From NCBI RefSeq assembly GCF_013391105.1, contig NZ_CP058335.1, positions 310,001-374,000 of the forward strand: a stretch of DNA of 64,000 bases. The letters are read 5' to 3'. Position 1 is the first letter of the stretch. Every line of letters begins with the position of its first letter. The DNA comes from Natronomonas salina. Its GTDB lineage: Archaea; Halobacteriota; Halobacteria; Halobacteriales; Haloarculaceae. The notes under the pieces were generated by a model, which did not search any database, had not been told where the DNA came from, and saw only the letters and a program-made list of their open reading frames with translations. The position numbers and the translations under genes are program-made. Shown one piece after another: positions 1 through 64,000 of the stretch.

Positions 1-269
1 CGGAGCCGCTCGACCTCCCCGCGCCGGGCGCGGACGACCGCCTCGCCGTCGCCGTCCTCGAACCGGAAGTGGAGGACGCTCCCGTCCAGGTCGGCGCTGC
101 CGGCGTCGCCCAGGAGGTTCTGGGCGGCGAACCACAGCTCGCGCTGGAAGGTCCGGCGGTCGAGGGCGGCGTCGGGCCACGACGCCAGGCCGACCGCCAG
201 GTAGCGCCACCGCGGCCGGAGGTGCTTCGGGAGGTGCTTCACGGCCCCCGGTTCGACCGCCCGGGTCAT
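1..269 (-). CDS. rnp2: RNase P protein component 2 (Pop5/Rnp2), partial
   Basis: Protein subunit of archaeal RNase P, which removes 5' leaders from pre-tRNAs. I translated it by hand from the ATG at 269; the C-terminus lies beyond the left edge. The N-terminus carries the Pop5 hallmark KHLPKHLRPRWRYLAV, followed by an acidic central part. It follows rnp3 and the methyltransferase on the same strand, the order expected in haloarchaea, but is separated from the methyltransferase by an opposite-strand HEPN gene. An AT-rich element at about 300-309 lies roughly 31-40 bases upstream and may provide its own promoter. About 90 residues are visible. Confidence 0.85.
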   Translation of the reverse strand, partial: MTRAVEPGAVKHLPKHLRPRWRYLAVGLASWPDAALDRRTFQRELWFAAQNLLGDAGSADLDGSVLHFRFEDGDGEAVVRARRGEVERL

Positions 270-331
270 AGCTTCCGGGGAACGCGTCCGACCCCGGGAT
301 TGATACGATTCCGTGAGCATTGCCAACACGC

Positions 332-718
332 ATGTCGCATGAGACCCGATCCACCGAATTTGCGGACGCAGAGCTACAGAAGGCCCGGGAGGCGCTGGCC
401 GACGCACGGATCCTCCAGGAGGGCGGCGGGTCCACGGCCGGGACCGTCGACCGCATCTACTACGCGGCGTTCCACGCCGCCCGCGCCGTCCTGTCGGTCC
501 GCGGGTCGCTCCCAGAGGACGAGGACCACGTCCCCGCGCAGTTCGCCGAGGACGTCGTCATCGCCGAGGAGACGTCGATGGAGGACGCGCAGTTCCTCAA
601 CCAGATGCGCGCCTACCGGAAACGGGGCGACTTCGAACAGGAGCCCCTCGACCTCGACGTCGAGGCCAAGATCGCCCGGGCGGACCGGTTCATCGAGGAC
701 ATGGCCGAGTTCTGCTGA
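332..718 (+). CDS. HEPN domain protein (UPF0332-like)
   Basis: 128-residue, all-helical small protein. The helix containing RIYYAAFHAARAVL (residues 41-54) is typical of HEPN proteins of the UPF0332 type, which are often the RNase half of MNT/HEPN toxin-antitoxin pairs or accessory to nucleotidyltransferases. Near the C-terminus, where such proteins usually carry an R-x4-6-H ribonuclease motif, this one has MRAYRKRGDF without a histidine, so nuclease activity is doubtful. No MNT nucleotidyltransferase is next to it. I start at ATG 332; an in-frame TTG at 320 is possible. A TATA-like tgatacgat sits at 301-309. It lies opposite in strand to the RNase P genes on both sides, which suggests insertion. 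Confidence 0.72.
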   Translation: MSHETRSTEFADAELQKAREALADARILQEGGGSTAGTVDRIYYAAFHAARAVLSVRGSLPEDEDHVPAQFAEDVVIAEETSMEDAQFLNQMRAYRKRGDFEQEPLDLDVEAKIARADRFIEDMAEFC

Positions 719-779
719 CCGAACGACAGGTAGCGGACGAGACGACGAACGGGCCGTGCGGCATGCAGGCCGGGGTGGA

Positions 780-840
780 GATTCGGACCGGACCGGACTG
801 GGCCGAATCAGTCTGGACCGGACCGGTCGGGGTTTTTCTT
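780..840 (+). terminator. Putative terminator after HEPN gene
   Basis: An inverted repeat gattcgg (780-786) / ccgaatc (803-809) and the repeated block ggaccggacc (785-794 and 815-824) are followed by a T5 run at 833-837. Archaeal termination relies mainly on T-runs, so this is a plausible end for the HEPN transcript. The repeats have no other explanation here. Confidence 0.4.
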
Positions 841-884
841 CGCGACGTCACGCAGAACGGTCGTACTACCGAGCGACGCCGTCG

Positions 885-1490
885 TTACGCCGACCGCTCG
901 GCGACGAGGACGCCGACCTGGTCGTGGACCATCTCGACGGCCGTCAGCGAGAACCCGGCGTCGGTGAGGGCGTCCGCCAGCATGCCGACGGTCGAAGGGT
1001 CGTCGACTTCGGGGCTGTAGAAGGGCTCCTCGGGGTCGGGTTCGTCGAAGAACATCACGTCACCGAGCACGAACCGCCGCGGCCCGAGGTCGGCGATAAC
1101 CTGGATAGCCTCGCGCTTCTCCTCGTCCGAGAGGTGGTGCATCGCGAAGTTCGAGACCACGATGTCCACCTCGCCGTCGTAGTTCGGCTCCAGGAAGGAG
1201 CCCCGGCCGAACGTGACGTTGTCGTAGCCCGCCCCCTCGGCCTTCCGTCTGGCCTCCTCCATCATCCCCTCGCTGATGTCGCGGCCGATCACCTCGGCGG
1301 CCCGCTCGGCCAGGCGCAGTCCGATGGCGCCGGTCCCACAGCCCAGGTCGAGGACGACGTCCTCGGGGCCGGGGTCGGCGTAGTCGACGACCAGCGAGAC
1401 GCAGGCGCGGTACTCCTCGCTCTTGGAGTCGTCGTACTCCGAGGCCTTCTCGTCGAACCGTGCCGCGTGCTCCTCATGCGTCTTCTTCAT
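885..1490 (-). CDS. Class I SAM-dependent methyltransferase
   Basis: 201-residue Rossmann-fold methyltransferase. Motif I is VLDLGCGTGAIGLRL near residues 45-60; the post-I acidic position is in VIGRDISEGMM, and VSNFAMHHLSDEEK is the motif IV-like segment. The substrate cannot be told from sequence. The start at ATG 1490 overlaps the 3' end of rnp3 by 17 bases, so the two are probably co-transcribed. A methyltransferase between rnp3 and rnp2 is a conserved haloarchaeal arrangement, which hints at an RNA- or translation-related role, but that is inference. Confidence 0.85.
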   Translation of the reverse strand: MKKTHEEHAARFDEKASEYDDSKSEEYRACVSLVVDYADPGPEDVVLDLGCGTGAIGLRLAERAAEVIGRDISEGMMEEARRKAEGAGYDNVTFGRGSFLEPNYDGEVDIVVSNFAMHHLSDEEKREAIQVIADLGPRRFVLGDVMFFDEPDPEEPFYSPEVDDPSTVGMLADALTDAGFSLTAVEMVHDQVGVLVAERSA

Positions 1491-2169
1491 GGTCGTCGAT
1501 ACGCACGCCAGGCTCAATGAACCCCTCGGACCGGCGGTCCCGGTTCCGCGATGCGATTTCCCCCCAGGCCCGGAGCCCCGCCTCGACGGCGCCGCGCTCG
1601 AAGCCGATCGTCTCCGCGAGCGCGAAGAGCTCTCTCGGCGCCCGCAACTGGAGGTGCGAGCGCGCGTCGGCCGACACGACGTAGGGCACGTCGTACTGCT
1701 CGACCAGCTCGCGGAGCTTCCGGAGTCCCTGGATGGCCTGGACGCGGGGGCCGCCGTCGTCCCGAAGCACGCGCCCGAAGTTGAACTCCAGGTGGACCCG
1801 GTTCTCGGCGGCGGCTCTCGCCAGCACGTGGTTGACGTCGCCGTCGCGCATCGGGTGGGCGAGGACGTCCACCTTCGGCTGCTCGACGGCGAAGCGGTTC
1901 AGCGGCCCGCCGTGGACGCAGACGACGTCGACCTTCGACCGGTAGTTCCCGACGAGTCCGCTGGCCTGGCTGGTGTCGTCGGTGCGGATCTCGATGCCCG
2001 AGACGACGTCGACGTCGTAGGCGTCGACGATCCGGTCGGCGTCGTAGTCGGTCCGGGCGTCGCCGTGGTTGCGAACGACCACGCCGTCGAAGCCGTAGTC
2101 GGCGGCCGTCCTCGCCAGCCGGGCGGCCGTGGCCTCGCCGTCGGGGTGCGCGTGGACGCCCTCGTACAT
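1474..2169 (-). CDS. rnp3: RNase P protein component 3 (Rpp30/Rnp3)
   Basis: 231 residues, a PHP-like TIM-barrel subunit of RNase P that pairs with Pop5 (Rnp2). The N-terminus MYEGVHAHPDGEATAARLA and the segments VVRNHGDA, IEIRTDD, DVLAHPMRDGDVNHVLA and LEFNFGRVLRDDGG fit the Rpp30 family and its usual length in haloarchaea. It assembles with the catalytic RNA and the other protein subunits to mature pre-tRNA 5' ends. Its 3' end overlaps the downstream methyltransferase. An 84-base gap separates it from the upstream small membrane protein. Confidence 0.9.
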   Translation of the reverse strand: MYEGVHAHPDGEATAARLARTAADYGFDGVVVRNHGDARTDYDADRIVDAYDVDVVSGIEIRTDDTSQASGLVGNYRSKVDVVCVHGGPLNRFAVEQPKVDVLAHPMRDGDVNHVLARAAAENRVHLEFNFGRVLRDDGGPRVQAIQGLRKLRELVEQYDVPYVVSADARSHLQLRAPRELFALAETIGFERGAVEAGLRAWGEIASRNRDRRSEGFIEPGVRIDDHEEDA

Positions 2170-2253
2170 GGCGCACCGTCCGCCCGGCGCACCCTTCTGT
2201 GTTCCGCCTCGCGAGCGCTCACCGGACGACGACCGACGAACCCGGCGCGTCCG

Positions 2254-2478
2254 TCAGCGCTCGTAGGCGTGTCCAACGGTCAGCAGGAGGAGGTGCGCCG
2301 TGACGAGCCCGGCGAACGCCAGCGCCCGTTCGGTGCCGCCGATGCCGGCGGTCAGGAAGGGGACGTAGCCGACCGGGAAGACGACGGCAGCCCAGAACGC
2401 CCCCGCCTCCATCGACTCGTAGAGCGCTTCGAACCGCCGTCCGGCGTCCATCTCGTGTTCGATCCGTCCTAACCACAT
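2254..2478 (-). CDS. Small two-helix membrane protein
   Basis: 74 residues. An amphipathic N-terminus (WLGRIEHEMDAGRRFEALY) is followed by two hydrophobic segments at about residues 26-45 (AFWAAVVFPVGYVPFLTAGI) and 51-68. No known domain is recognised. It begins only 2 bases after the rhomboid stop codon and so is almost certainly translated from the same transcript as rhomboid, DUF368 and aglB. Function unknown. Confidence 0.7.
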   Translation of the reverse strand: MWLGRIEHEMDAGRRFEALYESMEAGAFWAAVVFPVGYVPFLTAGIGGTERALAFAGLVTAHLLLLTVGHAYER

Positions 2479-2480
2479 GA

Positions 2481-3089
2481 TTACCGATTGGGTCGTTCCA
2501 CCCTTGACTCCGGTGCCGGCGTGCTCCGGCTCTTATGTAGGAGTCGGAACCGACCGGCGACGACGCCCACCAGGAACCCGGTGAAGTGCGCGACCAGGGC
2601 GACCCCCGGCGCGGCGGTGGCCAGCGTGACAGCGGCCGCGAGGACGGCGAACAGGATCAGTCGACCCAGCGGGCCAAGGGGGATCCACGACAGCGCCCAC
2701 TCGGAGGCCCGGTTCCCGACGAGCAGGTAGCCGAATAACGCGAAGATCGCGCCGCTAGCGCCGAGGACCGGGCGGCTCCCGTAGGGGACAGTCGCCAGCA
2801 CCTGCGCGACGCCCGCGAGCGCACCCGAGACGACGAAGAAGAGGTGGAACCGGATCGACGTCGACTGGTAGGCGACCAGCGGGCCGACGACGAGCAGCGC
2901 GACGGCGTTCGCCACCAGGTGCGCCGGGCTCGCGTGGGCGTAGACGCTGAGGACTACCGTCCACGGCCGGTGGTCCAGCGGCAGCGCGAGCGCGAAGGCG
3001 GTCGCCTCGAACCCGTAGGAGAAGCCCGTCACCTGGGCCGCGAAGACGACGGCGAACAGCGCGAGCGTCGTCAGTGTCGGCCTGCCCAT
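2481..3089 (-). CDS. Rhomboid-family intramembrane serine protease
   Basis: 202-residue polytopic membrane protein. The rhomboid catalytic pair is visible: Ser112 in GASGAIFALFG and His168 in VAHFTGFLVGVV, and the oxyanion-side segment SPAHLVANAVALL carries the expected His and Asn. It would cleave membrane proteins within the bilayer; the substrate is unknown. I chose ATG 3089, 26 bases after the DUF368 stop, which makes it part of the aglB operon. The association with the oligosaccharyltransferase suggests a link to the cell surface. Work in Haloferax volcanii has connected a rhomboid protease to N-glycosylation, from memory; treat as background only. Confidence 0.85.
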   Translation of the reverse strand: MGRPTLTTLALFAVVFAAQVTGFSYGFEATAFALALPLDHRPWTVVLSVYAHASPAHLVANAVALLVVGPLVAYQSTSIRFHLFFVVSGALAGVAQVLATVPYGSRPVLGASGAIFALFGYLLVGNRASEWALSWIPLGPLGRLILFAVLAAAVTLATAAPGVALVAHFTGFLVGVVAGRFRLLHKSRSTPAPESRVERPNR

Positions 3090-3115
3090 ACGCCGCGGTA
3101 CGACACGGGCCCCTA

Positions 3116-4051
3116 TCAGTATTCGAGATCGTCCGTGTAGTAGTCGAGACCGAACACCGCGAACGCGCCGACTACCGCCGGGACGACGACGAGGCCGGCC
3201 ACAAATGGTGAGAGGGCCTCGACGTTGGTCGCCACCTCGGTCGCGGGGAGCCGCAGCGCGCCGACCATCAGACTGACCAGGAAGGTGAGCGTCGCCTCCC
3301 GGTACCGGTCCAGCGCGGCCCGGACCGCGTAGGCGACCGTGAAGACGCCGACGACGGCGCCGACCATGAACGACGCGAAGAACGACAACGTGTCGGCGAG
3401 CGCCGTGGTGTTCCCGGCGAGGGCGTACTCGACGACGTCGCTCGGCAGGTCGCTCATGAACTCGTACTGGCCGAGCACCAACAGGAGGAACGACCCCGAG
3501 ACCCCCGGCAGGACCATCGCCGAGATGGCGATCGCGCCCGAGACGAAGAGCACCGGGAGCGTCGCCTCCAGCGACCCCGTCGTCGAGGGGTCCGTGACAA
3601 CGAACGCGAGCAGGAAGCCGGCGATACCGACCAGGACGCGACGCGGCGTCCCGGCGTCGACGTGTCCGTACAGGACCACCGCCGACGCCGCGATGAGGCC
3701 GAAGAAGAAGGCGTAGGTCGGCACCCTGTACTGGTCGATCGCGTAGTGCATCACCGTGGCCATCGACGCGGCCGCGGTGATCACGCCGGCGCCGAGCACG
3801 AACAGGAAGGGTACGTCCATCCGGACCAGGTCCCGCGAGAGTTCGGTGCGCCCCTGGCGGGTGTGGATCGCACCCAGGTGCCGGACCGCTCTCGGGTCCA
3901 GCGACGTCAGCGCGGTGATGAGCCGCTCGTACACCCCCACGATGACGGCGATGGTGCCACCGGAGACGCCCGGGACCGTGTCGGCGGCGCCCATACAGAG
4001 TCCCTTGAGGTACACCGCGAACCACGCGCGCAGGCCGGTCGGGCCGCTCAT
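3116..4051 (-). CDS. DUF368 membrane protein, possible polyprenyl-phosphate transporter
   Basis: 311 residues with about eight to nine hydrophobic segments. The N-terminal signature LKGLCMGAADTVPGVSGGTIA and the second half-repeat VLPGVSGSFLLLVLGQY are diagnostic of DUF368 (PF04018). Bacterial DUF368 proteins have been implicated in returning undecaprenyl phosphate across the membrane (PopT family). Here the gene starts within the aglB stop codon (TGATG), so it is translationally coupled to the oligosaccharyltransferase that releases dolichol phosphate or pyrophosphate at the outer face. Recycling of the dolichol carrier is therefore the natural hypothesis, an inference not shown by sequence. 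Confidence 0.88.
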   Translation of the reverse strand: MSGPTGLRAWFAVYLKGLCMGAADTVPGVSGGTIAVIVGVYERLITALTSLDPRAVRHLGAIHTRQGRTELSRDLVRMDVPFLFVLGAGVITAAASMATVMHYAIDQYRVPTYAFFFGLIAASAVVLYGHVDAGTPRRVLVGIAGFLLAFVVTDPSTTGSLEATLPVLFVSGAIAISAMVLPGVSGSFLLLVLGQYEFMSDLPSDVVEYALAGNTTALADTLSFFASFMVGAVVGVFTVAYAVRAALDRYREATLTFLVSLMVGALRLPATEVATNVEALSPFVAGLVVVPAVVGAFAVFGLDYYTDDLEY

Positions 4052-6945
4052 CAGGGTCTGCGGGCGGCCTGTCGCTGCTGGTCGTCCGACCCGTTCGCTC
4101 CGCCGGTCTCGTTCGTCGAGTTCTGCGTGGCGTTCCCGCCGTCGGCGGAGCCGCCGTCGGTCGACCCCTCGGTCTCGTTACCCGCTCCGGGGTTCTGGCT
4201 GCCTTCGGGGGCCTCACCTTCCTCGAGTTCGACCTGTACGGGGCCCTCCTCCTCGCCGAGGACCTGTCCCTCGGTCACGTCCGCGGTCCCGCCCCAGGCC
4301 GTGGCTTCGGCCTGGTCGATGGCGGTGAACTGGTAGCTGCCGTTGGCGCGAACGTCGACGTTCGTGTAGCCCGCCTCGGTGCCGTACTCGTCGTAGCCGG
4401 TCGTCGAGTACGGAACGGTCATCTCGAAGTTCCCGTTCTCGTCGGTCTGTGCGAACTGTCGGTAGACGAACGTCTCGCCCGTCGAGTTCACCTCCATCAC
4501 GACGCTGGCCTCCACCTCGGAGTTCGCGGGCCCGGTCCCCTGGACGGTCGCGCCGTCGACGCGCTCGAAGGTCTTGACCCACGATTCCCGCTGGTTGCCC
4601 GGGAGGCTGATCCTCGCGTGCGACGTGGTTGCGGCGCTGGCGTGGACCAGCCGGAAGTGCTGGAGGGCCTCGATGCGCTCGCCCGGCTGGCCGAGGATGC
4701 CGCCGTGGATCGCGTTGGGGTCCTGCTCGGCGGCCTGACGGGCCTCCTCGCTCGAGTTGTACCGCTCGATGAGGGCGCCCATCCCCTCCTCCGGCGGGAC
4801 GGCGACGCCCCGCGTCTGGTTGTAGCCGCCGAACCGCGTGACGAACTCCGCCGGCTCCTGGGCGGACCCGTGGTGCTGGTAGAGGCGGACGCGCATGCTC
4901 TCGAAGCCGCGCTGGGTGTGGACGCCGATGTTCTGGCCGCCCTGGTTGAACACCGTCACGCCGAGGTCGCCGCCCGAGACGCCGTGTCTCGTCTCGAAGG
5001 CGGACGGGGCGTTGTACTTCCGCGTCGCGGCGTACCCGAGCTGGTAGTCGACCATGACGTACCGGGTGCCCGACGCCTCGCCGCTGTCCTCTTCGAGGAT
5101 CTCGAGTGCCTCCTGTTCCTCGTCGGCGAGCAGGAAGTCGGCCGCCTCGTCGGCGTTCTGCTGGAAGGGGTTCGCGACCGGGATACGCTCGGCGCCCGTC
5201 GTTATGAAGTGGCCGTAGTCCCACCACGACATGACGCCGTACGCCCCGTCGCTGTAATCGAAGTCCTCCGTGATCTCGTACGTCCCGTAGTAGTCGAGGT
5301 CGGAGTCGCCGCCGGACCCGTACGTTCCGGGCGCCGGCGTGTTCTCTTCCATCCACTCGAGGCTGCCGTCCCAGAGCTGGCTCTCGCCGGGGTTGGCGCT
5401 CTGGTCGGCGGCCTGCATCGTCGATCCGGTCACCACGAGCGGTCCGGCGACCACGAAGAGGATGGCGACGACGATGAGCACCTGGTACGGCTTGATGTTC
5501 GTCACGTCGCGCCTGACGTCGTCCAGGTCGACGAACCGGTAGACCTCGCGGACGAGGAAGGCGTTGGCCGCCGCGACGGCGATGACGAAGTAGTAGTCGA
5601 ACCGGACCTGCGTCAACGTCATCAGGAGGGTGAAGCCCGCGAAGATCAGGACGAGCACCTGCTCGGCCCGGGGTCGCTCGTCCGTCAGCACGCGGAAGAG
5701 CATCAGGCCGAACCCGACGATCGCCGTGTAGAACGCCAGCATGTAGGAGTTGGCGAAGAAGTCGATCGGACCGTCGGCGACCGCCCACGGCGAGGAGATC
5801 TCGCCGACCGTCCGGGCCGAGTCCGTCGCGGTCAGGCCGGCGACGCGGGTGAGCTGAGTGACGAAGAAGTCGAACGTTTCGGGGCTGATCACCGCGACGA
5901 GGCCGGCGGCGACGGCGCCGACTGCGAGGACGGCGAGGGGGTATCCGAACCGCGGGAAGTCGGTGTCGTCCCACAGGCGCGCCACGGCGGCCATGAACAG
6001 TGCGCCGCCGGCGACCAGCAGCGCGAGCAGTGGCTGGAGGATCGAGAAGTCGGTCGCGGTCAGTTCGAAGGTGACCACCTTCACGCCGGTGAGCAGGGTG
6101 ACGACGAGCATCGCGACGATCGACGGGATCGCCACGTGGTCCGGGCTGTGGCCGCGGAGGTAGTCGAGGGAGAGGACCGCAAAGAGGAAGAGGGCGAACA
6201 GGCCGAGGAAGAACACCGCCGGGGGCCACACCCAGATGTGAAGCGAGATGGCGACGCCGGCGAGGGCGCCCCAGATCGCTGGCCGTCGTAGCGCGTCGAA
6301 GTCACGGGCTTCGACGAGTTCGTAGATCGGTTTCTCGCGCTGTCCGACCGTCGCCATCACCATCACCGCAGCCAGCGAGAACGCCTGGAACAGCGTCTCC
6401 GCGACGTGGTGGTCGGTGAAGCCGACGACGCTCCGCGAGAGGAACGCCCCGGGTGTCATCGCGAGGACGAGGACGGCGACGATACCGCCGAACCGGCCGC
6501 CGAGGCGTTTGCCGACGTAGAAGACGGGGATCGCACAGAGGGCGCCGAAGACGGCCGGCGCGACGAGGAACGTCATGTCGATGGTCGACTGCGAGGGGCT
6601 GCCGAGGCCGACGACGAGTGCAGCGAAGGCGATGAGCTGGTCGAACAGCGTCCCGAACTGCCCCGTCCGTTGTCCCACGTCGAAGCCCGTCCAGGGGTCG
6701 AACGGGAGGTTGAACGGGAAGTTCCGGATCGCGTAGTTCGTGGTCCGGTAGTGGTACCAGGCGTCGTTGCCGCCGAGGAGGATGCCGTCGTCGGTCAGGT
6801 ACCGCTCGTAGTTTCGCACCCGGATCCACAGCATGAACGCCATCAGAACTGCGAGGACGGGGATGTGGTACAGTCGGTACACGGTGTCGAGTTGCGACTC
6901 GTACTCGTCGAGTCGCTCTTCGACTTGGTCCCACCGCTGACTCAT
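4051..6945 (-). CDS. aglB: Dolichyl-phosphooligosaccharide-protein glycosyltransferase AglB
   Basis: 964 residues (from ATG 6945; a TTG at 6957 is in frame). STT3-type oligosaccharyltransferase that transfers the lipid-linked glycan to Asn-X-Ser/Thr of S-layer and other surface proteins. An N-terminal region of about 13 membrane segments is followed by an extracellular domain starting near residue 510. The STT3 signature SWWDYGHFITTGAERIPVAN is at about residues 572-592; an acidic motif GGNDAWYHYRTTNY near residue 55 matches the metal-binding loop. The C-terminal tail is low-complexity, rich in Gly, Asn and Thr (about residues 900-964), typical of haloarchaeal AglB. Its promoter faces aglJ. 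It heads an operon with DUF368 and rhomboid genes. Confidence 0.95.
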   Translation of the reverse strand: MSQRWDQVEERLDEYESQLDTVYRLYHIPVLAVLMAFMLWIRVRNYERYLTDDGILLGGNDAWYHYRTTNYAIRNFPFNLPFDPWTGFDVGQRTGQFGTLFDQLIAFAALVVGLGSPSQSTIDMTFLVAPAVFGALCAIPVFYVGKRLGGRFGGIVAVLVLAMTPGAFLSRSVVGFTDHHVAETLFQAFSLAAVMVMATVGQREKPIYELVEARDFDALRRPAIWGALAGVAISLHIWVWPPAVFFLGLFALFLFAVLSLDYLRGHSPDHVAIPSIVAMLVVTLLTGVKVVTFELTATDFSILQPLLALLVAGGALFMAAVARLWDDTDFPRFGYPLAVLAVGAVAAGLVAVISPETFDFFVTQLTRVAGLTATDSARTVGEISSPWAVADGPIDFFANSYMLAFYTAIVGFGLMLFRVLTDERPRAEQVLVLIFAGFTLLMTLTQVRFDYYFVIAVAAANAFLVREVYRFVDLDDVRRDVTNIKPYQVLIVVAILFVVAGPLVVTGSTMQAADQSANPGESQLWDGSLEWMEENTPAPGTYGSGGDSDLDYYGTYEITEDFDYSDGAYGVMSWWDYGHFITTGAERIPVANPFQQNADEAADFLLADEEQEALEILEEDSGEASGTRYVMVDYQLGYAATRKYNAPSAFETRHGVSGGDLGVTVFNQGGQNIGVHTQRGFESMRVRLYQHHGSAQEPAEFVTRFGGYNQTRGVAVPPEEGMGALIERYNSSEEARQAAEQDPNAIHGGILGQPGERIEALQHFRLVHASAATTSHARISLPGNQRESWVKTFERVDGATVQGTGPANSEVEASVVMEVNSTGETFVYRQFAQTDENGNFEMTVPYSTTGYDEYGTEAGYTNVDVRANGSYQFTAIDQAEATAWGGTADVTEGQVLGEEEGPVQVELEEGEAPEGSQNPGAGNETEGSTDGGSADGGNATQNSTNETGGANGSDDQQRQAARRP

Positions 6946-7053
6946 TGACCTCACCAACTGTCAAAACGCGCATAAGCCTTTTCCATTGTACGTCGAAACC
7001 CTCGCGTGAGGGAAACTCAGACTTTTTACCGCTCGGTCGCACAGCCTTCGACA
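6946..7053. promoter_or_regulatory. Divergent promoter region of aglB and aglJ
   Basis: For aglB (minus) the element cttatg is the complement of 6971-6976, 26-31 bases before its ATG. For aglJ (plus) tttttacc at 7023-7030 lies 24-31 bases before its ATG. Both spacings fit leaderless haloarchaeal transcripts, and no Shine-Dalgarno sequence precedes either start. The two N-glycosylation genes can thus be expressed from one 108-base region. Confidence 0.6.
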
Positions 7054-7989
7054 ATGCCCGACCGCGCGGACGTCTGCATCCTCCTGCCGACGCTGAACGA
7101 GGCCAACACCATCGGCGACGTGATAGAAGGCTTCCGCCAGCAGGGGTTCGAGCACGTCCTGGTGGTCGACGGCGACTCGACGGACGGGACCCGGGAGATC
7201 GCGCTCGACCACGGCGCGCGTGTCGTCACGCAGGACGGCAGCGGGAAGGGACAGGCGGTCCGCCAGGGGATCGAACACATCGAACAGCCCTACGTCCTCA
7301 TGGCCGATGGGGACGGGACCTACCGACCGGAGGACGCCGACCAGATGCTCGAACCGCTCTTCGAGGGGCGCGCCGAGCACGTGATCGGGAACCGCTTCGC
7401 CGACATGGAGGACGGCGCGATGACGAAACTGAACCGGGTCGGCAACCGGATCATCAACCGGATGTTCGGGGTCGTCCACGGCCGCGAGATGGTCGACATC
7501 CTCTCGGGGTACCGCGCCTTCTCCCGGCAGTCGTTCGAACGGTCGAGCCTGCGGGCCGACGGGTTCGGCATCGAGACGGAACTGGCCGTCGAGTGCGTCC
7601 GGATGGGCATCCCAACCGAGGTGGTCCCGATCCGCTACGAGCAGCGGCCCGGCGGCTCGGAGACGAACCTCCACCCGCTGAAGGACGGCGGGCGGATCTT
7701 CCTGACGCTGTACGCGCTCACGAAGACGAACAACCCAATCTACTACTTCGGGAGCGTGGCCGTTCTCGGGACGCTCGCTGGGACGCTCGTCGGCGCCTAC
7801 GTGGGGTACGACTACTTCGTAAACGGGATCTCCCACGAGGTGCTCGCAGTTCTCGCGACGTTCTTCATCCTGCTTTCCGTACAGTTGCTGATGTTCGGCG
7901 TGCTCTCTGACGTGATCGTCTCGGTCAACCGGGAGCAGACTCGGCGGCTCGAGGAGATCTCGGATCGCCTCCGCGACGTCGAGGAGTAG
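7054..7989 (+). CDS. aglJ: Dolichyl-phosphate hexose transferase AglJ
   Basis: 311 residues. GT2-fold glycosyltransferase that adds the first sugar of the N-glycan to dolichol phosphate. Visible: the N-terminal nucleotide fold start CILLPTLNEANTIGDVIEGF, the DxD-like ADGDGTYRPED metal site, and the acceptor-side IGNRFADMEDGAM. The C-terminus has two membrane helices (about 231-255 and 263-290) followed by a charged tail, as in AglJ. ATG 7054 is preferred over an upstream in-frame start at 7006 because it is correctly spaced from the promoter. Adjacent to aglB, so the first and last steps of the pathway are side by side. Confidence 0.9.
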   Translation: MPDRADVCILLPTLNEANTIGDVIEGFRQQGFEHVLVVDGDSTDGTREIALDHGARVVTQDGSGKGQAVRQGIEHIEQPYVLMADGDGTYRPEDADQMLEPLFEGRAEHVIGNRFADMEDGAMTKLNRVGNRIINRMFGVVHGREMVDILSGYRAFSRQSFERSSLRADGFGIETELAVECVRMGIPTEVVPIRYEQRPGGSETNLHPLKDGGRIFLTLYALTKTNNPIYYFGSVAVLGTLAGTLVGAYVGYDYFVNGISHEVLAVLATFFILLSVQLLMFGVLSDVIVSVNREQTRRLEEISDRLRDVEE

Positions 7990-8028
7990 CGCAGAGTACC
8001 TCGTAGACCGGTGTGTTCGTCGTAAGAA

Positions 8029-8358
8029 TCAGAAGGGAAGCAGGGAACGGAGCTGCCCGACGATGCTGTTGTTCGCCCGCTCGCGCTTGGCCTCGAAGAC
8101 CGGGTGGAGGGCGTTGAGCAGCTCCTGTCTGGTGTCGAACTGCGTGGCGTGAGCCTCCTCCAGGACGGAGGACAGCTGGATCTCGTTGCCCTTCGCGTCG
8201 TACGGGATCGCCGGGTCGTCGAGCGTCTCCAGCAGCTCGGCGTCGGTCGTCGGGAAGTTCACGTCCCGGCGGTTGAGGTGCTCGTCGAGCGCGGCGATGC
8301 CGAACGCGACGGTCTCGGGCACGTCGTCGTCCCCCTGCTGTGGTGGCCGGACTCCCAT
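8029..8358 (-). CDS. Haloarchaeal conserved protein, DUF5789-like
   Basis: 109-residue soluble acidic protein with no membrane segment or metal motif. The pattern VNFPTTDAELLETLDDPAIPYD near residues 33-55 and the basic C-terminus GQLRSLLPF resemble small haloarchaeal proteins grouped as DUF5789; I recognise the type but am not certain of the family number. It is tail-to-tail with aglJ (39 bases) and head-to-head with the ribbon-helix-helix gene at 8460, with which it may share regulation. Function unknown. Confidence 0.65.
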   Translation of the reverse strand: MGVRPPQQGDDDVPETVAFGIAALDEHLNRRDVNFPTTDAELLETLDDPAIPYDAKGNEIQLSSVLEEAHATQFDTRQELLNALHPVFEAKRERANNSIVGQLRSLLPF

Positions 8359-8401
8359 CGTGTGTCGGCTTGTGGCTACATCACCCTAAAGGCTCCCGAA
8401 C

Positions 8402-8426
8402 TTGGACAAGCGCACGGAGTTGGACA
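8402..8426. promoter_or_regulatory. Direct repeat ttggaca, possible operator
   Basis: The heptamer ttggaca occurs at 8402-8408 and again at 8420-8426, in the 101-base region between the divergent genes starting at 8358 and 8460. Ribbon-helix-helix regulators often bind short tandem repeats near their own promoter, so this may be an autoregulatory site. The 18-base period and the shortness of the repeats make it weak evidence. Confidence 0.25.
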
Positions 8427-8459
8427 ACGCCTATCCGGTCGCGCGACCTTCGGGCGACC

Positions 8460-8669
8460 GTGACCGACTACACGACGGTTTCCATCCCGAAGGAGTTGGC
8501 CGACAGAGTCGAGGAGACCATCGAGGGGACGAGCTTCTCGTCGACGAGCGACCTCGTCAGGTTCCTGCTCCGCAGCATCGTCATCCAGCACCAGCAGCGG
8601 GGCGAGCTGACCGAGGCAGAGTTCGACGAGATAACCGACCAGCTCCAGGACCTCGGCTACCTGGAGTGA
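8460..8669 (+). CDS. CopG/Arc-type ribbon-helix-helix regulator
   Basis: 69 residues starting at GTG 8460. The first ten residues TDYTTVSIPKELADRVEE form the DNA-contacting beta strand and helix A of a MetJ/Arc fold, followed by TSDLVRFLLRSIV as helix B and an acidic tail ending QDLGYLE. Proteins of this kind dimerise and insert a two-stranded sheet into the DNA major groove. The gene is very conserved among haloarchaea as I recall it. Targets are unknown. It is divergent from the DUF5789-like gene and tail-to-tail with the unknown gene at 8683. Confidence 0.82.
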   Translation: MTDYTTVSIPKELADRVEETIEGTSFSSTSDLVRFLLRSIVIQHQQRGELTEAEFDEITDQLQDLGYLE

Positions 8670-8682
8670 GCGCGCCGGGAGG

Positions 8683-9156
8683 CTACGAGGGGTCCTCGAG
8701 GCTCCCGTGCGGCGGCTCGGCGTCGACCGTCTCGAAGGGGAGTTCCTCGCCGGAGCGGTCGAAGGCCGCGACGCTGTCGTCGTCGTACGGCGGGATGGCG
8801 ACGAAGACGACCTCGTGGAGGTCGTCGGCCTTGGTCAGCGCCAGGTTCCCGCCCGGGTGGGAGACGAACCGCCCCGCGGCACCCGGCGTCGAGAGGTCCA
8901 TCCCGAAGACGGCGGTGAGCGACTGGCCGGTCTCGGGGAGGTACATGTCGGTGAAGACGGACGCATCTGCGGGGAGATCGGCGTCCAGTTCGTCGGCGGG
9001 CATCACGTCCAGCGCGATCGTGACCGACTCCGGATCGCGGTCGGCGGCGACGTCCAGTAGCGCCGTCAACAGCCCGCTCGTGATGTAGACCACGTACCGG
9101 TTAGGAGGACGCCAGGGATAATAGCTACCATATTTTTCCACTCTTTCTCGAGGCAT
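8683..9156 (-). CDS. Uncharacterised protein beside CHAT/peptide locus
   Basis: 157 residues, no membrane segment and no recognisable domain. It has an aromatic, basic N-terminus (ERVEKYGSYYPWRPPNRYVV) and then an alternating strand/helix pattern (VTIALDVMP, LHEVVFVAIPP). It starts 70 bases from the divergent membrane-peptide gene at 9227, sharing an AT-rich region with it. The position suggests a role in the same locus as the CHAT protease, but there is no direct support for that. Coding potential is supported by strong G/C third positions. Confidence 0.6.
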   Translation of the reverse strand: MPRERVEKYGSYYPWRPPNRYVVYITSGLLTALLDVAADRDPESVTIALDVMPADELDADLPADASVFTDMYLPETGQSLTAVFGMDLSTPGAAGRFVSHPGGNLALTKADDLHEVVFVAIPPYDDDSVAAFDRSGEELPFETVDAEPPHGSLEDPS

Positions 9157-9226
9157 TCAACAATAGATACCGAGGAATGAATTGGGGAATAAATATAATC
9201 CTTACTGGGCAGTTTTGGAGGACGTA
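9157..9226. promoter_or_regulatory. AT-rich divergent promoter
   Basis: This stretch is far richer in A+T than its surroundings. On the plus strand taaatataa at about 9190-9198 lies 29-37 bases before the ATG at 9227, a good TATA box. On the minus strand several A/T words could serve the gene starting at 9156. AT-rich regulatory DNA of this sort is common where haloarchaea have acquired genes. Confidence 0.5.
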
Positions 9227-9379
9227 ATGACGACTGATCGATCCCAGTCGACCTCAGGTACCGTCAGCGAATTCCTCGCAGCCCACCCGCGGATGACCGG
9301 CGTCCTGTTCGCGATGTTCCTGGCACTGGCCCAGGCCGGACAGGTGGCCGCCGGCGGTGGAACGTACCACGGCCCGTAA
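9227..9379 (+). CDS. Small single-pass membrane peptide (DUF7503-like)
   Basis: 50 residues: a polar N-terminus (residues 1-22, with EFLAAHPRMTG at the boundary), one hydrophobic segment (about 24-40, GVLFAMFLALAQAG) and a short glycine-rich end GGGTYHGP. I recall a class of tiny haloarchaeal peptides with the same layout (xxEFLxxHPRMxGVLF..LLxLAQAG and a terminal GP) that is grouped as DUF7503. The hydrophobic stretch followed by VAAGGG could also be a signal peptide cleaved to release a very short peptide. It runs towards the CHAT-protease gene, whose end is 60 bases away. Confidence 0.68.
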   Translation: MTTDRSQSTSGTVSEFLAAHPRMTGVLFAMFLALAQAGQVAAGGGTYHGP

Positions 9380-9438
9380 GGCTGCATCACGTTGGCGGTA
9401 CCGAGGGCGTCGTCGATCGTTCTCGGACCGCAGATTCC

Positions 9439-11561
9439 TTACTGCCGGGGAGTGTCGGACGGGTCGACCCTGTCCGTCCAGGTGAACTCGCCGTCGAACC
9501 GGACCGGGAAGACGGACGTCTCGAAGTACTCCCGGAGCGTCGCCCGGGAGACCTCGAACGTCGGCAGGGTCCCGGGACAGAGGAACACCTCGTCGACCCC
9601 CGGGACCGCCGGGCGGAACTGCGAGCCCATCCCGCCCTGGTTCGTCGGGAACGTCGTGACATCGAGTTCGTAGTCGTCCCCGTCCCCGCCGGTCGAGACG
9701 TCCGCCAGGAGCGCGCTGCCGGTCTCCGCCTGCGCGATGTCGGCGTTCCCGTCGCCGATGACGAGGTACTGCGACCCCACGACGCTCCGGTCCCGTGCGA
9801 CGTTGAGCGCCGACCGGAGCGGGAAGCCGTAGTCGAGGAGTTCCGCGAGGGTCTTCCCGATCCGGATCGCGCCGCTGTTGGTGATCTCCTCGACCGTGAC
9901 GACCCCCGAGATCGCCCCCCGCTCGATGAGCCGCCGGCCCTGCCGGTAGGACCGACAGGCGTTCAGGAAGAAGATGTCGATACCGACGGTCGAGAGCGAC
10001 GCCGCGTCCAGCATCCCGTCGCGGCACCGGAACCCGTCGTCGTCGACGTGGCCGATGTAGTGGAGGAAGTCGACGTCCGATTCGAGGACGAGCGACAGCT
10101 GGGCCGCCGTGAGGTCCTCGTAGAACGTCACGTCGACGGGGAACTCCTCGCGGGTGCCGTAGGCGGCTTCGACGCCGTCGCGCTCGTCGAGCATCGAGTC
10201 GTCGTTGCAGACGACCACGATCTCGATCTCCTCCTCCCGCGCCATTCGGTCGAGCCGGTTCCGGTAGGCCGCCGGGAACGCCTTGCTGGCGCCGATCGGC
10301 GTCCCGCGCCCGACCCAGGCCTGTTCGAGGGAGTCGTCCGACCCGATCTGAACGTAGTGATCCGACGCGGCTTCCGCGAGTGTGGCCGACTCTGGTTCCA
10401 CCTGCAGCGAGTCGGTCGTCGACACGGCCACCGGATCGATCGACGCACCGTCCACGCCTGTCTCGGAGTCCTTCCGGGTCCGGACCACCGCGAGATCGGC
10501 CACGAGGAACGGGAGCGCCTCGAGGCTGGCGGCGGTCGGTTCGACGTGGGCGGTCAGCTTCCAGGTGGGGAGGTACTCGGCGATCGCGTCGTAGGGGACA
10601 TCCGCGTAGGCACGGAGCCGTTCGGCTCCCGGCCGGCCGTAGAGGTCGTCCAGGTCGACGTCGAGCGACCCCTCCAACTCGCGTCGCTCGTGGAGCGGGA
10701 TGGTCTGCGCGGGCCGGCCGTGCGCACCAGACAGTCGAGCAGGAAGGTCTTCTTCAGCGTCCGTTCTACGGCCGCCTCGAACCCCTGGTCGCTCTCGAGG
10801 CCGGCGGACTCGCCGTCGACGACGAGACGGGGTTCCGGACCTTCCTCCACGCGTGCCCCCAGGTAGTAGGCCAGCGGCGAGACCACCATGATCTCGCGGA
10901 GCGACGGCGGAACTTCGATCGCGACGTCCGGCGACGGCGGTTCGATACCGTCGGGAACGGCCAGTTCGTCGGCCAGTTCCAGTGCGGGTGGATGCCCGCG
11001 GAGCGTCGGGTACGACCGCTCGCTCCGCGCGGTCTTCAGCGCGCTCCCGAACGACGACACCGCTGCCATCACGTCGGTCGGGTCGTCGGTGGTCCGGACC
11101 GTCGTCGCCGGCCGTTCGTGGTACGACCGGGCGCCGATGCTGACCGTGCGAGACTCGGCCAGGGATAGCTCGACGTCCGTGACGGACGTCTCCACCCGCA
11201 TCGGTCCGGTCACGTCGACGTACAGCTTCACTGGGCCGGAGAGCTCCAGTTCGAAACGTCCGGGCCCGAACGTCCGCTCGTCGAAGTGTCCGACCTCGAC
11301 GGTCGGCTCCGCTCCGTGCACGAACGTTCGCGAGAACCCGCCGAACGCGAGCCGGTCGGTCTCGACCTGCACGGACGAATCGACCGGGTACCGGAACGGG
11401 TTCCCCGGCAGCGGGGCGGGCGAGACTGTCCCGCCGGTGGCTATCTCGCAGTGCCGTCGCTCGATCCGGTCGTCGATCTTGAGGCCCGCCCCGTCGTCAA
11501 GCGGGCGGATGGAGAGCCTGTCGACGCCCCGTCGCCCGCCACCGGTCCCGTCGACACCCAT
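9439..11561 (-). pseudogene. CHAT-domain cysteine protease, frameshifted
   Basis: The coding signal runs from ATG 11561 to about 10727 in one frame and from about 10722 to the stop at 9439 in another. Joined, they give about 705 residues: a beta-rich N-terminal half of unknown type, then a CHAT (caspase/separase-like) domain. In the second part, counted from Met at 10677, the catalytic pair is His210 in FLHYIGH and Cys241 in FLNACRS, with the usual GVVTVEEITNSG and ALNVAR segments. At the junction the first frame reads DCLVRT and the second HGRPAQTIPLHERRE, which would be continuous if one or four bases were restored in the cgcacgg stretch (10719-10725). Either a recent disruption, a sequencing error or recoding. 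The catalytic half is intact. Confidence 0.75.
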
Positions 11562-11613
11562 CGGGTCCCTCAATTCGCCTCACGGCGAAAAGCGTATCGC
11601 CAGCGGTACGATT

Positions 11614-12282
11614 TCACCAGGGGAGCATCGACTTCAGGCTCCGCAGGTACAGCGACGGCGCGCCGCTCCGCGAGCCGTCGACGGCGTCCTGGATGGCCCA
11701 CCGGACGTCCTCGAAGACCCCCGACCCGTGGCCGACCAGGAGCCGCTCGGGGTCGTACTGGCGGAGCGACTTCGGCGGGAGCAACCGGAGCATCGGGTGG
11801 ACGCCGACCGTCTCGCCCGGCGACCGGAAGAAGTCGACCGTCCCCAGCGCCTCCGGGACGAGTAGCGTCTCGCCGTCGAAGAAGACCGCCTCCTGCCAGA
11901 AGGTGTTGTTCACGATGCCCTCGACGGCGAACCCCGCGAGCTCGCCGTCGAACCGCTCGACCGGCGCGTCGAGGTCGCCGGCGACGTCGTTCATCCACGC
12001 CGGGAGGTACACCGGCACGTCGTGACGACCCGCGACCGCCGCGGCGTCCCTGCTGTGTCGGTCGAGGCCGACGACGACCCCGCCGACGTCCTCGTCGAAC
12101 TCCGCGAGCAGGTCGTCGACACCCGCGGCGTCGACGGGGTCGAAGACCCACAGTTCGCCGTCGCTCTCGACGACGTGCGACGCCCGCTGCATCGCCTCGT
12201 CGGGATATGCGATCCAGCCCGCGCCCCCGTCGAACCGGTCGACGACGGTCAGATCGGCCTCCCCGGAGCCTTTCATCGGCAT
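11614..12282 (-). CDS. Metallo-beta-lactamase-like fold protein, degenerate metal site
   Basis: 222 residues from ATG 12282 (another ATG at 12276). The layout resembles an MBL fold: VVESDGELWVFDPVDA, then VGLDRHSRDAAAVAGRHDVPVYLP where HxHxDH would be, and LLVGHGSGVF near the end. The canonical HxHxDH is not complete (DRHSRDA), so metal binding is uncertain. A TATA-like tttatg (complement of 12307-12312) is 25-30 bases upstream. It lies 52 bases upstream of the CHAT gene on the same strand, with a small hairpin (ttcgcc 11574-11579 / ggcgaa 11584-11589) between. Function unknown. Confidence 0.7.
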   Translation of the reverse strand: MPMKGSGEADLTVVDRFDGGAGWIAYPDEAMQRASHVVESDGELWVFDPVDAAGVDDLLAEFDEDVGGVVVGLDRHSRDAAAVAGRHDVPVYLPAWMNDVAGDLDAPVERFDGELAGFAVEGIVNNTFWQEAVFFDGETLLVPEALGTVDFFRSPGETVGVHPMLRLLPPKSLRQYDPERLLVGHGSGVFEDVRWAIQDAVDGSRSGAPSLYLRSLKSMLPW

Positions 12283-12382
12283 ACGTGAACGTGGGGCGCC
12301 GAGACGCATAAAACTCGGAGTTCCGGCAGCACTGGGTCGACCGTCCCCCGGGTTTATCGCCGCGCCAGCCCCACAGTCGACC

Positions 12383-13081
12383 ATGCTCGGAACCTGTCGC
12401 TGGCTGGCCCTGGAGGTCAAGTACACCGACCCGGTCGTCGACTTCTACCGGGAGCACCTCGACGTCCGGGTGGCCCGCGAGACAAACCGGGAGGTCGCCC
12501 TCGACGTCGGCGGCGGCACGGAACTCCTGCTCAGACGCCCGGACGGCGTCCCCCGCGGCGGGCTCCACACCCACTACGCCTTCGCCTGTCCGGCCGACGC
12601 CTACGACGACTGGTGGGACCGACTCGAGGACGACTTCGACCTCCAGGAGGTCGACTTCGGCGGGATGACCTCGCTGTACTTCTACGACCCGGAGGGCAAC
12701 TGCGTCGAGATCGGCAGCGCGGCCGACGAGCGCGGCGCCGACGAGCCGACCCTCGAGGGCGTCTTCGAGGTGGTCTTCGAGGTCGAGGACCTGCCAGCGG
12801 CGGAGTCGTTCTACACCGACCTCGGCTTCGAGGTGGTGAACCGCGGCGACGAGCGGAAGCGGACCCGGCTGACGACCGGCCCGTTCGACGTCGAACTGTG
12901 GGAGCCGCACCTCGGCCTCGCCGACGCGCGCGGCGGCGTCCACGTGGACGTCGGATTCGAGGCGGACGACCCGACGGAAGCGGCGGACGCAGTCGCCGAC
13001 CGCATCACGAGACGAGAGCGCGTGGACGAGGGCGTGCGCGTCCGCGACCCCGACGGTCACTACCTGACGCTCGTGGGATGA
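12383..13081 (+). CDS. Two-domain VOC family protein (glyoxalase/dioxygenase type)
   Basis: 232 residues made of two vicinal-oxygen-chelate modules. The first (about 1-115) has LALEVKYTDPVVDFYREHL and ends SLYFYDPEGNCVEIGS; the second (about 120-232) has VFEVEDLPAAESFYTDLGFEVVN and ends VRDPDGHYLTLVG. Glu in CVEIG and His in THYAF could bind a divalent metal. The substrate cannot be assigned; extradiol dioxygenase-like or glyoxalase-like chemistry is possible. A TATA-like gtttatcg at 12351-12358 is 25-32 bases before the ATG. Confidence 0.85.
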   Translation: MLGTCRWLALEVKYTDPVVDFYREHLDVRVARETNREVALDVGGGTELLLRRPDGVPRGGLHTHYAFACPADAYDDWWDRLEDDFDLQEVDFGGMTSLYFYDPEGNCVEIGSAADERGADEPTLEGVFEVVFEVEDLPAAESFYTDLGFEVVNRGDERKRTRLTTGPFDVELWEPHLGLADARGGVHVDVGFEADDPTEAADAVADRITRRERVDEGVRVRDPDGHYLTLVG

Positions 13082-13144
13082 TCCCGCTGGTGGCCGCGAT
13101 CGAGCCGATTCTTCCGAGTGCCGTGACGGAATCCCGATGGACCG

Positions 13145-13435
13145 TTAGTCCAGTCGGTCGGTGTCGATCTCCCGGCCCGGCGGCGAGATGACGAGGAAGT
13201 CCCGGAAGTGCATCAGTTCGCCGCCCATGTCGCGGATCTCTCGGGCGAACCCCGAGGCCAGTTCGTTCAGGTCGCCCTCGACGTTCAGCACGACGACGTC
13301 GCCGGCGGAGACGTGCTGGATCCACTCCTCGTCGTCGGTGGTCCCGTCGAGGACGCCGAGGACGACCCGACCACCGGTGTCGAGTTCGTCCAGTTCGCCC
13401 TCGGCGGTCTGCAGGTCCAGGTCGAAGTCGCTCAT
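13145..13435 (-). CDS. DUF5779-like haloarchaeal protein
   Basis: 96 residues, soluble. The recognisable parts are VVLGVLDGTTDDEEWIQHV, VVVLNVEGDLNELASGFAREI and LMHFRDFLVISPPGREIDT. I associate this pattern with the haloarchaeal family DUF5779, from memory. The start at ATG 13435 is preceded by a purine-rich ggagggagg-type sequence, one of the few Shine-Dalgarno-like sites in the window. Function unknown. Confidence 0.7.
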   Translation of the reverse strand: MSDFDLDLQTAEGELDELDTGGRVVLGVLDGTTDDEEWIQHVSAGDVVVLNVEGDLNELASGFAREIRDMGGELMHFRDFLVISPPGREIDTDRLD

Positions 13436-13537
13436 ACCTCCCTCCACCGGCCGGCGGAGAAAAAGCCTGCCGGCCTCGGTGCGGGAGTCGCCGCGCGGGA
13501 CGACGTGCGACAGCCGACGGCCGACCGATAGCCGCCG

Positions 13538-14704
13538 TCAGTAGCTCCGCGGCATCCCGAGTTCGTGCTCGCCGATGTAGTTGAGCACCATCTCGTTGGA
13601 GACCGGCGCGGTCTGGGTGAGCCGGAGGTTCTGCCAGATGTCGTAGACCTCGTACTCGTGGGTGAAGCCGTTGCCCCCGTGCGCCTGGATAGCCCGGTCG
13701 GCGGCCTCGGTCCCGGCGCGGGAGGCGAGCAACTTGGCGACGTTCGCCTCCAGGCCGCAGTCCTCGTCGTCGTCCCACTTGTTCGCGCCCTTGTAGAGGA
13801 TCTCGCGGGCGGCCATGAGCTTCGCGTACGACTCGGCGATGGGGTGCTGGATGGCCTGGTGGGCGCCGATGGGCTGGCCGAAGACGTTCCGGTCGTTCGC
13901 GTAGTCGACCGCGAGGTCGATGGCCCGGAGGCCGCCGCCGAGGGCCGACGCGGCGCCGGCGAGCCGTTCGGTGTTCAGGGTGTCCCAAAGGAGGTAGAGC
14001 CCGCCGTCTTCGGTCCCGAGGATGTCCTCCTCCGAGACGCGGAGGTCGTCGAACTGGATCTGGTACTGCTTCTCGAACCACGGGACGGCGGTGTCGAGTT
14101 CCGATAGCGAGATGCCGTCGCGCTCGACGGGGTCGTCGACGAGGAACAGCGTAACACCGCCGGTGGGGTTCGACTCGTCGAACTCCGAGGTCCGGGAGAC
14201 CAGCAGCATCGCGTCGGCGTTCTCGACGCCGCTGATGAACGTCTTCTGGCCGTTCACCACGAACTCGTCGCCCTCCCGGTCGGCGAACGTCTGGATGTTG
14301 AGCGTGTTCGTCCCGGCGGCGGGCTCGGTCAGCGCCATGCAGAACTTCATCTCGCCGTCGGCGATCTTCGGGAGGTACGCCTCCTTCTGTTCCGCCGTGC
14401 CGTGCCGCTGGATGCCGATGCCGCCGAAGACGGGCGTGAGGACGAAGATGATGCCGCCCTGGCCGCCGCCTCTGGAGAGCTCCTCGATGATGATGGACAT
14501 CTCGAGCATCCCCAGGCCCTCGCCGCCGTACTCCTCGGGGATGGTGACGCCGAGCCAGCCGTCGTCCGCCAGCGCCTGCCAGTACTCCTCGGGGAACTCC
14601 TCCTCCTCGATGTGCTCCCGCCAGTACGTCTTGTCGAAGTCCGACGCGATGCCCCGGACGGACTCCCGGATCATCTCGTGCAGGTCGGTCTCGCCTCGTG
14701 CCAT
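13538..14704 (-). CDS. Acyl-CoA dehydrogenase
   Basis: 388 residues, the normal length for the family. FAD-dependent alpha,beta-dehydrogenation of an acyl-CoA. Visible: the flavin/substrate segment FCMALTEPAAGTNTLNIQTFA, GVENADAMLLVSRTSEFD, the helix RNVFGQPIGAHQAIQHPIAE, and the C-terminal AIQAHGGNGFTHEYEVYDIWQNLRL region, with the catalytic acidic residue expected near EYEV. Chain specificity cannot be read. It is divergent from the acyl-CoA carboxylase beta gene; the 169-base spacer carries three copies of the motif gagtttccg, suggesting a shared regulator. Confidence 0.9.
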   Translation of the reverse strand: MARGETDLHEMIRESVRGIASDFDKTYWREHIEEEEFPEEYWQALADDGWLGVTIPEEYGGEGLGMLEMSIIIEELSRGGGQGGIIFVLTPVFGGIGIQRHGTAEQKEAYLPKIADGEMKFCMALTEPAAGTNTLNIQTFADREGDEFVVNGQKTFISGVENADAMLLVSRTSEFDESNPTGGVTLFLVDDPVERDGISLSELDTAVPWFEKQYQIQFDDLRVSEEDILGTEDGGLYLLWDTLNTERLAGAASALGGGLRAIDLAVDYANDRNVFGQPIGAHQAIQHPIAESYAKLMAAREILYKGANKWDDDEDCGLEANVAKLLASRAGTEAADRAIQAHGGNGFTHEYEVYDIWQNLRLTQTAPVSNEMVLNYIGEHELGMPRSY

Positions 14705-14731
14705 GGCCTGTGTAAACAGTCCACTAAGAAA

Positions 14732-14864
14732 GAGTTTCCGGGCCGCCCGTCCGATATCGGCGGAACGTTCTCGCCGGCCGCGGCACCCACAACGTTATTA
14801 CTCTGCGTTGGTATATCACGCCATACGAGAGGTGCGGAAACTCTGAACGCATAGTGAGTTTCCG
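14732..14864. promoter_or_regulatory. Inverted-repeat operator candidate, acd/acc spacer
   Basis: A perfect 9-base inverted repeat cggaaactc (14835-14843) / gagtttccg (14856-14864) with a 12-base spacer lies just before the carboxylase start. A third copy gagtttccg is at 14732-14740, about 30 bases before the dehydrogenase start. A TATA-like gtatatca at 14811-14818 predicts a start site near 14840, inside the inverted repeat. The placement is that of a repressor operator. Confidence 0.5.
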
Positions 14865-14873
14865 AACGACAAC

Positions 14874-16571
14874 ATGGAGATCAAGATAGACGACAACACC
14901 GACGAGGAGATCGCACAGGCCATCGCCACGGCAGTGTCCGAGCACCTGGGCCGCGGCGTCGAACTGGTAGGCAACGACGGCACGCTGGCCGAGGCCGGCG
15001 AGAACTGGGGCGAGGAGGGCGCGGTCGTCACCGAGCGTGAGGCGGCCATCCGGGAGGCGGTCCAGGACATCATGTCCGGTGGTCCCGACCGCGGGTTCGA
15101 CAAGATCGAGGACCTGGGGAAGGTGTTCGTCCGCGACCGCCTGGACATGATCTTCGACGAGATCGAGTACGAGGACGGCACCTTCGCCCGCCACGGCGAC
15201 GACGACGAGCTCCCCGCCGACGGCCTCATCACCGGCGTCGGCACCATCGACGGCCGGAAGGTCGCGTTCACCGCCAACGACTACACCGTCAAGGCCGGCT
15301 CGCTCGGCCAGATGGGCGTCGAGAAGGTCATCCGCATCCAGGAGCGAGCCCTCGAACTCGGCATCCCGATGCTCCGGCTGGTCGACTCCACCGGGGCGCG
15401 ACTCAACGCCGAGGAGCGGGAGCCCGGCGACACCCACATGGACCGCTACCGCGGGGGGAAGATGTTCTACAACCAGTGCCGGATGTCCGGCGAGATCCCC
15501 CAGATCGGCGTCCTCTACGGCCCGGACGTCGCGGGCTCCGCGTACACGCCCGTCTTCTGCGACTACCTCATCATGGTCGAGGAGATAGCAGGGATGGCCA
15601 TCGCCTCGCCCCGGATCGTCGAGGCGATGACAGGCGAGAAGACCGACATGCAGCAGCTCGGTGGCCCGCAGGTCCACGCCGAGCACTCCGGCAGCGCCGA
15701 CCTCGTCGTCCCCGACGAGGAGACGGCCGCCGAGAAGGCCAGGGAGATCCTCCGGTTCCTGCCGCAGAACTACGCCGAGGACCCGCCGGACGAGACGCCG
15801 AAGCCGCCGAAGAAGAATCCCTACAGCCTGGACGACGTCATCCCGGACGAGCCGAACAAGGCCTACCCGGTCCGTGAGGTCATCGACCGGGTCGTCGACC
15901 GCGACTCCTTCGTCGAACTCAAGCCGGACTTCGCCCCGGAACTCGTCACCGGCCTCGGCCGCATCGACGGCCAGGTCGTCGGAGTAGTCGCCAACAACCC
16001 CGAGCACATCTCCGGCGCCATCTTCCCCGATTCCGCCGACAAGGGCGCCGGCTTCGTCTGGACCTGCGACGCATACAACATTCCGCTGGTGTACCTCTGT
16101 GACACCCCCGGCTTCATGATCGGCTCGCAGGTCGAGAAGGAGGGCGTCCTCCGGAAGGGCCGGAAGTTCATCTACGCGACGTCGAACGCCCAGGTGCCGA
16201 AGTTCTGCGTCATCACGCGGAAGGCCTACGGCGCCGGCATCTACGCGATGGCCGGCCCCTCCTTCGGCCCCGACGCCACCATCGCGCTCCCGTCGGCCGA
16301 GATCTCCGTCATGGGTCCCGACGCCGCCGTCCACGCGCTGTTCGGCGGCCAGATAGAGGACATGGACGGCGACGCGAAGGACGCGTTCATCGAGTCCGCC
16401 AAGCAGGAGTTCGACAAGTACATCGACATCGAGAAGCAGGCCGGCAAGATGCAGGTCGACGAACTCATCCCGGCCGGCGACCTCCGCGAACAACTCGAGG
16501 TCCGCCTCGACACCTACCGGACGAAGCAGCGGGACGACCGGCCGCGCCACCACGGGACGGTCTTCTTCTGA
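14874..16571 (+). CDS. Acyl-CoA carboxylase, carboxyltransferase (beta) subunit
   Basis: 565 residues. Carboxyltransferase that moves CO2 from carboxybiotin to propionyl- or acetyl-CoA. Two crotonase-like halves: residues about 60-300 (VRLVDSTGARLNAEERE region, GPDVAGSAYTPVFCD) and 330-550 (GFVWTCDAYNIPLVYLCDTPGFMIG, AYGAGIYAMAGPSFGPD). The N-terminal 60 residues (EIKIDDNTDEEIAQAIATAV) are an extra acidic helical part compared with many PccB proteins. Neither biotin carboxylase nor biotin carrier gene is in the window. In haloarchaea such enzymes feed methylmalonyl-CoA into central metabolism or polyester supply; which applies here is unknown. Confidence 0.9.
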   Translation: MEIKIDDNTDEEIAQAIATAVSEHLGRGVELVGNDGTLAEAGENWGEEGAVVTEREAAIREAVQDIMSGGPDRGFDKIEDLGKVFVRDRLDMIFDEIEYEDGTFARHGDDDELPADGLITGVGTIDGRKVAFTANDYTVKAGSLGQMGVEKVIRIQERALELGIPMLRLVDSTGARLNAEEREPGDTHMDRYRGGKMFYNQCRMSGEIPQIGVLYGPDVAGSAYTPVFCDYLIMVEEIAGMAIASPRIVEAMTGEKTDMQQLGGPQVHAEHSGSADLVVPDEETAAEKAREILRFLPQNYAEDPPDETPKPPKKNPYSLDDVIPDEPNKAYPVREVIDRVVDRDSFVELKPDFAPELVTGLGRIDGQVVGVVANNPEHISGAIFPDSADKGAGFVWTCDAYNIPLVYLCDTPGFMIGSQVEKEGVLRKGRKFIYATSNAQVPKFCVITRKAYGAGIYAMAGPSFGPDATIALPSAEISVMGPDAAVHALFGGQIEDMDGDAKDAFIESAKQEFDKYIDIEKQAGKMQVDELIPAGDLREQLEVRLDTYRTKQRDDRPRHHGTVFF

Positions 16572-16656
16572 GAGCCGGCCGGTCAGGCCCGGCTATCCGG
16601 CGGCTACTCGCGGCTTACTGGCGAGAAACGGGACCGTTCCGCGAGTTCGGAGGGGC

Positions 16657-16992
16657 TTATGCGACGAGCAGCTCGGTCGCGTCGTCGGCGTCGTCGAACT
16701 CGGCGGTCAGCGACACCAGCCGTCGGTCCTGGTCGAAGTCGACGAGGCCGATGTCGTCGAGCTTCGGCAGGTGTCGGTGGTACAGTTCGATCTCGTGGCG
16801 CTCGACGGCGTCGCCGCCGCCGATCTCGGTCGGTCCGGGTTCCGCCTGCGCCAGTTCGATCGCCAGTTCCGAGAGCGACAGCGCCGTCCCCGACTCGCAG
16901 AGCGCCGAGAGGACCGTCCGTCGGTCCTCGTCGGCCAGCGCTTCGTAGCAACGTTCCTCCGCCGCATCCGTCTCGCTCAGGTCGATCTCCAT
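16657..16992 (-). CDS. Winged-helix regulator, DUF7344 type
   Basis: 111 residues from ATG 16992. The helix-turn-helix part is ALADEDRRTVLSALCESGTALSLSELAIEL, and the wing region ELYHRHLPKLDDIGLVDFDQDRRLVSLT is the hallmark of a large haloarchaeal ArsR/winged-helix group (DUF7344). Targets are unknown. A TATA-like cttaac, complement of about 17018-17023, is 27-32 bases upstream. The same HxxHLPKLDxxGxxxxD pattern recurs in the gene at 18336. Confidence 0.82.
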   Translation of the reverse strand: MEIDLSETDAAEERCYEALADEDRRTVLSALCESGTALSLSELAIELAQAEPGPTEIGGGDAVERHEIELYHRHLPKLDDIGLVDFDQDRRLVSLTAEFDDADDATELLVA

Positions 16993-17163
16993 TACCAGAG
17001 TGGAGTACCCCAAGGGGGTTAAGTCCCGTTCCAATCATATTAGGTGGTCGCAAACCGGCGGCGCCTGGATGGTTCTGGGGAGCCAAATCGTAGGTAACTA
17101 CATCCTTACGGATACGACTGGCGCCCTACCGAAACGAGAGAGCCACGTGCGGTTCGCGACCGG

Positions 17164-17817
17164 TCACCCGACCAGGCCGCGGAGGACCCGCGACTCCGCC
17201 TTCCGTAGGTGCTCGTCGACGGTCGAGGGAGCACACTCCAGGCTCTCGGCGATCTCCTCGTGGGTCGTCCGCCGGGGAATCTCGTAGTACCCGAGTTCGA
17301 CCGCCTTCTGGAAGACCTCGAGCTGGCGGTCCGTGAGCATCGAGAGCATGTCGCGGCGGTCGGGGGTGTAGGCGCCGACCTGGTCGACGCTCACCTGCAC
17401 CGTCGGCGGTAGCTCGTCGATGGCCTGCTTGACCATGTCGTGGTCGCCGATGACAGTCATCCGGACCGACCCGCGGCCGGTGAACTCGATCGGCGTGTCG
17501 ATCATCAGGGCGTACTTCTGGGCGAGCTGCATCACCGAGCCGACCGGCTCCCCGGGGCCGACGTGGAGGTAAAGGTGGAACTGGTCGCCGTCGGCCTCCA
17601 GTTCGTCGTGGGCGATGACGTCCGGGTGCTCGTCGATGTCTCCGACGAGGCCGTCCGGGTCGCCCTCGAGCCGGTAGAGCAACACCCCGGTCCCGTCTCC
17701 GAGCAGGTCGAAGTGCATGATGGAGACCCTGGTCACGGACGGCGTGTCGGCGATGAGCCTATCCACCGGGTGGAGTGCGCCGTCCTCTGGGGTCACCGTG
17801 AAATCGAAGTATCGCAT
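17164..17817 (-). CDS. Bat-type helix-turn-helix regulator (HTH_10)
   Basis: 217 residues from ATG 17817. The C-terminal 55 residues (LTDRQLEVFQKAVELGYYEIPRRTTHEEIAE...STVDEHLRKAE) form the HTH_10 domain of bacterio-opsin-activator-like haloarchaeal regulators. The N-terminal 150 residues (DFTVTPEDGALHPVDRLI, FHLYLHVGPGEPVG) are the usual sensory portion, without a recognisable cofactor site. It stands alone between two minus-strand genes. Regulated genes cannot be told. Confidence 0.88.
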   Translation of the reverse strand: MRYFDFTVTPEDGALHPVDRLIADTPSVTRVSIMHFDLLGDGTGVLLYRLEGDPDGLVGDIDEHPDVIAHDELEADGDQFHLYLHVGPGEPVGSVMQLAQKYALMIDTPIEFTGRGSVRMTVIGDHDMVKQAIDELPPTVQVSVDQVGAYTPDRRDMLSMLTDRQLEVFQKAVELGYYEIPRRTTHEEIAESLECAPSTVDEHLRKAESRVLRGLVG

Positions 17818-17946
17818 GCTCGGAGCCGTATCAGTACCAGTATAGACTGATGTTACCTGTTTAGGGCTTTCGGCTGTCGCACAGTTCGATACGTTACGGC
17901 CGGATGCGTCCCGTTCGGGGCGCCACCGAGTCAAGTTATGATTCCC

Positions 17947-18339
17947 TTAGCCGTCGCCGTCGACGGCCACCGATACCGTCCGCGAGCGGGGGCCGTCGCA
18001 CTCGACCAGCAGCACCGACTGCCACGTGCCGAGATCGAGGCGCCCGTCCGTGACGGGTATCGTGACGGAGGGCCCGACCAGAAGGGCCCGGAGGTGCGAG
18101 TCGGCGTTGCCGTCGAGGCGGTCGTGGTCCCAGCCGTGGTCGTCGACGGAGCCCTCCAGGAAGGCTTCCACGTCGTCGAGGAGGTTCGACTCCGCTTCGT
18201 TGACCGTGACGCCGGCGGTCGTGTGCTGGACGAAGACCGTCGCGGTCCCGTCGGCGGCCGCCGGTACGGCTTCCTCGACCCGGTCGGTGACGTCCACGGC
18301 GTGGGTCTGCCGCTCGGTCTCGACGGTGAACCTGGTCAT
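17947..18339 (-). CDS. YjbQ/UPF0047 family protein
   Basis: 130 residues, the full family length. The signature FVQHTTAGVTVNEAE and the C-terminal VTIPVTDGRLDLGTWQSVLLVECD are diagnostic of YjbQ (UPF0047), described as having secondary thiamine-phosphate synthase activity; the physiological role is unsettled. Conserved histidines (QHTTAG, DDHGWDH, SHLRALL) could form the active site. It overlaps the upstream regulator gene by four bases (ATGA). Confidence 0.88.
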   Translation of the reverse strand: MTRFTVETERQTHAVDVTDRVEEAVPAAADGTATVFVQHTTAGVTVNEAESNLLDDVEAFLEGSVDDHGWDHDRLDGNADSHLRALLVGPSVTIPVTDGRLDLGTWQSVLLVECDGPRSRTVSVAVDGDG

Positions 18340-18884
18340 TCTAGCAGTCGGTGGACGACGGTCCGCTCCTGGTGGCTGTACACGTGGTAGGCCGAGACCG
18401 CCAGCAACAGCAGGAAGTACCCGGCCAGGAGGTAGCCGAGGTCGACGGCGGAGACGACGGGCACCTCCAGGATGGAGGCCAGCGCCGTCAGCAGCCCCAG
18501 TAGCGAGAGGCCGAAGTACGCCTCGCCCCACGAGAGGCCGTACTCCGGGACGACCTCCATGTAGACCTCGACCTCCTCGATCTTCTGCTGGAGGGTCACC
18601 TCCTTCGTCTCGCCGTCGTACTCGAGGATGCCGAGCTCGTCGAGCTTCGGCAGGTGGGTCTGGTGCAGCGAGACGTACACCGACTGCCGCTTCTTCCGCG
18701 GCGCCGGCTCCTCGCCGGTCTCCCGCGCCGCGACCGTCTCCGAGAGGTCCCTGACCGTCGACCGGCCGCCGCTCTCCCGCAGGGCCTCGAGGGCCAGCCG
18801 CCGCCGGTCGTTCCGGAGGACCTCGTGGATCTCCGCCTCCTCGAGGGCGTCGTCGGCGGTGGTCGTCGTCCCAGTGCTGGACAC
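18336..18884 (-). CDS. Membrane-anchored winged-helix protein (DUF7344 type)
   Basis: 182 residues from GTG 18884. N-terminal DNA-binding part: VLRNDRRRLALEALRESGG, then HQTHLPKLDELGILEYDGETKEVTL, the DUF7344 pattern. Residues 117-165 contain two membrane segments (YFGLSLLGLLTALASILEV and LGYLLAGYFLLLLAVSAY). A DNA-binding domain tethered to the membrane suggests a signal-responsive regulator, but the signal is unknown. It is translationally coupled to the YjbQ gene. Confidence 0.82.
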   Translation of the reverse strand: MSSTGTTTTADDALEEAEIHEVLRNDRRRLALEALRESGGRSTVRDLSETVAARETGEEPAPRKKRQSVYVSLHQTHLPKLDELGILEYDGETKEVTLQQKIEEVEVYMEVVPEYGLSWGEAYFGLSLLGLLTALASILEVPVVSAVDLGYLLAGYFLLLLAVSAYHVYSHQERTVVHRLLE

Positions 18885-18941
18885 ACCCCACGTAGCGACG
18901 CATGTGACAAGAAGATACCTCCTGGCCCGAGGGGCGGCCCC

Positions 18942-20927
18942 TCAGAGCCAGTCGTCCGGCTTGGTGTCGTAGTCGACGTCGCTTGCGGCGATGTCCTCGA
19001 CCTCCTCGTCGTCGAGGTCTTCCTCCTCGAACTGGCGGCCGTCGAACCGGATGAGCCGGCCCTGCTCGCTGGGTTCGGGCTCCCGGTCGCGCCGGCGCGC
19101 GACCTCGATGTCGTGCTCGTCGAGCTCCTTGACGATGGTCTTCACCGCGACCGGCCGCCCCCACAGCTCGAAGACGCGCTCGAGGGTCTGCTTGGCCTGC
19201 CGTAGGTCCAGCTGGACGCCGTTGTAGTGGTGGGCGAGCAGCAGTTCGTTGCGGTTCCGGAAGTTGCCGTCCACCACCGAGATGGTCGGCTTCCCGAAGT
19301 TGGTGAACTGCAGCATCAGCTTCTTCTTGACGTCGGCGGCCTCCGTCGACGTCACCCGGTAGTCGCGCGTCGTGTGGGTGTACTCGTAGGTGAAGTAGTC
19401 GTTCTCGTCGACGAACTCGTCGGTCAGGAACTCGTCGAGGAACGTCACGTCGTTGTGGCTCTCCCGGATCTCGCGCATCCGGTCCCAGCCGGCCGCGCGG
19501 TCGACCTCGGCGACGGCCGCCTCGAGGGCGTCGTGCCGCTCCGTGTCGAAGAGGTACCGCGAGGTCCGCTCCAGTTCGTTCTGGGAGACGCGCTTGAGGA
19601 ACCCGCGGTTCTGCGGCTTCACCAGCGAGTAGTGCCGCTCGGCGAGCCCCTCGTAGGTGAGGAGCTTCCAGGGGTACGTCTCGACGTCGAGGTCACCAGC
19701 GCGGGCCCGCTCGACCGCCTCGGCGTCGACGCGCGGGTCCTCGGTATCGAGGTCGTCGAGGTGAGCGACCGGGTCCTCGAGGAACGGCGCCGGCTCCAGC
19801 AGCTCCTGGACGCGGTCGAGGTCGACGGTCTCGTCGAAGTTCCGCCAGGTGACGCCCTCGACGCAGAGCAGCTGCTCGATCACCTCCCGGCGGTTCCGCC
19901 GGTTCTCGACGTACTGCCACAGCTCGAAGCCGAGCTTGTAGGGGTTCAGCCCCGGCGACCCGAGGACCTGCGCCATGTGGTCGGCGTAGGAGACGAACTC
20001 GTCGGCGCCGGCGAAGGCCTCGTCGGACATCATCGCCGACTCCCAGTAGGCGGCCCACCCCTCGTTCATCACCTTCGTCATCTTCTGGGGGGCGAAGTAG
20101 TAGGCCTCCTTCCGCAGCAGCTCGAGGATCTCCCGCTGCCACTCCTCGTAGTCGTCCGCGCGCTCGGACTCCTCGTCGTAGGCCTTCCCGTGGGCCCGCA
20201 GGAACGCCAGCAGGTCCTTCTCGGGTTCGGCCGGAAACGTCGGGCCGTCCTCGTCGTCGTCCATCGCGTCGAGCCACTCCTCGTCGAAGACCTGCTCGCG
20301 GACCTCCTCGGAGAACTCCATCTCCTCGAGCTTCTCGGCGAGGTCCTCGGGGGTCGGCGCCGCCTCGGTCCACTCCTCGGCCGTCGAGAACGGCTGGTGC
20401 TGGTCGATGTTGTCCTCCAGACAGAGGACGTGGTCGATCCACTCCTCGACAGCCTCCCGGGATATCTCGGGGTCGGCCATGTACTCGGCGACCGTCTCGG
20501 AGTGCCGCTCGAGCATCGCCGCGGCGTCGGGCGCCGTCCCGAACATCCGGAACCACTCGTTGTTCTTGAAGAAGTCGGCGTGGGCCTCGACGTGCGTGAT
20601 GACGGCCTTCTGGTCGGCCATCTCGTTGGACGCCTGCAGGAACGCGTTCGAGGGATCGTCGTTGTTGACGATCTCGAAGGCCTTCCCGCCGAGGAACTGC
20701 GTCTGCTTCTGCTGGCGGTCGTAGCCCATCCCCCACCGCCAGTGCGGGTAGCGGTGCTGGAAGCCGCCGTAGGCGATGAGCTCGTTCATCTCGTCGTAGT
20801 CGACGACCCAGTAGTTCACGTCGAAGGGGTCCAGGCCCAGCTTCTCCGCGAGTTCGTTCGCCTCGCGGACCGGCTCCTCGAGGTCGTCGGCGATGCGCTG
20901 CTTCTCGATCCTGTCGTCGGTGCTCAT
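18942..20927 (-). CDS. SpoVR family protein
   Basis: 661 residues from ATG 20927. SpoVR/YcgB family: recognisable blocks are [72 protein letters not shown] and [18 protein letters not shown]. The C-terminal 60 residues are haloarchaea-like acidic sequence. The molecular function of SpoVR is not known; in bacteria its gene clusters with PrkA and YeaH genes, as here. Its start overlaps the YeaH stop by four bases (ATGA). Last gene of the four-gene operon. Confidence 0.92.
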
Positions 20928-22252
20928 GATTCGTCCTCCGTGCTGAGGATGCGGTAGATGGCGTCGACGACGTCGTCCTGGCTCTGGACGAAGGCGACGG
21001 CCACGTTGTCCGACTCCCCGAAGTGCTCCTCGACCTCCTGGGCGTGGGTCGCGTTGATGGCGTTGCCCGACGGCTGCGTCTCCACGTAGGCGTGGAGGTT
21101 CGCCGGGATCTCCTCCATCAGCGGGATGACCTTCTGTTCGGTGTCGTTCGAGGAGTTCTCGGAGTCGCCCGCCGCGAAGACGTAGCGGTTCCACTCCGCC
21201 CACGGGTACTCCTGCTCGAGGATCTCCGCGGCCAGTTCGTAGGCGCTGGAGATGCGCGTGCCGCCGCCAGACCGGATGCCGAAGAACTCGTCGCGGTCGA
21301 CCTCCCAGGCGTCGGCGTCGTGGGCGATGTAGACGAACTCCGCGTTGTCGTACTTGCCGGTCAGGTACCAGTCCAGCGGCGTGAACGTCCGCTCGACGAG
21401 TTCGCGCTTGGACTGCCGCATCGACCCGGAGACGTCGCGGATGTTCACCACGACGACGTTCTTCTCGCGCTCCTCGACTATCTCGGGGTAGCGGTAGCGC
21501 TCGTCCTCCCGGCGGAACGGGATCTGGTCGACCCCCTCCCGGCGGATGCGCGTCGCCGTCTCCTCGCGGTCGACGTTCGCCTCCATCTCCTCGATGGAGT
21601 CCCAGCGGCCCTTCTCGGCGTCCGGGACGTCGTCGTAGGCGTCCTCGATCCACGCCCGCGAGACGGGGACGCTCTGGCCCCGCGCCCACTCGAAGACCTT
21701 CGCCGGCCCCCAGCCGTCGACGCGGAGGGCCTGCTCGAGGTACTCCTCGTCGAAGTCCATCGCGAGCTTCCGCTTCAGCCCCTCCTTGAACAGCCGCTCG
21801 AAGTCGAGCGTGCTGGCGGGCCCCGACCTGGTGATGTCCGTGAAGTCGCCCTCCTTCTCCTCGACGACCTGCTTGCCCTTCGGCTCCAGGTCGAGGCCGA
21901 GCTCCTCGTCGAGCTCCTCGGCGAACTCCTCGGGGTCCATCTCGTAGTACTCGTGCTCGCCGCCCTCCTCGCCGGGCTCGTCGCCGTCGCCGTCGTCGTC
22001 GCCGTCGCCGGGTTGCGGCTCCGGCTGGCCGACGGGGTCGCCCACGTCGGGGGTGCCGCCCTGGCCCTGCCCGACGCCGCCCATGTCGCGCTGGTCGTAC
22101 TCGAAGGCCGGCAGGTCGACGATCTTGATCGGGATGCGGACCTCGTCCGGCCGGGACTGCCCGAGGTCGCCGTACTGGATGAACTCCGAGAGGTCCTCGC
22201 GGCGCTCCTCGCCGACCTCCCGGTACCTGTCGAGGTCGTCTCTCAGTCCCAT
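20924..22252 (-). CDS. YeaH/YhbH family protein (DUF444), VWA-like
   Basis: 442 residues. N-terminal helical part, a glycine/aspartate-rich linker at about 60-110 ([19 protein letters not shown]) and a C-terminal von Willebrand A-like domain with a MIDAS-type motif [17 protein letters not shown], the [13 protein letters not shown] segment supplying the threonine and [12 protein letters not shown] the aspartate. It probably acts with PrkA; in Escherichia coli yeaG-yeaH are co-transcribed in stress and stationary phase. Here the start overlaps the second prkA gene by 10 bases. Confidence 0.9.
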
Positions 22253-24522
22253 CTGTAGCTCACCTGGCCCATGACGTGGCGGCTGGTCAATTCGGCCGAC
22301 GCGGCCGTGTAGCCGAACATCTCCTGCATGTTCTCGATGGTCTCCGCCTTGATCCGCGCCGTGTCGGTGCCCGTCGGCGGGTCGTCCCAGAGGCTGGGTT
22401 CGAGGTCCTCGTGGGCCCGCCGGACGTCGTCCCAGTCGTGGCTCCCGAGGACGGTCTCGATGACGGGGATCTCCCGAGGGTCGACGTCGGAGACGCGGAA
22501 GTCCTCGTCGCGGTTCCGCCAGGCGTGGCGGTTCAGCGCGGTGATGACCTTGTCGGCGCGGAACTCCTCGACGCCGTCTGCGGGGGTGGCGCCGTCGTAG
22601 TCGTCCTCGTCGAAGCGGCCGAGGTGCTCGATCTCGAAGACCTTCATCTTCAGGGGGTCGGGCGCCTCGAGTTCGCCGCGCTCGTTCTCGATCTGCTCGC
22701 CCTCGACCCAGGCGTAGACGTGCTCGATGTACTCCTCGACGGTCTCCTCGTCGACGCGCTTGTCGCGCATGATGGCGTCGATGACGTCCTCCTCCTGCTG
22801 GCCGAAGACGTGGTTCTTCACGGGGACGAGCCGGTTCTCGTACTCCGTCCGCTCGTTACCGGAGAACACCGGCGCGTCCTCCAGCCCCTCAGCCATCGCG
22901 TTCAGGACGTCCCGCGGCATGATGACGTCCTCGACGTTCAGTTCGGGGTGGTGGCGGTCGGTCTCCTCGTGGAGCAGGTCGGCGATGACGTCGCGGGTGT
23001 ACGTCACCGGGATGCCGCCGTCGCCGTCCTCGGCCTCCCCGAAGTCGAACTCCTCCTTGTACCGGCGCTCGTCGCCGTCCTGGAGGTAGCCGCGGTCGTA
23101 GATGAGCGCCTTGTCGACGAGGTCCAGCCCCGGCGGGAGCGACTCGGCGTCCAGCCGCGAGGCGACCGCGTACAGCCCGGCCGCCTCGACGGCGTGCGGC
23201 GCGAGCTCCCGGTCGTGGACGACGCCGTCGCCGCCGCGGACCGAGATGGTGACCGGCTCGGAGATGAGTTCGGCCAGCTGCTCGTAGGCGTCGGCCTCCC
23301 AGATCTCGGTCTCGTTCGTCAGCTCCCGCCGGATGAGCTCCGCCTCCAGGGAGAGGTTCGTCAGGTACGTGAACTCGTGCTTGTCGAGGCGGCGCTTCAG
23401 CGCCTTCAGCGGGTCCGTCCCCTCGCGGTTGGCGTGTTTGTTGAGCTGGGCCTCGAGGTCCGGGTTCGAGATGATGATCATCTGGGTGTCGATGTCCATC
23501 CCGATGCCCTTGTCCAGCTTCACGGTCCCCTCGTCGGGGACGTTCAGCAGCTTCTGCAGCAGGTCGGCGTGCTGGGCGGCGTCCTCGACGATGGTGAGGA
23601 GGCCGTTGCCCTGCGAGAGCACGCCGTCGTAGCTGAACGCCTGCGGGTTCTTCCGGCCGCGGGAGTCCAGCCGCTGGAGCATGCCGGCCATCCAGGAGCC
23701 GACGAGCCGCTCCTTCGGGGAGCCGTCGTCCTCGCTGTGGAGGACGCCGATGCCCTGCCCGACGTCGACGACGAAGTTCTTCACCCGGAGGTGCCGGTCG
23801 TCGGCGACCGCCGTGAACAGGTCCTCGACGCCGTCGCGGCGGTACTGCTCCTCGAGGTGGTCGTAGGCCTCGCGGCTGAACGGGTCGAGCTTGGCGTCGA
23901 GGTGGATGGGGATGTGGTCGTCGAGCTCCTCGTTGAGCTCGGCGAGCAACTCCTTGCGGACGTCCTCGGGGAACACCGACAGCGGGTGAGCCTGCACCGG
24001 CGAGGGGTACCAGTCGTCCTCGTCCGGCGTCGCCGACGTGTCCCCGTAGGTCATCCCCGGCGAGGAGTCCACCCCCGAGATGTTCCACTCGACGGTGTAA
24101 CGCCGACCCTCGTCGGTCTTCGAGTACTCCCGGAGCCCGTTGATGAGACAGCGCTTCAGCTCCGACTTGCCGGTGGCCGTCGGCCCGTCGAGCCAGAGGA
24201 TCTTCTCCTCCTTGCCGCGGCGGGCGGCGATCGACCGGAGGTCGTCGACGAAGGCGTTGAGCACCTCCGTGTTCCCGAGGATGGCGTGCTCGCCGTCGTT
24301 GTGCGGGTCGTCGAAGAAGCGGTAGCGCTCCTTGCGCTCGCCCTCCTCGACGACCGTGCGGGTGCCCGCGGCCTCGATGGCCTCCAGCAGGTACTTCGAG
24401 GCGTGGGCCGCCGACCCCGGGTTCTCGAAGATCGACTCGACGAACTCCCCGAGCGACATCGGCGGCTCGTAGGTCTCCCGGAGGGCGTCGTCGGCGCGGG
24501 CGATGTACTTCTCGCCGCTCAT
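22243..24522 (-). CDS. PrkA family serine protein kinase (second copy)
   Basis: 759 residues. N-terminal AAA+ ATPase part with Walker [15 protein letters not shown] (about residue 115) and a later kinase-like region, the PrkA layout. The segment [26 protein letters not shown] corresponds to the AAA+ pore/sensor region, and [20 protein letters not shown] to sensor 1. It differs strongly from its upstream neighbour PrkA (24519-26594), so the pair is an old duplication with distinct roles. Bacterial PrkA has been described as kinase or as AAA+ protease; I cannot decide which. ATGA overlap with the upstream prkA. Confidence 0.9.
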
Positions 24523-26594
24523 TCGTCCTCTTCCATCTCGGCCTTGGCGACCTCGGCGCCGGCGAACTCGAGCACCTCCTTGGCCCCCTCGGTACTGTAG
24601 CCCTGCTCCTCGAGGGCGTCGACCCAGGCGTTGCGCTCGTCGTCGTCGAGTTCGCCGCTGGAGACCAGCGCCGAGAAGTTGATGTTGTGCTTCTTGTCCT
24701 CCCACAGCTTCCGCTCCAGGGCCCGGCGGAGGCGGTCGTTGTCCTGCGGGTTGAACGTGTCACCCTCGCGTGCGCGTCGGGAGACCCAGTTGGAGACCTC
24801 CTGTCGGAAGTCGTCCTTGCGGTCCTCGGGGACGTTGAGCTTCTCCTCGACGTCGCGGAGGAACTTCTCGTCGGGCTCCTGCTCGCGGCCCGTGATCTCG
24901 TCCTCGACGGTGTCGTCGTCGATGTAGGCCATGACGTGGTCCATGTACTTCTCTCCCTGCCGCTGGATCTCGTCGAGGTCGTAGGCGAGGGCGTGGCGGA
25001 CGTCCTCGATGGCCCGCTCCTTGTACTCCTCGCGGACGAGTTCGAGGTAGCGGTAGTACGTCTCGAAGTTCTCCTGCGGGATGGAGCCGTGGTTCTCGAG
25101 GTTCTCCTCGAGGTGGTTGAACGTCGTCAGCGGCGAGAGGAACATCCGCTCGCGGTGCATCGAGTCCATCAGCGCCTCGGCGATCTCGTCACCGATGAAC
25201 CGCGGGGAGACGCCGTCCATCCCCTCGCCGATGTCGGTGGTCTCGGCGGCCTCGTCGCGGAGCTTCTTGACGTCGATGTCCTCGGCCTCGTCGATCTCGC
25301 CGTTGTAGGCCTTCGCCTTCTGGACGACCGAGATGTTGCCGCCGTCGGGCTCCTCGATGCGGGTGAGGACGCCGAACAGCCCCGCCATCTCCAGGGTGTG
25401 CGGCTCGACGTTCATGTCGGGGACGTCGGCGTTCTTCAGCATCTTCCGGTAGATGCGCGCCTCCTCCTCGTACTGGAGGACGTACGGGAAGTCGATGCGC
25501 TTGGTCCGGTCGTTGAACGCCTCCATCTTCTCGTCGCCCTTCTTGTCGCGGTACTCGGGCATGTTCGTCCGGCCGACGATGACCTGGTCGATGTCGATCC
25601 GGGGGTTGTTCTTCGGCTTGATCGTCTGCTCCTGGGAGGCGTGCAGGAAGTCGTAGAGGAACTCCCGCTGGAGCTTCAGCAGCTCCTCGCCGGAGAAGAT
25701 GCCGCGGTTGGCGTTGCAGAACGCCCCGGAGTAGTCGAAGGCCCGGGGGTCGCTCTCGCCGTAGACGGCGATCTTCGAGTAGTTGACGTCGCCGGTGAGC
25801 TCCGTCTCGTCCTGGTTCTTCTTGTCCTTGGGCTCGAAGGTCTCGATGCCCTGTCGCTTGTTTTCGTCGGCGACGAGCCGCATGACCTCGACGTGGTTGT
25901 CGAGGACGCGCTCGAGGTCGTCGTCGTAGTACTCCAGGAGCCGGTCCATGTAGAACTCGCTGGCCGGGTCCAGGGCCTGCTCGTTCCGGATGGTGTACGG
26001 CGCGTCGAGGCGCTCGTTGATGTCCTCGATGACCCGCTCGCGCTGCTCCTGGGGGAGCAGGACGATGGGGTCCTGGTTCATCGGCGACCGGACGACGTCG
26101 TCGGCGGGGTCCTGGTCCTTCAGGACGTCGCAGAGTCCGGTCCACCGGAAGGTGTACATCCGCCCTTCGTCGCGGGTGGTGTAGTCCTCGAAGTAGCGCC
26201 GCACCTGGCGGTCGAAGTCGGACTTCCCGGAGCCGACCGGCCCGAGCAGCAGCTTGATCCGCTTCTCGGGGCCGAGGCCGCGGGCGCCGGACTTCACCTT
26301 GTTGACGAACTCGTGGATCGCCTCGTGGATGACCCGTCCGTAGAAGGTGTTCTCGCCGTCGCCGATCGGGTCCTCCGACGCGAGTTCGTACTCCACGACG
26401 CCGTCGTCCTCGTCGTACGACGTCCCGTAGTAGTCGAACATGTCCGCGACGCGCTGGTGGGCGTTGCGGGCGATCTTCGGGTTCTCGTACAGCTCTTCGA
26501 GGTACCAGTCGAACGACCGCGTCTCGCGGAGGTCCGACGGGATCGAGCTTCTGTACTCCTTGCTGAGTTCCTCGAGGGTTTCCATATCACTCAT
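24519..26594 (-). CDS. PrkA family serine protein kinase (first copy)
   Basis: 691 residues from ATG 26594 (a second in-frame ATG at 26585). N-terminal PrkA AAA domain with Walker A LLLGPVGSGKSDFDRQVRRY (about residue 110) and RWTGLCDVL downstream; FDYSGAFCNANRGIFSGEELLK and VIVGRTNMPEYRDKKGDEKM are typical PrkA blocks. The C-terminal region (MDHVMAYIDDDTVED, NFSALVSSGELD) fits the PrkA C-terminal domain. First gene of a prkA-prkA-yeaH-spoVR operon in which every gene overlaps the next, pointing to tight stoichiometry. Confidence 0.92.
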   Translation of the reverse strand: MSDMETLEELSKEYRSSIPSDLRETRSFDWYLEELYENPKIARNAHQRVADMFDYYGTSYDEDDGVVEYELASEDPIGDGENTFYGRVIHEAIHEFVNKVKSGARGLGPEKRIKLLLGPVGSGKSDFDRQVRRYFEDYTTRDEGRMYTFRWTGLCDVLKDQDPADDVVRSPMNQDPIVLLPQEQRERVIEDINERLDAPYTIRNEQALDPASEFYMDRLLEYYDDDLERVLDNHVEVMRLVADENKRQGIETFEPKDKKNQDETELTGDVNYSKIAVYGESDPRAFDYSGAFCNANRGIFSGEELLKLQREFLYDFLHASQEQTIKPKNNPRIDIDQVIVGRTNMPEYRDKKGDEKMEAFNDRTKRIDFPYVLQYEEEARIYRKMLKNADVPDMNVEPHTLEMAGLFGVLTRIEEPDGGNISVVQKAKAYNGEIDEAEDIDVKKLRDEAAETTDIGEGMDGVSPRFIGDEIAEALMDSMHRERMFLSPLTTFNHLEENLENHGSIPQENFETYYRYLELVREEYKERAIEDVRHALAYDLDEIQRQGEKYMDHVMAYIDDDTVEDEITGREQEPDEKFLRDVEEKLNVPEDRKDDFRQEVSNWVSRRAREGDTFNPQDNDRLRRALERKLWEDKKHNINFSALVSSGELDDDERNAWVDALEEQGYSTEGAKEVLEFAGAEVAKAEMEEDE

Positions 26595-26955
26595 TCTATC
26601 ACGGAGACGCGCGAGCGTCCCACCCGGCGGGGCCGGGCTGGCCGTCTGGCCGTGGTCTCGACGACGTGCCACGCGAACACGGACCACACCGACCGCGCGA
26701 CGGACGCCGTCGCGAGGACGACGTCAGGCGGGGCGGGGACCGGCCGCGGGGGCGACGCCACCGATACTATCTTATACATGTGTGCCACCATCGTATAAGC
26801 TTTGTTGCGGTTTCACATGCCACGCCGCACGTTAGGTAGGGGCAAACCACCGGACGTAATCGGGGTCTCGGGGGACCGGCAGCCGGCCGTCCGACGCCCG
26901 GCTTGCACCGTTTATAAACCGGGAGGCTGATGGGCCCCCGGCGGCAAGTCGGGAT
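26595..26955. other. Intergenic region with divergent promoters
   Basis: 361 bases without a convincing gene. Two TATA-like words on the minus strand (gtataag complement of 26771-26777, and gcttatac complement of 26793-26800) could drive the prkA operon with a leader of about 150 bases. On the plus strand tttataaacc at 26911-26920 is the TATA box of the gene at 26956. A minus-strand reading frame in the leader overlaps the prkA start but looks non-coding (see rejected items). Confidence 0.5.
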
Positions 26956-27348
26956 ATGCTCGACGAGGCGGCGCTCGGGGAGGGCTGGACCGTGTGGAAC
27001 GCCGAGGACGACCGGGTCATCCTGGCGTACCGGCCGGACGTCTTCAACGGCGCCGAGTTCCCGTCGCCGTGCCTGCCGACCATCTACGTGACCCGCGGGC
27101 GGCGGACCCGCCGACCCGAGGGGAACCGCAACCTCCCGCCGGACGCGCCGTGGATGGTGACGCTCTTCCTGGAACCGGAGGTCAACCGCGACCCCGACGC
27201 CTACGACACGCCTGCGGCGGCCGCCGAGGGCGCGGCGGAACTCAGCCACCGCTTCGCCGACGGCGAGGTCGACTACCGGGACCTCTACCAGGTCCCGCGG
27301 GAGGACTACTTCGAGAGGCTCGACGAACTGACGGGGCGCGAGCCGTAG
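26956..27348 (+). CDS. DUF5820-like haloarchaeal protein
   Basis: 130 residues, soluble. Conserved-looking parts are EGWTVWNAEDDRVILAYRPDVF, CLPTIYVTRGRRTRRPEGNR and DLYQVPREDYFERLDELTG. I associate this with the haloarchaeal family DUF5820, from memory. No metal or catalytic motif is obvious. The TATA box at 26911-26917 predicts a short leader of about 15 bases. Function unknown. Confidence 0.7.
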   Translation: MLDEAALGEGWTVWNAEDDRVILAYRPDVFNGAEFPSPCLPTIYVTRGRRTRRPEGNRNLPPDAPWMVTLFLEPEVNRDPDAYDTPAAAAEGAAELSHRFADGEVDYRDLYQVPREDYFERLDELTGREP

Positions 27349-27433
27349 CACCGTCGCCGACGTCGAACCACCGACGATGCGGAGCGACTCGACCGCCGAC
27401 GACCTTAACACGCCCCCCTCGCCAACAACGGGT

Positions 27434-27883
27434 ATGTCCCAGATCACGCTCATCGGCGAACGACTCGCGGACGTGGGGACGGAGTTCGTCTACGGGGGCG
27501 AGTCGTCCGCCTGCGAGGGCTGTCCGTACCGAGGGCAGTGCCTCAACCTCGTCGAGGGGCGCCGCTACCGCGTGACGGGGGAGCGCGACTCCGGCACTCT
27601 GGAGTGCGCCGTCCACGACACCGGCGTCACCGCCGTCGAGGTCGAGCCGGCGCCTGTGCTCGCGAACGTGCCCGCCAACGCCGCCTACGCCGGGAGCAAA
27701 GCCGAACTCGCGGGGTCGTGCCCCTACACGGAGTGTCCGAGCCACGAGTACTGCGAACCCGCCGGCGTCGAGTTCGACGAGGAACGGCAGATCACGGAGG
27801 TCGTCGGCGACCCGCCGCACGACTTCTGCATGCTCGACCGCGACCTGAAGCTCGTGGAGTTCGCGGCCGAGGAGGACGCCTAG
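27434..27883 (+). CDS. UPF0179 family cysteine-rich protein
   Basis: 149 residues from ATG 27434. Archaeal UPF0179 protein. It has eight cysteines in a fixed layout: ACEGCPYRGQC (27, 30, 36), one in LECAVH, SCPYTECPSHEYC (three) and one in HDFCMLD. Such spacing suggests Zn or Fe-S binding, but the function is not known. It begins 85 bases after the DUF5820-like gene and 37 bases precede the SDR gene; all three run in the same direction and may be co-expressed. Confidence 0.9.
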   Translation: MSQITLIGERLADVGTEFVYGGESSACEGCPYRGQCLNLVEGRRYRVTGERDSGTLECAVHDTGVTAVEVEPAPVLANVPANAAYAGSKAELAGSCPYTECPSHEYCEPAGVEFDEERQITEVVGDPPHDFCMLDRDLKLVEFAAEEDA

Positions 27884-27920
27884 GCGAACGCTTTTACTCG
27901 ACGCCGCCGCGTACTGTCGT

Positions 27921-28691
27921 GTGTTATCGAACATCACTGCCCTCGTAACCGGCGCCAGCCAGGGGATCGGCGCGGAGATCGCCGAGACGTTCGCCGACCA
28001 CGGCGCGAACGTGACGCTCGCCGCGCGCAGCGACGGGATATACGAGACAGCCGAGCGCATCGACGATGACCAGGGTCTCCCGGTCGAGACCGACGTGACC
28101 GACGAGGCCAGCGTCGAGGCCGCGGTCGAGGAGACCGTCGACGCATTTGGCGGCCTCGACTGCGTGGTCAACAACGCCGGGGTGGCGGGGCCGGTCCAGC
28201 CCTTTGACCGGGTCGACCCCGAGGAGTTCCTCCACGTCCAGAACGTCAACGTCGCCGGGCCGCTGGTCTGTGCGAAGCACGCCGCCCCGCACCTCCGGGA
28301 GAGCGACCGGGGGAGCGTCGTCAACATCGGCTCCATCGGCGGGAAGCGCCCCTACCCGAACCGGACGCCCTACGCCGCCTCGAAGATGGCACTCATCGGG
28401 CTCACCCGGACCCTGTCGTACGAACTCGGTCGCGACGACGTGACCGTCAACACGGTACTCCCCGGTCCCGTCGAAGGTCCCCGCATCGAGGACGTCGTCG
28501 CGAAGCAGGCCGAACTGGCCGACGTCGAGGACGCCGAACCGGCGAGCATCGGGCCGGACGACTTCGCCCTGCCCGACTACACCATCCCGCCGGAGGACGT
28601 CGCCGAACAGGTGGCGTACCTGGCCGGGCCGCACGCTCGGAAGATCACCGGACAGGAGATCGCCGTCGACGCCGGCGGGACCCCCTTCTAG
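27921..28691 (+). CDS. Short-chain dehydrogenase/reductase (SDR)
   Basis: 256 residues from GTG 27921. Classical SDR: cofactor motif TGASQGIG (residues about 10-17), NNAG at about 87-90, catalytic serine in IGSIGG and YxxxK in YAASK. Arg in AARSDG after the second strand suggests a preference for NADP(H). The substrate is unknown. 37 bases downstream of UPF0179. Convergent with the aspartoacylase-family gene. Confidence 0.9.
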   Translation: MLSNITALVTGASQGIGAEIAETFADHGANVTLAARSDGIYETAERIDDDQGLPVETDVTDEASVEAAVEETVDAFGGLDCVVNNAGVAGPVQPFDRVDPEEFLHVQNVNVAGPLVCAKHAAPHLRESDRGSVVNIGSIGGKRPYPNRTPYAASKMALIGLTRTLSYELGRDDVTVNTVLPGPVEGPRIEDVVAKQAELADVEDAEPASIGPDDFALPDYTIPPEDVAEQVAYLAGPHARKITGQEIAVDAGGTPF

Positions 28692-28697
28692 GCGCCG

Positions 28698-29549
28698 TCA
28701 GCGGGTCGGTCCGTCGGCCGTCGCCGAGGTTCCGTCGCTCGACGGGACGGCCGACTCCTCGCCGTCCAGGCGGCCGACGAGGTCGCCGGCGTAGCCGAAC
28801 ACTTTCTCGTAGCCGTACGCCGACAGTAAAACCGGGTAGAAGGGGCGGTCGGCGTACATCGACTCGCCGTCCGCGGCGGCGTACCGCTCGCCCTCGGCGA
28901 CCCGCTCGAAGTTGTCGACGAACACCTCGTAGGTCTCGGCCTCCGGCTTGGGGATCTGCTTGTCCATCCGGAACACCGGCAGCGGGTGCCGCCGGTTGGG
29001 TTCCTCGTCGCCCGAGAGGACGCCGGTCGCGACGAGGAACTCCCGGGCGAGTCGCTTGGCGTTCTCCGCGGCGGTCGCCGACCGCTGGAGGCCGCACTCG
29101 AGTTCGACGACGTCCGGGTAGCCGAGGAGTCGGCCCTCGCTGAACTGGACGGTCTCGACGAGCGCCTCGACGGAGAGGTACGAGCAGACCGACCGCGCGT
29201 ACCCGGTCGTCTCCTGGACGAGCGCAAAGGGCGCCGCGTAGGACCGCGTCGAGTGCAGCGAGCAGATCTCGCAGCCGCGGATCTCGTTGAGGAGGTCGTG
29301 GGCCAGCCGGCCTTCGTGGGTGTCGGCGTCGGGGGCGCCGGGGAACGCCCGGTTGAGGTCCTCGCCGACGTAGCGGACGCCCTGCGCGAGGGCCTTCTCG
29401 TTGGCAACGACGAGCTTGACGGGCCGTTCGACGTCGAGGTCGGCGTCGAGCAGCGCCTCGACGGCGGCGGGACCGCACGGCTCGTCGCCGTGGATCCCGC
29501 CGACGATGGCGACTTCGGGTTCGCCGTCGCCCAGCGTCTCGACGCGCAT
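28698..29549 (-). CDS. Succinylglutamate desuccinylase/aspartoacylase family protein
   Basis: 283 residues. Zinc-dependent M14-type hydrolase of the AstE/ASPA group. The zinc ligands are in VGGIHGDEPCGP (HxxE) and the later His in CSLHSTRS; DLNRAFPGAPDA holds the substrate-binding Arg. The catalytic glutamate would be in VELECG. Length is normal; the C-terminal 20 residues are Ser/Thr-rich and not conserved. The exact acyl-amino acid substrate cannot be read. Confidence 0.88.
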   Translation of the reverse strand: MRVETLGDGEPEVAIVGGIHGDEPCGPAAVEALLDADLDVERPVKLVVANEKALAQGVRYVGEDLNRAFPGAPDADTHEGRLAHDLLNEIRGCEICSLHSTRSYAAPFALVQETTGYARSVCSYLSVEALVETVQFSEGRLLGYPDVVELECGLQRSATAAENAKRLAREFLVATGVLSGDEEPNRRHPLPVFRMDKQIPKPEAETYEVFVDNFERVAEGERYAAADGESMYADRPFYPVLLSAYGYEKVFGYAGDLVGRLDGEESAVPSSDGTSATADGPTR

Positions 29550-29714
29550 CTGTCCCGAGATTACATCCCCGGGTGTATGAACCCCGCGTTTCGCTCAGCG
29601 CGGGTGCTGTGGGATACGACTGACGTCCGTCGACGACCCACCCTGCGCTGGTCGGCGCGTCACGTGGAGTAGAAGCGATTCAGAATTCGCCGCAGCGGGA
29701 GTTCGACCTCGGCG

Positions 29715-29888
29715 TCACGCCCGCGAGAGGGTCGGCGAGACCTCGGTCACCTCTTCGCGACAGCTCGAGCAGCGGTCCTTCTCGAGGGCGATGTAGACGA
29801 CGTCGCACTCCGAACACTGGAAGAGCGACGAGTTCGGCTCCGTGGCCTCCGTCTCCTCGTCCGCCAAGGGCGAACTCGTCTCGGTCAT
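29715..29888 (-). CDS. Small zinc-finger protein
   Basis: 57 residues from ATG 29888, with in-frame upstream starts at 29933, 29963 and 29990. It contains two CxxC pairs, FQCSECDVVYI and DRCSSCREE, forming a zinc ribbon of the type common in haloarchaeal micro-proteins. A TATA-like atatatt at about 29977-29985 (complement) would give a start site near 29955, so the protein may instead begin at 29933 (MLGEKVRSVW). Function unknown. Confidence 0.6.
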   Translation of the reverse strand: MTETSSPLADEETEATEPNSSLFQCSECDVVYIALEKDRCSSCREEVTEVSPTLSRA

Positions 29889-30054
29889 ACTCTGTACGTC
29901 TGCCCAGACGCTTCGTACCTTCTCACCCAACATCTCGTATACCCCTGGGCCGTACACGGGCATAGTATGGATGGCCAATATATTAGCCATCTGTTTGGTG
30001 CTATCGCGTGACAATACTTGCTGTGGAAACGCGCTTTCTCGGCGGTACGAGCCG

Positions 30055-30630
30055 CTACTCCTGGGATCGGCCCATCGTGTAGAACTCGTCGTTCGGCCGC
30101 ATGTCGGCCAGCGTGGCCATCCGGTTCGAGAGGTTGAACACCGAGACGACGCTCCCGACGTCCCAGATCTCCTCCGTCGAGAAGCCCGCCTCCCGGAGGG
30201 CGGCGACGTCGCGGTCGCCGACGCGGCCGGGCTCCTCGGTGAGCTTCACCGCGAAGTCGAGCATCGCGCGGTGCTGCTCGGAGAGGTCGGCCGAGCGGTG
30301 GTTGGTCGCCAGCTGGTCGGCGAGCTTCGGCGCCTCCGCGAAGATGCGGAGCAGGGCCCCGTGGGCGACGACGCAGTAGAGGCAGTCGTTGACGCCGGAG
30401 ACCGTGACGATCAGCATCTCGATCTCCTCGCGCTCCAGCGTCGTGTCCTCCGTGAGCGCGTCGTGGTAGTCGAAGAACGCCCGGAAGTGACTCGGCTTGT
30501 AGGCGAACGCCGGGAAGACGTTCGGCGTGAAGCCCGCACGTTCCGTCTCCTCGTCGATGCGCTCGAGCAGGTCGTCGGGCAGGTCCGACCGGTCGGGGAC
30601 CGGGAACCGGCCCATCGCCGCGTCGTTCAT
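30055..30630 (-). CDS. Peroxidase-related enzyme (AhpD/carboxymuconolactone decarboxylase-like)
   Basis: 191 residues from ATG 30630. All-helical AhpD-like protein; the redox motif is NDCLYCVVAHGALL (CxxC followed by His three residues later), with IEMLIVTVSGV before it. The N-terminal FPVPDRSDLPDDLLERIDE is typical of the peroxidase-related subgroup (TIGR01926-like). It probably reduces peroxides through the CxxC pair, or acts as a disulphide reductant. Ends 4 residues after FYTMGRS. Confidence 0.86.
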   Translation of the reverse strand: MNDAAMGRFPVPDRSDLPDDLLERIDEETERAGFTPNVFPAFAYKPSHFRAFFDYHDALTEDTTLEREEIEMLIVTVSGVNDCLYCVVAHGALLRIFAEAPKLADQLATNHRSADLSEQHRAMLDFAVKLTEEPGRVGDRDVAALREAGFSTEEIWDVGSVVSVFNLSNRMATLADMRPNDEFYTMGRSQE

Positions 30631-30727
30631 ACGGTCCGTTGGGGCCCACCCACCAAAACAGGTTCCCCGGAATCGCCACCCGGCGCGGATGTACAGCTTC
30701 AAGTCGGATGCCGAACGAGAGAATGAC

Positions 30728-31210
30728 ATGTTGAAAGCGGGACACTACGGCGCGGCGCTGATGCTGTACGCGCCCGCCGGGTTCCACCTGCTGTCGGTCG
30801 ATCCGGGGCTGGCGCTCCTGGGGGGCGTCAGCGCCGTGGCGCTGGCCAGACTCCCCGACTACGACCTCCAGGTACCCTATATCGAACACCGGGGCATCAC
30901 GCACACGTTGCTGTTCCTCGTCCTCGTCGCCGGGACGCTCGGCGGCCTGGGCCACCTCTTTGCCGGCCACTTCGGGACGAACCAAGTGCAGACCGCGGGC
31001 CTCGGGGTCCTGGTCGCCGTCGTCGCCGTCGGGTCGCACCTCATCGCCGACGCCCTCACCCCGTACGGGGTCCCGCTGCTGTGGCCGCTGACGGGGCGGC
31101 GGTACTCCGTCTCGCTGGCGCCGTCGACGAGCCCCGTCGCCAACTACGGGCTCCTGGTTCTCGGCATCGCCGCGACCGTCGCGGCGGGGTACGTGGCCGG
31201 TCGGGCGTGA
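30728..31210 (+). CDS. YdjM-type membrane-bound metal-dependent hydrolase
   Basis: 160 residues, four or five membrane segments. The metal-binding histidine signature is GHYGAALMLYAP at the start, then YIEHRGITHTLLF and GSHLIADALTPYGVPLLWPL, matching PF04307 (YdjM, LexA-binding membrane hydrolase). Substrate is unknown, probably a lipid or membrane component. ATG 30728; no clear promoter besides gaacgagagaatgac upstream. Confidence 0.88.
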   Translation: MLKAGHYGAALMLYAPAGFHLLSVDPGLALLGGVSAVALARLPDYDLQVPYIEHRGITHTLLFLVLVAGTLGGLGHLFAGHFGTNQVQTAGLGVLVAVVAVGSHLIADALTPYGVPLLWPLTGRRYSVSLAPSTSPVANYGLLVLGIAATVAAGYVAGRA

Positions 31211-31272
31211 CGGTCCGGCGGTACGACGGAATAAACGGCCGGGAACGCCCTTTCCGTGCCGGATTTCACCGG

Positions 31273-31306
31273 GCGAATCTTTAATACGGGCCCTCCGGAG
31301 ATTCGC
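31273..31306. promoter_or_regulatory. Inverted repeat around acyl-CoA synthetase promoter
   Basis: Perfect 8-base inverted repeat gcgaatct (31273-31280) / agattcgc (31299-31306) with an 18-base spacer. The TATA-like ttaata (31281-31286) begins directly after the left half and the right half ends 5 bases before the ATG at 31312. For a leaderless gene this brackets the whole core promoter, as an operator would. Confidence 0.5.
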
Positions 31307-31311
31307 ACGTC

Positions 31312-32985
31312 ATGGAGTACCACAACGGAGGCCCGCTGCGGCACATGGGCGACCTGCCGTCGATGGCCGCCCACCGCTACGGCGGCAAGACGGCCATCTC
31401 GTTCATGGGACAGGAGACGTCGTTCGACGAACTGGAGGCCTCGGCCAACAGCGTCGCGAACGTCCTCGTCGACAACGGCGTCGAACCGGGCGACCGGGTC
31501 GGGCTGTACATCCCCAACACCGACCAGTTCCCCGAGGCGTACTTCGGGACCATCAAGGCCGGCGCCATCCCGGTCCCGCTGAACCTCCGGATGGACCCCA
31601 ACACCCTGGAGTTCGTCCTCCAGGACGGCGACGTCGACCACATGATCGGCTCGCCGCTGCTGGCCGGCGGCATGGACACCGAAGAGGGTCGCATCGTCGG
31701 GCCGACTGAGCTCGCCGAGGGCGCCGGCGTCTCGAACGTCTACGTCTCCGGCGTCAGCGACGACGGCGTCGTCAACTACTCGCAGGCGGTCGCCGAGGCC
31801 GACGACGACTTCGCGACCGTCGAGCGGGCCTACGACGACGTCGCCTGCCAGCCGTACACCTCCGGGACCACCGGCAAGCCGAAGGGTGTCCTGTTGACCC
31901 ACGAGAACCTGCTGTCGACCATCGAGGCCTACGCGAAGGGCGGCCTGTCCATCGACCCCGACGACAGCATCGTCCTCGTGCTCCCGCTGTTCCACATCTA
32001 CGCGCTGAACGCCATCCAGGGCACCTACCTCTACAACGGCGCGAAGATGCACATGATCCCGCGACCGGACCCCGAGATGATCCTCCAGACCATCTCCAGC
32101 AACGACGTGACGAACTTCGCCGGGGTCCCCGCCCTCTACAACATGATGTGGCAGGTCTACCGGGAGAACCCCGACGCCTTCGACATGGAGTCCCTGGAGG
32201 ACGTCGTCTGTGCGGCCGCGCCCCTCGCCGACGACACCCGCCGCACCATCGAGGAGGCCTGGGGCGTCCCGATGACCGAGGGCTGGGGGATGACCGAGAC
32301 CGGGCCGGCCGGGACGGTCGAACCGTCCCGCGGCGTCCGCAAGTCCGCCGGCTGCATCGGGCCGACGCTCCGCGGCATCGAACTGAAGCTCGTCGACCCC
32401 GAGACCCGCGAGACGCGCATCTCCGCGGACGAACTCGAGCCACACCCCGACGAGGACATCGACTTCTCCGACGAGGACCGGGTCACCGGCGAGATCGCCA
32501 TCCGCGGCCCGAACGTCTTCGAGGGCTACTACAACCGCCCCGAGAAGACCAGCGCGGTGATGGACGACGAGGGCTGGTTCTACACCGAGGACATCGCCCG
32601 CGTCGACGAGGACGGCTACTTCTGGATGGTCGACCGCGCCGACGACATGATCATCGCCGGCGGCGAGAACATCTACCCCGCGGAGGTCGAGGACGCCCTC
32701 TACGAGCACCCCGACGTCGCCGAGGCCGCCGTCGTCGGCGTCCCCCACGAGATCAAGGGCGAGGCGCCGGTCGCCTTCGTCGTCCTCGAGGAGGGCAGCG
32801 ACGCCGGCGAGGACGACCTCCGCGAGTTCAGCCTCGACCACGTCGCCACGTACGCCCACCCGCGGCGGGTCTTCTTCCTCGACGAACTCCCGCGCAGCGC
32901 GACCCAGAAGGTCCAGCGCTACAAACTCGAGGAGGAGGCCGAGGAGCGCCTCGACGGTCCGCTCGGCTCCAGCGAGGAGCTGTAA
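31312..32985 (+). CDS. AMP-forming acyl-CoA synthetase
   Basis: 557 residues, class I adenylate-forming enzyme. The phosphate-binding motif YTSGTTGKPKGVLLTHENL is at about residues 179-197; TEGWGMTETGPAGTVE is the A5 motif region, and VDRADDMIIAGGENIYPAEVE is the hinge with the A8/A10-side glycine loop; the catalytic lysine is in RSATQKVQRYK near the C-terminus. It activates a fatty or aromatic acid with ATP and CoA. No neighbouring catabolic gene fixes the substrate. An inverted repeat at the promoter suggests dedicated control. Confidence 0.9.
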   Translation: MEYHNGGPLRHMGDLPSMAAHRYGGKTAISFMGQETSFDELEASANSVANVLVDNGVEPGDRVGLYIPNTDQFPEAYFGTIKAGAIPVPLNLRMDPNTLEFVLQDGDVDHMIGSPLLAGGMDTEEGRIVGPTELAEGAGVSNVYVSGVSDDGVVNYSQAVAEADDDFATVERAYDDVACQPYTSGTTGKPKGVLLTHENLLSTIEAYAKGGLSIDPDDSIVLVLPLFHIYALNAIQGTYLYNGAKMHMIPRPDPEMILQTISSNDVTNFAGVPALYNMMWQVYRENPDAFDMESLEDVVCAAAPLADDTRRTIEEAWGVPMTEGWGMTETGPAGTVEPSRGVRKSAGCIGPTLRGIELKLVDPETRETRISADELEPHPDEDIDFSDEDRVTGEIAIRGPNVFEGYYNRPEKTSAVMDDEGWFYTEDIARVDEDGYFWMVDRADDMIIAGGENIYPAEVEDALYEHPDVAEAAVVGVPHEIKGEAPVAFVVLEEGSDAGEDDLREFSLDHVATYAHPRRVFFLDELPRSATQKVQRYKLEEEAEERLDGPLGSSEEL

Positions 32986-33030
32986 CGGCCGCGTCGTCGT
33001 AGATTCCTCCGTCGACGACCGTCCTCCGCG

Positions 33031-33627
33031 TCACTCGTCCGGCGAGATGCCGACGTCGGGGGAGTGCCGCTTCGACTCTATCGTCCCGGAGACGTGCTCG
33101 CCGTACTCCTTGGCGGTGATTTCGTCCGCGTTGTACTCCTCGGCCCAGGGTGTCTCGACCGTCGCGACGCCGTACGACGCGGGCGCGTCGTCGAGGACCG
33201 CGATCGAGAGGGCGACGGCGTCGTATCCGGACTCGACCAGTGACGCGTACGCACCCGCGAGGGACCCGACGTGGTGGACGATCCCAGTCGTCCGCCGTTC
33301 GGTGCTCCGGTACTCGACGTGCAGGACCTCCCGTTCCTCCTCGACGGTCTCGACCGACAGGTCGTCGGGCACCGCTCCCTCCAGGTCTCCGGGCTCTTCG
33401 ACGTCGGACCCGGCAGTCTCCTCGATCCGTTCGGCCATCATCGCCGTCCGTTCCTCGACCGGGAGTTCGGGCAGGTACTCGGCGACCGGCCACTCCTTGT
33501 TCGGCGGGAACTCCTTGCCGACGTCCTCGGTGCAGCCGGCCAGCAGGAAGGCGCCGGCCGCCCCCGCCCCTCGCAGCAGGTCGCGCCGCGTCCGCGACCG
33601 GTCCGATCCACCGTCGAGCGCGTCCAT
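33031..33627 (-). CDS. Tat-exported lipoprotein, unknown function
   Basis: 198 residues. The N-terminus has a twin-arginine signal (RTRRDLLRGAGAAGAFLLAGC) ending in a lipobox LAGC, so the mature protein should be attached to a lipid at Cys32 outside the cell. The mature part is acidic with VLHVEYRSTERRTTGIVHHVGSLAGAYASL; no known domain. Typical of haloarchaeal surface lipoproteins. Convergent with the acyl-CoA synthetase gene and divergent from the antiporter gene. Confidence 0.8.
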   Translation of the reverse strand: MDALDGGSDRSRTRRDLLRGAGAAGAFLLAGCTEDVGKEFPPNKEWPVAEYLPELPVEERTAMMAERIEETAGSDVEEPGDLEGAVPDDLSVETVEEEREVLHVEYRSTERRTTGIVHHVGSLAGAYASLVESGYDAVALSIAVLDDAPASYGVATVETPWAEEYNADEITAKEYGEHVSGTIESKRHSPDVGISPDE

Positions 33628-33721
33628 GTTCGGACGTCCGTGCGCGGGCGCCTAAACCGGCTGACTTGCAGCTGCAGGCGCCGCCCTGAACCGGGGGCTG
33701 TGCGTCTGTACTGGTGACTAG

Positions 33722-34981
33722 ATGGCCATCGAGCTGTACGACATCGGGTTCGTCGTCGTCGGCTTGGCGCTGTTCGGGGTGGCGATCCTCCCGCGGTTCG
33801 TCTCCGACAAGCCGGTCTCCATGCCGCTGTTCTTCGTCGGGTTCGGGATCCTGATCTTCGGCGCCCCGCTCGGCCTGCCGGCGCCGGACCCACTCGAGCA
33901 GGGACACCTCACCGAACGGCTCGCCGAGTTCGTCGTCATCGTCGCGCTGATGGGCGTCGGCCTCAAGATCGACCGGCCCTTCGACGTCGCCGGCTGGTGG
34001 TCGACCTGGCGGCTGCTGGCGATCACGATGCCGCTCTCCATCGCCGGCGCGGCGCTGATCGGCTGGTGGGCGGTCGGGTTCCTCGCGCCGACGGCCCTCC
34101 TGCTCGGCGCCTGCATCGCCCCCACGGACCCGGTCCTCGCCTCGGAGGTGCAGGTCGAGGACCCCGGCGAGGGCGACGAGGAGGAGCCGATGCCGGAGGT
34201 CGACGGACAGCAGGACGAGGTCCGGTTCGCGCTCTCCTCGGAGGCCGGCCTCAACGACGGCCTCGCGTTCCCCTTCACGAACCTCGCCATCGCCGTCGCA
34301 CTCGTCGGCCTCGCGCCGGGCAACTGGGTCGGCGAGTGGCTGCTCGTCGACGTGGCCTACCGCATCGGCGTCGGCACCGTCGTCGGCGCGGTGCTCGGCT
34401 GGCTCCTCGCCCGCGGCGTCTTCCTCATGGAGTCGGAGACCTCCATCGCGAAGTCCGTGAAGGGCCTGGAGGCCATCGCCGGGACCCTCCTGGTCTACGG
34501 CGCGACGGAGGTCGTCGGTGGCTACGGCTTCATCGCGGTGTTCGTCGCGGCCCTCCAGCTCCGCCACTACGAGCGGACTCACGAGTACAACGAGTCGCTC
34601 CACGAGGTCAGCGAACTCACCGAGCAGGCGGCGATGGGGCTCGTCATGCTGCTCTTCGGCGGCGCCATCGCCGGCGGCCTGCTCGCCCCGCTGACCCGCG
34701 AGGCGCTCGTCGCCGCCGTCGCCATCGTATTCGTCGTCCGGCCGCTGGCGGGGATCGTCGGCCTCCTCGGGTTCGACCGCGACTGGTCCGAGCGCGGCGT
34801 GATCGCCTTCTACGGCATCCGCGGCGTCGGGTCCTTCTACTACCTCGCACACGGACTGAACGAGGCGGCGTTCACGGACGCCGACCTGCTGTGGGCCGTC
34901 GTCGGCGCCGTCGTGCTGATCTCGATCGTCGTCCACGGGATCACCGCCGCGCCCGCCGTCAAGCGGTTCGCTCCGGGCTGA
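33722..34981 (+). CDS. Na+/H+ antiporter, CPA1/NhaP family
   Basis: 419 residues, about 12 membrane segments. Ion-site motifs: APTDPVLAS (residues about 137-145) and SSEAGLNDGLAFPF with the ND pair of CPA1 exchangers; IRGVGSFYYLAHG near the C-terminus contains the conserved Arg. A hydrophilic insert (EDPGEGDEEEPMPEVDGQQ) sits between the two ion-site motifs. It would exchange cytoplasmic Na+ for H+. Single gene. Confidence 0.9.
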   Translation: MAIELYDIGFVVVGLALFGVAILPRFVSDKPVSMPLFFVGFGILIFGAPLGLPAPDPLEQGHLTERLAEFVVIVALMGVGLKIDRPFDVAGWWSTWRLLAITMPLSIAGAALIGWWAVGFLAPTALLLGACIAPTDPVLASEVQVEDPGEGDEEEPMPEVDGQQDEVRFALSSEAGLNDGLAFPFTNLAIAVALVGLAPGNWVGEWLLVDVAYRIGVGTVVGAVLGWLLARGVFLMESETSIAKSVKGLEAIAGTLLVYGATEVVGGYGFIAVFVAALQLRHYERTHEYNESLHEVSELTEQAAMGLVMLLFGGAIAGGLLAPLTREALVAAVAIVFVVRPLAGIVGLLGFDRDWSERGVIAFYGIRGVGSFYYLAHGLNEAAFTDADLLWAVVGAVVLISIVVHGITAAPAVKRFAPG

Positions 34982-35049
34982 CGCGGACGTGCTTCGAGCT
35001 GCCGGCGGCGTGCGTCGGGCTCCAGAAGAGTCGGGCGAGGCCGAGCCGT

Positions 35050-35301
35050 TCAGACCAGTTCCTGGTCCTCGAGCTGCTCCATCACGTCGTCGACGAACGC
35101 CTCCGCGGAGTCGTACGGGAAGTCCCCGCCGCCGAGCTTCGTGTTGAGCTCCATAGCGGTCATCGAGAAGTCGTCGGACTCGAACGTCGTGCCGGGCCCG
35201 TTCGGCAGGGCCGGCACGAGGTCCATCGGGCTGTTGATCGGGTAGTCGGCGCCCTCGAAGGCGTCGAGCATCTGCTGGCGGAGTTCGTCTTTGTCGACCA
35301 T
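35050..35301 (-). CDS. MTH865-like family protein
   Basis: 83 residues. Small helical protein of the PF07747 (MTH865) type: EGADYPINSPMDLVPALPNGPGT, FSMTAMELNTKL and DFPYDSAEAFVDDVM fit the family. Structure of the founding member is an EF-hand-like helical fold; function is unknown. Tail-to-tail with the antiporter gene. Confidence 0.82.
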   Translation of the reverse strand: MVDKDELRQQMLDAFEGADYPINSPMDLVPALPNGPGTTFESDDFSMTAMELNTKLGGGDFPYDSAEAFVDDVMEQLEDQELV

Positions 35302-35371
35302 GAGCGGCGTAAGGTCGTCGCCGGTAAAGAGTCATCGACGGCGGACGCGGCCGCCGTCGGCGCGACCGCGG

Positions 35372-36517
35372 TCAGATGCCGAGCGTCGCCCGGAGGAAGT
35401 CCCGCGTCCCGGGTCCGAGCCCGACCGCGAGGATGGCGATCAGCAGGAGGTAGGCGTACCGCGGGCTCTCCTCGAAGATCTGGCGGTCGAAGACCCAGAC
35501 GACGGCGACGGCGGCCGCGACCTTGATGAGCAGGAACGGCCACGCCGTGCCGATGGCGTCGGCGAGCCACCCCTGCCCGATGGCCTCGTAGAACTCGCCC
35601 GTGTAGCGGACCGTCGCCCGGTTGACGACGTGCTTGGAGCCGTAGGAGACCGGGATGCCGAGGGCGTCCGTCCAGTCGAGGCTGAGGACGTTCGCGACGC
35701 CGTCGACGGAGTGGCCCCAGACGACGAGGATGCCCATCTCGCCGGTTCCCTCGTTGATGTAGGGGGCGTACCGTTCGGACGCCCACCAGTAGACCGCGGC
35801 GATGAGGGACGCCAGTCCGAGGGTGATGACGGCGACGGCGGGGTAGAACCCGACGACCGCCGAGGTCGCGGAGACGTACAGCAGGTAGCCGACGGTCGCG
35901 ACCAGCGCTGCCGCGCCGACGCCCCCGAGGACGGGTTCGAAGTCCTCGACCACGCCGCGGCGGGCGAGGGAGATGGTCCCGACGAGCGCCGCCAGCGTGA
36001 ACGCGAACACGGTGAAGTAGATGAACGGGCTGATGATGACCGCGACCGACGGGAACGGGACGAGCATCCCCAGGTTCTCCCTGACGAACGTGGCGTTGAC
36101 GTCCTCGACGACCCGGAGGGCCCCGCCCAGCAGCATGAACGGGAACAGCGCGAAGTAGAACCGCTTGGACATGCGGACGTCCAGCTTCCGGAGCAGGAGG
36201 AGCACGCCGATCAGCATGAAGACCAGCACGACCGCGTAGCTCACCGTCGAGACGGCCGTGTAACCGGGTTCGGCGTAGATTCCCTCCGCGCCGCGGCAGG
36301 CCGCCTGGCTGTACAGCCGTTCTGTCGTCCCGCCGGAGCGGACGGCACAGGAGGCGCCGTGGGCGTCGGCGTCGACGGGACCCCAGAAGTAGCGCCACAG
36401 GAAGCCGTCGTACACCTGGCGGGGGAAGGCGCCCGCGCCCGCGACCAGGACGGCCACGCCGCCGACGAACGCCGCCAGCCACGCGCGAGCGGAGTCGACT
36501 CCATCGGACAACTGCAT
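35372..36517 (-). CDS. DUF63 family membrane protein
   Basis: 381 residues from ATG 36517, about nine membrane segments. DUF63 (PF01889) is an archaeal membrane family; typical parts are FYFALFPFMLLGGALRVVEDV, ILVVWGHSVDGVANVLSLDW and the C-terminal LGPGTRDFLRATLGI. Two cysteines in an outer loop (ASCAVRSG and QAACRG) may pair. Its role is unknown. It lies 66 bases downstream of the inositol-phosphatase gene on the same strand, so the two may be co-transcribed. Confidence 0.88.
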   Translation of the reverse strand: MQLSDGVDSARAWLAAFVGGVAVLVAGAGAFPRQVYDGFLWRYFWGPVDADAHGASCAVRSGGTTERLYSQAACRGAEGIYAEPGYTAVSTVSYAVVLVFMLIGVLLLLRKLDVRMSKRFYFALFPFMLLGGALRVVEDVNATFVRENLGMLVPFPSVAVIISPFIYFTVFAFTLAALVGTISLARRGVVEDFEPVLGGVGAAALVATVGYLLYVSATSAVVGFYPAVAVITLGLASLIAAVYWWASERYAPYINEGTGEMGILVVWGHSVDGVANVLSLDWTDALGIPVSYGSKHVVNRATVRYTGEFYEAIGQGWLADAIGTAWPFLLIKVAAAVAVVWVFDRQIFEESPRYAYLLLIAILAVGLGPGTRDFLRATLGI

Positions 36518-36583
36518 GTCCGACTCCCCGGTCGGGGGCGGTTTCACGCTTCCGGTCGCGTCGCAGCGACCCGGGACGGCGGC

Positions 36584-37369
36584 CTACGGCTCCGCTTCCC
36601 TGGCCGCCTCGAGGACGACGTCGTGTGCCTCGCCGTTCGAGGCGACGACGCCCCGGCTGTCGTGCCGCCAGGGGTCGCCGTGGATGTCCGTGACCACGCC
36701 GCCGGCGGCCCTGACGAGCGCGACGCCGACGACGGTGTCCCAGGGGTTCGCCCGCACGTTCGTCACGACGGCGTCGACGGCGCCGGCCGCACAGAGGCCG
36801 AACTCGAGCTGTGCGACGCCGAGGCGGCGCATGTCTCCGAACCGCTCGACGATGCCGCGGCAGGCGGCGGCGTACTCCTCGCGGCGGTCGAAGTCCCACC
36901 AGATCGTCGGGACGACGGTGAACTCCTCGGGGTCAGTGCGGTCGCTGACCGACAGTTCCTCGCCGCTCCGGACGGCGGTCTCGGCGTCGACGGTGTAGGT
37001 GTCGCCAAGCGCCGGACAGACGGTCGCGCCCGCGACGGTCTCGCCGTCGACGGTCGCGGCCACGCTCGTGGCCCACTGCCGCATGCCCCGGACGTAGTTG
37101 TTCGTCCCGTCGATGGGGTCGACGACCCACGCAGGCCCCGCCCCGGGGAGTGCGGAGCGCTCCTCGTCCTCCTCGCCGACGACCGGGTCGCCGGGATAGG
37201 ACTCGCGGATCGTCGAGACGACCTCGCGCTGGGCGTCGCGGTCGGCCTGGGTCACGACGTCGGTCTTCGCCCCCTTCGTCTCGACTGCGACGTCCTCGCG
37301 GAAGGACTCGAGTGCGACCGCGGCGCCGGCGTTCGCCGCCCGTCGGGCGCACTCCCCTCGTCTGCTCAT
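36584..37369 (-). CDS. Inositol monophosphatase family protein
   Basis: 261 residues. Mg2+-dependent sugar/inositol phosphatase. Metal motifs: GEEDEE (about 66-71), WVVDPIDGTNNYVRGMRQWA (about 82-101), and the C-terminal NPWDTVVGVALVRAAGGVVTD. In archaea these proteins are often bifunctional with fructose-1,6-bisphosphatase activity; which applies here is open. Upstream of the DUF63 gene. Confidence 0.9.
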   Translation of the reverse strand: MSRRGECARRAANAGAAVALESFREDVAVETKGAKTDVVTQADRDAQREVVSTIRESYPGDPVVGEEDEERSALPGAGPAWVVDPIDGTNNYVRGMRQWATSVAATVDGETVAGATVCPALGDTYTVDAETAVRSGEELSVSDRTDPEEFTVVPTIWWDFDRREEYAAACRGIVERFGDMRRLGVAQLEFGLCAAGAVDAVVTNVRANPWDTVVGVALVRAAGGVVTDIHGDPWRHDSRGVVASNGEAHDVVLEAAREAEP

Positions 37370-37434
37370 AGCGTCGGTACGCCGACGCGCCGGAAAGCGG
37401 CACCGATTTGCACCCCGGCCGGCGACGTCCCGGC

Positions 37435-37695
37435 ATGCACACGCTCGCGAAACGGATCCACAACATCACGCCGAAGGCGGTCAGACTGACGTTCGAGGAC
37501 GGCTCGACGGTCGACTTAGAGATGCGCTCCGCCGAGTTCTTCCAGGAGTCGTTCCAGGCGGAGGGCGTCGACGACTCGGGGACCGTCTACCGACTCGTCA
37601 CCGACGGCGAGGACGACCCGCTCGTCGCGGGGCGGGAGACCGACGACGGCTGGGCGACCGCCGGCGTCGTCGCCGAGGTCGAACGGGCCGAGTAG
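37435..37695 (+). CDS. Small conserved protein, unknown
   Basis: 86 residues from ATG 37435, soluble, mostly beta strand by pattern (AVRLTFEDGSTVDLEMRSAEFF, TVYRLVTDGEDDPLVAGRE). It does not belong to a family I can name. It is divergent from the inositol-phosphatase gene and 51 bases before the exported DUF3006-like gene. Strong G/C third positions support it as coding. Confidence 0.6.
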   Translation: MHTLAKRIHNITPKAVRLTFEDGSTVDLEMRSAEFFQESFQAEGVDDSGTVYRLVTDGEDDPLVAGRETDDGWATAGVVAEVERAE

Positions 37696-37746
37696 CACGC
37701 GGGGCGCCCGACGGTTTATGTACCAGAACGCGGCCAGGTAGCCGCG

Positions 37747-38055
37747 ATGCGTTCGATACTCGCATTCGGGACGGTAGTACTGCTCTCGACCGCGCTGCTG
37801 GCCGGCGTCGCCGCGGCCGACGGGGGGACGACGGCGGTAGTCGACCGCACCGGCGACGACTACGCCGTGTTGCTCATCGAGGAGGACGGCGAGACGACCG
37901 ACCAGCGCGTCGTCGACCCCGCGGAGCTCGATGCCGAGGGGCGATACGAGGGTGCGGTCCACCGCGTCGTCGACGGTGATTACGTCTACGACGAGGCCGA
38001 GACCCGGCGCCGACAGACCGCGAACTCGCGGACGTACGCCGGTACCGTCGTGTGA
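37747..38055 (+). CDS. DUF3006-like exported protein
   Basis: 102 residues. Residues 1-24 are a Sec signal peptide ([22 protein letters not shown]). The mature part TAVVDRTGDDYAVLLIEEDGE, then VVDPAELDAEGRYEGAVHRV fits DUF3006 (PF11213), a small beta-rich family. Most DUF3006 proteins have no signal peptide, so the exported form is a variation. Function unknown. Confidence 0.72.
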   Translation: MRSILAFGTVVLLSTALLAGVAAADGGTTAVVDRTGDDYAVLLIEEDGETTDQRVVDPAELDAEGRYEGAVHRVVDGDYVYDEAETRRRQTANSRTYAGTVV

Positions 38056-38104
38056 CCGTGACGGCGGTGTAGCCGCAGCTATCGGGTGGTCGGCGTCGAA
38101 GTGT

Positions 38105-38247
38105 TGCGAGGGAAGGCCGCTCCGAAGCGGTCTTCCGCATGGGCCCGGTCGGGCGCGACCGGCGAACCCGGTCGCACGCCGCCGGGCGCACGGGGACGAC
38201 GTCCCCGTTCGCGTCCGAGGTCCCTCGTCGCGGACGGGACCTCGCCA
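38105..38247. other. Structured non-coding stretch with duplicate tRNA-Leu 3' end
   Basis: The 12-base word tgcgagggaagg occurs at 38105-38116 and again at 38248-38259, where it is the (complemented) 3' end of tRNA-Leu. Between lie four GC-rich hairpins: 38111-38136 (ggaag-g-ccgct / agcgg-t-cttcc, loop ccga), 38155-38175 (gcgaccgg / ccggtcgc), 38190-38208 (acgggga / tccccgt) and 38216-38244 (cgaggtccc / gggacctcg). No gene is seen. It may be a scar of an integrated element or a tRNA-downstream RNA. Confidence 0.5.
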
Positions 38248-38331
38248 TGCGAGGGAAGGGATTCGAACCCTTGGACCTCTACAGGAGCGGATCTTGAGTC
38301 CGCCGCCGTTTCCAGGCTTGGCTACCCTCGC
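38248..38331 (-). tRNA. tRNA-Leu (anticodon CAA)
   Basis: 84 bases, with a 7-base acceptor stem GCGAGGG / CCCTCGC, discriminator A, anticodon stem GCGGA / TCCGC with loop CTCAAGA giving anticodon CAA, T arm ggttcgaatcc, and a long variable arm typical of class II tRNAs. CCA is not encoded. A TATA-like cctatatcc, complement of about 38378-38386, lies 47-55 bases upstream, predicting a leader of about 24 bases for RNase P to remove. Confidence 0.95.
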
Positions 38332-38402
38332 ACGGATGTACCTGTGGGACTGCAGTTCGGTCTGCGCCCGCGTCGGATATAGGTCCCACGGAACCCGCCC
38401 AC

Positions 38403-39014
38403 TCAGTCGTCGTCTCCCGGTAGCGGCGGATGGTCGGCGTTGCGGTCCCACGTTCCGACCTGCTTGACAGCCACCGACGGGTGTCCGAGCCGGTAGGTGG
38501 CCATCATCCCGGCGGGTTCGAAACCCAACGAGAGGAACGTGTACCGGGAGACGTTCTCGGGCACGGCGTCGGTGTAGACCCACGCGTCGGGCTCCCGCTG
38601 GTAGATCTGCTCAAGCCGGCGACGCATGAGGTACTTGTGCCACCCCTTGCGGCGGTGGCCCTCGTAGGTCCGGGCGTAGAAGAGCCAGTAGACGTCGAGG
38701 TCCGCCACCCAATCCGGCAGGTTGTACGGAACGTGGGTGGACTCGGGCGTGAGGGTCCACCCCCGGGCGACGAGTTCGCCGTCGTCGTGTGCGATGAATC
38801 CCTGGTGGCCCTCCTCCAGAAACCGGCGGAACTTCACGTAGGCCTCCGTAGGCAGGTCGATGCGGTCTAACAGCGATTTCGTCACCCGTTCGACCCGCAC
38901 GGACTGGTCCGGCACGTCCAGTTCCGGCACCTCCCCGGCATGCCTGTAGACGGCGTTCTCTCTCCTGATATCGAAGAACCGCTCGATGACGTCCGGGGTG
39001 GTTGTCGTTGCCAT
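38403..39014 (-). CDS. GNAT-family N-acetyltransferase-like protein
   Basis: 203 residues from ATG 39014. The C-terminal half has the GNAT core: LVARGWTLT, LFYARTYEGHRRKGWHKYLMRRRLEQI (the Q/RxxGxG/A-like acetyl-CoA loop, here RRKGWHKYL) and SLGFEPAG. The N-terminal 60 residues do not match and may be a partner domain. Acceptor unknown. A 16-base perfect palindrome lies 31-46 bases upstream, where a regulator could bind. Confidence 0.75.
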   Translation of the reverse strand: MATTTTPDVIERFFDIRRENAVYRHAGEVPELDVPDQSVRVERVTKSLLDRIDLPTEAYVKFRRFLEEGHQGFIAHDDGELVARGWTLTPESTHVPYNLPDWVADLDVYWLFYARTYEGHRRKGWHKYLMRRRLEQIYQREPDAWVYTDAVPENVSRYTFLSLGFEPAGMMATYRLGHPSVAVKQVGTWDRNADHPPLPGDDD

Positions 39015-39044
39015 GATTCTGCCGAGTGATTCGTCGTACAGATG

Positions 39045-39060
39045 TCTGACGCGCGTCAGA
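39045..39060. promoter_or_regulatory. Perfect 16-base palindrome
   Basis: TCTGACGCGCGTCAGA reads the same on both strands. It lies in the 152-base spacer between the divergent genes starting at 39014 (minus) and 39167 (plus), immediately upstream of the former in the TATA/BRE zone. Likely a protein-binding site, of the size bound by a dimeric winged-helix regulator. Confidence 0.5.
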
Positions 39061-39166
39061 ATAACCATAGTGACCAGTCGAATACCTGTTAATGGCCAGA
39101 CACGTACGGATCGAAGGAAGGCCACGAAAGCGCGCGACCGAAGTACCTCGAGTACGAAGACGGGGT

Positions 39167-39616
39167 ATGGCGATCTCACCGCACCTCGTCCGTGAGGGCG
39201 ACGAACTGAAGCTCGACGTCTCGGTCGGACAGTCGGGTCGACAGCAGTTCGCGCTCTCGGACCGCGCGACGACGCTGCTGGTCGACAACCTCGGCTACGG
39301 CAACCGCGACGTCGTCCCGTGGCTCACGACGAAGACGCTGGCGCTGGCCGGCGGCCTCTACCTCCGCGAGGAGAAGACCGACGTCCGCGACCTCGCCTGG
39401 AGCCTCACCGGCGCCGACGGCGGGGCCGACGCCTCCGAAGCGGAGGTCCGCCACCTCGCCGAGTACCTCGAGAGCGTGGAGATCGACCAGCACGCCGTCG
39501 AGACGGTCAAGGAACACGTCAGGGAGACGCGGCTCTCCGAGTTCGTGGACCCCGACGACGTCCGGAGCAAGCGCGAGCGGATGAACGGGCTCCGCGGCAT
39601 CGCGAAGGACCTGTAG
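39167..39616 (+). CDS. Uncharacterised haloarchaeal protein
   Basis: 149 residues from ATG 39167. Acidic, helical in its second half ([24 protein letters not shown] and [20 protein letters not shown]). Near the middle it has [26 protein letters not shown]. No domain recognised. It is divergent from the GNAT gene and 38 bases before the DUF309 gene, so possibly co-transcribed with it. Confidence 0.65.
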
Positions 39617-39654
39617 CCGAGGGGTTACGGTCCCCCGGCACCTACCCACGCCCG

Positions 39655-40134
39655 ATGGACGAGCACACCCGCGACCCGAGCGTCGACCCGCCCCGCGGCG
39701 ACCCGACCGGGTGGCGCGACGACGGCCAGTGGGAGCACGCCACCCTCCGCCGGGCGACGGAACACGGCGTCCGCCTGTTCAACAGCGGCGAGTTCCACGA
39801 GTCCCACGACTGCTTCGAGCACGAGTGGTACAACTACGGCCGCGGGTCCACGGAGAGCAAGTTCCTCCACGGGATGGTGCAGGTCGCCGCCGGCGCGTAC
39901 AAGCACTTCGACTTCGAGGACGACGACGGGATGCGGTCGCTGTTCCGGACCGCCCTCCAGTACTTCCAGGGCGTCCCGAACGACTTCTACGGCGTCGACC
40001 TCCTGGACGTCCGGACGACGCTGACGAACGCGCTGAACGACCCTGCAGCGCTGCACGGCTGGCAGATACGGTTCGACGGCCGGTACCTCGAGGCCAGAGC
40101 CGTCGACGTGGAGTACGCCGAGGCCTTCGACTAG
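39655..40134 (+). CDS. DUF309 family protein
   Basis: 159 residues. DUF309 (PF03745): the two conserved helices are [21 protein letters not shown] (His and Glu residues at an inner cavity) and [18 protein letters not shown]. The family is widespread in bacteria and archaea without a proven function; its HxxxE pattern could bind a metal. Tail-to-tail with the halocyanin gene, 6 bases apart. Confidence 0.88.
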
Positions 40135-40140
40135 CGACGG

Positions 40141-40821
40141 TCAGTCCCTGTCCGGGTTCAGGGTGTCCGGCCGGACGACCGCCAGGATGAGCGCGACGCC
40201 GATGAGGAGGCCGGACCCGGCGAGAATCCGGTCGACCGTCGTCAGCGGCTGCCCACCACCGCCGTCCCCGCCGCTCCCGCCCCCGCTGGGTTCGATGAGT
40301 TCGTCGTCGACGTTCCCGACCGCGACCGCGCCCTTCATGCCGACGGCTCTGTGCGGGGAGCAGAAGTACGGGAAGATGCCCTCCTCGACGTCGAACGTGA
40401 ACTCGAAGGTCTCCCCTTCACTTTCGTACATGTCGGACTCGAAGGCCGCCTCGCCCTCCTCGCCGGGCTCGTGGACGACGTTGTGGGTGCCCCCGACGCC
40501 GGTCCACTCCCAGACGACGGTCGTCCCGGGGTCGACCAGTATCGCCGGGGGGTCGAACAGCACGCCCGCGTCGCCGGCCCCGACCGCGACGGTGACCTCG
40601 TCCTCGCCGCGGTAGTCGACCGTCCCCTCGTAGTTGTCGACGTCGTCGAACCAGCCCTGGTAGGCCTCGCCCTGGGCCGCGGCGGTGCCGCCGGCCGCCG
40701 TCGCACCCGCCGCCGTCGCCGCGGCGACCGTCCCGGTGATGAAGGCTCTGCGCCCGACAGTCGGTTCCGTCCCGTCTTCGATGGCGGCTCCGCCGCTCGA
40801 TTGCTCCGTTCCGGCGCTCAT
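40141..40821 (-). CDS. Halocyanin (type 1 copper protein)
   Basis: 226 residues from ATG 40821. Tat signal (GRRAFITGTVAAATAAGAT), then a plastocyanin-like domain of about 110 residues with copper ligands His in VGGTHNVVHEP, Cys and His in FPYFCSPHRAVG and Met in GMKGAV. A Gly-rich linker leads to a C-terminal membrane helix (ILAGSGLLIGVALILAVV) that anchors it outside the cell. It transfers single electrons in respiration. Third in a minus-strand set after the Mn-catalase and the exported binding protein (111-base gap). Confidence 0.92.
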   Translation of the reverse strand: MSAGTEQSSGGAAIEDGTEPTVGRRAFITGTVAAATAAGATAAGGTAAAQGEAYQGWFDDVDNYEGTVDYRGEDEVTVAVGAGDAGVLFDPPAILVDPGTTVVWEWTGVGGTHNVVHEPGEEGEAAFESDMYESEGETFEFTFDVEEGIFPYFCSPHRAVGMKGAVAVGNVDDELIEPSGGGSGGDGGGGQPLTTVDRILAGSGLLIGVALILAVVRPDTLNPDRD

Positions 40822-40932
40822 GGTCCCACCTCGTCGCGGCAGAAGGATAAATGGGGAGGCCGAGTCCCAGTCGTCGGGATTCCCCTCGGCGAAAAACCGC
40901 TCGCCGACGGGGCGCCGTGCCACCGCCCGTCC

Positions 40933-41691
40933 CTACTGGACCGCGGGGTCGACGAAACTGCTCGAACCGCCGTTCGCCTCGGGGACCCGCGTCCCGTAAC
41001 TGTCCAGGAACGTCGAGACCCGCTCGTCGTCGACCGAGTCAGGGTCGGCGTGGACGTATCCCAGACGGACGACCTGCACTGCCGCTTCGTCTTCCGTTCC
41101 GTCCGCGGCGTCGGCGATCGCCTCCGCGTCGACGTCGTAGTACCCGACCCCGCCGCGGCCCTCCGCGTACTGGTAGGCCCGCGTCCCGCGGACGAGCGCC
41201 GCGGCATCATCGGCACTCCCGCCGGGTCGCTCGAGGCTTCCGATTCCGCCGGCGCCGTGCCCGTCGACCTCGCTGAACGTCTCGACGGCGGATTCTGAGG
41301 ACCAGCGGTCCCGGACGTCGCTGCGGGAGAGGACCCTCCGCCAGGTTCCCTCCGGGTTCGTCAACGCGCCCTGTCCGTCGACCACTGCCTCGTGGACATC
41401 GTGGCCTCCATCTCCCGCCTCGGGATGACCGGAGACGAGGACGTCGGGCGAGTCGTCGAGCGACGCCGCCGGTCGGACCTGGACCGGACTCGCCGCGTCG
41501 CTGGCCGCTTCGCGAGCGGCCGGGACGTACGGCTCCGTGGCCCCGACGATGGGGGCGCCCCCGTCGTCCCCCGACGCGACGCCACCGACGACGACGGTTC
41601 CCGCGGTGGTCCCGCCGGCGACCACGAACGAACGCCGGGACAGCGACGCGTCGCTGGTCGCCTCGCCGTCCGTGGCTCGTTCAGTCCTCAT
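40933..41691 (-). CDS. Tat-exported protein, possibly PstS-like binding domain
   Basis: 252 residues. Tat signal SRRSFVVAGGTTAGTVVVGG at residues 18-38. The mature part resembles a periplasmic-binding fold: VLVSGHPEAG, LTNPEGTWRRVLSRSDVRDRWSSE and VRGTRAYQYAEGRGGVGYYDV, the last two reminiscent of phosphate-binding PstS proteins. The ligand residues are not evident. It overlaps the Mn-catalase gene by 11 bases, so the two are co-expressed. Related ideas: a copper chaperone or redox accessory. Confidence 0.6.
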   Translation of the reverse strand: MRTERATDGEATSDASLSRRSFVVAGGTTAGTVVVGGVASGDDGGAPIVGATEPYVPAAREAASDAASPVQVRPAASLDDSPDVLVSGHPEAGDGGHDVHEAVVDGQGALTNPEGTWRRVLSRSDVRDRWSSESAVETFSEVDGHGAGGIGSLERPGGSADDAAALVRGTRAYQYAEGRGGVGYYDVDAEAIADAADGTEDEAAVQVVRLGYVHADPDSVDDERVSTFLDSYGTRVPEANGGSSSFVDPAVQ

Positions 41692-42508
41692 CCTGTGGCG
41701 CCGGATCGTTGTGCGTCCTGGGGTCCGTCTCGGGGACGCTGAACGGGGCCCCCTCGAGGTCGTGCTGGTTCTGGAACTCGAACTCCCCCTCCTCGTCGGG
41801 GGACTTCCCGGACGTCCAGGGCTTCCCGGGGTCGTCCTGGGGGTCGAGGTTCGTCGAGAGGTACTGGTAGTTGAACTCCTGGTTCTCGACCTCGTCGGGG
41901 AAGCTGTCCGGGATGGGGTGGACGTCCAGCAGCTCCTCGGGGTCGCCCAGGTCCTTCAGGATCGAGATCCACTGGTTCTGGTGCATCGTGTCCCGGGCGA
42001 TGAGGAACGCGAGCATGTCCTTCATCCCGGGGTCGTCGGTCATCTCGTAGAGCCGCGTCGCCAGCAGCCGGCCCCCGGACTCCGCCATGATGTTGGCGTA
42101 CATGTCCGAGGCGAGGTTGCCGGTGGCGACGATCCAGCTGCCGTCGAACGGGGCGCCGTTGGCGTCGGTCGGCATCGCGTGCATCCCCGCCGAGAGGAAC
42201 TGGCGGGGGTTCTGGCAGGCGAAGGCGTCGAGGCCATCGTCCAGGGAGACCTCGGCGCCCTCGAGGTTCTTGTTGACGGCCGTCGCGAGCATCTCGATGT
42301 GGTTCAGCTCCTCGGCGGCGGTGTCCCGGAGCACCTCCCGGTACTCCGCGTGCTCGTCCGGGACGGCCGCGGCCTGGAAGAAGTACTGCAAAGCGACCCG
42401 CATCTCCCCTTCGAGGCCCCCGATGGCCTGCTGGAGCATCTTCGCGAACGCCGGGTTCGGTTCCTCGACCTCGACCTCGTACTGAAGCTTGTCTTCGTGG
42501 TAGAACAC
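41681..42508 (-). CDS. Manganese catalase family protein
   Basis: 275 residues from GTG 42508 (an upstream TTG at 42526 is in frame). Ferritin-like fold with dimanganese ligands: Glu in GGLEGEMRVALQYF, Glu and His in AAEELNHIEMLATA, Glu in ANIMAESGGRL and His in RDTMHQNQW. The family converts H2O2 to water and oxygen. Its C-terminal 60 residues are acidic and disordered-looking. The TATA-like atattattt, complement of 42544-42552, predicts a start site near 42521. Opens an operon with an exported protein. Confidence 0.88.
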   Translation of the reverse strand: MFYHEDKLQYEVEVEEPNPAFAKMLQQAIGGLEGEMRVALQYFFQAAAVPDEHAEYREVLRDTAAEELNHIEMLATAVNKNLEGAEVSLDDGLDAFACQNPRQFLSAGMHAMPTDANGAPFDGSWIVATGNLASDMYANIMAESGGRLLATRLYEMTDDPGMKDMLAFLIARDTMHQNQWISILKDLGDPEELLDVHPIPDSFPDEVENQEFNYQYLSTNLDPQDDPGKPWTSGKSPDEEGEFEFQNQHDLEGAPFSVPETDPRTHNDPAPQDED

Positions 42509-42670
42509 TGTGGTACTCCGTCTCAACGTACGCCGGCGAAGTGAAATAATATTGTTACGATGCGGGTGAAATTGGGTGATGTAACGCGACCGAGTGACTG
42601 TGGTTAGCTACCACCGGGTCGTCCCCTGCGATGGCCAATCGTTTTCCCACGCCCCGTCGCACCTACCGCT

Positions 42671-43330
42671 ATGCACGTGCTGGTGAACGCCGCCGTCAGC
42701 GCCGACGGGAAGCTCTCCTCGCGCCGCCGCGAGCAGATCGCCATCAGCGGCGAGGCGGACTTCGCTCGCGTCGACCGGCTCCGCGCGGAGACGGACGCGG
42801 TGATGGTCGGCGTCGGCACCGTCCTCGCCGACGACCCCTCGCTCGTCCGCCACGACGAGGCCCACCGCGCGGAACAGCGCGGCGAGTCGGCTGCCCCGCC
42901 CGCTCGCGTGGTCGCGGATTCGAGGTGCCGGACGCCGGCCGGCGCGGCCGTCCTCGCCGACGACCCCGAGACCTACGTCCTCACGAGCGAGGCGGCGCCG
43001 GAGGAGCGGCGAGCCGCCCTGGAGGACGCGGGGGCCAGGCTCGTCGTCTCTGGTGAGGAGCGGGTCGACCTGCAGGCTGCCCTCGCCGCCCTGCAGGAAG
43101 AGGGGATCGACCGGCTCATGGTCGAGGGCGGCGGCGAACTGATATTCTCGCTGTTCGAGGCCGGTCTCGTCGACGAGCTCTCAGTCTTCGTCGGCGGGAC
43201 GATCATCGGCGGTCGCGAGGCGCCGACGCTGGCCGACGGCGAGGGGTTCGTCGCCGACTTCCCGGAGCTCGCACTCGAGGGCGTCGAGCGACTCGACGAC
43301 GGCGCGGTCCTGAGCTGGACTGTCGAGTAG
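42671..43330 (+). CDS. arfC: 2,5-diamino-6-ribosylaminopyrimidinone 5'-phosphate reductase
   Basis: 219 residues. NADPH-dependent reductase of archaeal riboflavin biosynthesis, equivalent to the C-terminal domain of RibD. Family marks: VNAAVSADGKLSSRRREQIAI at the start, MVGVGTVLADDPSL, and MVEGGGELIFSLFEAGLVDEL, then GGTIIGGREAPTL. Length matches the stand-alone archaeal ArfC. It stands alone; other rib genes are not in the window. Confidence 0.9.
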   Translation: MHVLVNAAVSADGKLSSRRREQIAISGEADFARVDRLRAETDAVMVGVGTVLADDPSLVRHDEAHRAEQRGESAAPPARVVADSRCRTPAGAAVLADDPETYVLTSEAAPEERRAALEDAGARLVVSGEERVDLQAALAALQEEGIDRLMVEGGGELIFSLFEAGLVDELSVFVGGTIIGGREAPTLADGEGFVADFPELALEGVERLDDGAVLSWTVE

Positions 43331-43375
43331 CCGCCGCTGATCGGTAACGGAGAACGGAGCGAACGGGTCGGCCGT

Positions 43376-43660
43376 TCAGTGCTGGTGGCCGGTCAGTTCC
43401 GCGTAGGAGGCGCCGAATCGCTCCTCGAAGAGCTCCATCGTCTGCTCCTCGATCTCCTCGTACTCCTCGGTGTCGCCGCCCTCGGCGTGGTGGACCGTCG
43501 CGTGGATGCGCTGGGCGCAGGAGAACAGCGCGAGGTCGCCGACGATCTGGGCGTCGGACTCGTCGTTCTCGCGCATCAGGTCGAGCATCTCGGTCGGGAG
43601 CGTGACCTCGTCGTCGCCGTCGGGGCCGTCGATCGTCAGGGTGACGGTGTCGTTCGCCAT
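43376..43660 (-). CDS. Small uncharacterised haloarchaeal protein
   Basis: 94 residues from ATG 43660. Acidic, with a beta-strand start (TVTLTIDGPDGDDEVTLP) and two helices (EMLDLMRENDESDAQIVGDLA..., EQTMELFEERFGASYAELTGHQH). The last residues, TGHQH, recur in related haloarchaeal proteins I recall, but I cannot name the family. Between arfC and the thioredoxin reductase gene. Confidence 0.65.
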   Translation of the reverse strand: MANDTVTLTIDGPDGDDEVTLPTEMLDLMRENDESDAQIVGDLALFSCAQRIHATVHHAEGGDTEEYEEIEEQTMELFEERFGASYAELTGHQH

Positions 43661-43728
43661 ACTCGGGCTTCCCGGCGCCGACGGAAGGGGTTTCCGGTCG
43701 TCCGCGTCGGCGGTTGGGTCGCGGCCGT

Positions 43729-44787
43729 TCAGTCGTCGGCGTCCGCCGCGGCCGTGTCGGCGGCCGTCTCGCCGGCCCGCTCGAGTTCCTCGAGGTACTC
43801 GTCGGCGTCGATGGCCGCCTTGCAACCCATCCCGCCGGCGGTGATCGCCTGCTGGTAGTAGTGGTCGACGACGTCGCCCGCAGCGAAGAGGCCGGGGACG
43901 CCGGTCCGGGTCTGGCCCGAACCCTCACCGCCGCCGCGGCTGCCCTGGGTGACGATGTAGCCAGTGTCGTCCAGTTCGACGTCGGTCCCCTCGAGGTAGT
44001 CCGTGTTGGGCGTGTGGCCGATGGCGAGGAAGACGGCGCCGACGTCCATATCGTACTGCTCTGTCTCGGGTGCCTCGAGTTTCTCCGAAGGGTGGCCCTC
44101 GGGGTGCTCGGCGAGCGTGACGTCGTCGACGCCGCCGTCGGGGTCACCGTTGATCTCGAGCAACTCCGTGTTCTTCATGATCTCGATGTCGCCGGCCTCG
44201 ACCTGCTCGTGGACGCGGTCGACCCAGTAGTCCTCGGCGCGGAACTCCTCGCGGCGGTGGGCGACGTAGACCGTGTCGGCGAACTTCGTGAGGAACGAGG
44301 CCTCCTCCATCGCGGCGTCGCCGCCGCCGACGACGAGCATGTCCTCGTCGCGGAAGAACGCGCCGTCGCAGGTCGCGCAGGTCGAGACGCCGTAGCCCAT
44401 CAGTTCGTCCTCGCCGGGGACGCCCAGCGTGCGGGCGGAGGCCCCCGAGGCGGCGACGAAGGCGTCGGCGGTGTAGACGGTGCCGTCGCGCAGTTCGACC
44501 CGGTGGGGCTTGCCGGGGTCGACGTCCACGACGACGCCGTGGTCGATCTCCGCGCCGAACTGCGTCGCCTGCTCCTTCATGTCGTTGACGAGCTCCGAGC
44601 CGCCGATGCCGTCGGGGAAGCCCGGGTAGTTGGCGACGTCGGTCGTCAGCGTCAACTGGCCGCCGGGTTCGGGGCCCTCGATGACGAGCGGCTCGTTGTT
44701 CGAGCGGCCCGCGTAGATGGCGGCTGTCAGCCCCGCGATACCGGAACCGGCGACGATGAGGCGACGGTGTTCGGCGTCGTCAGTCAT
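43729..44787 (-). CDS. Thioredoxin reductase (TrxB-like)
   Basis: 352 residues. Pyridine-nucleotide disulphide reductase with FAD motif VAGSGIAGLTAAIYAGRSN at the start, redox pair CATC in YGVSTCATCDGAFF (about residue 136), NAD(P)H motif VVGGGDAAMEEASFLTKF and C-terminal FAD motif GLFAAGDVVDHYYQQAITA. The second glycine motif and HRREEFR basic patch fit NADPH use. It reduces thioredoxin. Divergent from the R2-like gene, which in other organisms needs thioredoxin reduction for its RNR. Confidence 0.88.
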   Translation of the reverse strand: MTDDAEHRRLIVAGSGIAGLTAAIYAGRSNNEPLVIEGPEPGGQLTLTTDVANYPGFPDGIGGSELVNDMKEQATQFGAEIDHGVVVDVDPGKPHRVELRDGTVYTADAFVAASGASARTLGVPGEDELMGYGVSTCATCDGAFFRDEDMLVVGGGDAAMEEASFLTKFADTVYVAHRREEFRAEDYWVDRVHEQVEAGDIEIMKNTELLEINGDPDGGVDDVTLAEHPEGHPSEKLEAPETEQYDMDVGAVFLAIGHTPNTDYLEGTDVELDDTGYIVTQGSRGGGEGSGQTRTGVPGLFAAGDVVDHYYQQAITAGGMGCKAAIDADEYLEELERAGETAADTAAADADD

Positions 44788-44945
44788 GCCCGCACCTTAC
44801 CAGTCGTGCGGTATGTAGCTTGTGCTGTGGGAAACCCGCTCGGCCGCGAACGGTCGGAGACGGCCCCGCGGACGCCGCCGGCGTACTTAACGGGGCGTCG
44901 AAGGACGGCGGAAGGGGTATGTGCGAACGCGACTACCGGAGTGGT

Positions 44946-45914
44946 ATGACGCAGATCGAGGACACCAGCCGCGAGATGCGCATCGACCCGGAGTCCTTCG
45001 CGGGCGGGTACTTCCGCAACGCCGTCTACCGCCACTGGGACCCCTACGAGGACATCCCCCAGTCGTTGCTGGAGCAGGACCGCCAGCGGCTGATCGAATC
45101 CGACATCGGCCACGAGCAGTTCGAGGCCTTCCGCGCCTCGGTCGCGAAGTTCGGCGCCGGCGAGGAGGCCGTCACCGAGGACCTCGCGCCGCTGATGCTC
45201 GTCTTCGACGACATCGACGACCAGATGTTCATCTCCAGCCAGATCTACGAGGAGGCCAAGCATACCCAGTTCTTCGACCGCTACTGGCGGGAGGTCGTGA
45301 ACCCGGTGGCCGAGGCGAAGGGCTGGGAGGTAACCAGCCCGACCGACCAGCGGTACTTCCCGGAGGGGTACGTCGAACTGTTCGACCGCACCGAGGAAGC
45401 GATGCACCGGCTGCTCGAGGACGGCGAGGACACGCCGACGAACCGCGCGAAGGCGTTCTGCCACTACCACCTCGTCGTCGAGTCCGTCCTCGCCCAGACC
45501 GGCTACTGGGGTCTCCAGGCAACCTTCAGCGAGGGACCGCCGGAGAACTGGAACGAGACCGAAGGCGACGACGTCTACCTCGACGGCCTCATCGAGGGCA
45601 TCACCCGCATCCGCAGCGACGAGGGTCGCCACGTCGGCTTCGGGATGCACAAGGTCCAGCGGCTCGTCGCCGAGGAGGGCGTCGACCCGGACGTCGTCCA
45701 GCAGACGCTCGCCGAACTGCTGCCGCTGGTCTCGGAGACCGTCCAGACGGACTTCGACACCGACTCGGACCCGACGCCGCTCGTCGAGTACGCCCAGGAG
45801 AAGCTCTCGAAGCGCATCGAGATCATCACGAACGCGGAAGCCGAGCTCCCGCCCGTGGAGGAACTGGTGAAGATCGAGGGCGCCGACGACCACGCCGCCG
45901 CGGGCGACGACTGA
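44946..45914 (+). CDS. R2-type diiron/Mn-Fe protein (R2lox or RNR beta-like)
   Basis: 322 residues from ATG 44946; an in-frame ATG at 44919 fits the TATA-like tacttaa (44884-44890) better and would add nine residues. Metal ligands of the ribonucleotide-reductase R2 superfamily: Glu in AVTEDLAPLM, Glu-x-x-His in YEEAKHTQFFDRYW, Glu in HLVVESVLAQTGYW, and Glu-x-x-His in RSDEGRHVGFGMH. The sequence around EEAKH resembles R2-like ligand-binding oxidases more than classic R2 subunits, but I cannot separate them with certainty. No nrdA (large subunit) is beside it. Divergent from the thioredoxin reductase gene. Confidence 0.78.
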   Translation: MTQIEDTSREMRIDPESFAGGYFRNAVYRHWDPYEDIPQSLLEQDRQRLIESDIGHEQFEAFRASVAKFGAGEEAVTEDLAPLMLVFDDIDDQMFISSQIYEEAKHTQFFDRYWREVVNPVAEAKGWEVTSPTDQRYFPEGYVELFDRTEEAMHRLLEDGEDTPTNRAKAFCHYHLVVESVLAQTGYWGLQATFSEGPPENWNETEGDDVYLDGLIEGITRIRSDEGRHVGFGMHKVQRLVAEEGVDPDVVQQTLAELLPLVSETVQTDFDTDSDPTPLVEYAQEKLSKRIEIITNAEAELPPVEELVKIEGADDHAAAGDD

Positions 45915-45984
45915 AGGCGCCGCCGGGGCCAGAACCGCCGGCACGCGTTGCGGGGGTCGCCGCGCCGTGCGCCCAAAAGACAGG

Positions 45985-46018
45985 ATTTATACGAGTTCCT
46001 CGCCGAGTCGATAACGTC
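45985..46018 (+). promoter_or_regulatory. tRNA-Glu promoter
   Basis: The TATA-like tttata at 45986-45991 precedes the first base of the tRNA at 46019 by 28-33 bases, the archaeal spacing for a transcript beginning at or just before the mature 5' end. A purine-rich aaaagac at 45975-45981 sits where a BRE is expected. Confidence 0.6.
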
Positions 46019-46093
<75 letters not shown>

Positions 46094-46725
46094 TCCTACT
46101 TCGTCTTCACGTTCCAGTAACCAGGCGTTTCTCTCCCGGACCACTACACGGTCGTGCGACGCCTGTCTCGAGCCGCGTCAGGGATCACCCGCAATCGGCG
46201 TCGGCACACAGGTTACTGGCAATATCCCTGGCGATACCTTCGTCGCTCTCGTTCCCGAGACCAGTTCCGGGGACGGTAACGTTTGTCGAACGTCGGGCGG
46301 AAAATTATCGCGAGTGGATAACGAAAGGGATGGTCGCGGTAGACACCGACGGGGGACAGCAGCGGAAGCCGGCTTGGGGACGGTCGGTAGTCGGAATCGG
46401 GGACGACAGGAAACGCCGTCGCGTTGCAGGCCCGTCGGAGGACCACTGGCGTCCGACCTGGCCGCTGTGGGAGTGGTCGCTCGCGGGCACGGGAGGGAGC
46501 GACGCGCTCGACGCTCCCGACGGGGATCCGCTACCCCTACGCCCCGTCTCGTCATCGTATCGACGATTTCAATCCGGACACATGCTCTCTGACTGTGCTT
46601 CCGTCCGAATTCCCACTCCGTTCGCTCGATGGAGTGATGAGTTTAACAACCGTCGGAACGTATCAGAATACGGCCGACGGGCGGCGTCTCCACCTGCAAG
46701 TAGAACGTCGTACGTCGGCCGCCTT
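46094..46725. other. Gene-poor region after tRNA-Glu
   Basis: 632 bases. No reading frame shows haloarchaeal codon bias or a recognisable domain on either strand. Local A+T is raised in places (near 46305-46325 and 46635-46670). No copy of the tRNA-Glu 3' end was found in it and no transposase fragment can be read. Probably decayed or regulatory DNA. Confidence 0.45.
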
Positions 46726-46899
46726 TCAGTCTTCGAGCGCGACGAGCTCCGGGTCGCCGCAGCAGTTCTCGTCCCGACCGAGGGGGTACAGATCGCCGTC
46801 CTCCCGCCTGCCGACCACGAAGACCGCCTCGCAGCCCGCACAACGCGCGACCGTCCGGTCCATCGGGTCCTCGGGACGGTCGGGACGTGCTGATGTCAT
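46726..46899 (-). CDS. Small zinc-binding protein
   Basis: 57 residues from ATG 46899 (ATG 46863 is an alternative start, MDRTVARCAGC). It has CAGCEAVFVVG and ENCCGDPELV, four cysteines suited to a zinc knuckle, and ends in a typical acidic tail. Such micro-proteins are common in haloarchaea and rarely have an assigned role. About 110 bases upstream of phosphatidylserine decarboxylase on the same strand. Confidence 0.6.
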   Translation of the reverse strand: MTSARPDRPEDPMDRTVARCAGCEAVFVVGRREDGDLYPLGRDENCCGDPELVALED

Positions 46900-47007
46900 A
46901 CTGACACGACCCGGCGCTCCCCAATGGGCGCTGGGCCTGACAGTGCAAGATTTCAAGACGGGGCGGGAATATCGAAACCCGTACGAAAAGGCGAGCGAGC
47001 GTTCCGA

Positions 47008-47649
47008 CTACTCGGATGTCGCGGCGACGACGGTCTCGCCGGCGCGGACGTGCTGGCCCTTCGCGACGCGGACGTCCTCCCGGTCGTACGATTCGGGCAG
47101 CAGCACGTCGGCGCGGGACCCGAAGGAGATGTGGCCGACCTTCTCCCCGCGCTCGAGGTCGTCGCCCGCCTCGACGTAGGGGTGGATGCGGCGGGCGACG
47201 GCGCCCGCGATGAGGGTCAGGTCGTACTCGCCGCAGTCGATCTCGACGCGCTCGTTGCGCTCGGACTCCTTGGTGAACGCCGGGAGGTGCCGCCCGGGGG
47301 TGTGGTCGACGGACTCGACGGTGCCGGCCATCGGCGCGCGGTTGACGTGGACGTCGGTGACGTTCATGAACACCGCGACGCGCACGCGGTCGCCCTCCTC
47401 TCGGACGACGGAGACGCGACCGTCGGCGGGGGCGACGACGCCCGACGGCGGCGGCGACCGCGGCGGGTCTCTGTGGAACCACAGCGCCACCAACGCTGTG
47501 ACGACGCAGACCGCGGCCAGCGGCGGGAAGAGGACGGCCAGCAGCACGGCCAGAGCGAGCGATACGCGCGCGTATCGCCACGCGCCGGGGGCGAAGTCCG
47601 GGAGCGTCGGGGTCGGAATCACGGTTCGAGGGTGCGGGCGGAGGACCAT
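47008..47649 (-). CDS. psd: Phosphatidylserine decarboxylase (archaeal type)
   Basis: 213 residues. N-terminal membrane part (ARVSLALAVLLAVLFPPLAAVCVVTALVALW), then the catalytic domain VVAPADGRVSVVREEGDRVRVAVFMNVTDVHVNRAP. The self-cleavage site that forms the pyruvoyl cofactor is the Gly-Ser in GHISFGSRADVLLP near residue 180. It makes archaetidylethanolamine from archaetidylserine. The length fits the short archaeal/bacterial-type Psd. Strand neighbours are only the small zinc protein downstream. Confidence 0.88.
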   Translation of the reverse strand: MVLRPHPRTVIPTPTLPDFAPGAWRYARVSLALAVLLAVLFPPLAAVCVVTALVALWFHRDPPRSPPPSGVVAPADGRVSVVREEGDRVRVAVFMNVTDVHVNRAPMAGTVESVDHTPGRHLPAFTKESERNERVEIDCGEYDLTLIAGAVARRIHPYVEAGDDLERGEKVGHISFGSRADVLLPESYDREDVRVAKGQHVRAGETVVAATSE

Positions 47650-47795
47650 GGGGGTTGCGCTCGCCGTCCGTCCAGCAGTTCAGTTCGGAGATTCGCCATC
47701 GTCGAGCCGGGTTAGTTCCGCGACTCATCGGCTACGTGTTATCACAGGTTACGCGTAGGTTATTCCCTCGTAGCGCCTCTGTACGTCCGAGTATC

Positions 47796-48185
47796 ATGAA
47801 CCGAACGACCCCCTTCGACGAGATGGACCGCCTGTTCGACCAGATGCGACGCTCCATGCTGGACGGCCGGCCGCGCGCCGACCTCGGCGGCGCCAACGTC
47901 CGACTGGAGACGGACGACGAGGCCCACGTCGCCAACGCCGACATGCCGGGGTTCGAGACCGACGAGATCGACCTCCGCTTCGCCGACGGCGTGCTCACCA
48001 TCGAGGGTACCCACGAGTCGGGTGACGAGAGCCGCTCGCACAGCCGGCACGTTCGCGAACGGGTCCGCGTCCCCGGTAACGTCGTCGTCGAGGACATCAC
48101 CGCCGAGTACAACAACGGCGTCCTCGAGGTGCGACTCCCCGTCGAGGCCGACTCCGAGTCCGGATACCGCATCGACATCGACTGA
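47796..48185 (+). CDS. Hsp20/alpha-crystallin family small heat-shock protein
   Basis: 129 residues from ATG 47796. The alpha-crystallin domain spans about 30-125: NVRLETDDEAHVANADMPGF, LRFADGVLTIEGTHES and YNNGVLEVRLPVEAD. N-terminal amphipathic helix EMDRLFDQMRRSML. ATP-independent chaperone that holds unfolding proteins. A TATA-like ttattccc at 47759-47766 is 30-37 bases upstream. Heat- or salt-regulated is expected but not shown. Confidence 0.88.
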   Translation: MNRTTPFDEMDRLFDQMRRSMLDGRPRADLGGANVRLETDDEAHVANADMPGFETDEIDLRFADGVLTIEGTHESGDESRSHSRHVRERVRVPGNVVVEDITAEYNNGVLEVRLPVEADSESGYRIDID

Positions 48186-48412
48186 GAGATCAGGGTGGCA
48201 GCCGGAATCAGTCCGACCCATCGGACCGCCCCTTCTCCCCCATCCCCACGACCGTCGAGCCGAGGACCGAAGTACACTCTATCGACGACTGATTCAACGG
48301 TTTCCCTTCTCCATCGTCGGAGCGTTGCGAATCCGCCGAGACCATACATAGCCGGGCTTTTACACGGTGTCGGCGGGTCTACCGGGTAACGCTCGAACCG
48401 GAATGGCCTGCA

Positions 48413-48450
48413 TTAATATGTGTGGCAGGCTACCCAACTGACAGGTAGAT
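48413..48450 (+). promoter_or_regulatory. Promoter of long-chain acyl-CoA synthetase gene
   Basis: TATA-like ttaatatg at 48413-48420 precedes the ATG at 48451 by 31-38 bases. The preceding 225 bases (48186-48412) show no gene on either strand that is convincing. Confidence 0.5.
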
Positions 48451-50409
48451 ATGTCTGGCAACACGGCAGCCTGGATGCAGGCGGAGGAGGACTACGAGGA
48501 CGAGGTGATCGGCGACAACACGATCCCTCGACTGTTCGAGGAGAGCGCTGCCCGCCACGCGAGTCGGGACGCCCAGTGGTACAAGGGTGGCGTCTACGAC
48601 CGGTCGCTGGCCCCCGAGATCGTCCCGGCGGCGCCGGACGGCCAGTTCGCCGCGCTGAAGTACGCCGAGATGCAGGACGTCGTCCACAACCTCGCGGCGG
48701 GGTTCCGCGACCTCGGCGTGGAGGCCGACACCCGCGTCGGCATCTTCGCCGACACGCGGATGGAGTGGGCCCAGACCGACTTCGGCATCCTCGCCGCCGG
48801 CGGCGTCGTCACGACCGTCTACACCGAGTCGTCGCCGGAGCAGGTCCAGTACCTGCTCGACGACCCGAACGCCAGCGGCGTCGTCGTCGAGAACGCCGAA
48901 CTGCTCGGCCGGGTCCTCGAGGTCGAGGACGAACTCGACCTGGAGTTCATCGTCGTCATCGACGAGTTCCAGGGCCACGACGACCGCGACGACGTCCTCT
49001 CGCTGGCCGAGGTCTACCGCCGCGGCGAGGAGACCTTCGACCGCGACGAGTACGAGACCTGGCTGGGCGAGCGGGACGTCACCGACCTCGCCTCGCTGAT
49101 CTACACCTCCGGGACGACCGGCCAGCCGAAGGGCGTCAAGCTCACCCACCACAACTTCCGGTCGAACGTCAACGGCATCCGCAAGCGCGTCGGCCCGCGG
49201 CCCGACAAAGGCCCCGAAATCCCGGTCTTCGACGAGACCGACCGCGTCCTCTCGTTCCTTCCGCTGGCCCACGTCTTCGAGCGGGTCTCCGGGCACTTCC
49301 TCCAGTTCGGCTCCGGCGCCACCGTCGCCTACGCCGAGTCGACCGACACGGTCGCCGACGACCTCGAACTCGTCCAGCCGACCGGCGCGTCGTCGGTCCC
49401 CCGCGTCTACGAGCGCATCTACGACAACATCCGCGAGGAGGCGCCCGAGGCCGTCTTCGAGCGCGCCGTCGCCGTCGCTCGCGAGTACGCGACGACCGAG
49501 AACCCCGGCCTCGGACTCCGCGTCAAGCACGCCCTCTTCGACAAGCTGGTGTACTCCACCGTCCGCGAGCAGATGGGCGGGAACATCGAGGCGTTCATCA
49601 GCGGCGGCGGCAGCCTCTCGAAGCGCCTCTCCCAGCTCTTCCAGGGCATGGGCCTGCCGATCTACGAGGGGTACGGCCTCACCGAGACCTCGCCTGTCGT
49701 CTCCGTGAACCCGCCGGAGGACTCCCGGGCCGGCACGCTCGGCCCGCCGCTGGTCAACGTCGACGTCCGCCTCGACGAGTCCGTCGTCTCCGACGACCAG
49801 CGCGAGGAGGCCGACGGCCCCGTCGGCGAACTCCACGTCAAGGGCCCGAACGTCACCGAGGGCTACTGGGAGCGACCGGGCTCGACAGAGGAGGCGTTCA
49901 CCCAGGACGGGTGGTTCCGCACCGGCGACATCATCGAGCAGAGCGACGACGGCTACCTGATCTACCACGACCGCCTCAAGCAGCTCATCGTCCTCGACAC
50001 GGGCAAGAACATCGCCCCCCAGCCCATCGAGGACGAGTTCGCCACCTCCGAGCGCATCGACCAGGCGATGGTCGTCGGCGACAACCAGAAGTTCATCGCC
50101 GCGCTGTTCGTCCCCAACTTCGAGTCCGTCCGGCAGTGGGCCGACGAGGAGGGGATCGCCATCCCCGACGACCCCGAGGCGATGTGCGAGGACGACCGCG
50201 TCCGGGCGTACATCGAGGCGGAGGTCGAACGGGTCAACGAGACGCTCTCGAAGTCCGAGCAGATCAAGGAGTTCCGGCTGGTCCCGCTGGAGTGGGACGC
50301 CGACAACGACCTGCTGACGCCGTCGATGAAGAAGAAGCGCCGGAACATCCTCGAGCGGTTCGAGGGCGAGGTCCGCAAAATCTACGGCGACGACTACACC
50401 GACCGGTAA
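48451..50409 (+). CDS. Long-chain fatty-acid-CoA ligase (AMP-forming)
   Basis: 652 residues, longer than the 557-residue enzyme at 31312. Motifs: P-loop IYTSGTTGQPKGVKLTHHNF (about 214-233), GYGLTETSPVVSVN (A5), TGDIIEQSDDGYLIYHDRLKQL (A7-A8) and the C-terminal lysine in MKKKRRNILERF. The layout is that of FAA1/FadD15-type ligases. It activates fatty acids for beta-oxidation or membrane-independent use. The stretch between this gene and cysE holds a small reading frame at 50488. Confidence 0.9.
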   Translation: MSGNTAAWMQAEEDYEDEVIGDNTIPRLFEESAARHASRDAQWYKGGVYDRSLAPEIVPAAPDGQFAALKYAEMQDVVHNLAAGFRDLGVEADTRVGIFADTRMEWAQTDFGILAAGGVVTTVYTESSPEQVQYLLDDPNASGVVVENAELLGRVLEVEDELDLEFIVVIDEFQGHDDRDDVLSLAEVYRRGEETFDRDEYETWLGERDVTDLASLIYTSGTTGQPKGVKLTHHNFRSNVNGIRKRVGPRPDKGPEIPVFDETDRVLSFLPLAHVFERVSGHFLQFGSGATVAYAESTDTVADDLELVQPTGASSVPRVYERIYDNIREEAPEAVFERAVAVAREYATTENPGLGLRVKHALFDKLVYSTVREQMGGNIEAFISGGGSLSKRLSQLFQGMGLPIYEGYGLTETSPVVSVNPPEDSRAGTLGPPLVNVDVRLDESVVSDDQREEADGPVGELHVKGPNVTEGYWERPGSTEEAFTQDGWFRTGDIIEQSDDGYLIYHDRLKQLIVLDTGKNIAPQPIEDEFATSERIDQAMVVGDNQKFIAALFVPNFESVRQWADEEGIAIPDDPEAMCEDDRVRAYIEAEVERVNETLSKSEQIKEFRLVPLEWDADNDLLTPSMKKKRRNILERFEGEVRKIYGDDYTDR

Positions 50410-50487
50410 CCCCACTGGAATCCCGTCGCTCGGACAGGTCCGCCGGCCGACACCTTTTAGACGAACCGTCGCACAGTAGTCCACAGC

Positions 50488-50565
50488 ATGTCTGACAGCC
50501 GCGTCGCGACGCCGGACAGGCCCGCGAGCCGACCAGTCGCGGCCGCGGCCGGGTGTCGCCGGTGA
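50488..50565 (+). CDS. Possible 25-residue leader peptide before cysE
   Basis: ATG 50488 to TGA 50563-50565, 25 residues beginning MSDSRVATPDRPAS and ending GCRR. A TATA-like cttttag at 50454-50460 is 28-34 bases before this ATG, exactly the leaderless spacing, whereas none is seen that close to cysE (start 50653). It has one cysteine near its end. Candidate for a leader peptide sensing cysteine supply, or a remnant of a former gene. Confidence 0.35.
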   Translation: MSDSRVATPDRPASRPVAAAAGCRR

Positions 50566-50652
50566 CGGACCCCTCCCGCCGTCGCTGCCAGTGACGGCCG
50601 GCTCCCGTGCCCGTCTCGCCTACGACCGTCGACCCCGACCCCCTATCCAACG

Positions 50653-51210
50653 ATGGTACTCGACCACATCAGAGAAGACGTCCGCACCGCACTCGCGAAA
50701 GACCCCGCGGCGACGAGCGCCGTCACCGTCGCGCTGCTGTACCCCGGCCTCCACGCCGTCTGGGGGTACCGGATCGCCCACGCCCTCTGGGAGCGCGGCC
50801 ACACCTTCGTCGCCAGGCTCCTCTCGCAGGTCGTCCGATTCCTGACCGGCGTGGAGATCCACCCCGCGGCCGACATCGGCCGGCGACTGTTCATCGACCA
50901 CGGCGCCGCGGTCGTCGTCGGCGAGACCGCCGACATCGGCGACGACGTGCTGATGTACCACGGCGTCACGCTCGGCGGCGACACGATGCGCCGCGAGAAG
51001 CGCCACCCGACGCTGGAGGACGGCGTCTCCGTCGGCGCGAACGCGACGCTGCTCGGGGACATCACCATCGGCGAGAACGCGACCGTCGGCGCGGGGAGCG
51101 TCGTCGTCCAGGACGTGCCGCCGGAGATCACCGTCGCGGGTTCCCCCGCCGAGCCGGTCACCGGGACCGGCGCGGACCGGCTCGACCCCTCCGAGTGTCC
51201 GGCCGAGTGA
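50653..51210 (+). CDS. cysE: Serine O-acetyltransferase
   Basis: 185 residues. Left-handed beta-helix acetyltransferase that makes O-acetylserine from serine and acetyl-CoA, the first step of cysteine synthesis. Marks: VEIHPAADIGRRLFIDHGAAVVVGETADIGDDVLMYHGVT, with catalytic His in DHGAAVV and MYHGVTLGG; then hexapeptide repeats VGANATLLGDITIGENATVGAGSVV. It lacks the long N-terminal helical extension of enterobacterial CysE, as in archaea. Preceded by a small reading frame. Confidence 0.9.
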   Translation: MVLDHIREDVRTALAKDPAATSAVTVALLYPGLHAVWGYRIAHALWERGHTFVARLLSQVVRFLTGVEIHPAADIGRRLFIDHGAAVVVGETADIGDDVLMYHGVTLGGDTMRREKRHPTLEDGVSVGANATLLGDITIGENATVGAGSVVVQDVPPEITVAGSPAEPVTGTGADRLDPSECPAE

Positions 51211-51214
51211 TCCG

Positions 51215-51802
51215 TTACTCCGCCTCGTAGTCGGCCCAGATGTACCGCGTGGCGACCGACCGGTAGGGCCGCCAGTCCTCGGCGATCTCGCGCATCTCGT
51301 CGCGGCTCATCGCCGACCCGTCCGCGTAGAGGGCCTCGATGCCGCGGCGGATGGCGAGGTCGCCGAGCGGCAGCACGTCCGGCCGCTCGAGGACGAACAG
51401 GAGGTACATGTGGGCGGTCCACTCGCCGACGCCCCGGATCTCGGTGAGGATGTCCACCACCTCCTCGTCGGTGAGGTCGGCCAGCCCCTCTCTGGTGTAG
51501 TCTCGTTCCTGGAACGCGCGGGCGGCGTTCCGGAGGTACTCGACCTTCGAGGCCGAGAGCCCGGCCTCCCGGAGTGCCGCCTCGTCAGCGGCGAGGACGG
51601 TCTCCGGCGTCACCTCTCCGAGGAGGTCGAAGACGCGCCCCCGGACGGCCGCCGCGCTCGCCGTCGACAGCTGCTGGTTGATGATCGAGACGCAGAGCCG
51701 TTCGTACTCGCCCCAGTTCCGCTCGGTGTAGGGGTCGTAGGTGTCGACGAGTTCGGCCATCACGGGGTCGTTCCGCAGGACGGACTCGGCTTCCTCCATC
51801 AT
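51215..51802 (-). CDS. DNA-3-methyladenine glycosylase, AlkA/HhH-GPD family
   Basis: 195 residues. Base-excision repair glycosylase. The helix-hairpin-helix is LTEIRGVGEWTAHMYLLFVL and the catalytic aspartate lies in VLPLGDLAIRRGIEALY (GxD). LCVSIINQQLSTASAAAVRGRVF is the substrate-pocket helix. AlkA enzymes remove 3-methyladenine and other alkylated bases. No Fe-S cluster cysteines are present, as expected for AlkA rather than Nth. Tail-to-tail with cysE, 4 bases apart. Confidence 0.88.
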   Translation of the reverse strand: MMEEAESVLRNDPVMAELVDTYDPYTERNWGEYERLCVSIINQQLSTASAAAVRGRVFDLLGEVTPETVLAADEAALREAGLSASKVEYLRNAARAFQERDYTREGLADLTDEEVVDILTEIRGVGEWTAHMYLLFVLERPDVLPLGDLAIRRGIEALYADGSAMSRDEMREIAEDWRPYRSVATRYIWADYEAE

Positions 51803-51964
51803 TGCTGTGCTGGAAGAACCAAGGGACCGTACGGGGGAAAGCGTCTCGGTCCCGGCGCTTCGAGGGAGGGGAGACAGCGGCCGGCCGATACTCCGTTCTA
51901 GCTAACTACCATCCAGAAGAATCCAGTCCGAAAGCGTTAATCCCCTCAGCTCGCAGGGACGGCC

Positions 51965-52639
51965 ATGGACGACGAGGTCGAGGTCATGCTGCGGATGCAC
52001 GAGGAGCTCCGCTCGGAGATCCTCCAGAGCATCCAGTTCCAGAACCGCGTCATCCTCAGCGGCGCCGTCGTGGTGGCCGTCATCTACGGGCTGCAGTTCA
52101 GCGGCGTGCTCCCGCAGCTCACCGAAGAGGACCCGACGTTCGAGCTCATCATCGCGACACTGCCGCCGGTCGTCACCATCTCCATCGCGCTGTGGATCGT
52201 CGAGCAGAGCCGGATGATGCGCGCCGGGCGGTACCTCTCGCACCTCGAGAACAAGATCAACGAGCACCTGGAGGGCCCGGTGCTCTCCTGGGAGAACTGG
52301 CTCCGCGACGGCGACACGCCGGCGGCCCACCGCATCCACCACAACGCCCAGCGCCTCGGCTACCTCGGGTTCTTCGTCATCCTCGGGGTCCTGTCGCTGC
52401 TGCTGTACGCGGTGTCGATCCTCGGCGTCGCCGTCGCGCCGCCGTCGATGGAGGCCGACCTCGTCTCCGCAGCGTTCGGCTACTTCCTCGTGAACGTCTC
52501 CGTGTTCGTGGCCGTCATCCGCTACGCGTTCCCCATCATCGTCCACGGCGACGGCGAGGACGGCATCCAGGAGTACCGGTCGTTCCGGACCTGGGAGCGC
52601 GCCTACCACCGGCGGATGATGGGCGACGAGGAGCGCTGA
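51965..52639 (+). CDS. Haloarchaeal membrane protein, unknown
   Basis: 224 residues, with four hydrophobic segments (about 30-50, 62-80, 130-155 and 163-188) separated by a cytoplasmic helical segment SRMMRAGRYLSHLENKINEHLEGP. It recalls a DUF2270-like integral membrane family but I am not sure. Charged N-terminus (DDEVEVMLRMHEEL) and C-terminus (RTWERAYHRRMMG). Function unknown. Confidence 0.72.
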   Translation: MDDEVEVMLRMHEELRSEILQSIQFQNRVILSGAVVVAVIYGLQFSGVLPQLTEEDPTFELIIATLPPVVTISIALWIVEQSRMMRAGRYLSHLENKINEHLEGPVLSWENWLRDGDTPAAHRIHHNAQRLGYLGFFVILGVLSLLLYAVSILGVAVAPPSMEADLVSAAFGYFLVNVSVFVAVIRYAFPIIVHGDGEDGIQEYRSFRTWERAYHRRMMGDEER

Positions 52640-52685
52640 CGCTCCCGGCACAACCCCTTTGTCCCAGCCACTCGGCCCTTCCGAC

Positions 52686-52883
52686 ATGACAGACGTGAGC
52701 ATCGCGGTCCTGGCGCTTCTGACCGGGTTCGTCGCCGGCGCCGTCTTCGCGTACGTCGGCGTCCCCATCCCCGCGCCCCCGACCGTCGCCGGCCTCCTCG
52801 GAATCGTCGGCATCTACCTCGGCTTCAAGGTGGTCGAGTATCTGGACGTCGGCTTCGACCTGCTCGGCGCACTGGGATTGTAG
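52686..52883 (+). CDS. XapX domain membrane protein
   Basis: 65 residues. XapX family: two hydrophobic helices with the PIPAPPTVAGLLGIVGIYLGF motif in the second half. Such proteins are small membrane proteins of unknown function, often single-copy. Starts 46 bases after the larger membrane protein. Convergent with purF, 90 bases away. Confidence 0.85.
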   Translation: MTDVSIAVLALLTGFVAGAVFAYVGVPIPAPPTVAGLLGIVGIYLGFKVVEYLDVGFDLLGALGL

Positions 52884-52973
52884 CCTTCGAGGGAGAACGA
52901 ACGAAGCATCCGTGCGAGCGCAGCGAGCGGTGTCTCGCCTCCAGCGCCACCCATCTTCGCGTGCAGAACGTGG

Positions 52974-54449
52974 CTAGTCGTCGCCTGCCAGGCCAGCCTG
53001 GGCACCCTCGATATCGGGACGGGCTACGTCGCGGTCGGTGGCCTCGCCCTCGATGTCGTAGGGGTACTCGCCGGTGACGCAGCCGAGACAGAGGTCGGCC
53101 CGCGTCTCGCCGAGGGCGTCGGCGACGGCGTCGATGGAGAGGTACGCCAGGGAGTCGGCCTCGATCTCCGCGCGGATCTCCTCGACGTCGCGGCCGGCGG
53201 CGATGAGCTCCTCGCGGGAGGCCATGTCGATGCCCATGTAGCAGGGGGCGACGATGGCGGGGGCGCCGATGCGCATGTGCACTTCCTCGGCGCCGACGTC
53301 CTTCAGCAGCTGGACGAGCTGGGTGGAGGTGGTGCCGCGGACGATGGAGTCGTCGATGACGGTGACGGTCTTGCCCTCGACGACGTCCTTGATGGGGTTG
53401 AGCTTGAGTCGGACGGCCCGTTCGCGGGCGTCCTGGGTCGGCATGATGAACGTGCGGCCGACGTAGCGGTTCTTCATCAGTCCCTCGGCGAACTCGACGT
53501 CGGCGCCGTCGTCCTGCGCTGCCTCGGCGTAGCCGGAGGCGAACGCCCGGCCGGAGTCCGGGACGGGGAGGACGACGTCGCTGTCGACGCCCGACTCGTC
53601 CCAGAGCTTGCGGCCGAGTTCGCGGCGGACGTCGTAGACGAGGTTCTCGTCGATGCGCGAGTCCGGGCGGGCGAAGTAGACGTGCTCGAAGAAGCAGTGG
53701 GCGGTGTTCTCGGGTTCGACGAGCTGGTAGGAGTCGAAGCCGGCGCCGTCGTCGTCGAGGACGACGAGCTCGCCGGGTTTCACGTCCCGGACGAGGTCGC
53801 CGTCGAGGACGTCGATGGCGGCGGACTCGGAGGCGAGCATGTAGCCGTCCTCGAGTTCCCCGATGCAGAGCGGGCGGTTGCCCTCGGGGTCGCGTACTCC
53901 GAGGACGGTGTCGTCGTGGGTGATGGTCAGCGAGTAGGAGCCGTGGATGCGGCCCATCGTGCGCTTGACGGCGCGGATGAGGTCGGCCTCGAGGAGGTTC
54001 CGCGCGAGGTCGTGGGCGATGACCTCGGTGTCGCCGTCGCTGGTGAAGGCGTGGCCGCTGGCGGCGAGCTCCTCGCGGACCTCGTCGGCGTTGACGAGGT
54101 TGCCGTTGTGGCTCAGGCCGAGCGAGCCGGACTTGAACGACACCGAGAACGGCTGGGCGCAGGAGGAGTCGACGCTGCCGGCGGTCGGGTAGCGGACGTG
54201 CCCGATGCCGGTGGCGCCGGTGAGGCCGTCGAGGTCCCCCTCCTCGAAGGCGTCCCCGACCAGCCCCATCTCGACGTGGCTGTGTTGCTGGAAGCCGTCG
54301 TGGGTGACGATCCCCGCGGACTCCTGGCCCCGGTGCTGGAGCGCGTACAGCGCGTAGTACAGTGGTCGCGCCGCGTCGCGGTCGTCCAGCGAGACGCCCA
54401 CGACGCCGCATTTCTCCGTCGGCCCCTCCGGGTGCCGGCCGTCTGGCAT
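52974..54449 (-). CDS. purF: Amidophosphoribosyltransferase
   Basis: 491 residues. First committed enzyme of purine synthesis: transfers the amide of glutamine to PRPP. The catalytic nucleophile is Cys14 in EKCGVVGVSLDD, preceded by 13 residues that may be cut off. YALQHRGQESAGI is the glutaminase side; VTVIDDSIVRGTTSTQLV is the PRPP loop and LCLGCVTGEYPYDIEGE carries cysteines for the Fe-S cluster. Promoter ttttta at about 54471-54476 (complement) is near -25. A 28-base palindrome is further upstream. Single gene. Confidence 0.95.
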   Translation of the reverse strand: MPDGRHPEGPTEKCGVVGVSLDDRDAARPLYYALYALQHRGQESAGIVTHDGFQQHSHVEMGLVGDAFEEGDLDGLTGATGIGHVRYPTAGSVDSSCAQPFSVSFKSGSLGLSHNGNLVNADEVREELAASGHAFTSDGDTEVIAHDLARNLLEADLIRAVKRTMGRIHGSYSLTITHDDTVLGVRDPEGNRPLCIGELEDGYMLASESAAIDVLDGDLVRDVKPGELVVLDDDGAGFDSYQLVEPENTAHCFFEHVYFARPDSRIDENLVYDVRRELGRKLWDESGVDSDVVLPVPDSGRAFASGYAEAAQDDGADVEFAEGLMKNRYVGRTFIMPTQDARERAVRLKLNPIKDVVEGKTVTVIDDSIVRGTTSTQLVQLLKDVGAEEVHMRIGAPAIVAPCYMGIDMASREELIAAGRDVEEIRAEIEADSLAYLSIDAVADALGETRADLCLGCVTGEYPYDIEGEATDRDVARPDIEGAQAGLAGDD

Positions 54450-54509
54450 GGATGTGGGTCAGTCGTCCAGCGGTAAAAACCCACTCCATCGTGTGTGCTC
54501 GGGCCACAA

Positions 54510-54537
54510 GCACGGACGTGTATATGCACGTTCGTGC
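54510..54537. promoter_or_regulatory. 28-base imperfect palindrome upstream of purF
   Basis: The left half gcacggacgtgtat (54510-54523) and the complement of the right half differ in only two of 14 positions. It lies 61-88 bases before the purF start, beyond the core promoter, and 132 bases past the end of the L37e gene. It could be an activator or repressor site for purF, or a hairpin in the L37e transcript. Confidence 0.45.
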
Positions 54538-54669
54538 GCAATCGGATCCGTCGCCTCCCTATCCCGAGAGGTGACCGGTCAGAATCGCCGTGGAGGGCGT
54601 CGAACGGAGAGGACAGCAGCGGCTACCGGCCGTGTCGGGATTCGAGAAACTGCGCGAGAAGAACGGTGA

Positions 54670-54843
54670 TTACTCGTTCTGCTTCGACTGCCAGGCGTAG
54701 TCGCGGCGCTTGGCGGTCTTGCCGAAGCCGCAGGACGCACAGACCTTGTTCTGCTTGTGGTAGGACTTCTCGCCGCAGCGTCGGCACTTGACGTGCGTCG
54801 TCTTGTTCTTCTTGCCCTGGCTCGGGGTCCCGGCTCCAGTCAT
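54670..54843 (-). CDS. rpl37e: Large-subunit ribosomal protein L37e
   Basis: 57 residues, translated by hand between ATG 54843 and TAA 54670-54672. The sequence [20 protein letters not shown] begins the family, with zinc-ribbon cysteines CRRC and CASC in [21 protein letters not shown] and the basic [13 protein letters not shown] tail. Component of the archaeal 50S subunit. Start overlaps the LSm stop (ATGA), the classical LSm-L37e pair of archaea. Confidence 0.95.
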
Positions 54844-55025
54844 GGTTGTATCGAGACGACGTTGTCGCCGCGGATAATCGTTACGTTGTCGCCCTCCTCG
54901 AGGACGAGGTTCATGTGCTGGTCGTAGCCCGCGAGGACGCCGTCGTACATCTCGCCGCCCTTGAGCGTGACGCTCACCTCGTCGCCGAGCGTCTCTTCGA
55001 GCACGTCGAGGGGTCGGTCTGTCAT
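54840..55025 (-). CDS. LSm (Sm-like) RNA-binding protein
   Basis: 61 residues, starting at ATG 55025. Sm fold: the Sm1 part is [27 protein letters not shown] with the RNA-contact positions in DQHMNL, and Sm2 is [13 protein letters not shown]. It forms ring-shaped oligomers that bind U-rich RNA. Operon with rpl37e links RNA processing to ribosome assembly, as in other archaea. Shorter than many LSm proteins but normal for haloarchaea. Confidence 0.93.
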
Positions 55026-55069
55026 ACCGAAAGTCGCACGCGCCGGCAGTATAAACGCACCGACCGTCG

Positions 55070-56134
55070 TCAGATATCGACGCCGAAGGGCGCCGCCTCC
55101 GCGCTCCTCGCGGCGACGCCGGCCAGCAGCGCCGCCGCCGACTCGAGGTCGGCGAGGTCGACCACTTCCACGGGGGTGTGCATGTACCGGTTCGGGATAG
55201 CGACGTTCAGCGAGGGGATGCCACCCCGAGTCGTGTAGAAGGCGTCGGCGTCGGTGCCGGTGAAGCTCCCGGTGGCCTGCAGTTGCACGTCGGCGTCGTC
55301 GTCCGCCGCGGCGTCCCTGGCGAGGGCCACGAGCTCGGGGTGGTTCGCGCTCCCCCGCGAGACGACCGCTCCCTCGCCGAGTTCGATCCCGCTGCCCTTG
55401 TCGCCCGGCCCCTCCGGGTGGTCGGTCGCGTGCGTGACGTCGACGGCCACCGCGACGTCGGGTTCGAGGTCGAACCCGACCATCTTCGCCCCCTTCAGCC
55501 CGACCTCCTCCTGGACCGTCGAGACGGCGTAGACGGTCGCGGCGGGGTCGCTCTCGGCCGCCCGACGGAACGCCTCGGCGGCCGTCCAGATCCCGACGCG
55601 GTTGTCCATCCCGCGGGCGGCCACGCGGTCGCCCCGGAGGTCGCGAACCTCGGTGTCGAAGGTGATCGGATCGCCGACGTCGACGAGCTCCCGGGCCTCG
55701 TCGCCGTCCTCGGCGCCGACGTCGACGTACTGCTCGTTGATGTCGGCGTACTCGTCCGTCGTCGCGTCCCGCAGGTGGATGGCCACCTGGCCGATGACGC
55801 CGTCGACGACGCCGTCGTCCGTGTGGACGTGGACGTTCTGCCCGCGCGTGACCGTCCGGTCCGACCCGCCGATGCTCGAGAGCTTCAGGAAGCCGTCGTC
55901 GGTGATATCCCGGACCATCAGGCCGATCTCGTCGCAGTGGCCGGTCACCGCGACGGAGGGGGCGTCGGGGTCGCCCTCGTGGACCGCGACGGCGTTGCCG
56001 TAGGCGTCGACGCGGGTCTCGTCGGCGAACTCGTCGACGTAGTCGAGCCAGACGCGCTGGCCGGCCGTCTCGAAGCCGGAGGGCGTCGCCGTCGACAGCA
56101 GGTCGTCGAGGAACCGCCGTTGGTCGTCGTCCAT
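55070..56134 (-). CDS. M42 family metallopeptidase
   Basis: 354 residues from ATG 56134. Dizinc aminopeptidase of the TET/glutamyl aminopeptidase type. Metal residues: His and Asp in [12 protein letters not shown], the bridging Asp in [12 protein letters not shown], catalytic Glu-Glu in [10 protein letters not shown], and Asp in [13 protein letters not shown], His in [12 protein letters not shown]. Probably forms a dodecameric tetrahedral particle. Terminates 44 bases from the LSm gene on the same strand. Confidence 0.92.
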
Positions 56135-56254
56135 GGGTCGAACCGGGGTCGGGTCGCACAAGAACGTCCCGGCCGCCGTCGAGAACACGAGTCCGCTCGC
56201 CGGGGTGCAAGTGCCGTGCCATGCTATAAGTGGCTGACCCGCGAACGTCCAGAC

Positions 56255-56518
56255 ATGGTGGACATCACGTTCCTCGAGCTGCACCTCGACGATTCGAGCC
56301 TGACCGCGAACGCGCCGTTCAGCAGCGGCCGGAAGGAGGTCGCCGCGAGCGACGAGCCGCCGGAGCCGGAATCGTCCTCGTCGAAGGGGAAGCTCGTCGG
56401 CGCACTGGTCGGCCTTGTCTTCCTCGCCGCCGTGGCGTTCGTCGTCCGCAAGAAGGTCGCGGGCGGCGGCGAGGACCCGGAGGGCGAGGAGTTCGAGGTC
56501 GCCGACGTGAAGGCCTGA
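56255..56518 (+). CDS. Small membrane protein, unknown
   Basis: 87 residues from ATG 56255. N-terminal 40 residues are polar with an acidic Ser-rich linker (PPEPESSSSKGK), then one membrane helix (KLVGALVGLVFLAAVAFVVRKK) and an acidic C-terminus. A TATA-like ctataag at 56224-56230 is 25-31 bases upstream, so it is leaderless. Divergent from M42 peptidase. Similar single-helix proteins occur across haloarchaea; function unknown. Confidence 0.72.
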   Translation: MVDITFLELHLDDSSLTANAPFSSGRKEVAASDEPPEPESSSSKGKLVGALVGLVFLAAVAFVVRKKVAGGGEDPEGEEFEVADVKA

Positions 56519-56614
56519 TCGACCGGCGCTGTGGAACCGTCTCCGGATGAACGATTTTCGCTGGTGATCGAATCCCCAGCGACGGCTACGACTCGAGCCG
56601 ACCGATCGGATTAC

Positions 56615-57457
56615 TCAGATACCCAGGATGTCCCGGGCCTCGTCCGGTGAGGCCACCGGACGTTCCAGCGTCTCCGCGAGCGTCGCCGCCCGTTCGACGA
56701 GTTGCTCGTTCGTCGCGAGCTCGCCCCGCCGGAAGTAGCGGTTGTCCTCCAGGCCCACGCGGACGTGGCCGCCGAAGACGATCGCCATCGCGGCGAACGG
56801 GAGCTGGTGCTGCCCGAACCCGAGCGTGTTGAACAGCGTTCCGTCCGGGAGCAGGTCGATCAGCCGCCGGAAGTTGTCGGGCGTCGGTCGCTCCGTCGTG
56901 CCGCCGCCGAAGATAAGTGTCGCGTAGAGGGGCTCCTCCAGCAGGCCGGGACGGCGCTCGAGCAGCTCGTAGACCTCGTTGACGTGGCCGCCGTTGAACA
57001 GCTCCATCTCGGGCTTGATGCCCCGGTCCAGCATCTCCTCGGCGAGGGACTCGACCAGCCCACGGGTGTTCTCGGAGGTGAGGTGCTGATAGCGGTTCAG
57101 GGGACCCATATCCAGGGAGGCCATGTCCGGCGCGGGATCGGTCCGGAGGGGCTCGTGGCGCAGGTCGTCCGGGGCCCCGGTCCCCCCGGTCGAGTGCTGG
57201 ACGACGAGGTCGGTCCGGTCGCGGACCGCCTCGGTCAGTTCCTGAAACCGCTCCCGGGAGAAGGCGCGTTCGCCGTTCTCGCGGCGGGCGTGGAGGTGGA
57301 CGATGGCGGCGCCGGCCGCCTCGCAGGCGGCCGCAGCTTCGGCGACCTCCTCGGGCGTCTCCGGGAGGTGGGGGCTGGCCTCCTTGCCGTGGACGCCGCC
57401 GGTGAGCGCCGCCGTGATCATCACCGGCTCGGCGTCGAGGTACGTCTGGTAGCTCAT
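56615..57457 (-). CDS. BKACE family 3-keto-5-aminohexanoate cleavage-type enzyme
   Basis: 280 residues. Zinc-dependent beta-keto acid cleavage enzyme (DUF849/BKACE): VMITAALTGGVHGKEASPHLPETPEEVA is the start, AIVHLHARRENGERAFS holds the metal histidines, and VFGGHVRVGLEDNRYFRRGEL is the conserved C-terminal glutamate/arginine segment. It condenses a beta-keto acid with acetyl-CoA; the substrate here is unknown (lysine or carnitine breakdown are typical). The start overlaps the small cysteine-rich gene upstream (ATGA). Confidence 0.88.
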   Translation of the reverse strand: MSYQTYLDAEPVMITAALTGGVHGKEASPHLPETPEEVAEAAAACEAAGAAIVHLHARRENGERAFSRERFQELTEAVRDRTDLVVQHSTGGTGAPDDLRHEPLRTDPAPDMASLDMGPLNRYQHLTSENTRGLVESLAEEMLDRGIKPEMELFNGGHVNEVYELLERRPGLLEEPLYATLIFGGGTTERPTPDNFRRLIDLLPDGTLFNTLGFGQHQLPFAAMAIVFGGHVRVGLEDNRYFRRGELATNEQLVERAATLAETLERPVASPDEARDILGI

Positions 57458-57651
57458 TCCGTCGGCTCTCGCTCCCCCTCGGCTGCGAGGTAGTACTCGC
57501 AGTCGGTCGAGTGCTCGAGGTCGTACCGGTCGTTGCAGATGTCCGCCCGCATCGGCTGGACGAACGACTCGACGGCGGTGCAGTAGGCCCGTTCGGTCTC
57601 GAAGGCCGTCCCGTCGCTCTCCTCGCGGTACTCCAGGTAGGGGCAGGTCAC
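57454..57651 (-). CDS. Small cysteine-rich protein coupled to BKACE gene
   Basis: 65 residues from GTG 57651. Contains TCPYLEYREESDG, ERAYCTAVESFVQPMRADICND and STDCEYYLA, four cysteines with fixed spacing, as in small haloarchaeal proteins found beside varied enzymes. Zinc or Fe-S binding is possible. The stop TGA overlaps the BKACE ATG, so the two are co-translated; divergent from the metalloprotease gene. Confidence 0.72.
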   Translation of the reverse strand: MTCPYLEYREESDGTAFETERAYCTAVESFVQPMRADICNDRYDLEHSTDCEYYLAAEGEREPTE

Positions 57652-57742
57652 GTCGGAGAGAGGGCCGGCAGGCACATAACCGTTCGCGGACGGCGGTGTT
57701 ACCACCCGGAAGGCCTTTGTCGCGTGGTTGGTAAGGGGGACC

Positions 57743-58684
57743 GTGAGTCTCTTTCGCGCCGTCCGCGCCGTCGCCGACGCCGAGGGCGACGGGGCCGTCG
57801 ACTGGAGCGCCGTCGGCACCGCCGCCCGCGCCGCGACCGACCCGGGGGACCTGACCCTCTCCGAGGCCGAGCAGCAACGGTACGCCGACGACGTCGCCGA
57901 CGCCCGCGACGGCATCCGCGAGGCCGGCGGCGTCGACTTCGACCTGCCGGACCGCGTCCAGGTGCAGAACCGACACCACTGGATCGACGCCAACGTCACC
58001 ACGTTCGAGCGCCTGCTGGCGCCCATCGAGGAGAAGGCCAGCTTCTCCCCGTCGCTGGCCCGCGCCGCCAACACCGGCTCGATGGCGGTGACGCTCGGGT
58101 TCCTCGCGAACAACGTCCTCGGGCAGTACGACCCCATCCTCCTCGGCGACGCCGACCACGAGCTCTACTTCGTCCACCCCAACATCGAGAAGGTCGCGGG
58201 GACGCTGGACGTCGACCGCGACCGGTTCCGCCGCTGGATCGCCTTCCACGAGGTCGCCCACGCCGCCGAGTTCGGCGCCGCGCCGTGGCTCGGCCCCCAC
58301 CTCGAGGACTCGATGGAGGAAGCGGTCTCGAAGCTCGCCTCGGGACGCTTCGACCGGAGTGCGCTCGAGGAGCTCAACGTCACCATGACGGCCGTCGAGG
58401 GGTACGCCGAGCTGGTCATGGACCGGGCGTTCGACCAGGAGTACGAGGACCTCCGCGAGAAGCTCGACGCCCGCCGCCAGAACGTCGGCCCGGTCTCCCA
58501 GCTCATCCGGAAGCTGCTCGGTTTCGGCATGAAACGCGAGCAGTACGAGCGCGGCAAGGCGTTCTTCGACGCGGTCGCCGACGCCCGAGGGGTCGCCGGC
58601 GCGGCGGTCGTCTGGGAGGACCCGAAGAACCTCCCGACCGACGAGGAACTGGACGACCCCGCGAAGTGGCTGGCCCGGGTGTGA
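57743..58684 (+). CDS. Zinc-dependent metalloprotease-like protein (F420-associated family)
   Basis: 313 residues from GTG 57743; the purine run aaggggga at 57733-57740 acts as a ribosome-binding site. HEVAHAAEF (residues about 173-181) is the HExxH zinc motif of a gluzincin/minigluzincin; GYAELVMDRAFD carries a later glutamate that could be the third ligand. The N-terminal part is helical. The family is described in databases as associated with coenzyme F420 biosynthesis by distribution; the link to F420 is not shown by neighbours here. Confidence 0.82.
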   Translation: MSLFRAVRAVADAEGDGAVDWSAVGTAARAATDPGDLTLSEAEQQRYADDVADARDGIREAGGVDFDLPDRVQVQNRHHWIDANVTTFERLLAPIEEKASFSPSLARAANTGSMAVTLGFLANNVLGQYDPILLGDADHELYFVHPNIEKVAGTLDVDRDRFRRWIAFHEVAHAAEFGAAPWLGPHLEDSMEEAVSKLASGRFDRSALEELNVTMTAVEGYAELVMDRAFDQEYEDLREKLDARRQNVGPVSQLIRKLLGFGMKREQYERGKAFFDAVADARGVAGAAVVWEDPKNLPTDEELDDPAKWLARV

Positions 58685-58772
58685 GTGCGGTCGGCCGGGA
58701 CTGCCGGCCGACTCCGGAGCCGGTCGGCCGACGAACCTCTAAGTACCGTCGGCCCGTAGATGCACGTTGACC

Positions 58773-59081
58773 ATGGAATCGCTCGCCTTCGTCGCGGCGG
58801 TCGCCCTCCTGCTGGTCGTCCTCCACGCGGTCGTCGCCGCCTACGTCTACCGGGTGGCCCACTCGGGGGACGGTCGGCTCCTCGAGCGCGAGGCGAGTGC
58901 AGACGAGCGAGCGGTCCAGCAAACGGACGAACCCCCGGAGGTGCCGGACGACTCGGTGTCCTGTCCCACCTGCGGCGCTCCCAACGACCCGAGCTACCAG
59001 TTCTGCCGTCGCTGCGTCGCGGACCTGAGCGGAAAACAGCGCGCGTCCGCCGAGGTCGCCGCGGGGCGGCTCGGCAGCTGA
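58773..59081 (+). CDS. Single-helix membrane protein with zinc ribbon
   Basis: 102 residues from ATG 58773. One N-terminal membrane helix (LAFVAAVALLLVVLHAVVAAYVY), an acidic linker with EREASADERAVQQTDEPPEV, then a zinc ribbon SCPTCGAPNDPSYQFCRRCVADL (CxxC and CxxC). The ribbon would be cytoplasmic. It resembles haloarchaeal DUF7577-type proteins, from memory. Convergent with the DUF35 gene, 1 base apart. Confidence 0.75.
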   Translation: MESLAFVAAVALLLVVLHAVVAAYVYRVAHSGDGRLLEREASADERAVQQTDEPPEVPDDSVSCPTCGAPNDPSYQFCRRCVADLSGKQRASAEVAAGRLGS

Positions 59082-59082
59082 G

Positions 59083-59451
59083 TTACTGCGCCTCGAACCG
59101 CGGCGTGGCGTTGCCCTGGTCGTCCTCGTCGAAGCCGCTGAGGACAACCCGGTCGCCGATGTCTATCTCCTGGTCGACGAGCCGGCCCATCACCCGGGCG
59201 TCGCCGACCTGGACGACGGCGACCTGGTAGCCGCGCTCGTCGATGCCCTCCGGCGGGACGTTGATGGTCGTCTCCGTGTAGACCTCCCCCTCGGTCGGCA
59301 GCTCGACGGTCTCGAGGTCCGTCGACCCGCAGTAGGGGCAGGCCGCCTTCGGCGTCCCCTGGGTGTGGTCGCACTCCTCACAGTGCTGCCCGAGCAGTTC
59401 GCCCTCCTGTACCGCGCGGTTCCACTCGCCGTGGGTCAGTGTCTCGCTCAT
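59083..59451 (-). CDS. DUF35 OB-fold/Zn-ribbon protein (thiolase partner)
   Basis: 122 residues. N-terminal zinc ribbon HCEECDHTQGTPKAACPYCGS (CxxC, CxxC) and a C-terminal OB fold (YQVAVVQVGDARVMGRLVD). Such DUF35 proteins associate with archaeal thiolases, channelling acyl-CoA between thiolase and the HMG-CoA synthase (shown for the methanogen/Sulfolobus complex). Here the gene overlaps the thiolase gene by four bases (ATGA), consistent with a complex. Confidence 0.88.
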   Translation of the reverse strand: MSETLTHGEWNRAVQEGELLGQHCEECDHTQGTPKAACPYCGSTDLETVELPTEGEVYTETTINVPPEGIDERGYQVAVVQVGDARVMGRLVDQEIDIGDRVVLSGFDEDDQGNATPRFEAQ

Positions 59452-60614
59452 TCTCGTGCCTCCATGACGGTGACGACGGTCGTGGCGGCGTCCCCGCCGA
59501 GGTTGTGCGCGACGGCGCGCTCTGCGCCCTCGATCTGCCGTTCGCCCGCGTCCCCGCGGAGGTGCTCCGCGAGTTCGACGATCTGTCCGGTCCCGGTCGC
59601 GCCGATGGGGTGGCCCTTCGCCTTCAGCCCGCCGGAGGGGTTGATGGGCCGCTCGCCGTCGCGGGCAGTGACGCCCTCCTCGGCGGCGGCGCCGCCCTGG
59701 CCGTCCTCGACGAAGCCGATGGCCTCGCTGGCGAGGATCTCCGCGCCGGTGAAGCAGTCGTGGACCTCGGCGAAGTCCATCTCGTCGGCCGAGGTCCCGG
59801 CCTGGTCGTAGGCCTGGGAGGCCGCGTCCCGGGCGGCCTGCGTGACGTGCGGCGTCTCCTTGTCGCAGATGGGGACCACGTCCGTCGCGTGGCCGACGCC
59901 GCCGACGTCGACCGGCTCGTCGTAGGAGTCGGCCGCGTCGTCGCTGACGACGACCACCGCGCTCGCGCCGTCGGAGAACGGACAGCAGTCCATCAGGCGG
60001 AACGGGTCGGCGACGACCGGCCCCTCCAGGGCCTCCTCGACGGTCGTCTCCTTCCCGAAGTGCGCGTTGGGATTCAGCGCGCCGTTGCCGTGGTTCTTGA
60101 CGGCGACCTCGGCGAGCTGCTCCTCGGTCGTCCCGTACTCGTGCATGTGCCGCTTGGTGAACAGCGCGAAGACGCCCGGGAAGGTGAGGCCCGTCGGCTG
60201 CTCGTACTGCCGGTGGGAGGCCGAGGCGAAGATGCGGGTCATCTCCGCGGTGTCCTTGCCGGTCTCGGGGGTGCACCGCTCGACGCCGCCGACGAGGACG
60301 ACGTCGTGGATGCCCGCCTCGACGGCCTCGACGGCGTTCTTGAACGCGTTGGCCGAGGTGGCGCAGGCGTCCTCGAAGCGCTGGACCGGGACGCCGGCGA
60401 TGCCGACGTGGGAGGCGAGTTTCGGCCCGAGGTGGGTGTCGTTCTCGGTCTGTCCGCCCATCGCGTTGCCGAAGTAGAAGGCGTCGACCGCCGAGGGTTC
60501 GACGCCGGCGTCGGCGAACGCGCCGAGGGCGGCCTCGCCGAACAGCTCCTGTAGGGATCGGTCGTGGACGCCGAACTCCGTCATGTCGGCGCCGACGACG
60601 GCTGCGCGTGCCAT
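59448..60614 (-). CDS. Thiolase family protein (acetyl-CoA C-acyltransferase-like)
   Basis: 388 residues. SCP2/archaeal-thiolase type: nucleophilic Cys in QRFEDACATSANAFKNAVE (about residue 85), later GHPIGATGTGQIVELAEHL with the catalytic His, and the C-terminal VAHNLGGDAATTVV region replaces the usual CxG motif, so the second catalytic cysteine seems absent, as in archaeal acetoacetyl-CoA thiolases. Pairs with the DUF35 protein. It could serve mevalonate synthesis or fatty-acid degradation. Confidence 0.88.
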   Translation of the reverse strand: MARAAVVGADMTEFGVHDRSLQELFGEAALGAFADAGVEPSAVDAFYFGNAMGGQTENDTHLGPKLASHVGIAGVPVQRFEDACATSANAFKNAVEAVEAGIHDVVLVGGVERCTPETGKDTAEMTRIFASASHRQYEQPTGLTFPGVFALFTKRHMHEYGTTEEQLAEVAVKNHGNGALNPNAHFGKETTVEEALEGPVVADPFRLMDCCPFSDGASAVVVVSDDAADSYDEPVDVGGVGHATDVVPICDKETPHVTQAARDAASQAYDQAGTSADEMDFAEVHDCFTGAEILASEAIGFVEDGQGGAAAEEGVTARDGERPINPSGGLKAKGHPIGATGTGQIVELAEHLRGDAGERQIEGAERAVAHNLGGDAATTVVTVMEARE

Positions 60615-60680
60615 ACAGACACGTGGGTCCTGGCGCTTATAACGAAAACGGAACCGGTACTGCGTCCGCCGGACCCGGAA

Positions 60681-60917
60681 CTACTTGCGGTAGCGACGCC
60701 TCGAGGCCGGCGAGACGGCCGACGCGTCCGGCACGAGGTACCAGGCGAGGACGGCGCCGAGGACCAGTCCGGCGAGGACGGCACCGCCGACGACCTCGAT
60801 GGAGCCGTCGCCCTGCGAGGCGATGAGCCCGGCGGAGAGCCCGACCAGCAGCGTGAGCCCGACCTTCACGTACAGCATCGTCCGCTCGCGGTCCTCGTCC
60901 GTGACGGGGTCGACCAT
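60681..60917 (-). CDS. Small membrane protein, two helices
   Basis: 78 residues. N-terminal charged part (DPVTDEDRERTMLYVK), then two hydrophobic segments VGLTLLVGLSAGLIAS and VGGAVLAGLVLGAVLAWYLV and a basic tail SRRRYRK. No family recognised. Its ATG at 60917 overlaps the stop of the NTF2-like gene by one base (TGATG), so the two are coupled. Confidence 0.68.
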   Translation of the reverse strand: MVDPVTDEDRERTMLYVKVGLTLLVGLSAGLIASQGDGSIEVVGGAVLAGLVLGAVLAWYLVPDASAVSPASRRRYRK

Positions 60918-61327
60918 CAGGTCCCACCCTCCGTGGAGACGTGCATCCCGACGAAGCGCCAGTCCGTGTCGGGCGTCGACGCGCCGTCGGTATCGGCTGC
61001 GTCCTCGCGGCGCTCCAGCGTCCCGCTCCAGCGCGTCTCGAACTCGTAGCGGATGCCCCGTTCGGTGTCGTTCCAGGCCATGAACACGTCGTCGGCGAAC
61101 CAGGCGTGGTCAGCTCGCTCGGTGACGACCAGTCGGTCGCTCTCGACGGTCCATCCCTCGGTCGTCTCGGTCTGCTCGCGGAGCCCCGACTCGATCTCGT
61201 CGTACCCGGTCAGCCGCTCGCCGATGCCGAACTTGACGGTCGACTCCTCGCGGGCGAAGAACGGGGACAGCGGTTCGCCCGCCCGGAGCGCTTCGTAGTA
61301 CGCGCGCACCGTCGATTCGGCGTCCAT
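60917..61327 (-). CDS. SnoaL/NTF2-like family protein
   Basis: 136 residues. The NTF2-like cone fold is suggested by AESTVRAYYEALRAGEPLSPFF, GYDEIESGLREQTETTEGW and YEFETRWSGTLERREDAAD, DWRFVGMHVSTEGG. It may be an enzyme or a ligand-binding protein; catalytic residues are not apparent. First of a two-gene unit with the small membrane protein. Confidence 0.78.
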   Translation of the reverse strand: MDAESTVRAYYEALRAGEPLSPFFAREESTVKFGIGERLTGYDEIESGLREQTETTEGWTVESDRLVVTERADHAWFADDVFMAWNDTERGIRYEFETRWSGTLERREDAADTDGASTPDTDWRFVGMHVSTEGGT

Positions 61328-61716
61328 GTCCCGGCTTCGGCGCGGGCGGACTTACCGGTACTGGAATCGAGACCGGACCTGACCGCTGGTCGGACCCGAA
61401 ATACGTCCTCGACTAGACCACCTTAAGGAGAAAGAGGAATTTTAACATTATAGTTCATTAGGTTTATACTCCTCCGCCGGTTTCGTCCGATACAGCGCGA
61501 GAGCGCGCCACCCACGATGACCCGCTACACCGACGAGACCAACACCGGTGCGCCGATGGTTCCGATCAAGACGGACGAGTCCACGCCGTCCTCGCTCGTG
61601 GACGAGGCCCTCGAGGAGACCGTATTCAGCCACCGGCTCTGAAGCTCTCCAGGCTTTCTGCACCTTCTCGCGAAACCGCGAGCGACGGCTGCAGCACGTC
61701 GGGGAAGGCGTGACCG
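61328..61716. other. Intergenic region with AT-rich promoter block
   Basis: 389 bases. 61425-61470 is unusually A+T-rich, with tttaacattatag (61441-61453) and gtttata (61462-61468). A 41-residue reading frame at 61517 lies within. After it the segment cgcgaaaccgcgag (61666-61679) forms a small hairpin. No other gene seen. Confidence 0.45.
61517..61642 (+). CDS. Possible small protein of 41 residues
   Basis: ATG 61517 to TGA 61640-61642. The codons end in C or G in most positions (typical of this genome) and the product is acidic: MTRYTDETNTGAP at the start, SLVDEALEETVFSHRL at the end. A TATA-like gtttata at 61462-61468 would give a leader of about 25 bases. The composition argues for a real gene but there is no homology I can recognise; it might be the remnant of a longer gene. 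Confidence 0.45.
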   Translation: MTRYTDETNTGAPMVPIKTDESTPSSLVDEALEETVFSHRL

Positions 61717-63501
61717 TCAGTCGTCGGCCGGCGCCGTCTCCACCAGCGACTCGGGGTCGACAGCGGCGTGGTGAGCGATGGCGGCGAACGCGTCGTCCTC
61801 CATCCCGAACCGTTCGCCGGAGGTGACGCCGTAGGCGTCCTCCGTCCCGAACCGGGTCTGGACGAACCGCTTGGCGACCATCGCCTTCCGACCGTTCCCG
61901 GCCTCGTCGATCTGGGACTGGGCTTCCGCCAGCAGGAGCGCCGCCGTGACCACGTCGAAGATGAGGTCCGAGAGCCGCTTGGCGTGGTACTGCGCGTAGT
62001 CGCCGTCCTCGGTCGCCAGCGTCCCGAGGGCGTTCTGGAGTTCGAGGAACGCCGATTCGACCTCGTCCGCCAGGTCCTCCAGCAGCGGGTGCTCGACGCC
62101 GTCGAGCTTCTCCTGGACGTAGGGGAGCAACGCCTCGTGGGCGTTCTCGCGATTCAGCGCCCGGAGGGTGTCGAGGGCGAGGATGTTCGAGGGGCCCTCC
62201 CAGATGGGGAGGACCTGCGCGTCGCGGAGGAGGCGCTCGGTGGTGTGCTCGCGGACGTAGCCGTTGCCGCCGAGGACCTCCATCGCGTAGGAGGTCGTCT
62301 CGACGGCCATGCGGGCGGTCTTGTACTTCGCGACCGGGACGAACAGCCGCATCAACTGGTAGGCGTCGTCGCCCGATTTTGCGTCTGTCCGTTCCCGTTC
62401 GTCGAGCAACCGGGCGCCCTCGAAGGTGAAGACGCTCGCGGCCTCGTAGTCGACGGCCATGTCGACGAGGTCGCGGCGCATCAGCGGTTTCTCCTCGAGG
62501 GCGCTCCCGAAGGCCTCGCGGTTGGCGGCGCGGACCTTCGCCTCCAGCAGCGCCCGGCCCATGATGCCGATGGCGCCGGTGGCGTTGGTCAGCCGCTCGA
62601 AGTTCATCATCTCGGCCATATACTTGAAGCCCTCGCCCTCCTCGCCGACGAGGTACGCCTCGGCGCCCTGGAACTCGATCTCGCCGGTGGGGACCGAGAT
62701 GGTGCCGAGCTTGTCCTTCAGACGGCGGAAGTGCGACTCGTTGACCTCCCCGTCGGGCTTCGTCCGCGGGACGAGGAACAGCGACAGGCCCTCGACGCCC
62801 TCCGGGGCGTCGGGGGTGCGGGCGAGCGCAAGGGCTCCCTCCGCGTCGATGTTCGAGCAGAACCACTTCTCGCCGTAGAGCTCGTAGACGCCGTCTTCGC
62901 CGGTCCGCTCGGCCCGGACCTCGTTGGCGCCGACGTCGGAGCCGCCCTGCTCCTCGGTCAGGAACATCGCGCCCTCGATGTGCTCCTCCAGGTCGCGTGA
63001 CGTCAGCCCCTCGAAGTACTCCGCTAGGTCGCCGTCGTCGAACTTCTCGAGGACGATGGCCGCACCGGTGGTCATCGAGACCGGACAGCAGAACCCGCCG
63101 TCGACGTAGGAGAGCAGCGTCTGCATCATCAGGACGTGGCTCAGCCCGACCGGTTCGTCGCGGCCCGGCGGCGCGTGGAAGGCGTCGTGAGTGATGCCGA
63201 ACTCCTCGTAGGCGATCCGCTCCTGCTCCTCGACGAACGGGTGGTACCGGACCCCGTTGAGCCGGTCGCCGTACTTGTCGAAGGACTTCAGTTCGTGGCC
63301 CTCCTCGTCGATCCGGTCGGCGGTGTCGGCCATCCGGTGGCCGAGGACTTCGCCGAACTCCGAGAGGACGTCCTCGGCCCACTCGTACTCGTCGTCCGGG
63401 TAGACGCGTCGGGCCTCGAACCGGAGGGTCGGGTCGAGTTCCCAGTAGTTGCAGTCCCGGCCCTCGTCCAGTTGCCCGTAGTCTATCGGGTCGGTCGACA
63501 T
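61717..63501 (-). CDS. Acyl-CoA dehydrogenase, AidB-like large form
   Basis: 594 residues, longer than the classic 380-residue family because of the C-terminal extension. FAD-binding parts: FLTEEQGGSDVGANEVRAE, YGEKWFCSNIDAEGALALART, FERLTNATGAIGIMGRALLEA, and YAMEVLGGNGYVREHTTERLLRDAQ, ending in IWEGPSNILALDTLRALNR. The arrangement matches AidB-type/long acyl-CoA dehydrogenases. The TATA-like atttatgc, complement of 63528-63535, is 27-34 bases upstream. It is divergent from an enoyl-CoA hydratase, consistent with a beta-oxidation pair. Confidence 0.88.
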   Translation of the reverse strand: MSTDPIDYGQLDEGRDCNYWELDPTLRFEARRVYPDDEYEWAEDVLSEFGEVLGHRMADTADRIDEEGHELKSFDKYGDRLNGVRYHPFVEEQERIAYEEFGITHDAFHAPPGRDEPVGLSHVLMMQTLLSYVDGGFCCPVSMTTGAAIVLEKFDDGDLAEYFEGLTSRDLEEHIEGAMFLTEEQGGSDVGANEVRAERTGEDGVYELYGEKWFCSNIDAEGALALARTPDAPEGVEGLSLFLVPRTKPDGEVNESHFRRLKDKLGTISVPTGEIEFQGAEAYLVGEEGEGFKYMAEMMNFERLTNATGAIGIMGRALLEAKVRAANREAFGSALEEKPLMRRDLVDMAVDYEAASVFTFEGARLLDERERTDAKSGDDAYQLMRLFVPVAKYKTARMAVETTSYAMEVLGGNGYVREHTTERLLRDAQVLPIWEGPSNILALDTLRALNRENAHEALLPYVQEKLDGVEHPLLEDLADEVESAFLELQNALGTLATEDGDYAQYHAKRLSDLIFDVVTAALLLAEAQSQIDEAGNGRKAMVAKRFVQTRFGTEDAYGVTSGERFGMEDDAFAAIAHHAAVDPESLVETAPADD

Positions 63502-63650
63502 GTCCTGGGGGTTTGGGATGCGGTAGCATAAATCTCCGTCCGCCGGGATCGGTCGGTTGAACTCCGGTTCCCAATTTCACGGTTAAACTAATTGTTCGTT
63601 TCCGACCGTCCGAAATCATGATAGGAATGCCCCCACATGCCACAGGCAGG
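63502..63650. promoter_or_regulatory. Divergent promoter of acyl-CoA dehydrogenase and enoyl-CoA hydratase
   Basis: The TATA-like atttatgc (complement of 63528-63535) serves the dehydrogenase and gttaaacta at 63582-63590 serves the plus-strand hydratase, giving a predicted start near 63613. Two in-frame ATGs at 63618 and 63627 lie between that point and the preferred start at 63651. Confidence 0.45.
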
Positions 63651-64000
63651 ATGGCTACGAGCGAGGAACTCTCCAACGAGGACCTGGACGTCGAGGTCGC
63701 CGCCGACGACCTCGTGGTCCGGGCGACGATCGACCGGGCCGAGGACCGCAACGCCCTGAACGAGAACGTCATCGAGGGGCTCCTCGGCGTCCTCGAGTAC
63801 GCCGACGACGGGCCGGCCCGGGTCGTCGTGATCCGGGGCGCCGAGGGCACCTTCTGCGCCGGCGGCGACATCAAGTCGATGGCCAGCGCAGTCGGCCAGG
63901 GCTCGCAGGCCTACCGCGAGGGCTTCGCCGGCATGAAGGACCTCATCGAGACCGCCGTCGACACCGCCGCCCTCACCGTCGCCGCCGTCGAGGGCTACTG
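63651..64000 (+). CDS. Enoyl-CoA hydratase/isomerase, partial
   Basis: About 116 residues visible, 3' end beyond the window; the frame is open to base 64000. Start ATG 63651, with upstream in-frame ATGs at 63618 and 63627. The crotonase fold is visible: VVRATIDRAEDRNALNENVIEG (usual ALNxx site), VVIRGAEGTFCAGGDIKSM (oxyanion loop with AGGD), and TAALTVAAVEGY. It hydrates enoyl-CoA in fatty-acid breakdown. Divergent from the acyl-CoA dehydrogenase. Confidence 0.85.
   Translation, partial: MATSEELSNEDLDVEVAADDLVVRATIDRAEDRNALNENVIEGLLGVLEYADDGPARVVVIRGAEGTFCAGGDIKSMASAVGQGSQAYREGFAGMKDLIETAVDTAALTVAAVEGY

Follow-up and report, generated by a model that had tools for sequence, protein, structure and literature searches.

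Why should a gene for a caspase-like protease lie tail-to-tail with a gene for a membrane peptide of only 50 residues? This arrangement is found in a 64,000-nucleotide stretch of the Natronomonas salina genome (hereafter the window), and a preliminary description of the locus had proposed that the peptide might be a substrate or an effector of the protease. We examined the two genes together with their homologues and neighbourhoods in haloarchaeal genomes, asking whether they belong together and which part of the peptide the protease might recognise.

The two convergent genes in the window

The peptide gene occupies positions 9,227–9,379 on the plus strand (coding region 9,227–9,376, stop codon 9,377–9,379) and encodes 50 amino acids with one hydrophobic stretch and the C-terminus GGGTYHGP. 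It is a genuine gene, as the preliminary description had assumed: the open reading frame matches the Pfam family DUF7503 (PF24335) with an E-value of 2.5e-17 and 62.6 bits, above the curated cut-off of 27, and its layout aligns in 78 homologues, running from a hydrophilic N-terminus through an HPRM anchor and a hydrophobic helix of ~20 residues to a short tail with Gly-Pro directly before the stop codon. The tail end TYHGP (9,362–9,376, plus strand) has its Gly-Pro C-terminus in common with other CHAT partners. Pfam lists DUF7503 as an entry without function, and in the literature searched we found no mention of DUF7503 or of haloarchaeal CHAT, nor of the pairing with CHAT, the Gly-Pro end or the repeat form described below, in line with the earlier remark that the role of the peptide is undescribed.

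A TATA-like box, TAAATATAAT, lies at 9,190–9,199 (plus strand), that is, at -37 to -28 relative to the peptide gene. It coincides with the AT-rich peak of the family at -38 to -29, and the most AT-rich 8-mer is located at -36 in 40 of the 78 homologous peptide genes. The 70-base AT-rich stretch 5' of the peptide is a trait of the family and not peculiar to this locus. The peptide had been said to share this stretch as a promoter with the adjacent gene; the AT-rich promoter is borne out, but the shared stretch is longer, ~130 bp, if the neighbour, as homology makes probable, starts at the conserved position 9,093. With this start, that neighbour (8,683–9,156, minus strand), previously taken for a gene of 157 residues, would encode 136 aa. 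It has no Pfam match; its AlphaFold model (pLDDT 77) resembles the MPN/JAB1 fold (Foldseek 1oi0, E-value 1.2e-7), the first His of the JAMM motif is replaced (V-S-H-P), and the product may, judging from the model, be a non-catalytic MPN protein. We rejected this MPN-fold gene as part of the unit because it is near-universal (186 of 194 genomes) and usually located elsewhere in the genome. The ribbon-helix-helix regulator noted next door was confirmed (8,460–8,669, plus strand; Pfam RHH_1, E-value 3.7e-4) and likewise placed outside the pair, as such a gene occurs within 3 kb of only 8 of 81 CHAT loci (9 loci by clustering), a case of local synteny only.

On its other side, the peptide gene is separated from the stop codon of the protease gene by 59 bases (9,380–9,438). 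The tail-to-tail arrangement is therefore real, with a stop-to-stop distance one base shorter than the 60 originally given; in relatives this distance is often 2–11 bp, and in some the genes overlap. The protease gene, on the minus strand, consists of two overlapping frames in the window, while homologues have one ORF of ~700 aa. Its C-terminal part, comprising the CHAT domain and a C-terminal beta domain, spans 9,439–10,677 (412 aa counted from a TTG codon, upstream of which the frame is still open), and its N-terminal part spans 10,554–11,573 in the other frame, the frameshift being placed between about 10,680 and 10,740. Both halves are still 44–49% identical to the corresponding parts of intact homologues, suggesting that the break is either recent or a sequencing error; the frameshift may represent a sequencing error, recent decay or a programmed shift. 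The source genome (3.75 Mb) contains a second DUF7503–CHAT pair and a third CHAT gene facing a TbsP-type regulator (L136, L141), and because these other copies are intact, function may rest on them.

Despite the split frame, the catalytic pair reported in the preliminary description is complete. The codons of the catalytic His in HYIGH (10,048–10,050, minus strand) and the catalytic Cys in LNACRS (9,955–9,957, minus strand) are each invariant in all 81 aligned homologues, window included, as in the proteases of CHAT clan CD. The Pfam CHAT profile (PF12770) matched 9 of 55 members (best E-value 7.6e-5), the window fragments and most members giving no match, and a profile search of the PDB by sequence with the CHAT family matched no solved structure. 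The AlphaFold model of the homologue L091 (pLDDT 86.7, pTM 0.88) gave Foldseek matches to separase (7.9e-8), SAVED-CHAT (4.9e-7) and Csx29 (2.3e-4) as well as to gingipain, with a probability of 1.00 for separase, SAVED-CHAT and gingipain. Based on this predicted caspase-like fold and the Foldseek matches, we class the protein as a divergent, predicted cysteine peptidase of the CHAT/caspase fold whose catalytic pair is intact. It has the caspase fold and the His/Cys pair in common with the clan CD members Csx29/TPR-CHAT and SAVED-CHAT (Foldseek 8tl0, 8d9g). The haloarchaeal CHATs had neither a recognisable TPR nor a recognisable SAVED region, and no TPR family was reported for any A1 member.

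Pairing of DUF7503 and CHAT across Halobacteria

CHAT relatives were found in 179 of the 194 sampled Halobacteria genomes; in the records inspected, most of them bear the annotation hypothetical. The full-length family is nearly limited to Halobacteria: in a 393-genome sample of the phylum, it occurred outside them in four genomes of one family. These distant relatives (L157–L160 in G201, G210, G219 and G228) are full-length, with E-values of about 1e-67 to 1e-70, and a pattern search with the catalytic motif had missed them. Copies on plasmids occur in Halorussus, Haladaptatus and others, and two genomes of genus g56 (G124 and G174; L161, L162, L165–L169) contain 9–12 CHAT-family matches each. 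A second CHAT subfamily (L198–L217) is syntenic, lying between a glyA/folD-like side and the gene of the transcription factor TbsP in 17 of 20 loci; a Gly-Pro peptide is present at one of these 20 loci and absent from 19.

The peptide type recurs in haloarchaea, as the preliminary description had stated, with DUF7503 in 164 of the 194 sampled genomes and in 54 of 65 genera. The check proposed in the preliminary description, namely whether CHAT genes lie within 3 kb of peptide homologues more often than by chance, turned out strongly positive. A CHAT gene is located within 1.5 kb of 131 of the 132 checkable DUF7503 genes in the 194 haloarchaeal genomes, in most cases at less than 100 bp and nearly always tail-to-tail. 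Among the matches listed, 99 of 151 DUF7503 genes had a listed CHAT gene within 3 kb, and 98 of those 99 were convergent. Apparent non-pairs among these matches were checked against the locus sequence or the coordinates of the full-length search, yielding 32 further pairs and one unpaired gene, with 19 of the 151 left out of the count. Chance pairing would be well under a few per cent by our own estimate, given one to ~12 CHAT genes per 2–5 Mb. The peptide and CHAT are an obligate pair across Halobacteria. A single DUF7503 gene, L129 (G160:C9:101300-111400), was confirmed to lack a neighbouring CHAT gene; the CHAT gene of its genome is located on that contig at a distance of 33 kb, which would fit a pair split by an inversion.

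The recurring neighbours identified around the pair include DUF7504, HalX regulators, aglB, TbsP, RHH genes and others. DUF7504 is a putative RecA-like family, judging by its similarity to Elongator Iki1, and at 22 of 78 loci it is encoded immediately upstream of CHAT in the same orientation; HalX response regulators occur within 3 kb in 15 loci, and aglB nearby in 13, including the window. Such surroundings are more suggestive of signal transduction, or of a housekeeping role at long-standing chromosomal sites, than of defence. PADLOC gave no match for the peptide, CHAT or DUF7504 at an E-value of 0.01, and no copy of the pair was found in phage records or viral contigs. Together with the near-universal spread, these results lend no support to the defence role raised in the preliminary description.

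The Gly-Pro tail and the repeat proteins of genus g47

A C-terminal Gly-Pro was found in 72 of the 78 peptides retrieved by a whole-sequence HMM. We take this as the unbiased figure, because a codon count of 75:0 for Gly-Pro came from a set chosen to end in Gly-Pro. A small ORF ending in Gly-Pro-stop faces 100 of 123 CHAT genes within 350 bp, compared with 31 of 1620 random windows (1.9%), and at least 3 of the 23 CHAT negatives also face such an ORF, overlapping the CHAT stop (L016, L108, L139). Genus g56 has as many as 12 CHAT genes, and their partners are so diverged that they can no longer be recognised; nevertheless, the majority still end in Gly-Pro, and many of the CHAT genes have a diverged membrane peptide of their own with this end. 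One lineage (L064, L070 and L073 from genera g28 and g64) has kept a CHAT-facing membrane peptide that ends in TID instead, and the peptide of a Haladaptatus plasmid copy ends in TIS.

All synonymous forms of the Gly and Pro codons are used at the C-terminus, indicating that the constraint acts on the protein and not on the DNA; the codon variety rules out a DNA-level motif or terminator. The same variety speaks against a link through DNA or RNA alone, in which the two convergent transcripts would overlap and regulate one another while the proteins would not interact. The short, sometimes overlapping stop-to-stop distances would suit such regulation, but gaps of 60–230 bp separate the genes in the window and in many relatives, the two genes of L101 have the same orientation and are separated by 1.4 kb, and the Gly-Pro end is kept in the protein, not in the codon. 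We regard this idea as very improbable.

Codon differences between close pairs distinguish the parts of the peptide. The helix has 354 synonymous against 132 non-synonymous differences, a sign of purifying selection, suggesting that the helix also matters outside g47 and is no mere filler. The residues between the helix and Gly-Pro have 176 synonymous and 174 non-synonymous differences, and such a loose mid-tail is unlike a strict cleavage motif. Covariation between the tail and CHAT was above that of a coarse within-clade shuffle, with shared ancestry still in the signal. A mutual-information map of tail versus CHAT gave a hint at the C-terminal beta domain; phylogeny was not removed from this map, so we do not rely on it.

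Genus g47 offers a different form of the partner. Opposite CHAT, each of its six sampled species has a gene for a soluble protein built from copies of a 13-mer (e.g. TADGNGSGISGPM); the copy numbers are 4, 5, 7, 8, 10 and 14, and the proteins have neither a hydrophobic helix nor an export signal. Such repeat proteins were found in 6 of 391 genomes of the class, every one from g47. In L193, the amino acid sequence is the same in 13 units despite silent variation at 11 of 12 codon positions, showing that selection keeps the amino acids of each unit. The CHATs of the six g47 species group in a single clade (support 1.0) that falls within the CHATs of membrane peptides, and the sister of this clade (0.963) consists of four CHATs whose peptides end in AAGN(N/H)xGI(S/Y)GP. 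Because the g47 clade is nested in this way and the 13-mer corresponds to the tail at the C-terminus of the membrane peptides in the sister clade, the unit is the old tail, multiplied. These comparisons show that the repeat protein derives from the peptide tail and that purifying selection acts on the unit.

The repeat form weighs against the possibility that the peptide is a membrane effector, in which case the helix would act like a pore or toxin and would be released or blocked when CHAT cuts DUF7503, resulting in gasdermin-like cell death or abortive infection. Bacterial CHAT/caspase-like proteases do activate adjacent membrane effectors (PMC9612521), and the helix of DUF7503 is conserved. 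However, genus g47 lacks the helix entirely, which makes a membrane pore unlikely as the conserved function, and the pair is near-universal rather than patchy and without a match in PADLOC, phage records and viral contigs. We consider a membrane effector decidedly improbable, and we rejected a pore or toxin as the function common to all partners because of g47. The original suggestion of a substrate or effector thus survives in part: the relation between protease and partner is upheld by the 131/132 pairing and by tail-only repeats that still lie 2 bp from CHAT, but the pore or membrane effector is not.

Proposed function and known protease systems

Nearly all partners share the Gly-Pro tail and not the helix. 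The tail is thus their constant feature and, on the simplest interpretation, probably also what CHAT recognises. We propose a two-gene haloarchaeal unit that combines a CHAT cysteine protease of the caspase fold, located in the cytosol, with a dedicated partner, usually a membrane-anchored peptide of 42–50 residues with a free C-terminal tail ending in Gly-Pro. CHAT would recognise the tail either as a substrate that it cuts or as a docking ligand by which the protease is held or switched at the membrane, with the helix serving as a replaceable anchor; g47 would have dispensed with this anchor and expanded the tail into a soluble chain with 4–14 units. Cutting or docking of the tail would then be the signalling step. 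To this unit with a tail-recognised partner, be it substrate or docking ligand, we assign a probability of roughly 0.55. The putative cleavage of the peptide by CHAT is more tentative, at slightly under an even chance. Flanking charges in many of the membrane peptides favour a tail outside the cell, where a cytosolic protease could hardly reach it, whereas the g47 repeat protein looks cytosolic.

The tail could also bind CHAT uncut, as an anchor that retains the protease at the membrane or an inhibitor that keeps it inactive, with proteolysis aimed at another protein. Multivalent repeats would fit a scaffold for protease clustering (induced proximity), and the free carboxylate of Gly-Pro could make it resemble the product of a cleavage; on the other hand, this possibility overlaps with the proposed unit, which includes docking as one branch. 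Taken separately, it is possible but rather unlikely.

A further possibility is that the peptide is a signal. RRNPP-type signalling peptides combine a short precursor, a hydrophobic segment and a C-terminal peptide with a TPR receptor, and the yeast alpha-factor is made from a multi-copy pheromone precursor. By analogy, the helix would be a signal sequence, a released 8–10-residue peptide ending in Gly-Pro would act as pheromone or internal messenger, CHAT would be the processing protease or the receptor, and the g47 chain would be a multi-copy precursor. Size and layout fit (~45 aa, a hydrophobic segment and small residues AAA/VAA before the 8–10-residue tail), as do the variable mid-tail with a fixed end and the repeat precursors of 4–14 units. 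However, the repeat proteins have no export signal, and no transporter or RRNPP-type receptor was found among the common neighbours examined; where RRNPP systems place a TPR-type receptor beside the propeptide, the adjacent gene here encodes a caspase-fold protease. Moreover, pheromones usually diverge, while the Gly-Pro end is common to whole families; the likeness to multi-copy precursors comes from the repeat form of one genus. We consider a peptide signal of this kind unlikely.

The proposed tail-recognising unit resembles two known systems in being a dedicated protease–client pair, though its partner differs in kind. For Csx29, the dedicated substrate is the neighbouring Csx30, bound through its C-terminal domain (PMC10028731); Csx30 is a protein of 565 aa, unlike the 42–50-aa peptide or repeat chain facing the haloarchaeal CHAT. 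In bacterial gasdermin systems, the gene of a caspase-like protease adjoins a membrane-active partner (PMC9612521), but this pore-forming partner is of gasdermin size, in contrast to repeats without a helix or to peptides of 42–50 aa, which fall far short of the size of a gasdermin pore domain.

Haloarchaea were reported to possess strong caspase-like activity for which no gene was known, including a caspase-specific activity in Haloferax volcanii described by Bidle and co-workers, and caspase-like activity was also reported in archaea outside Halobacteria (PMC3615174). DUF7503 is present in H. volcanii, which served as a control, and CHAT together with the peptide occurs in other Haloferax species. 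We put forward the CHAT family as a candidate for the H. volcanii activity, which is only a proposal; unlike the spread of the family, caspase-like activity reaches archaea in which CHAT is scarcely found. In its widest form, the unit might represent an archaeal protease–peptide signalling system, near-universal in Halobacteria, in which CHAT would process or read a Gly-Pro-ending peptide supplied one at a time by a membrane precursor or, in the case of g47, by a polyprotein of 4–14 copies, and which may explain the orphan caspase-like activity; we hold this wider picture to be doubtful. For most of its genes, a caspase-fold family present in 179 of 194 haloarchaeal genomes gains a candidate partner, and the repeat version is a natural experiment pointing to the part that would be recognised. 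Target, motif and phenotype thereby become directly testable in Haloferax.
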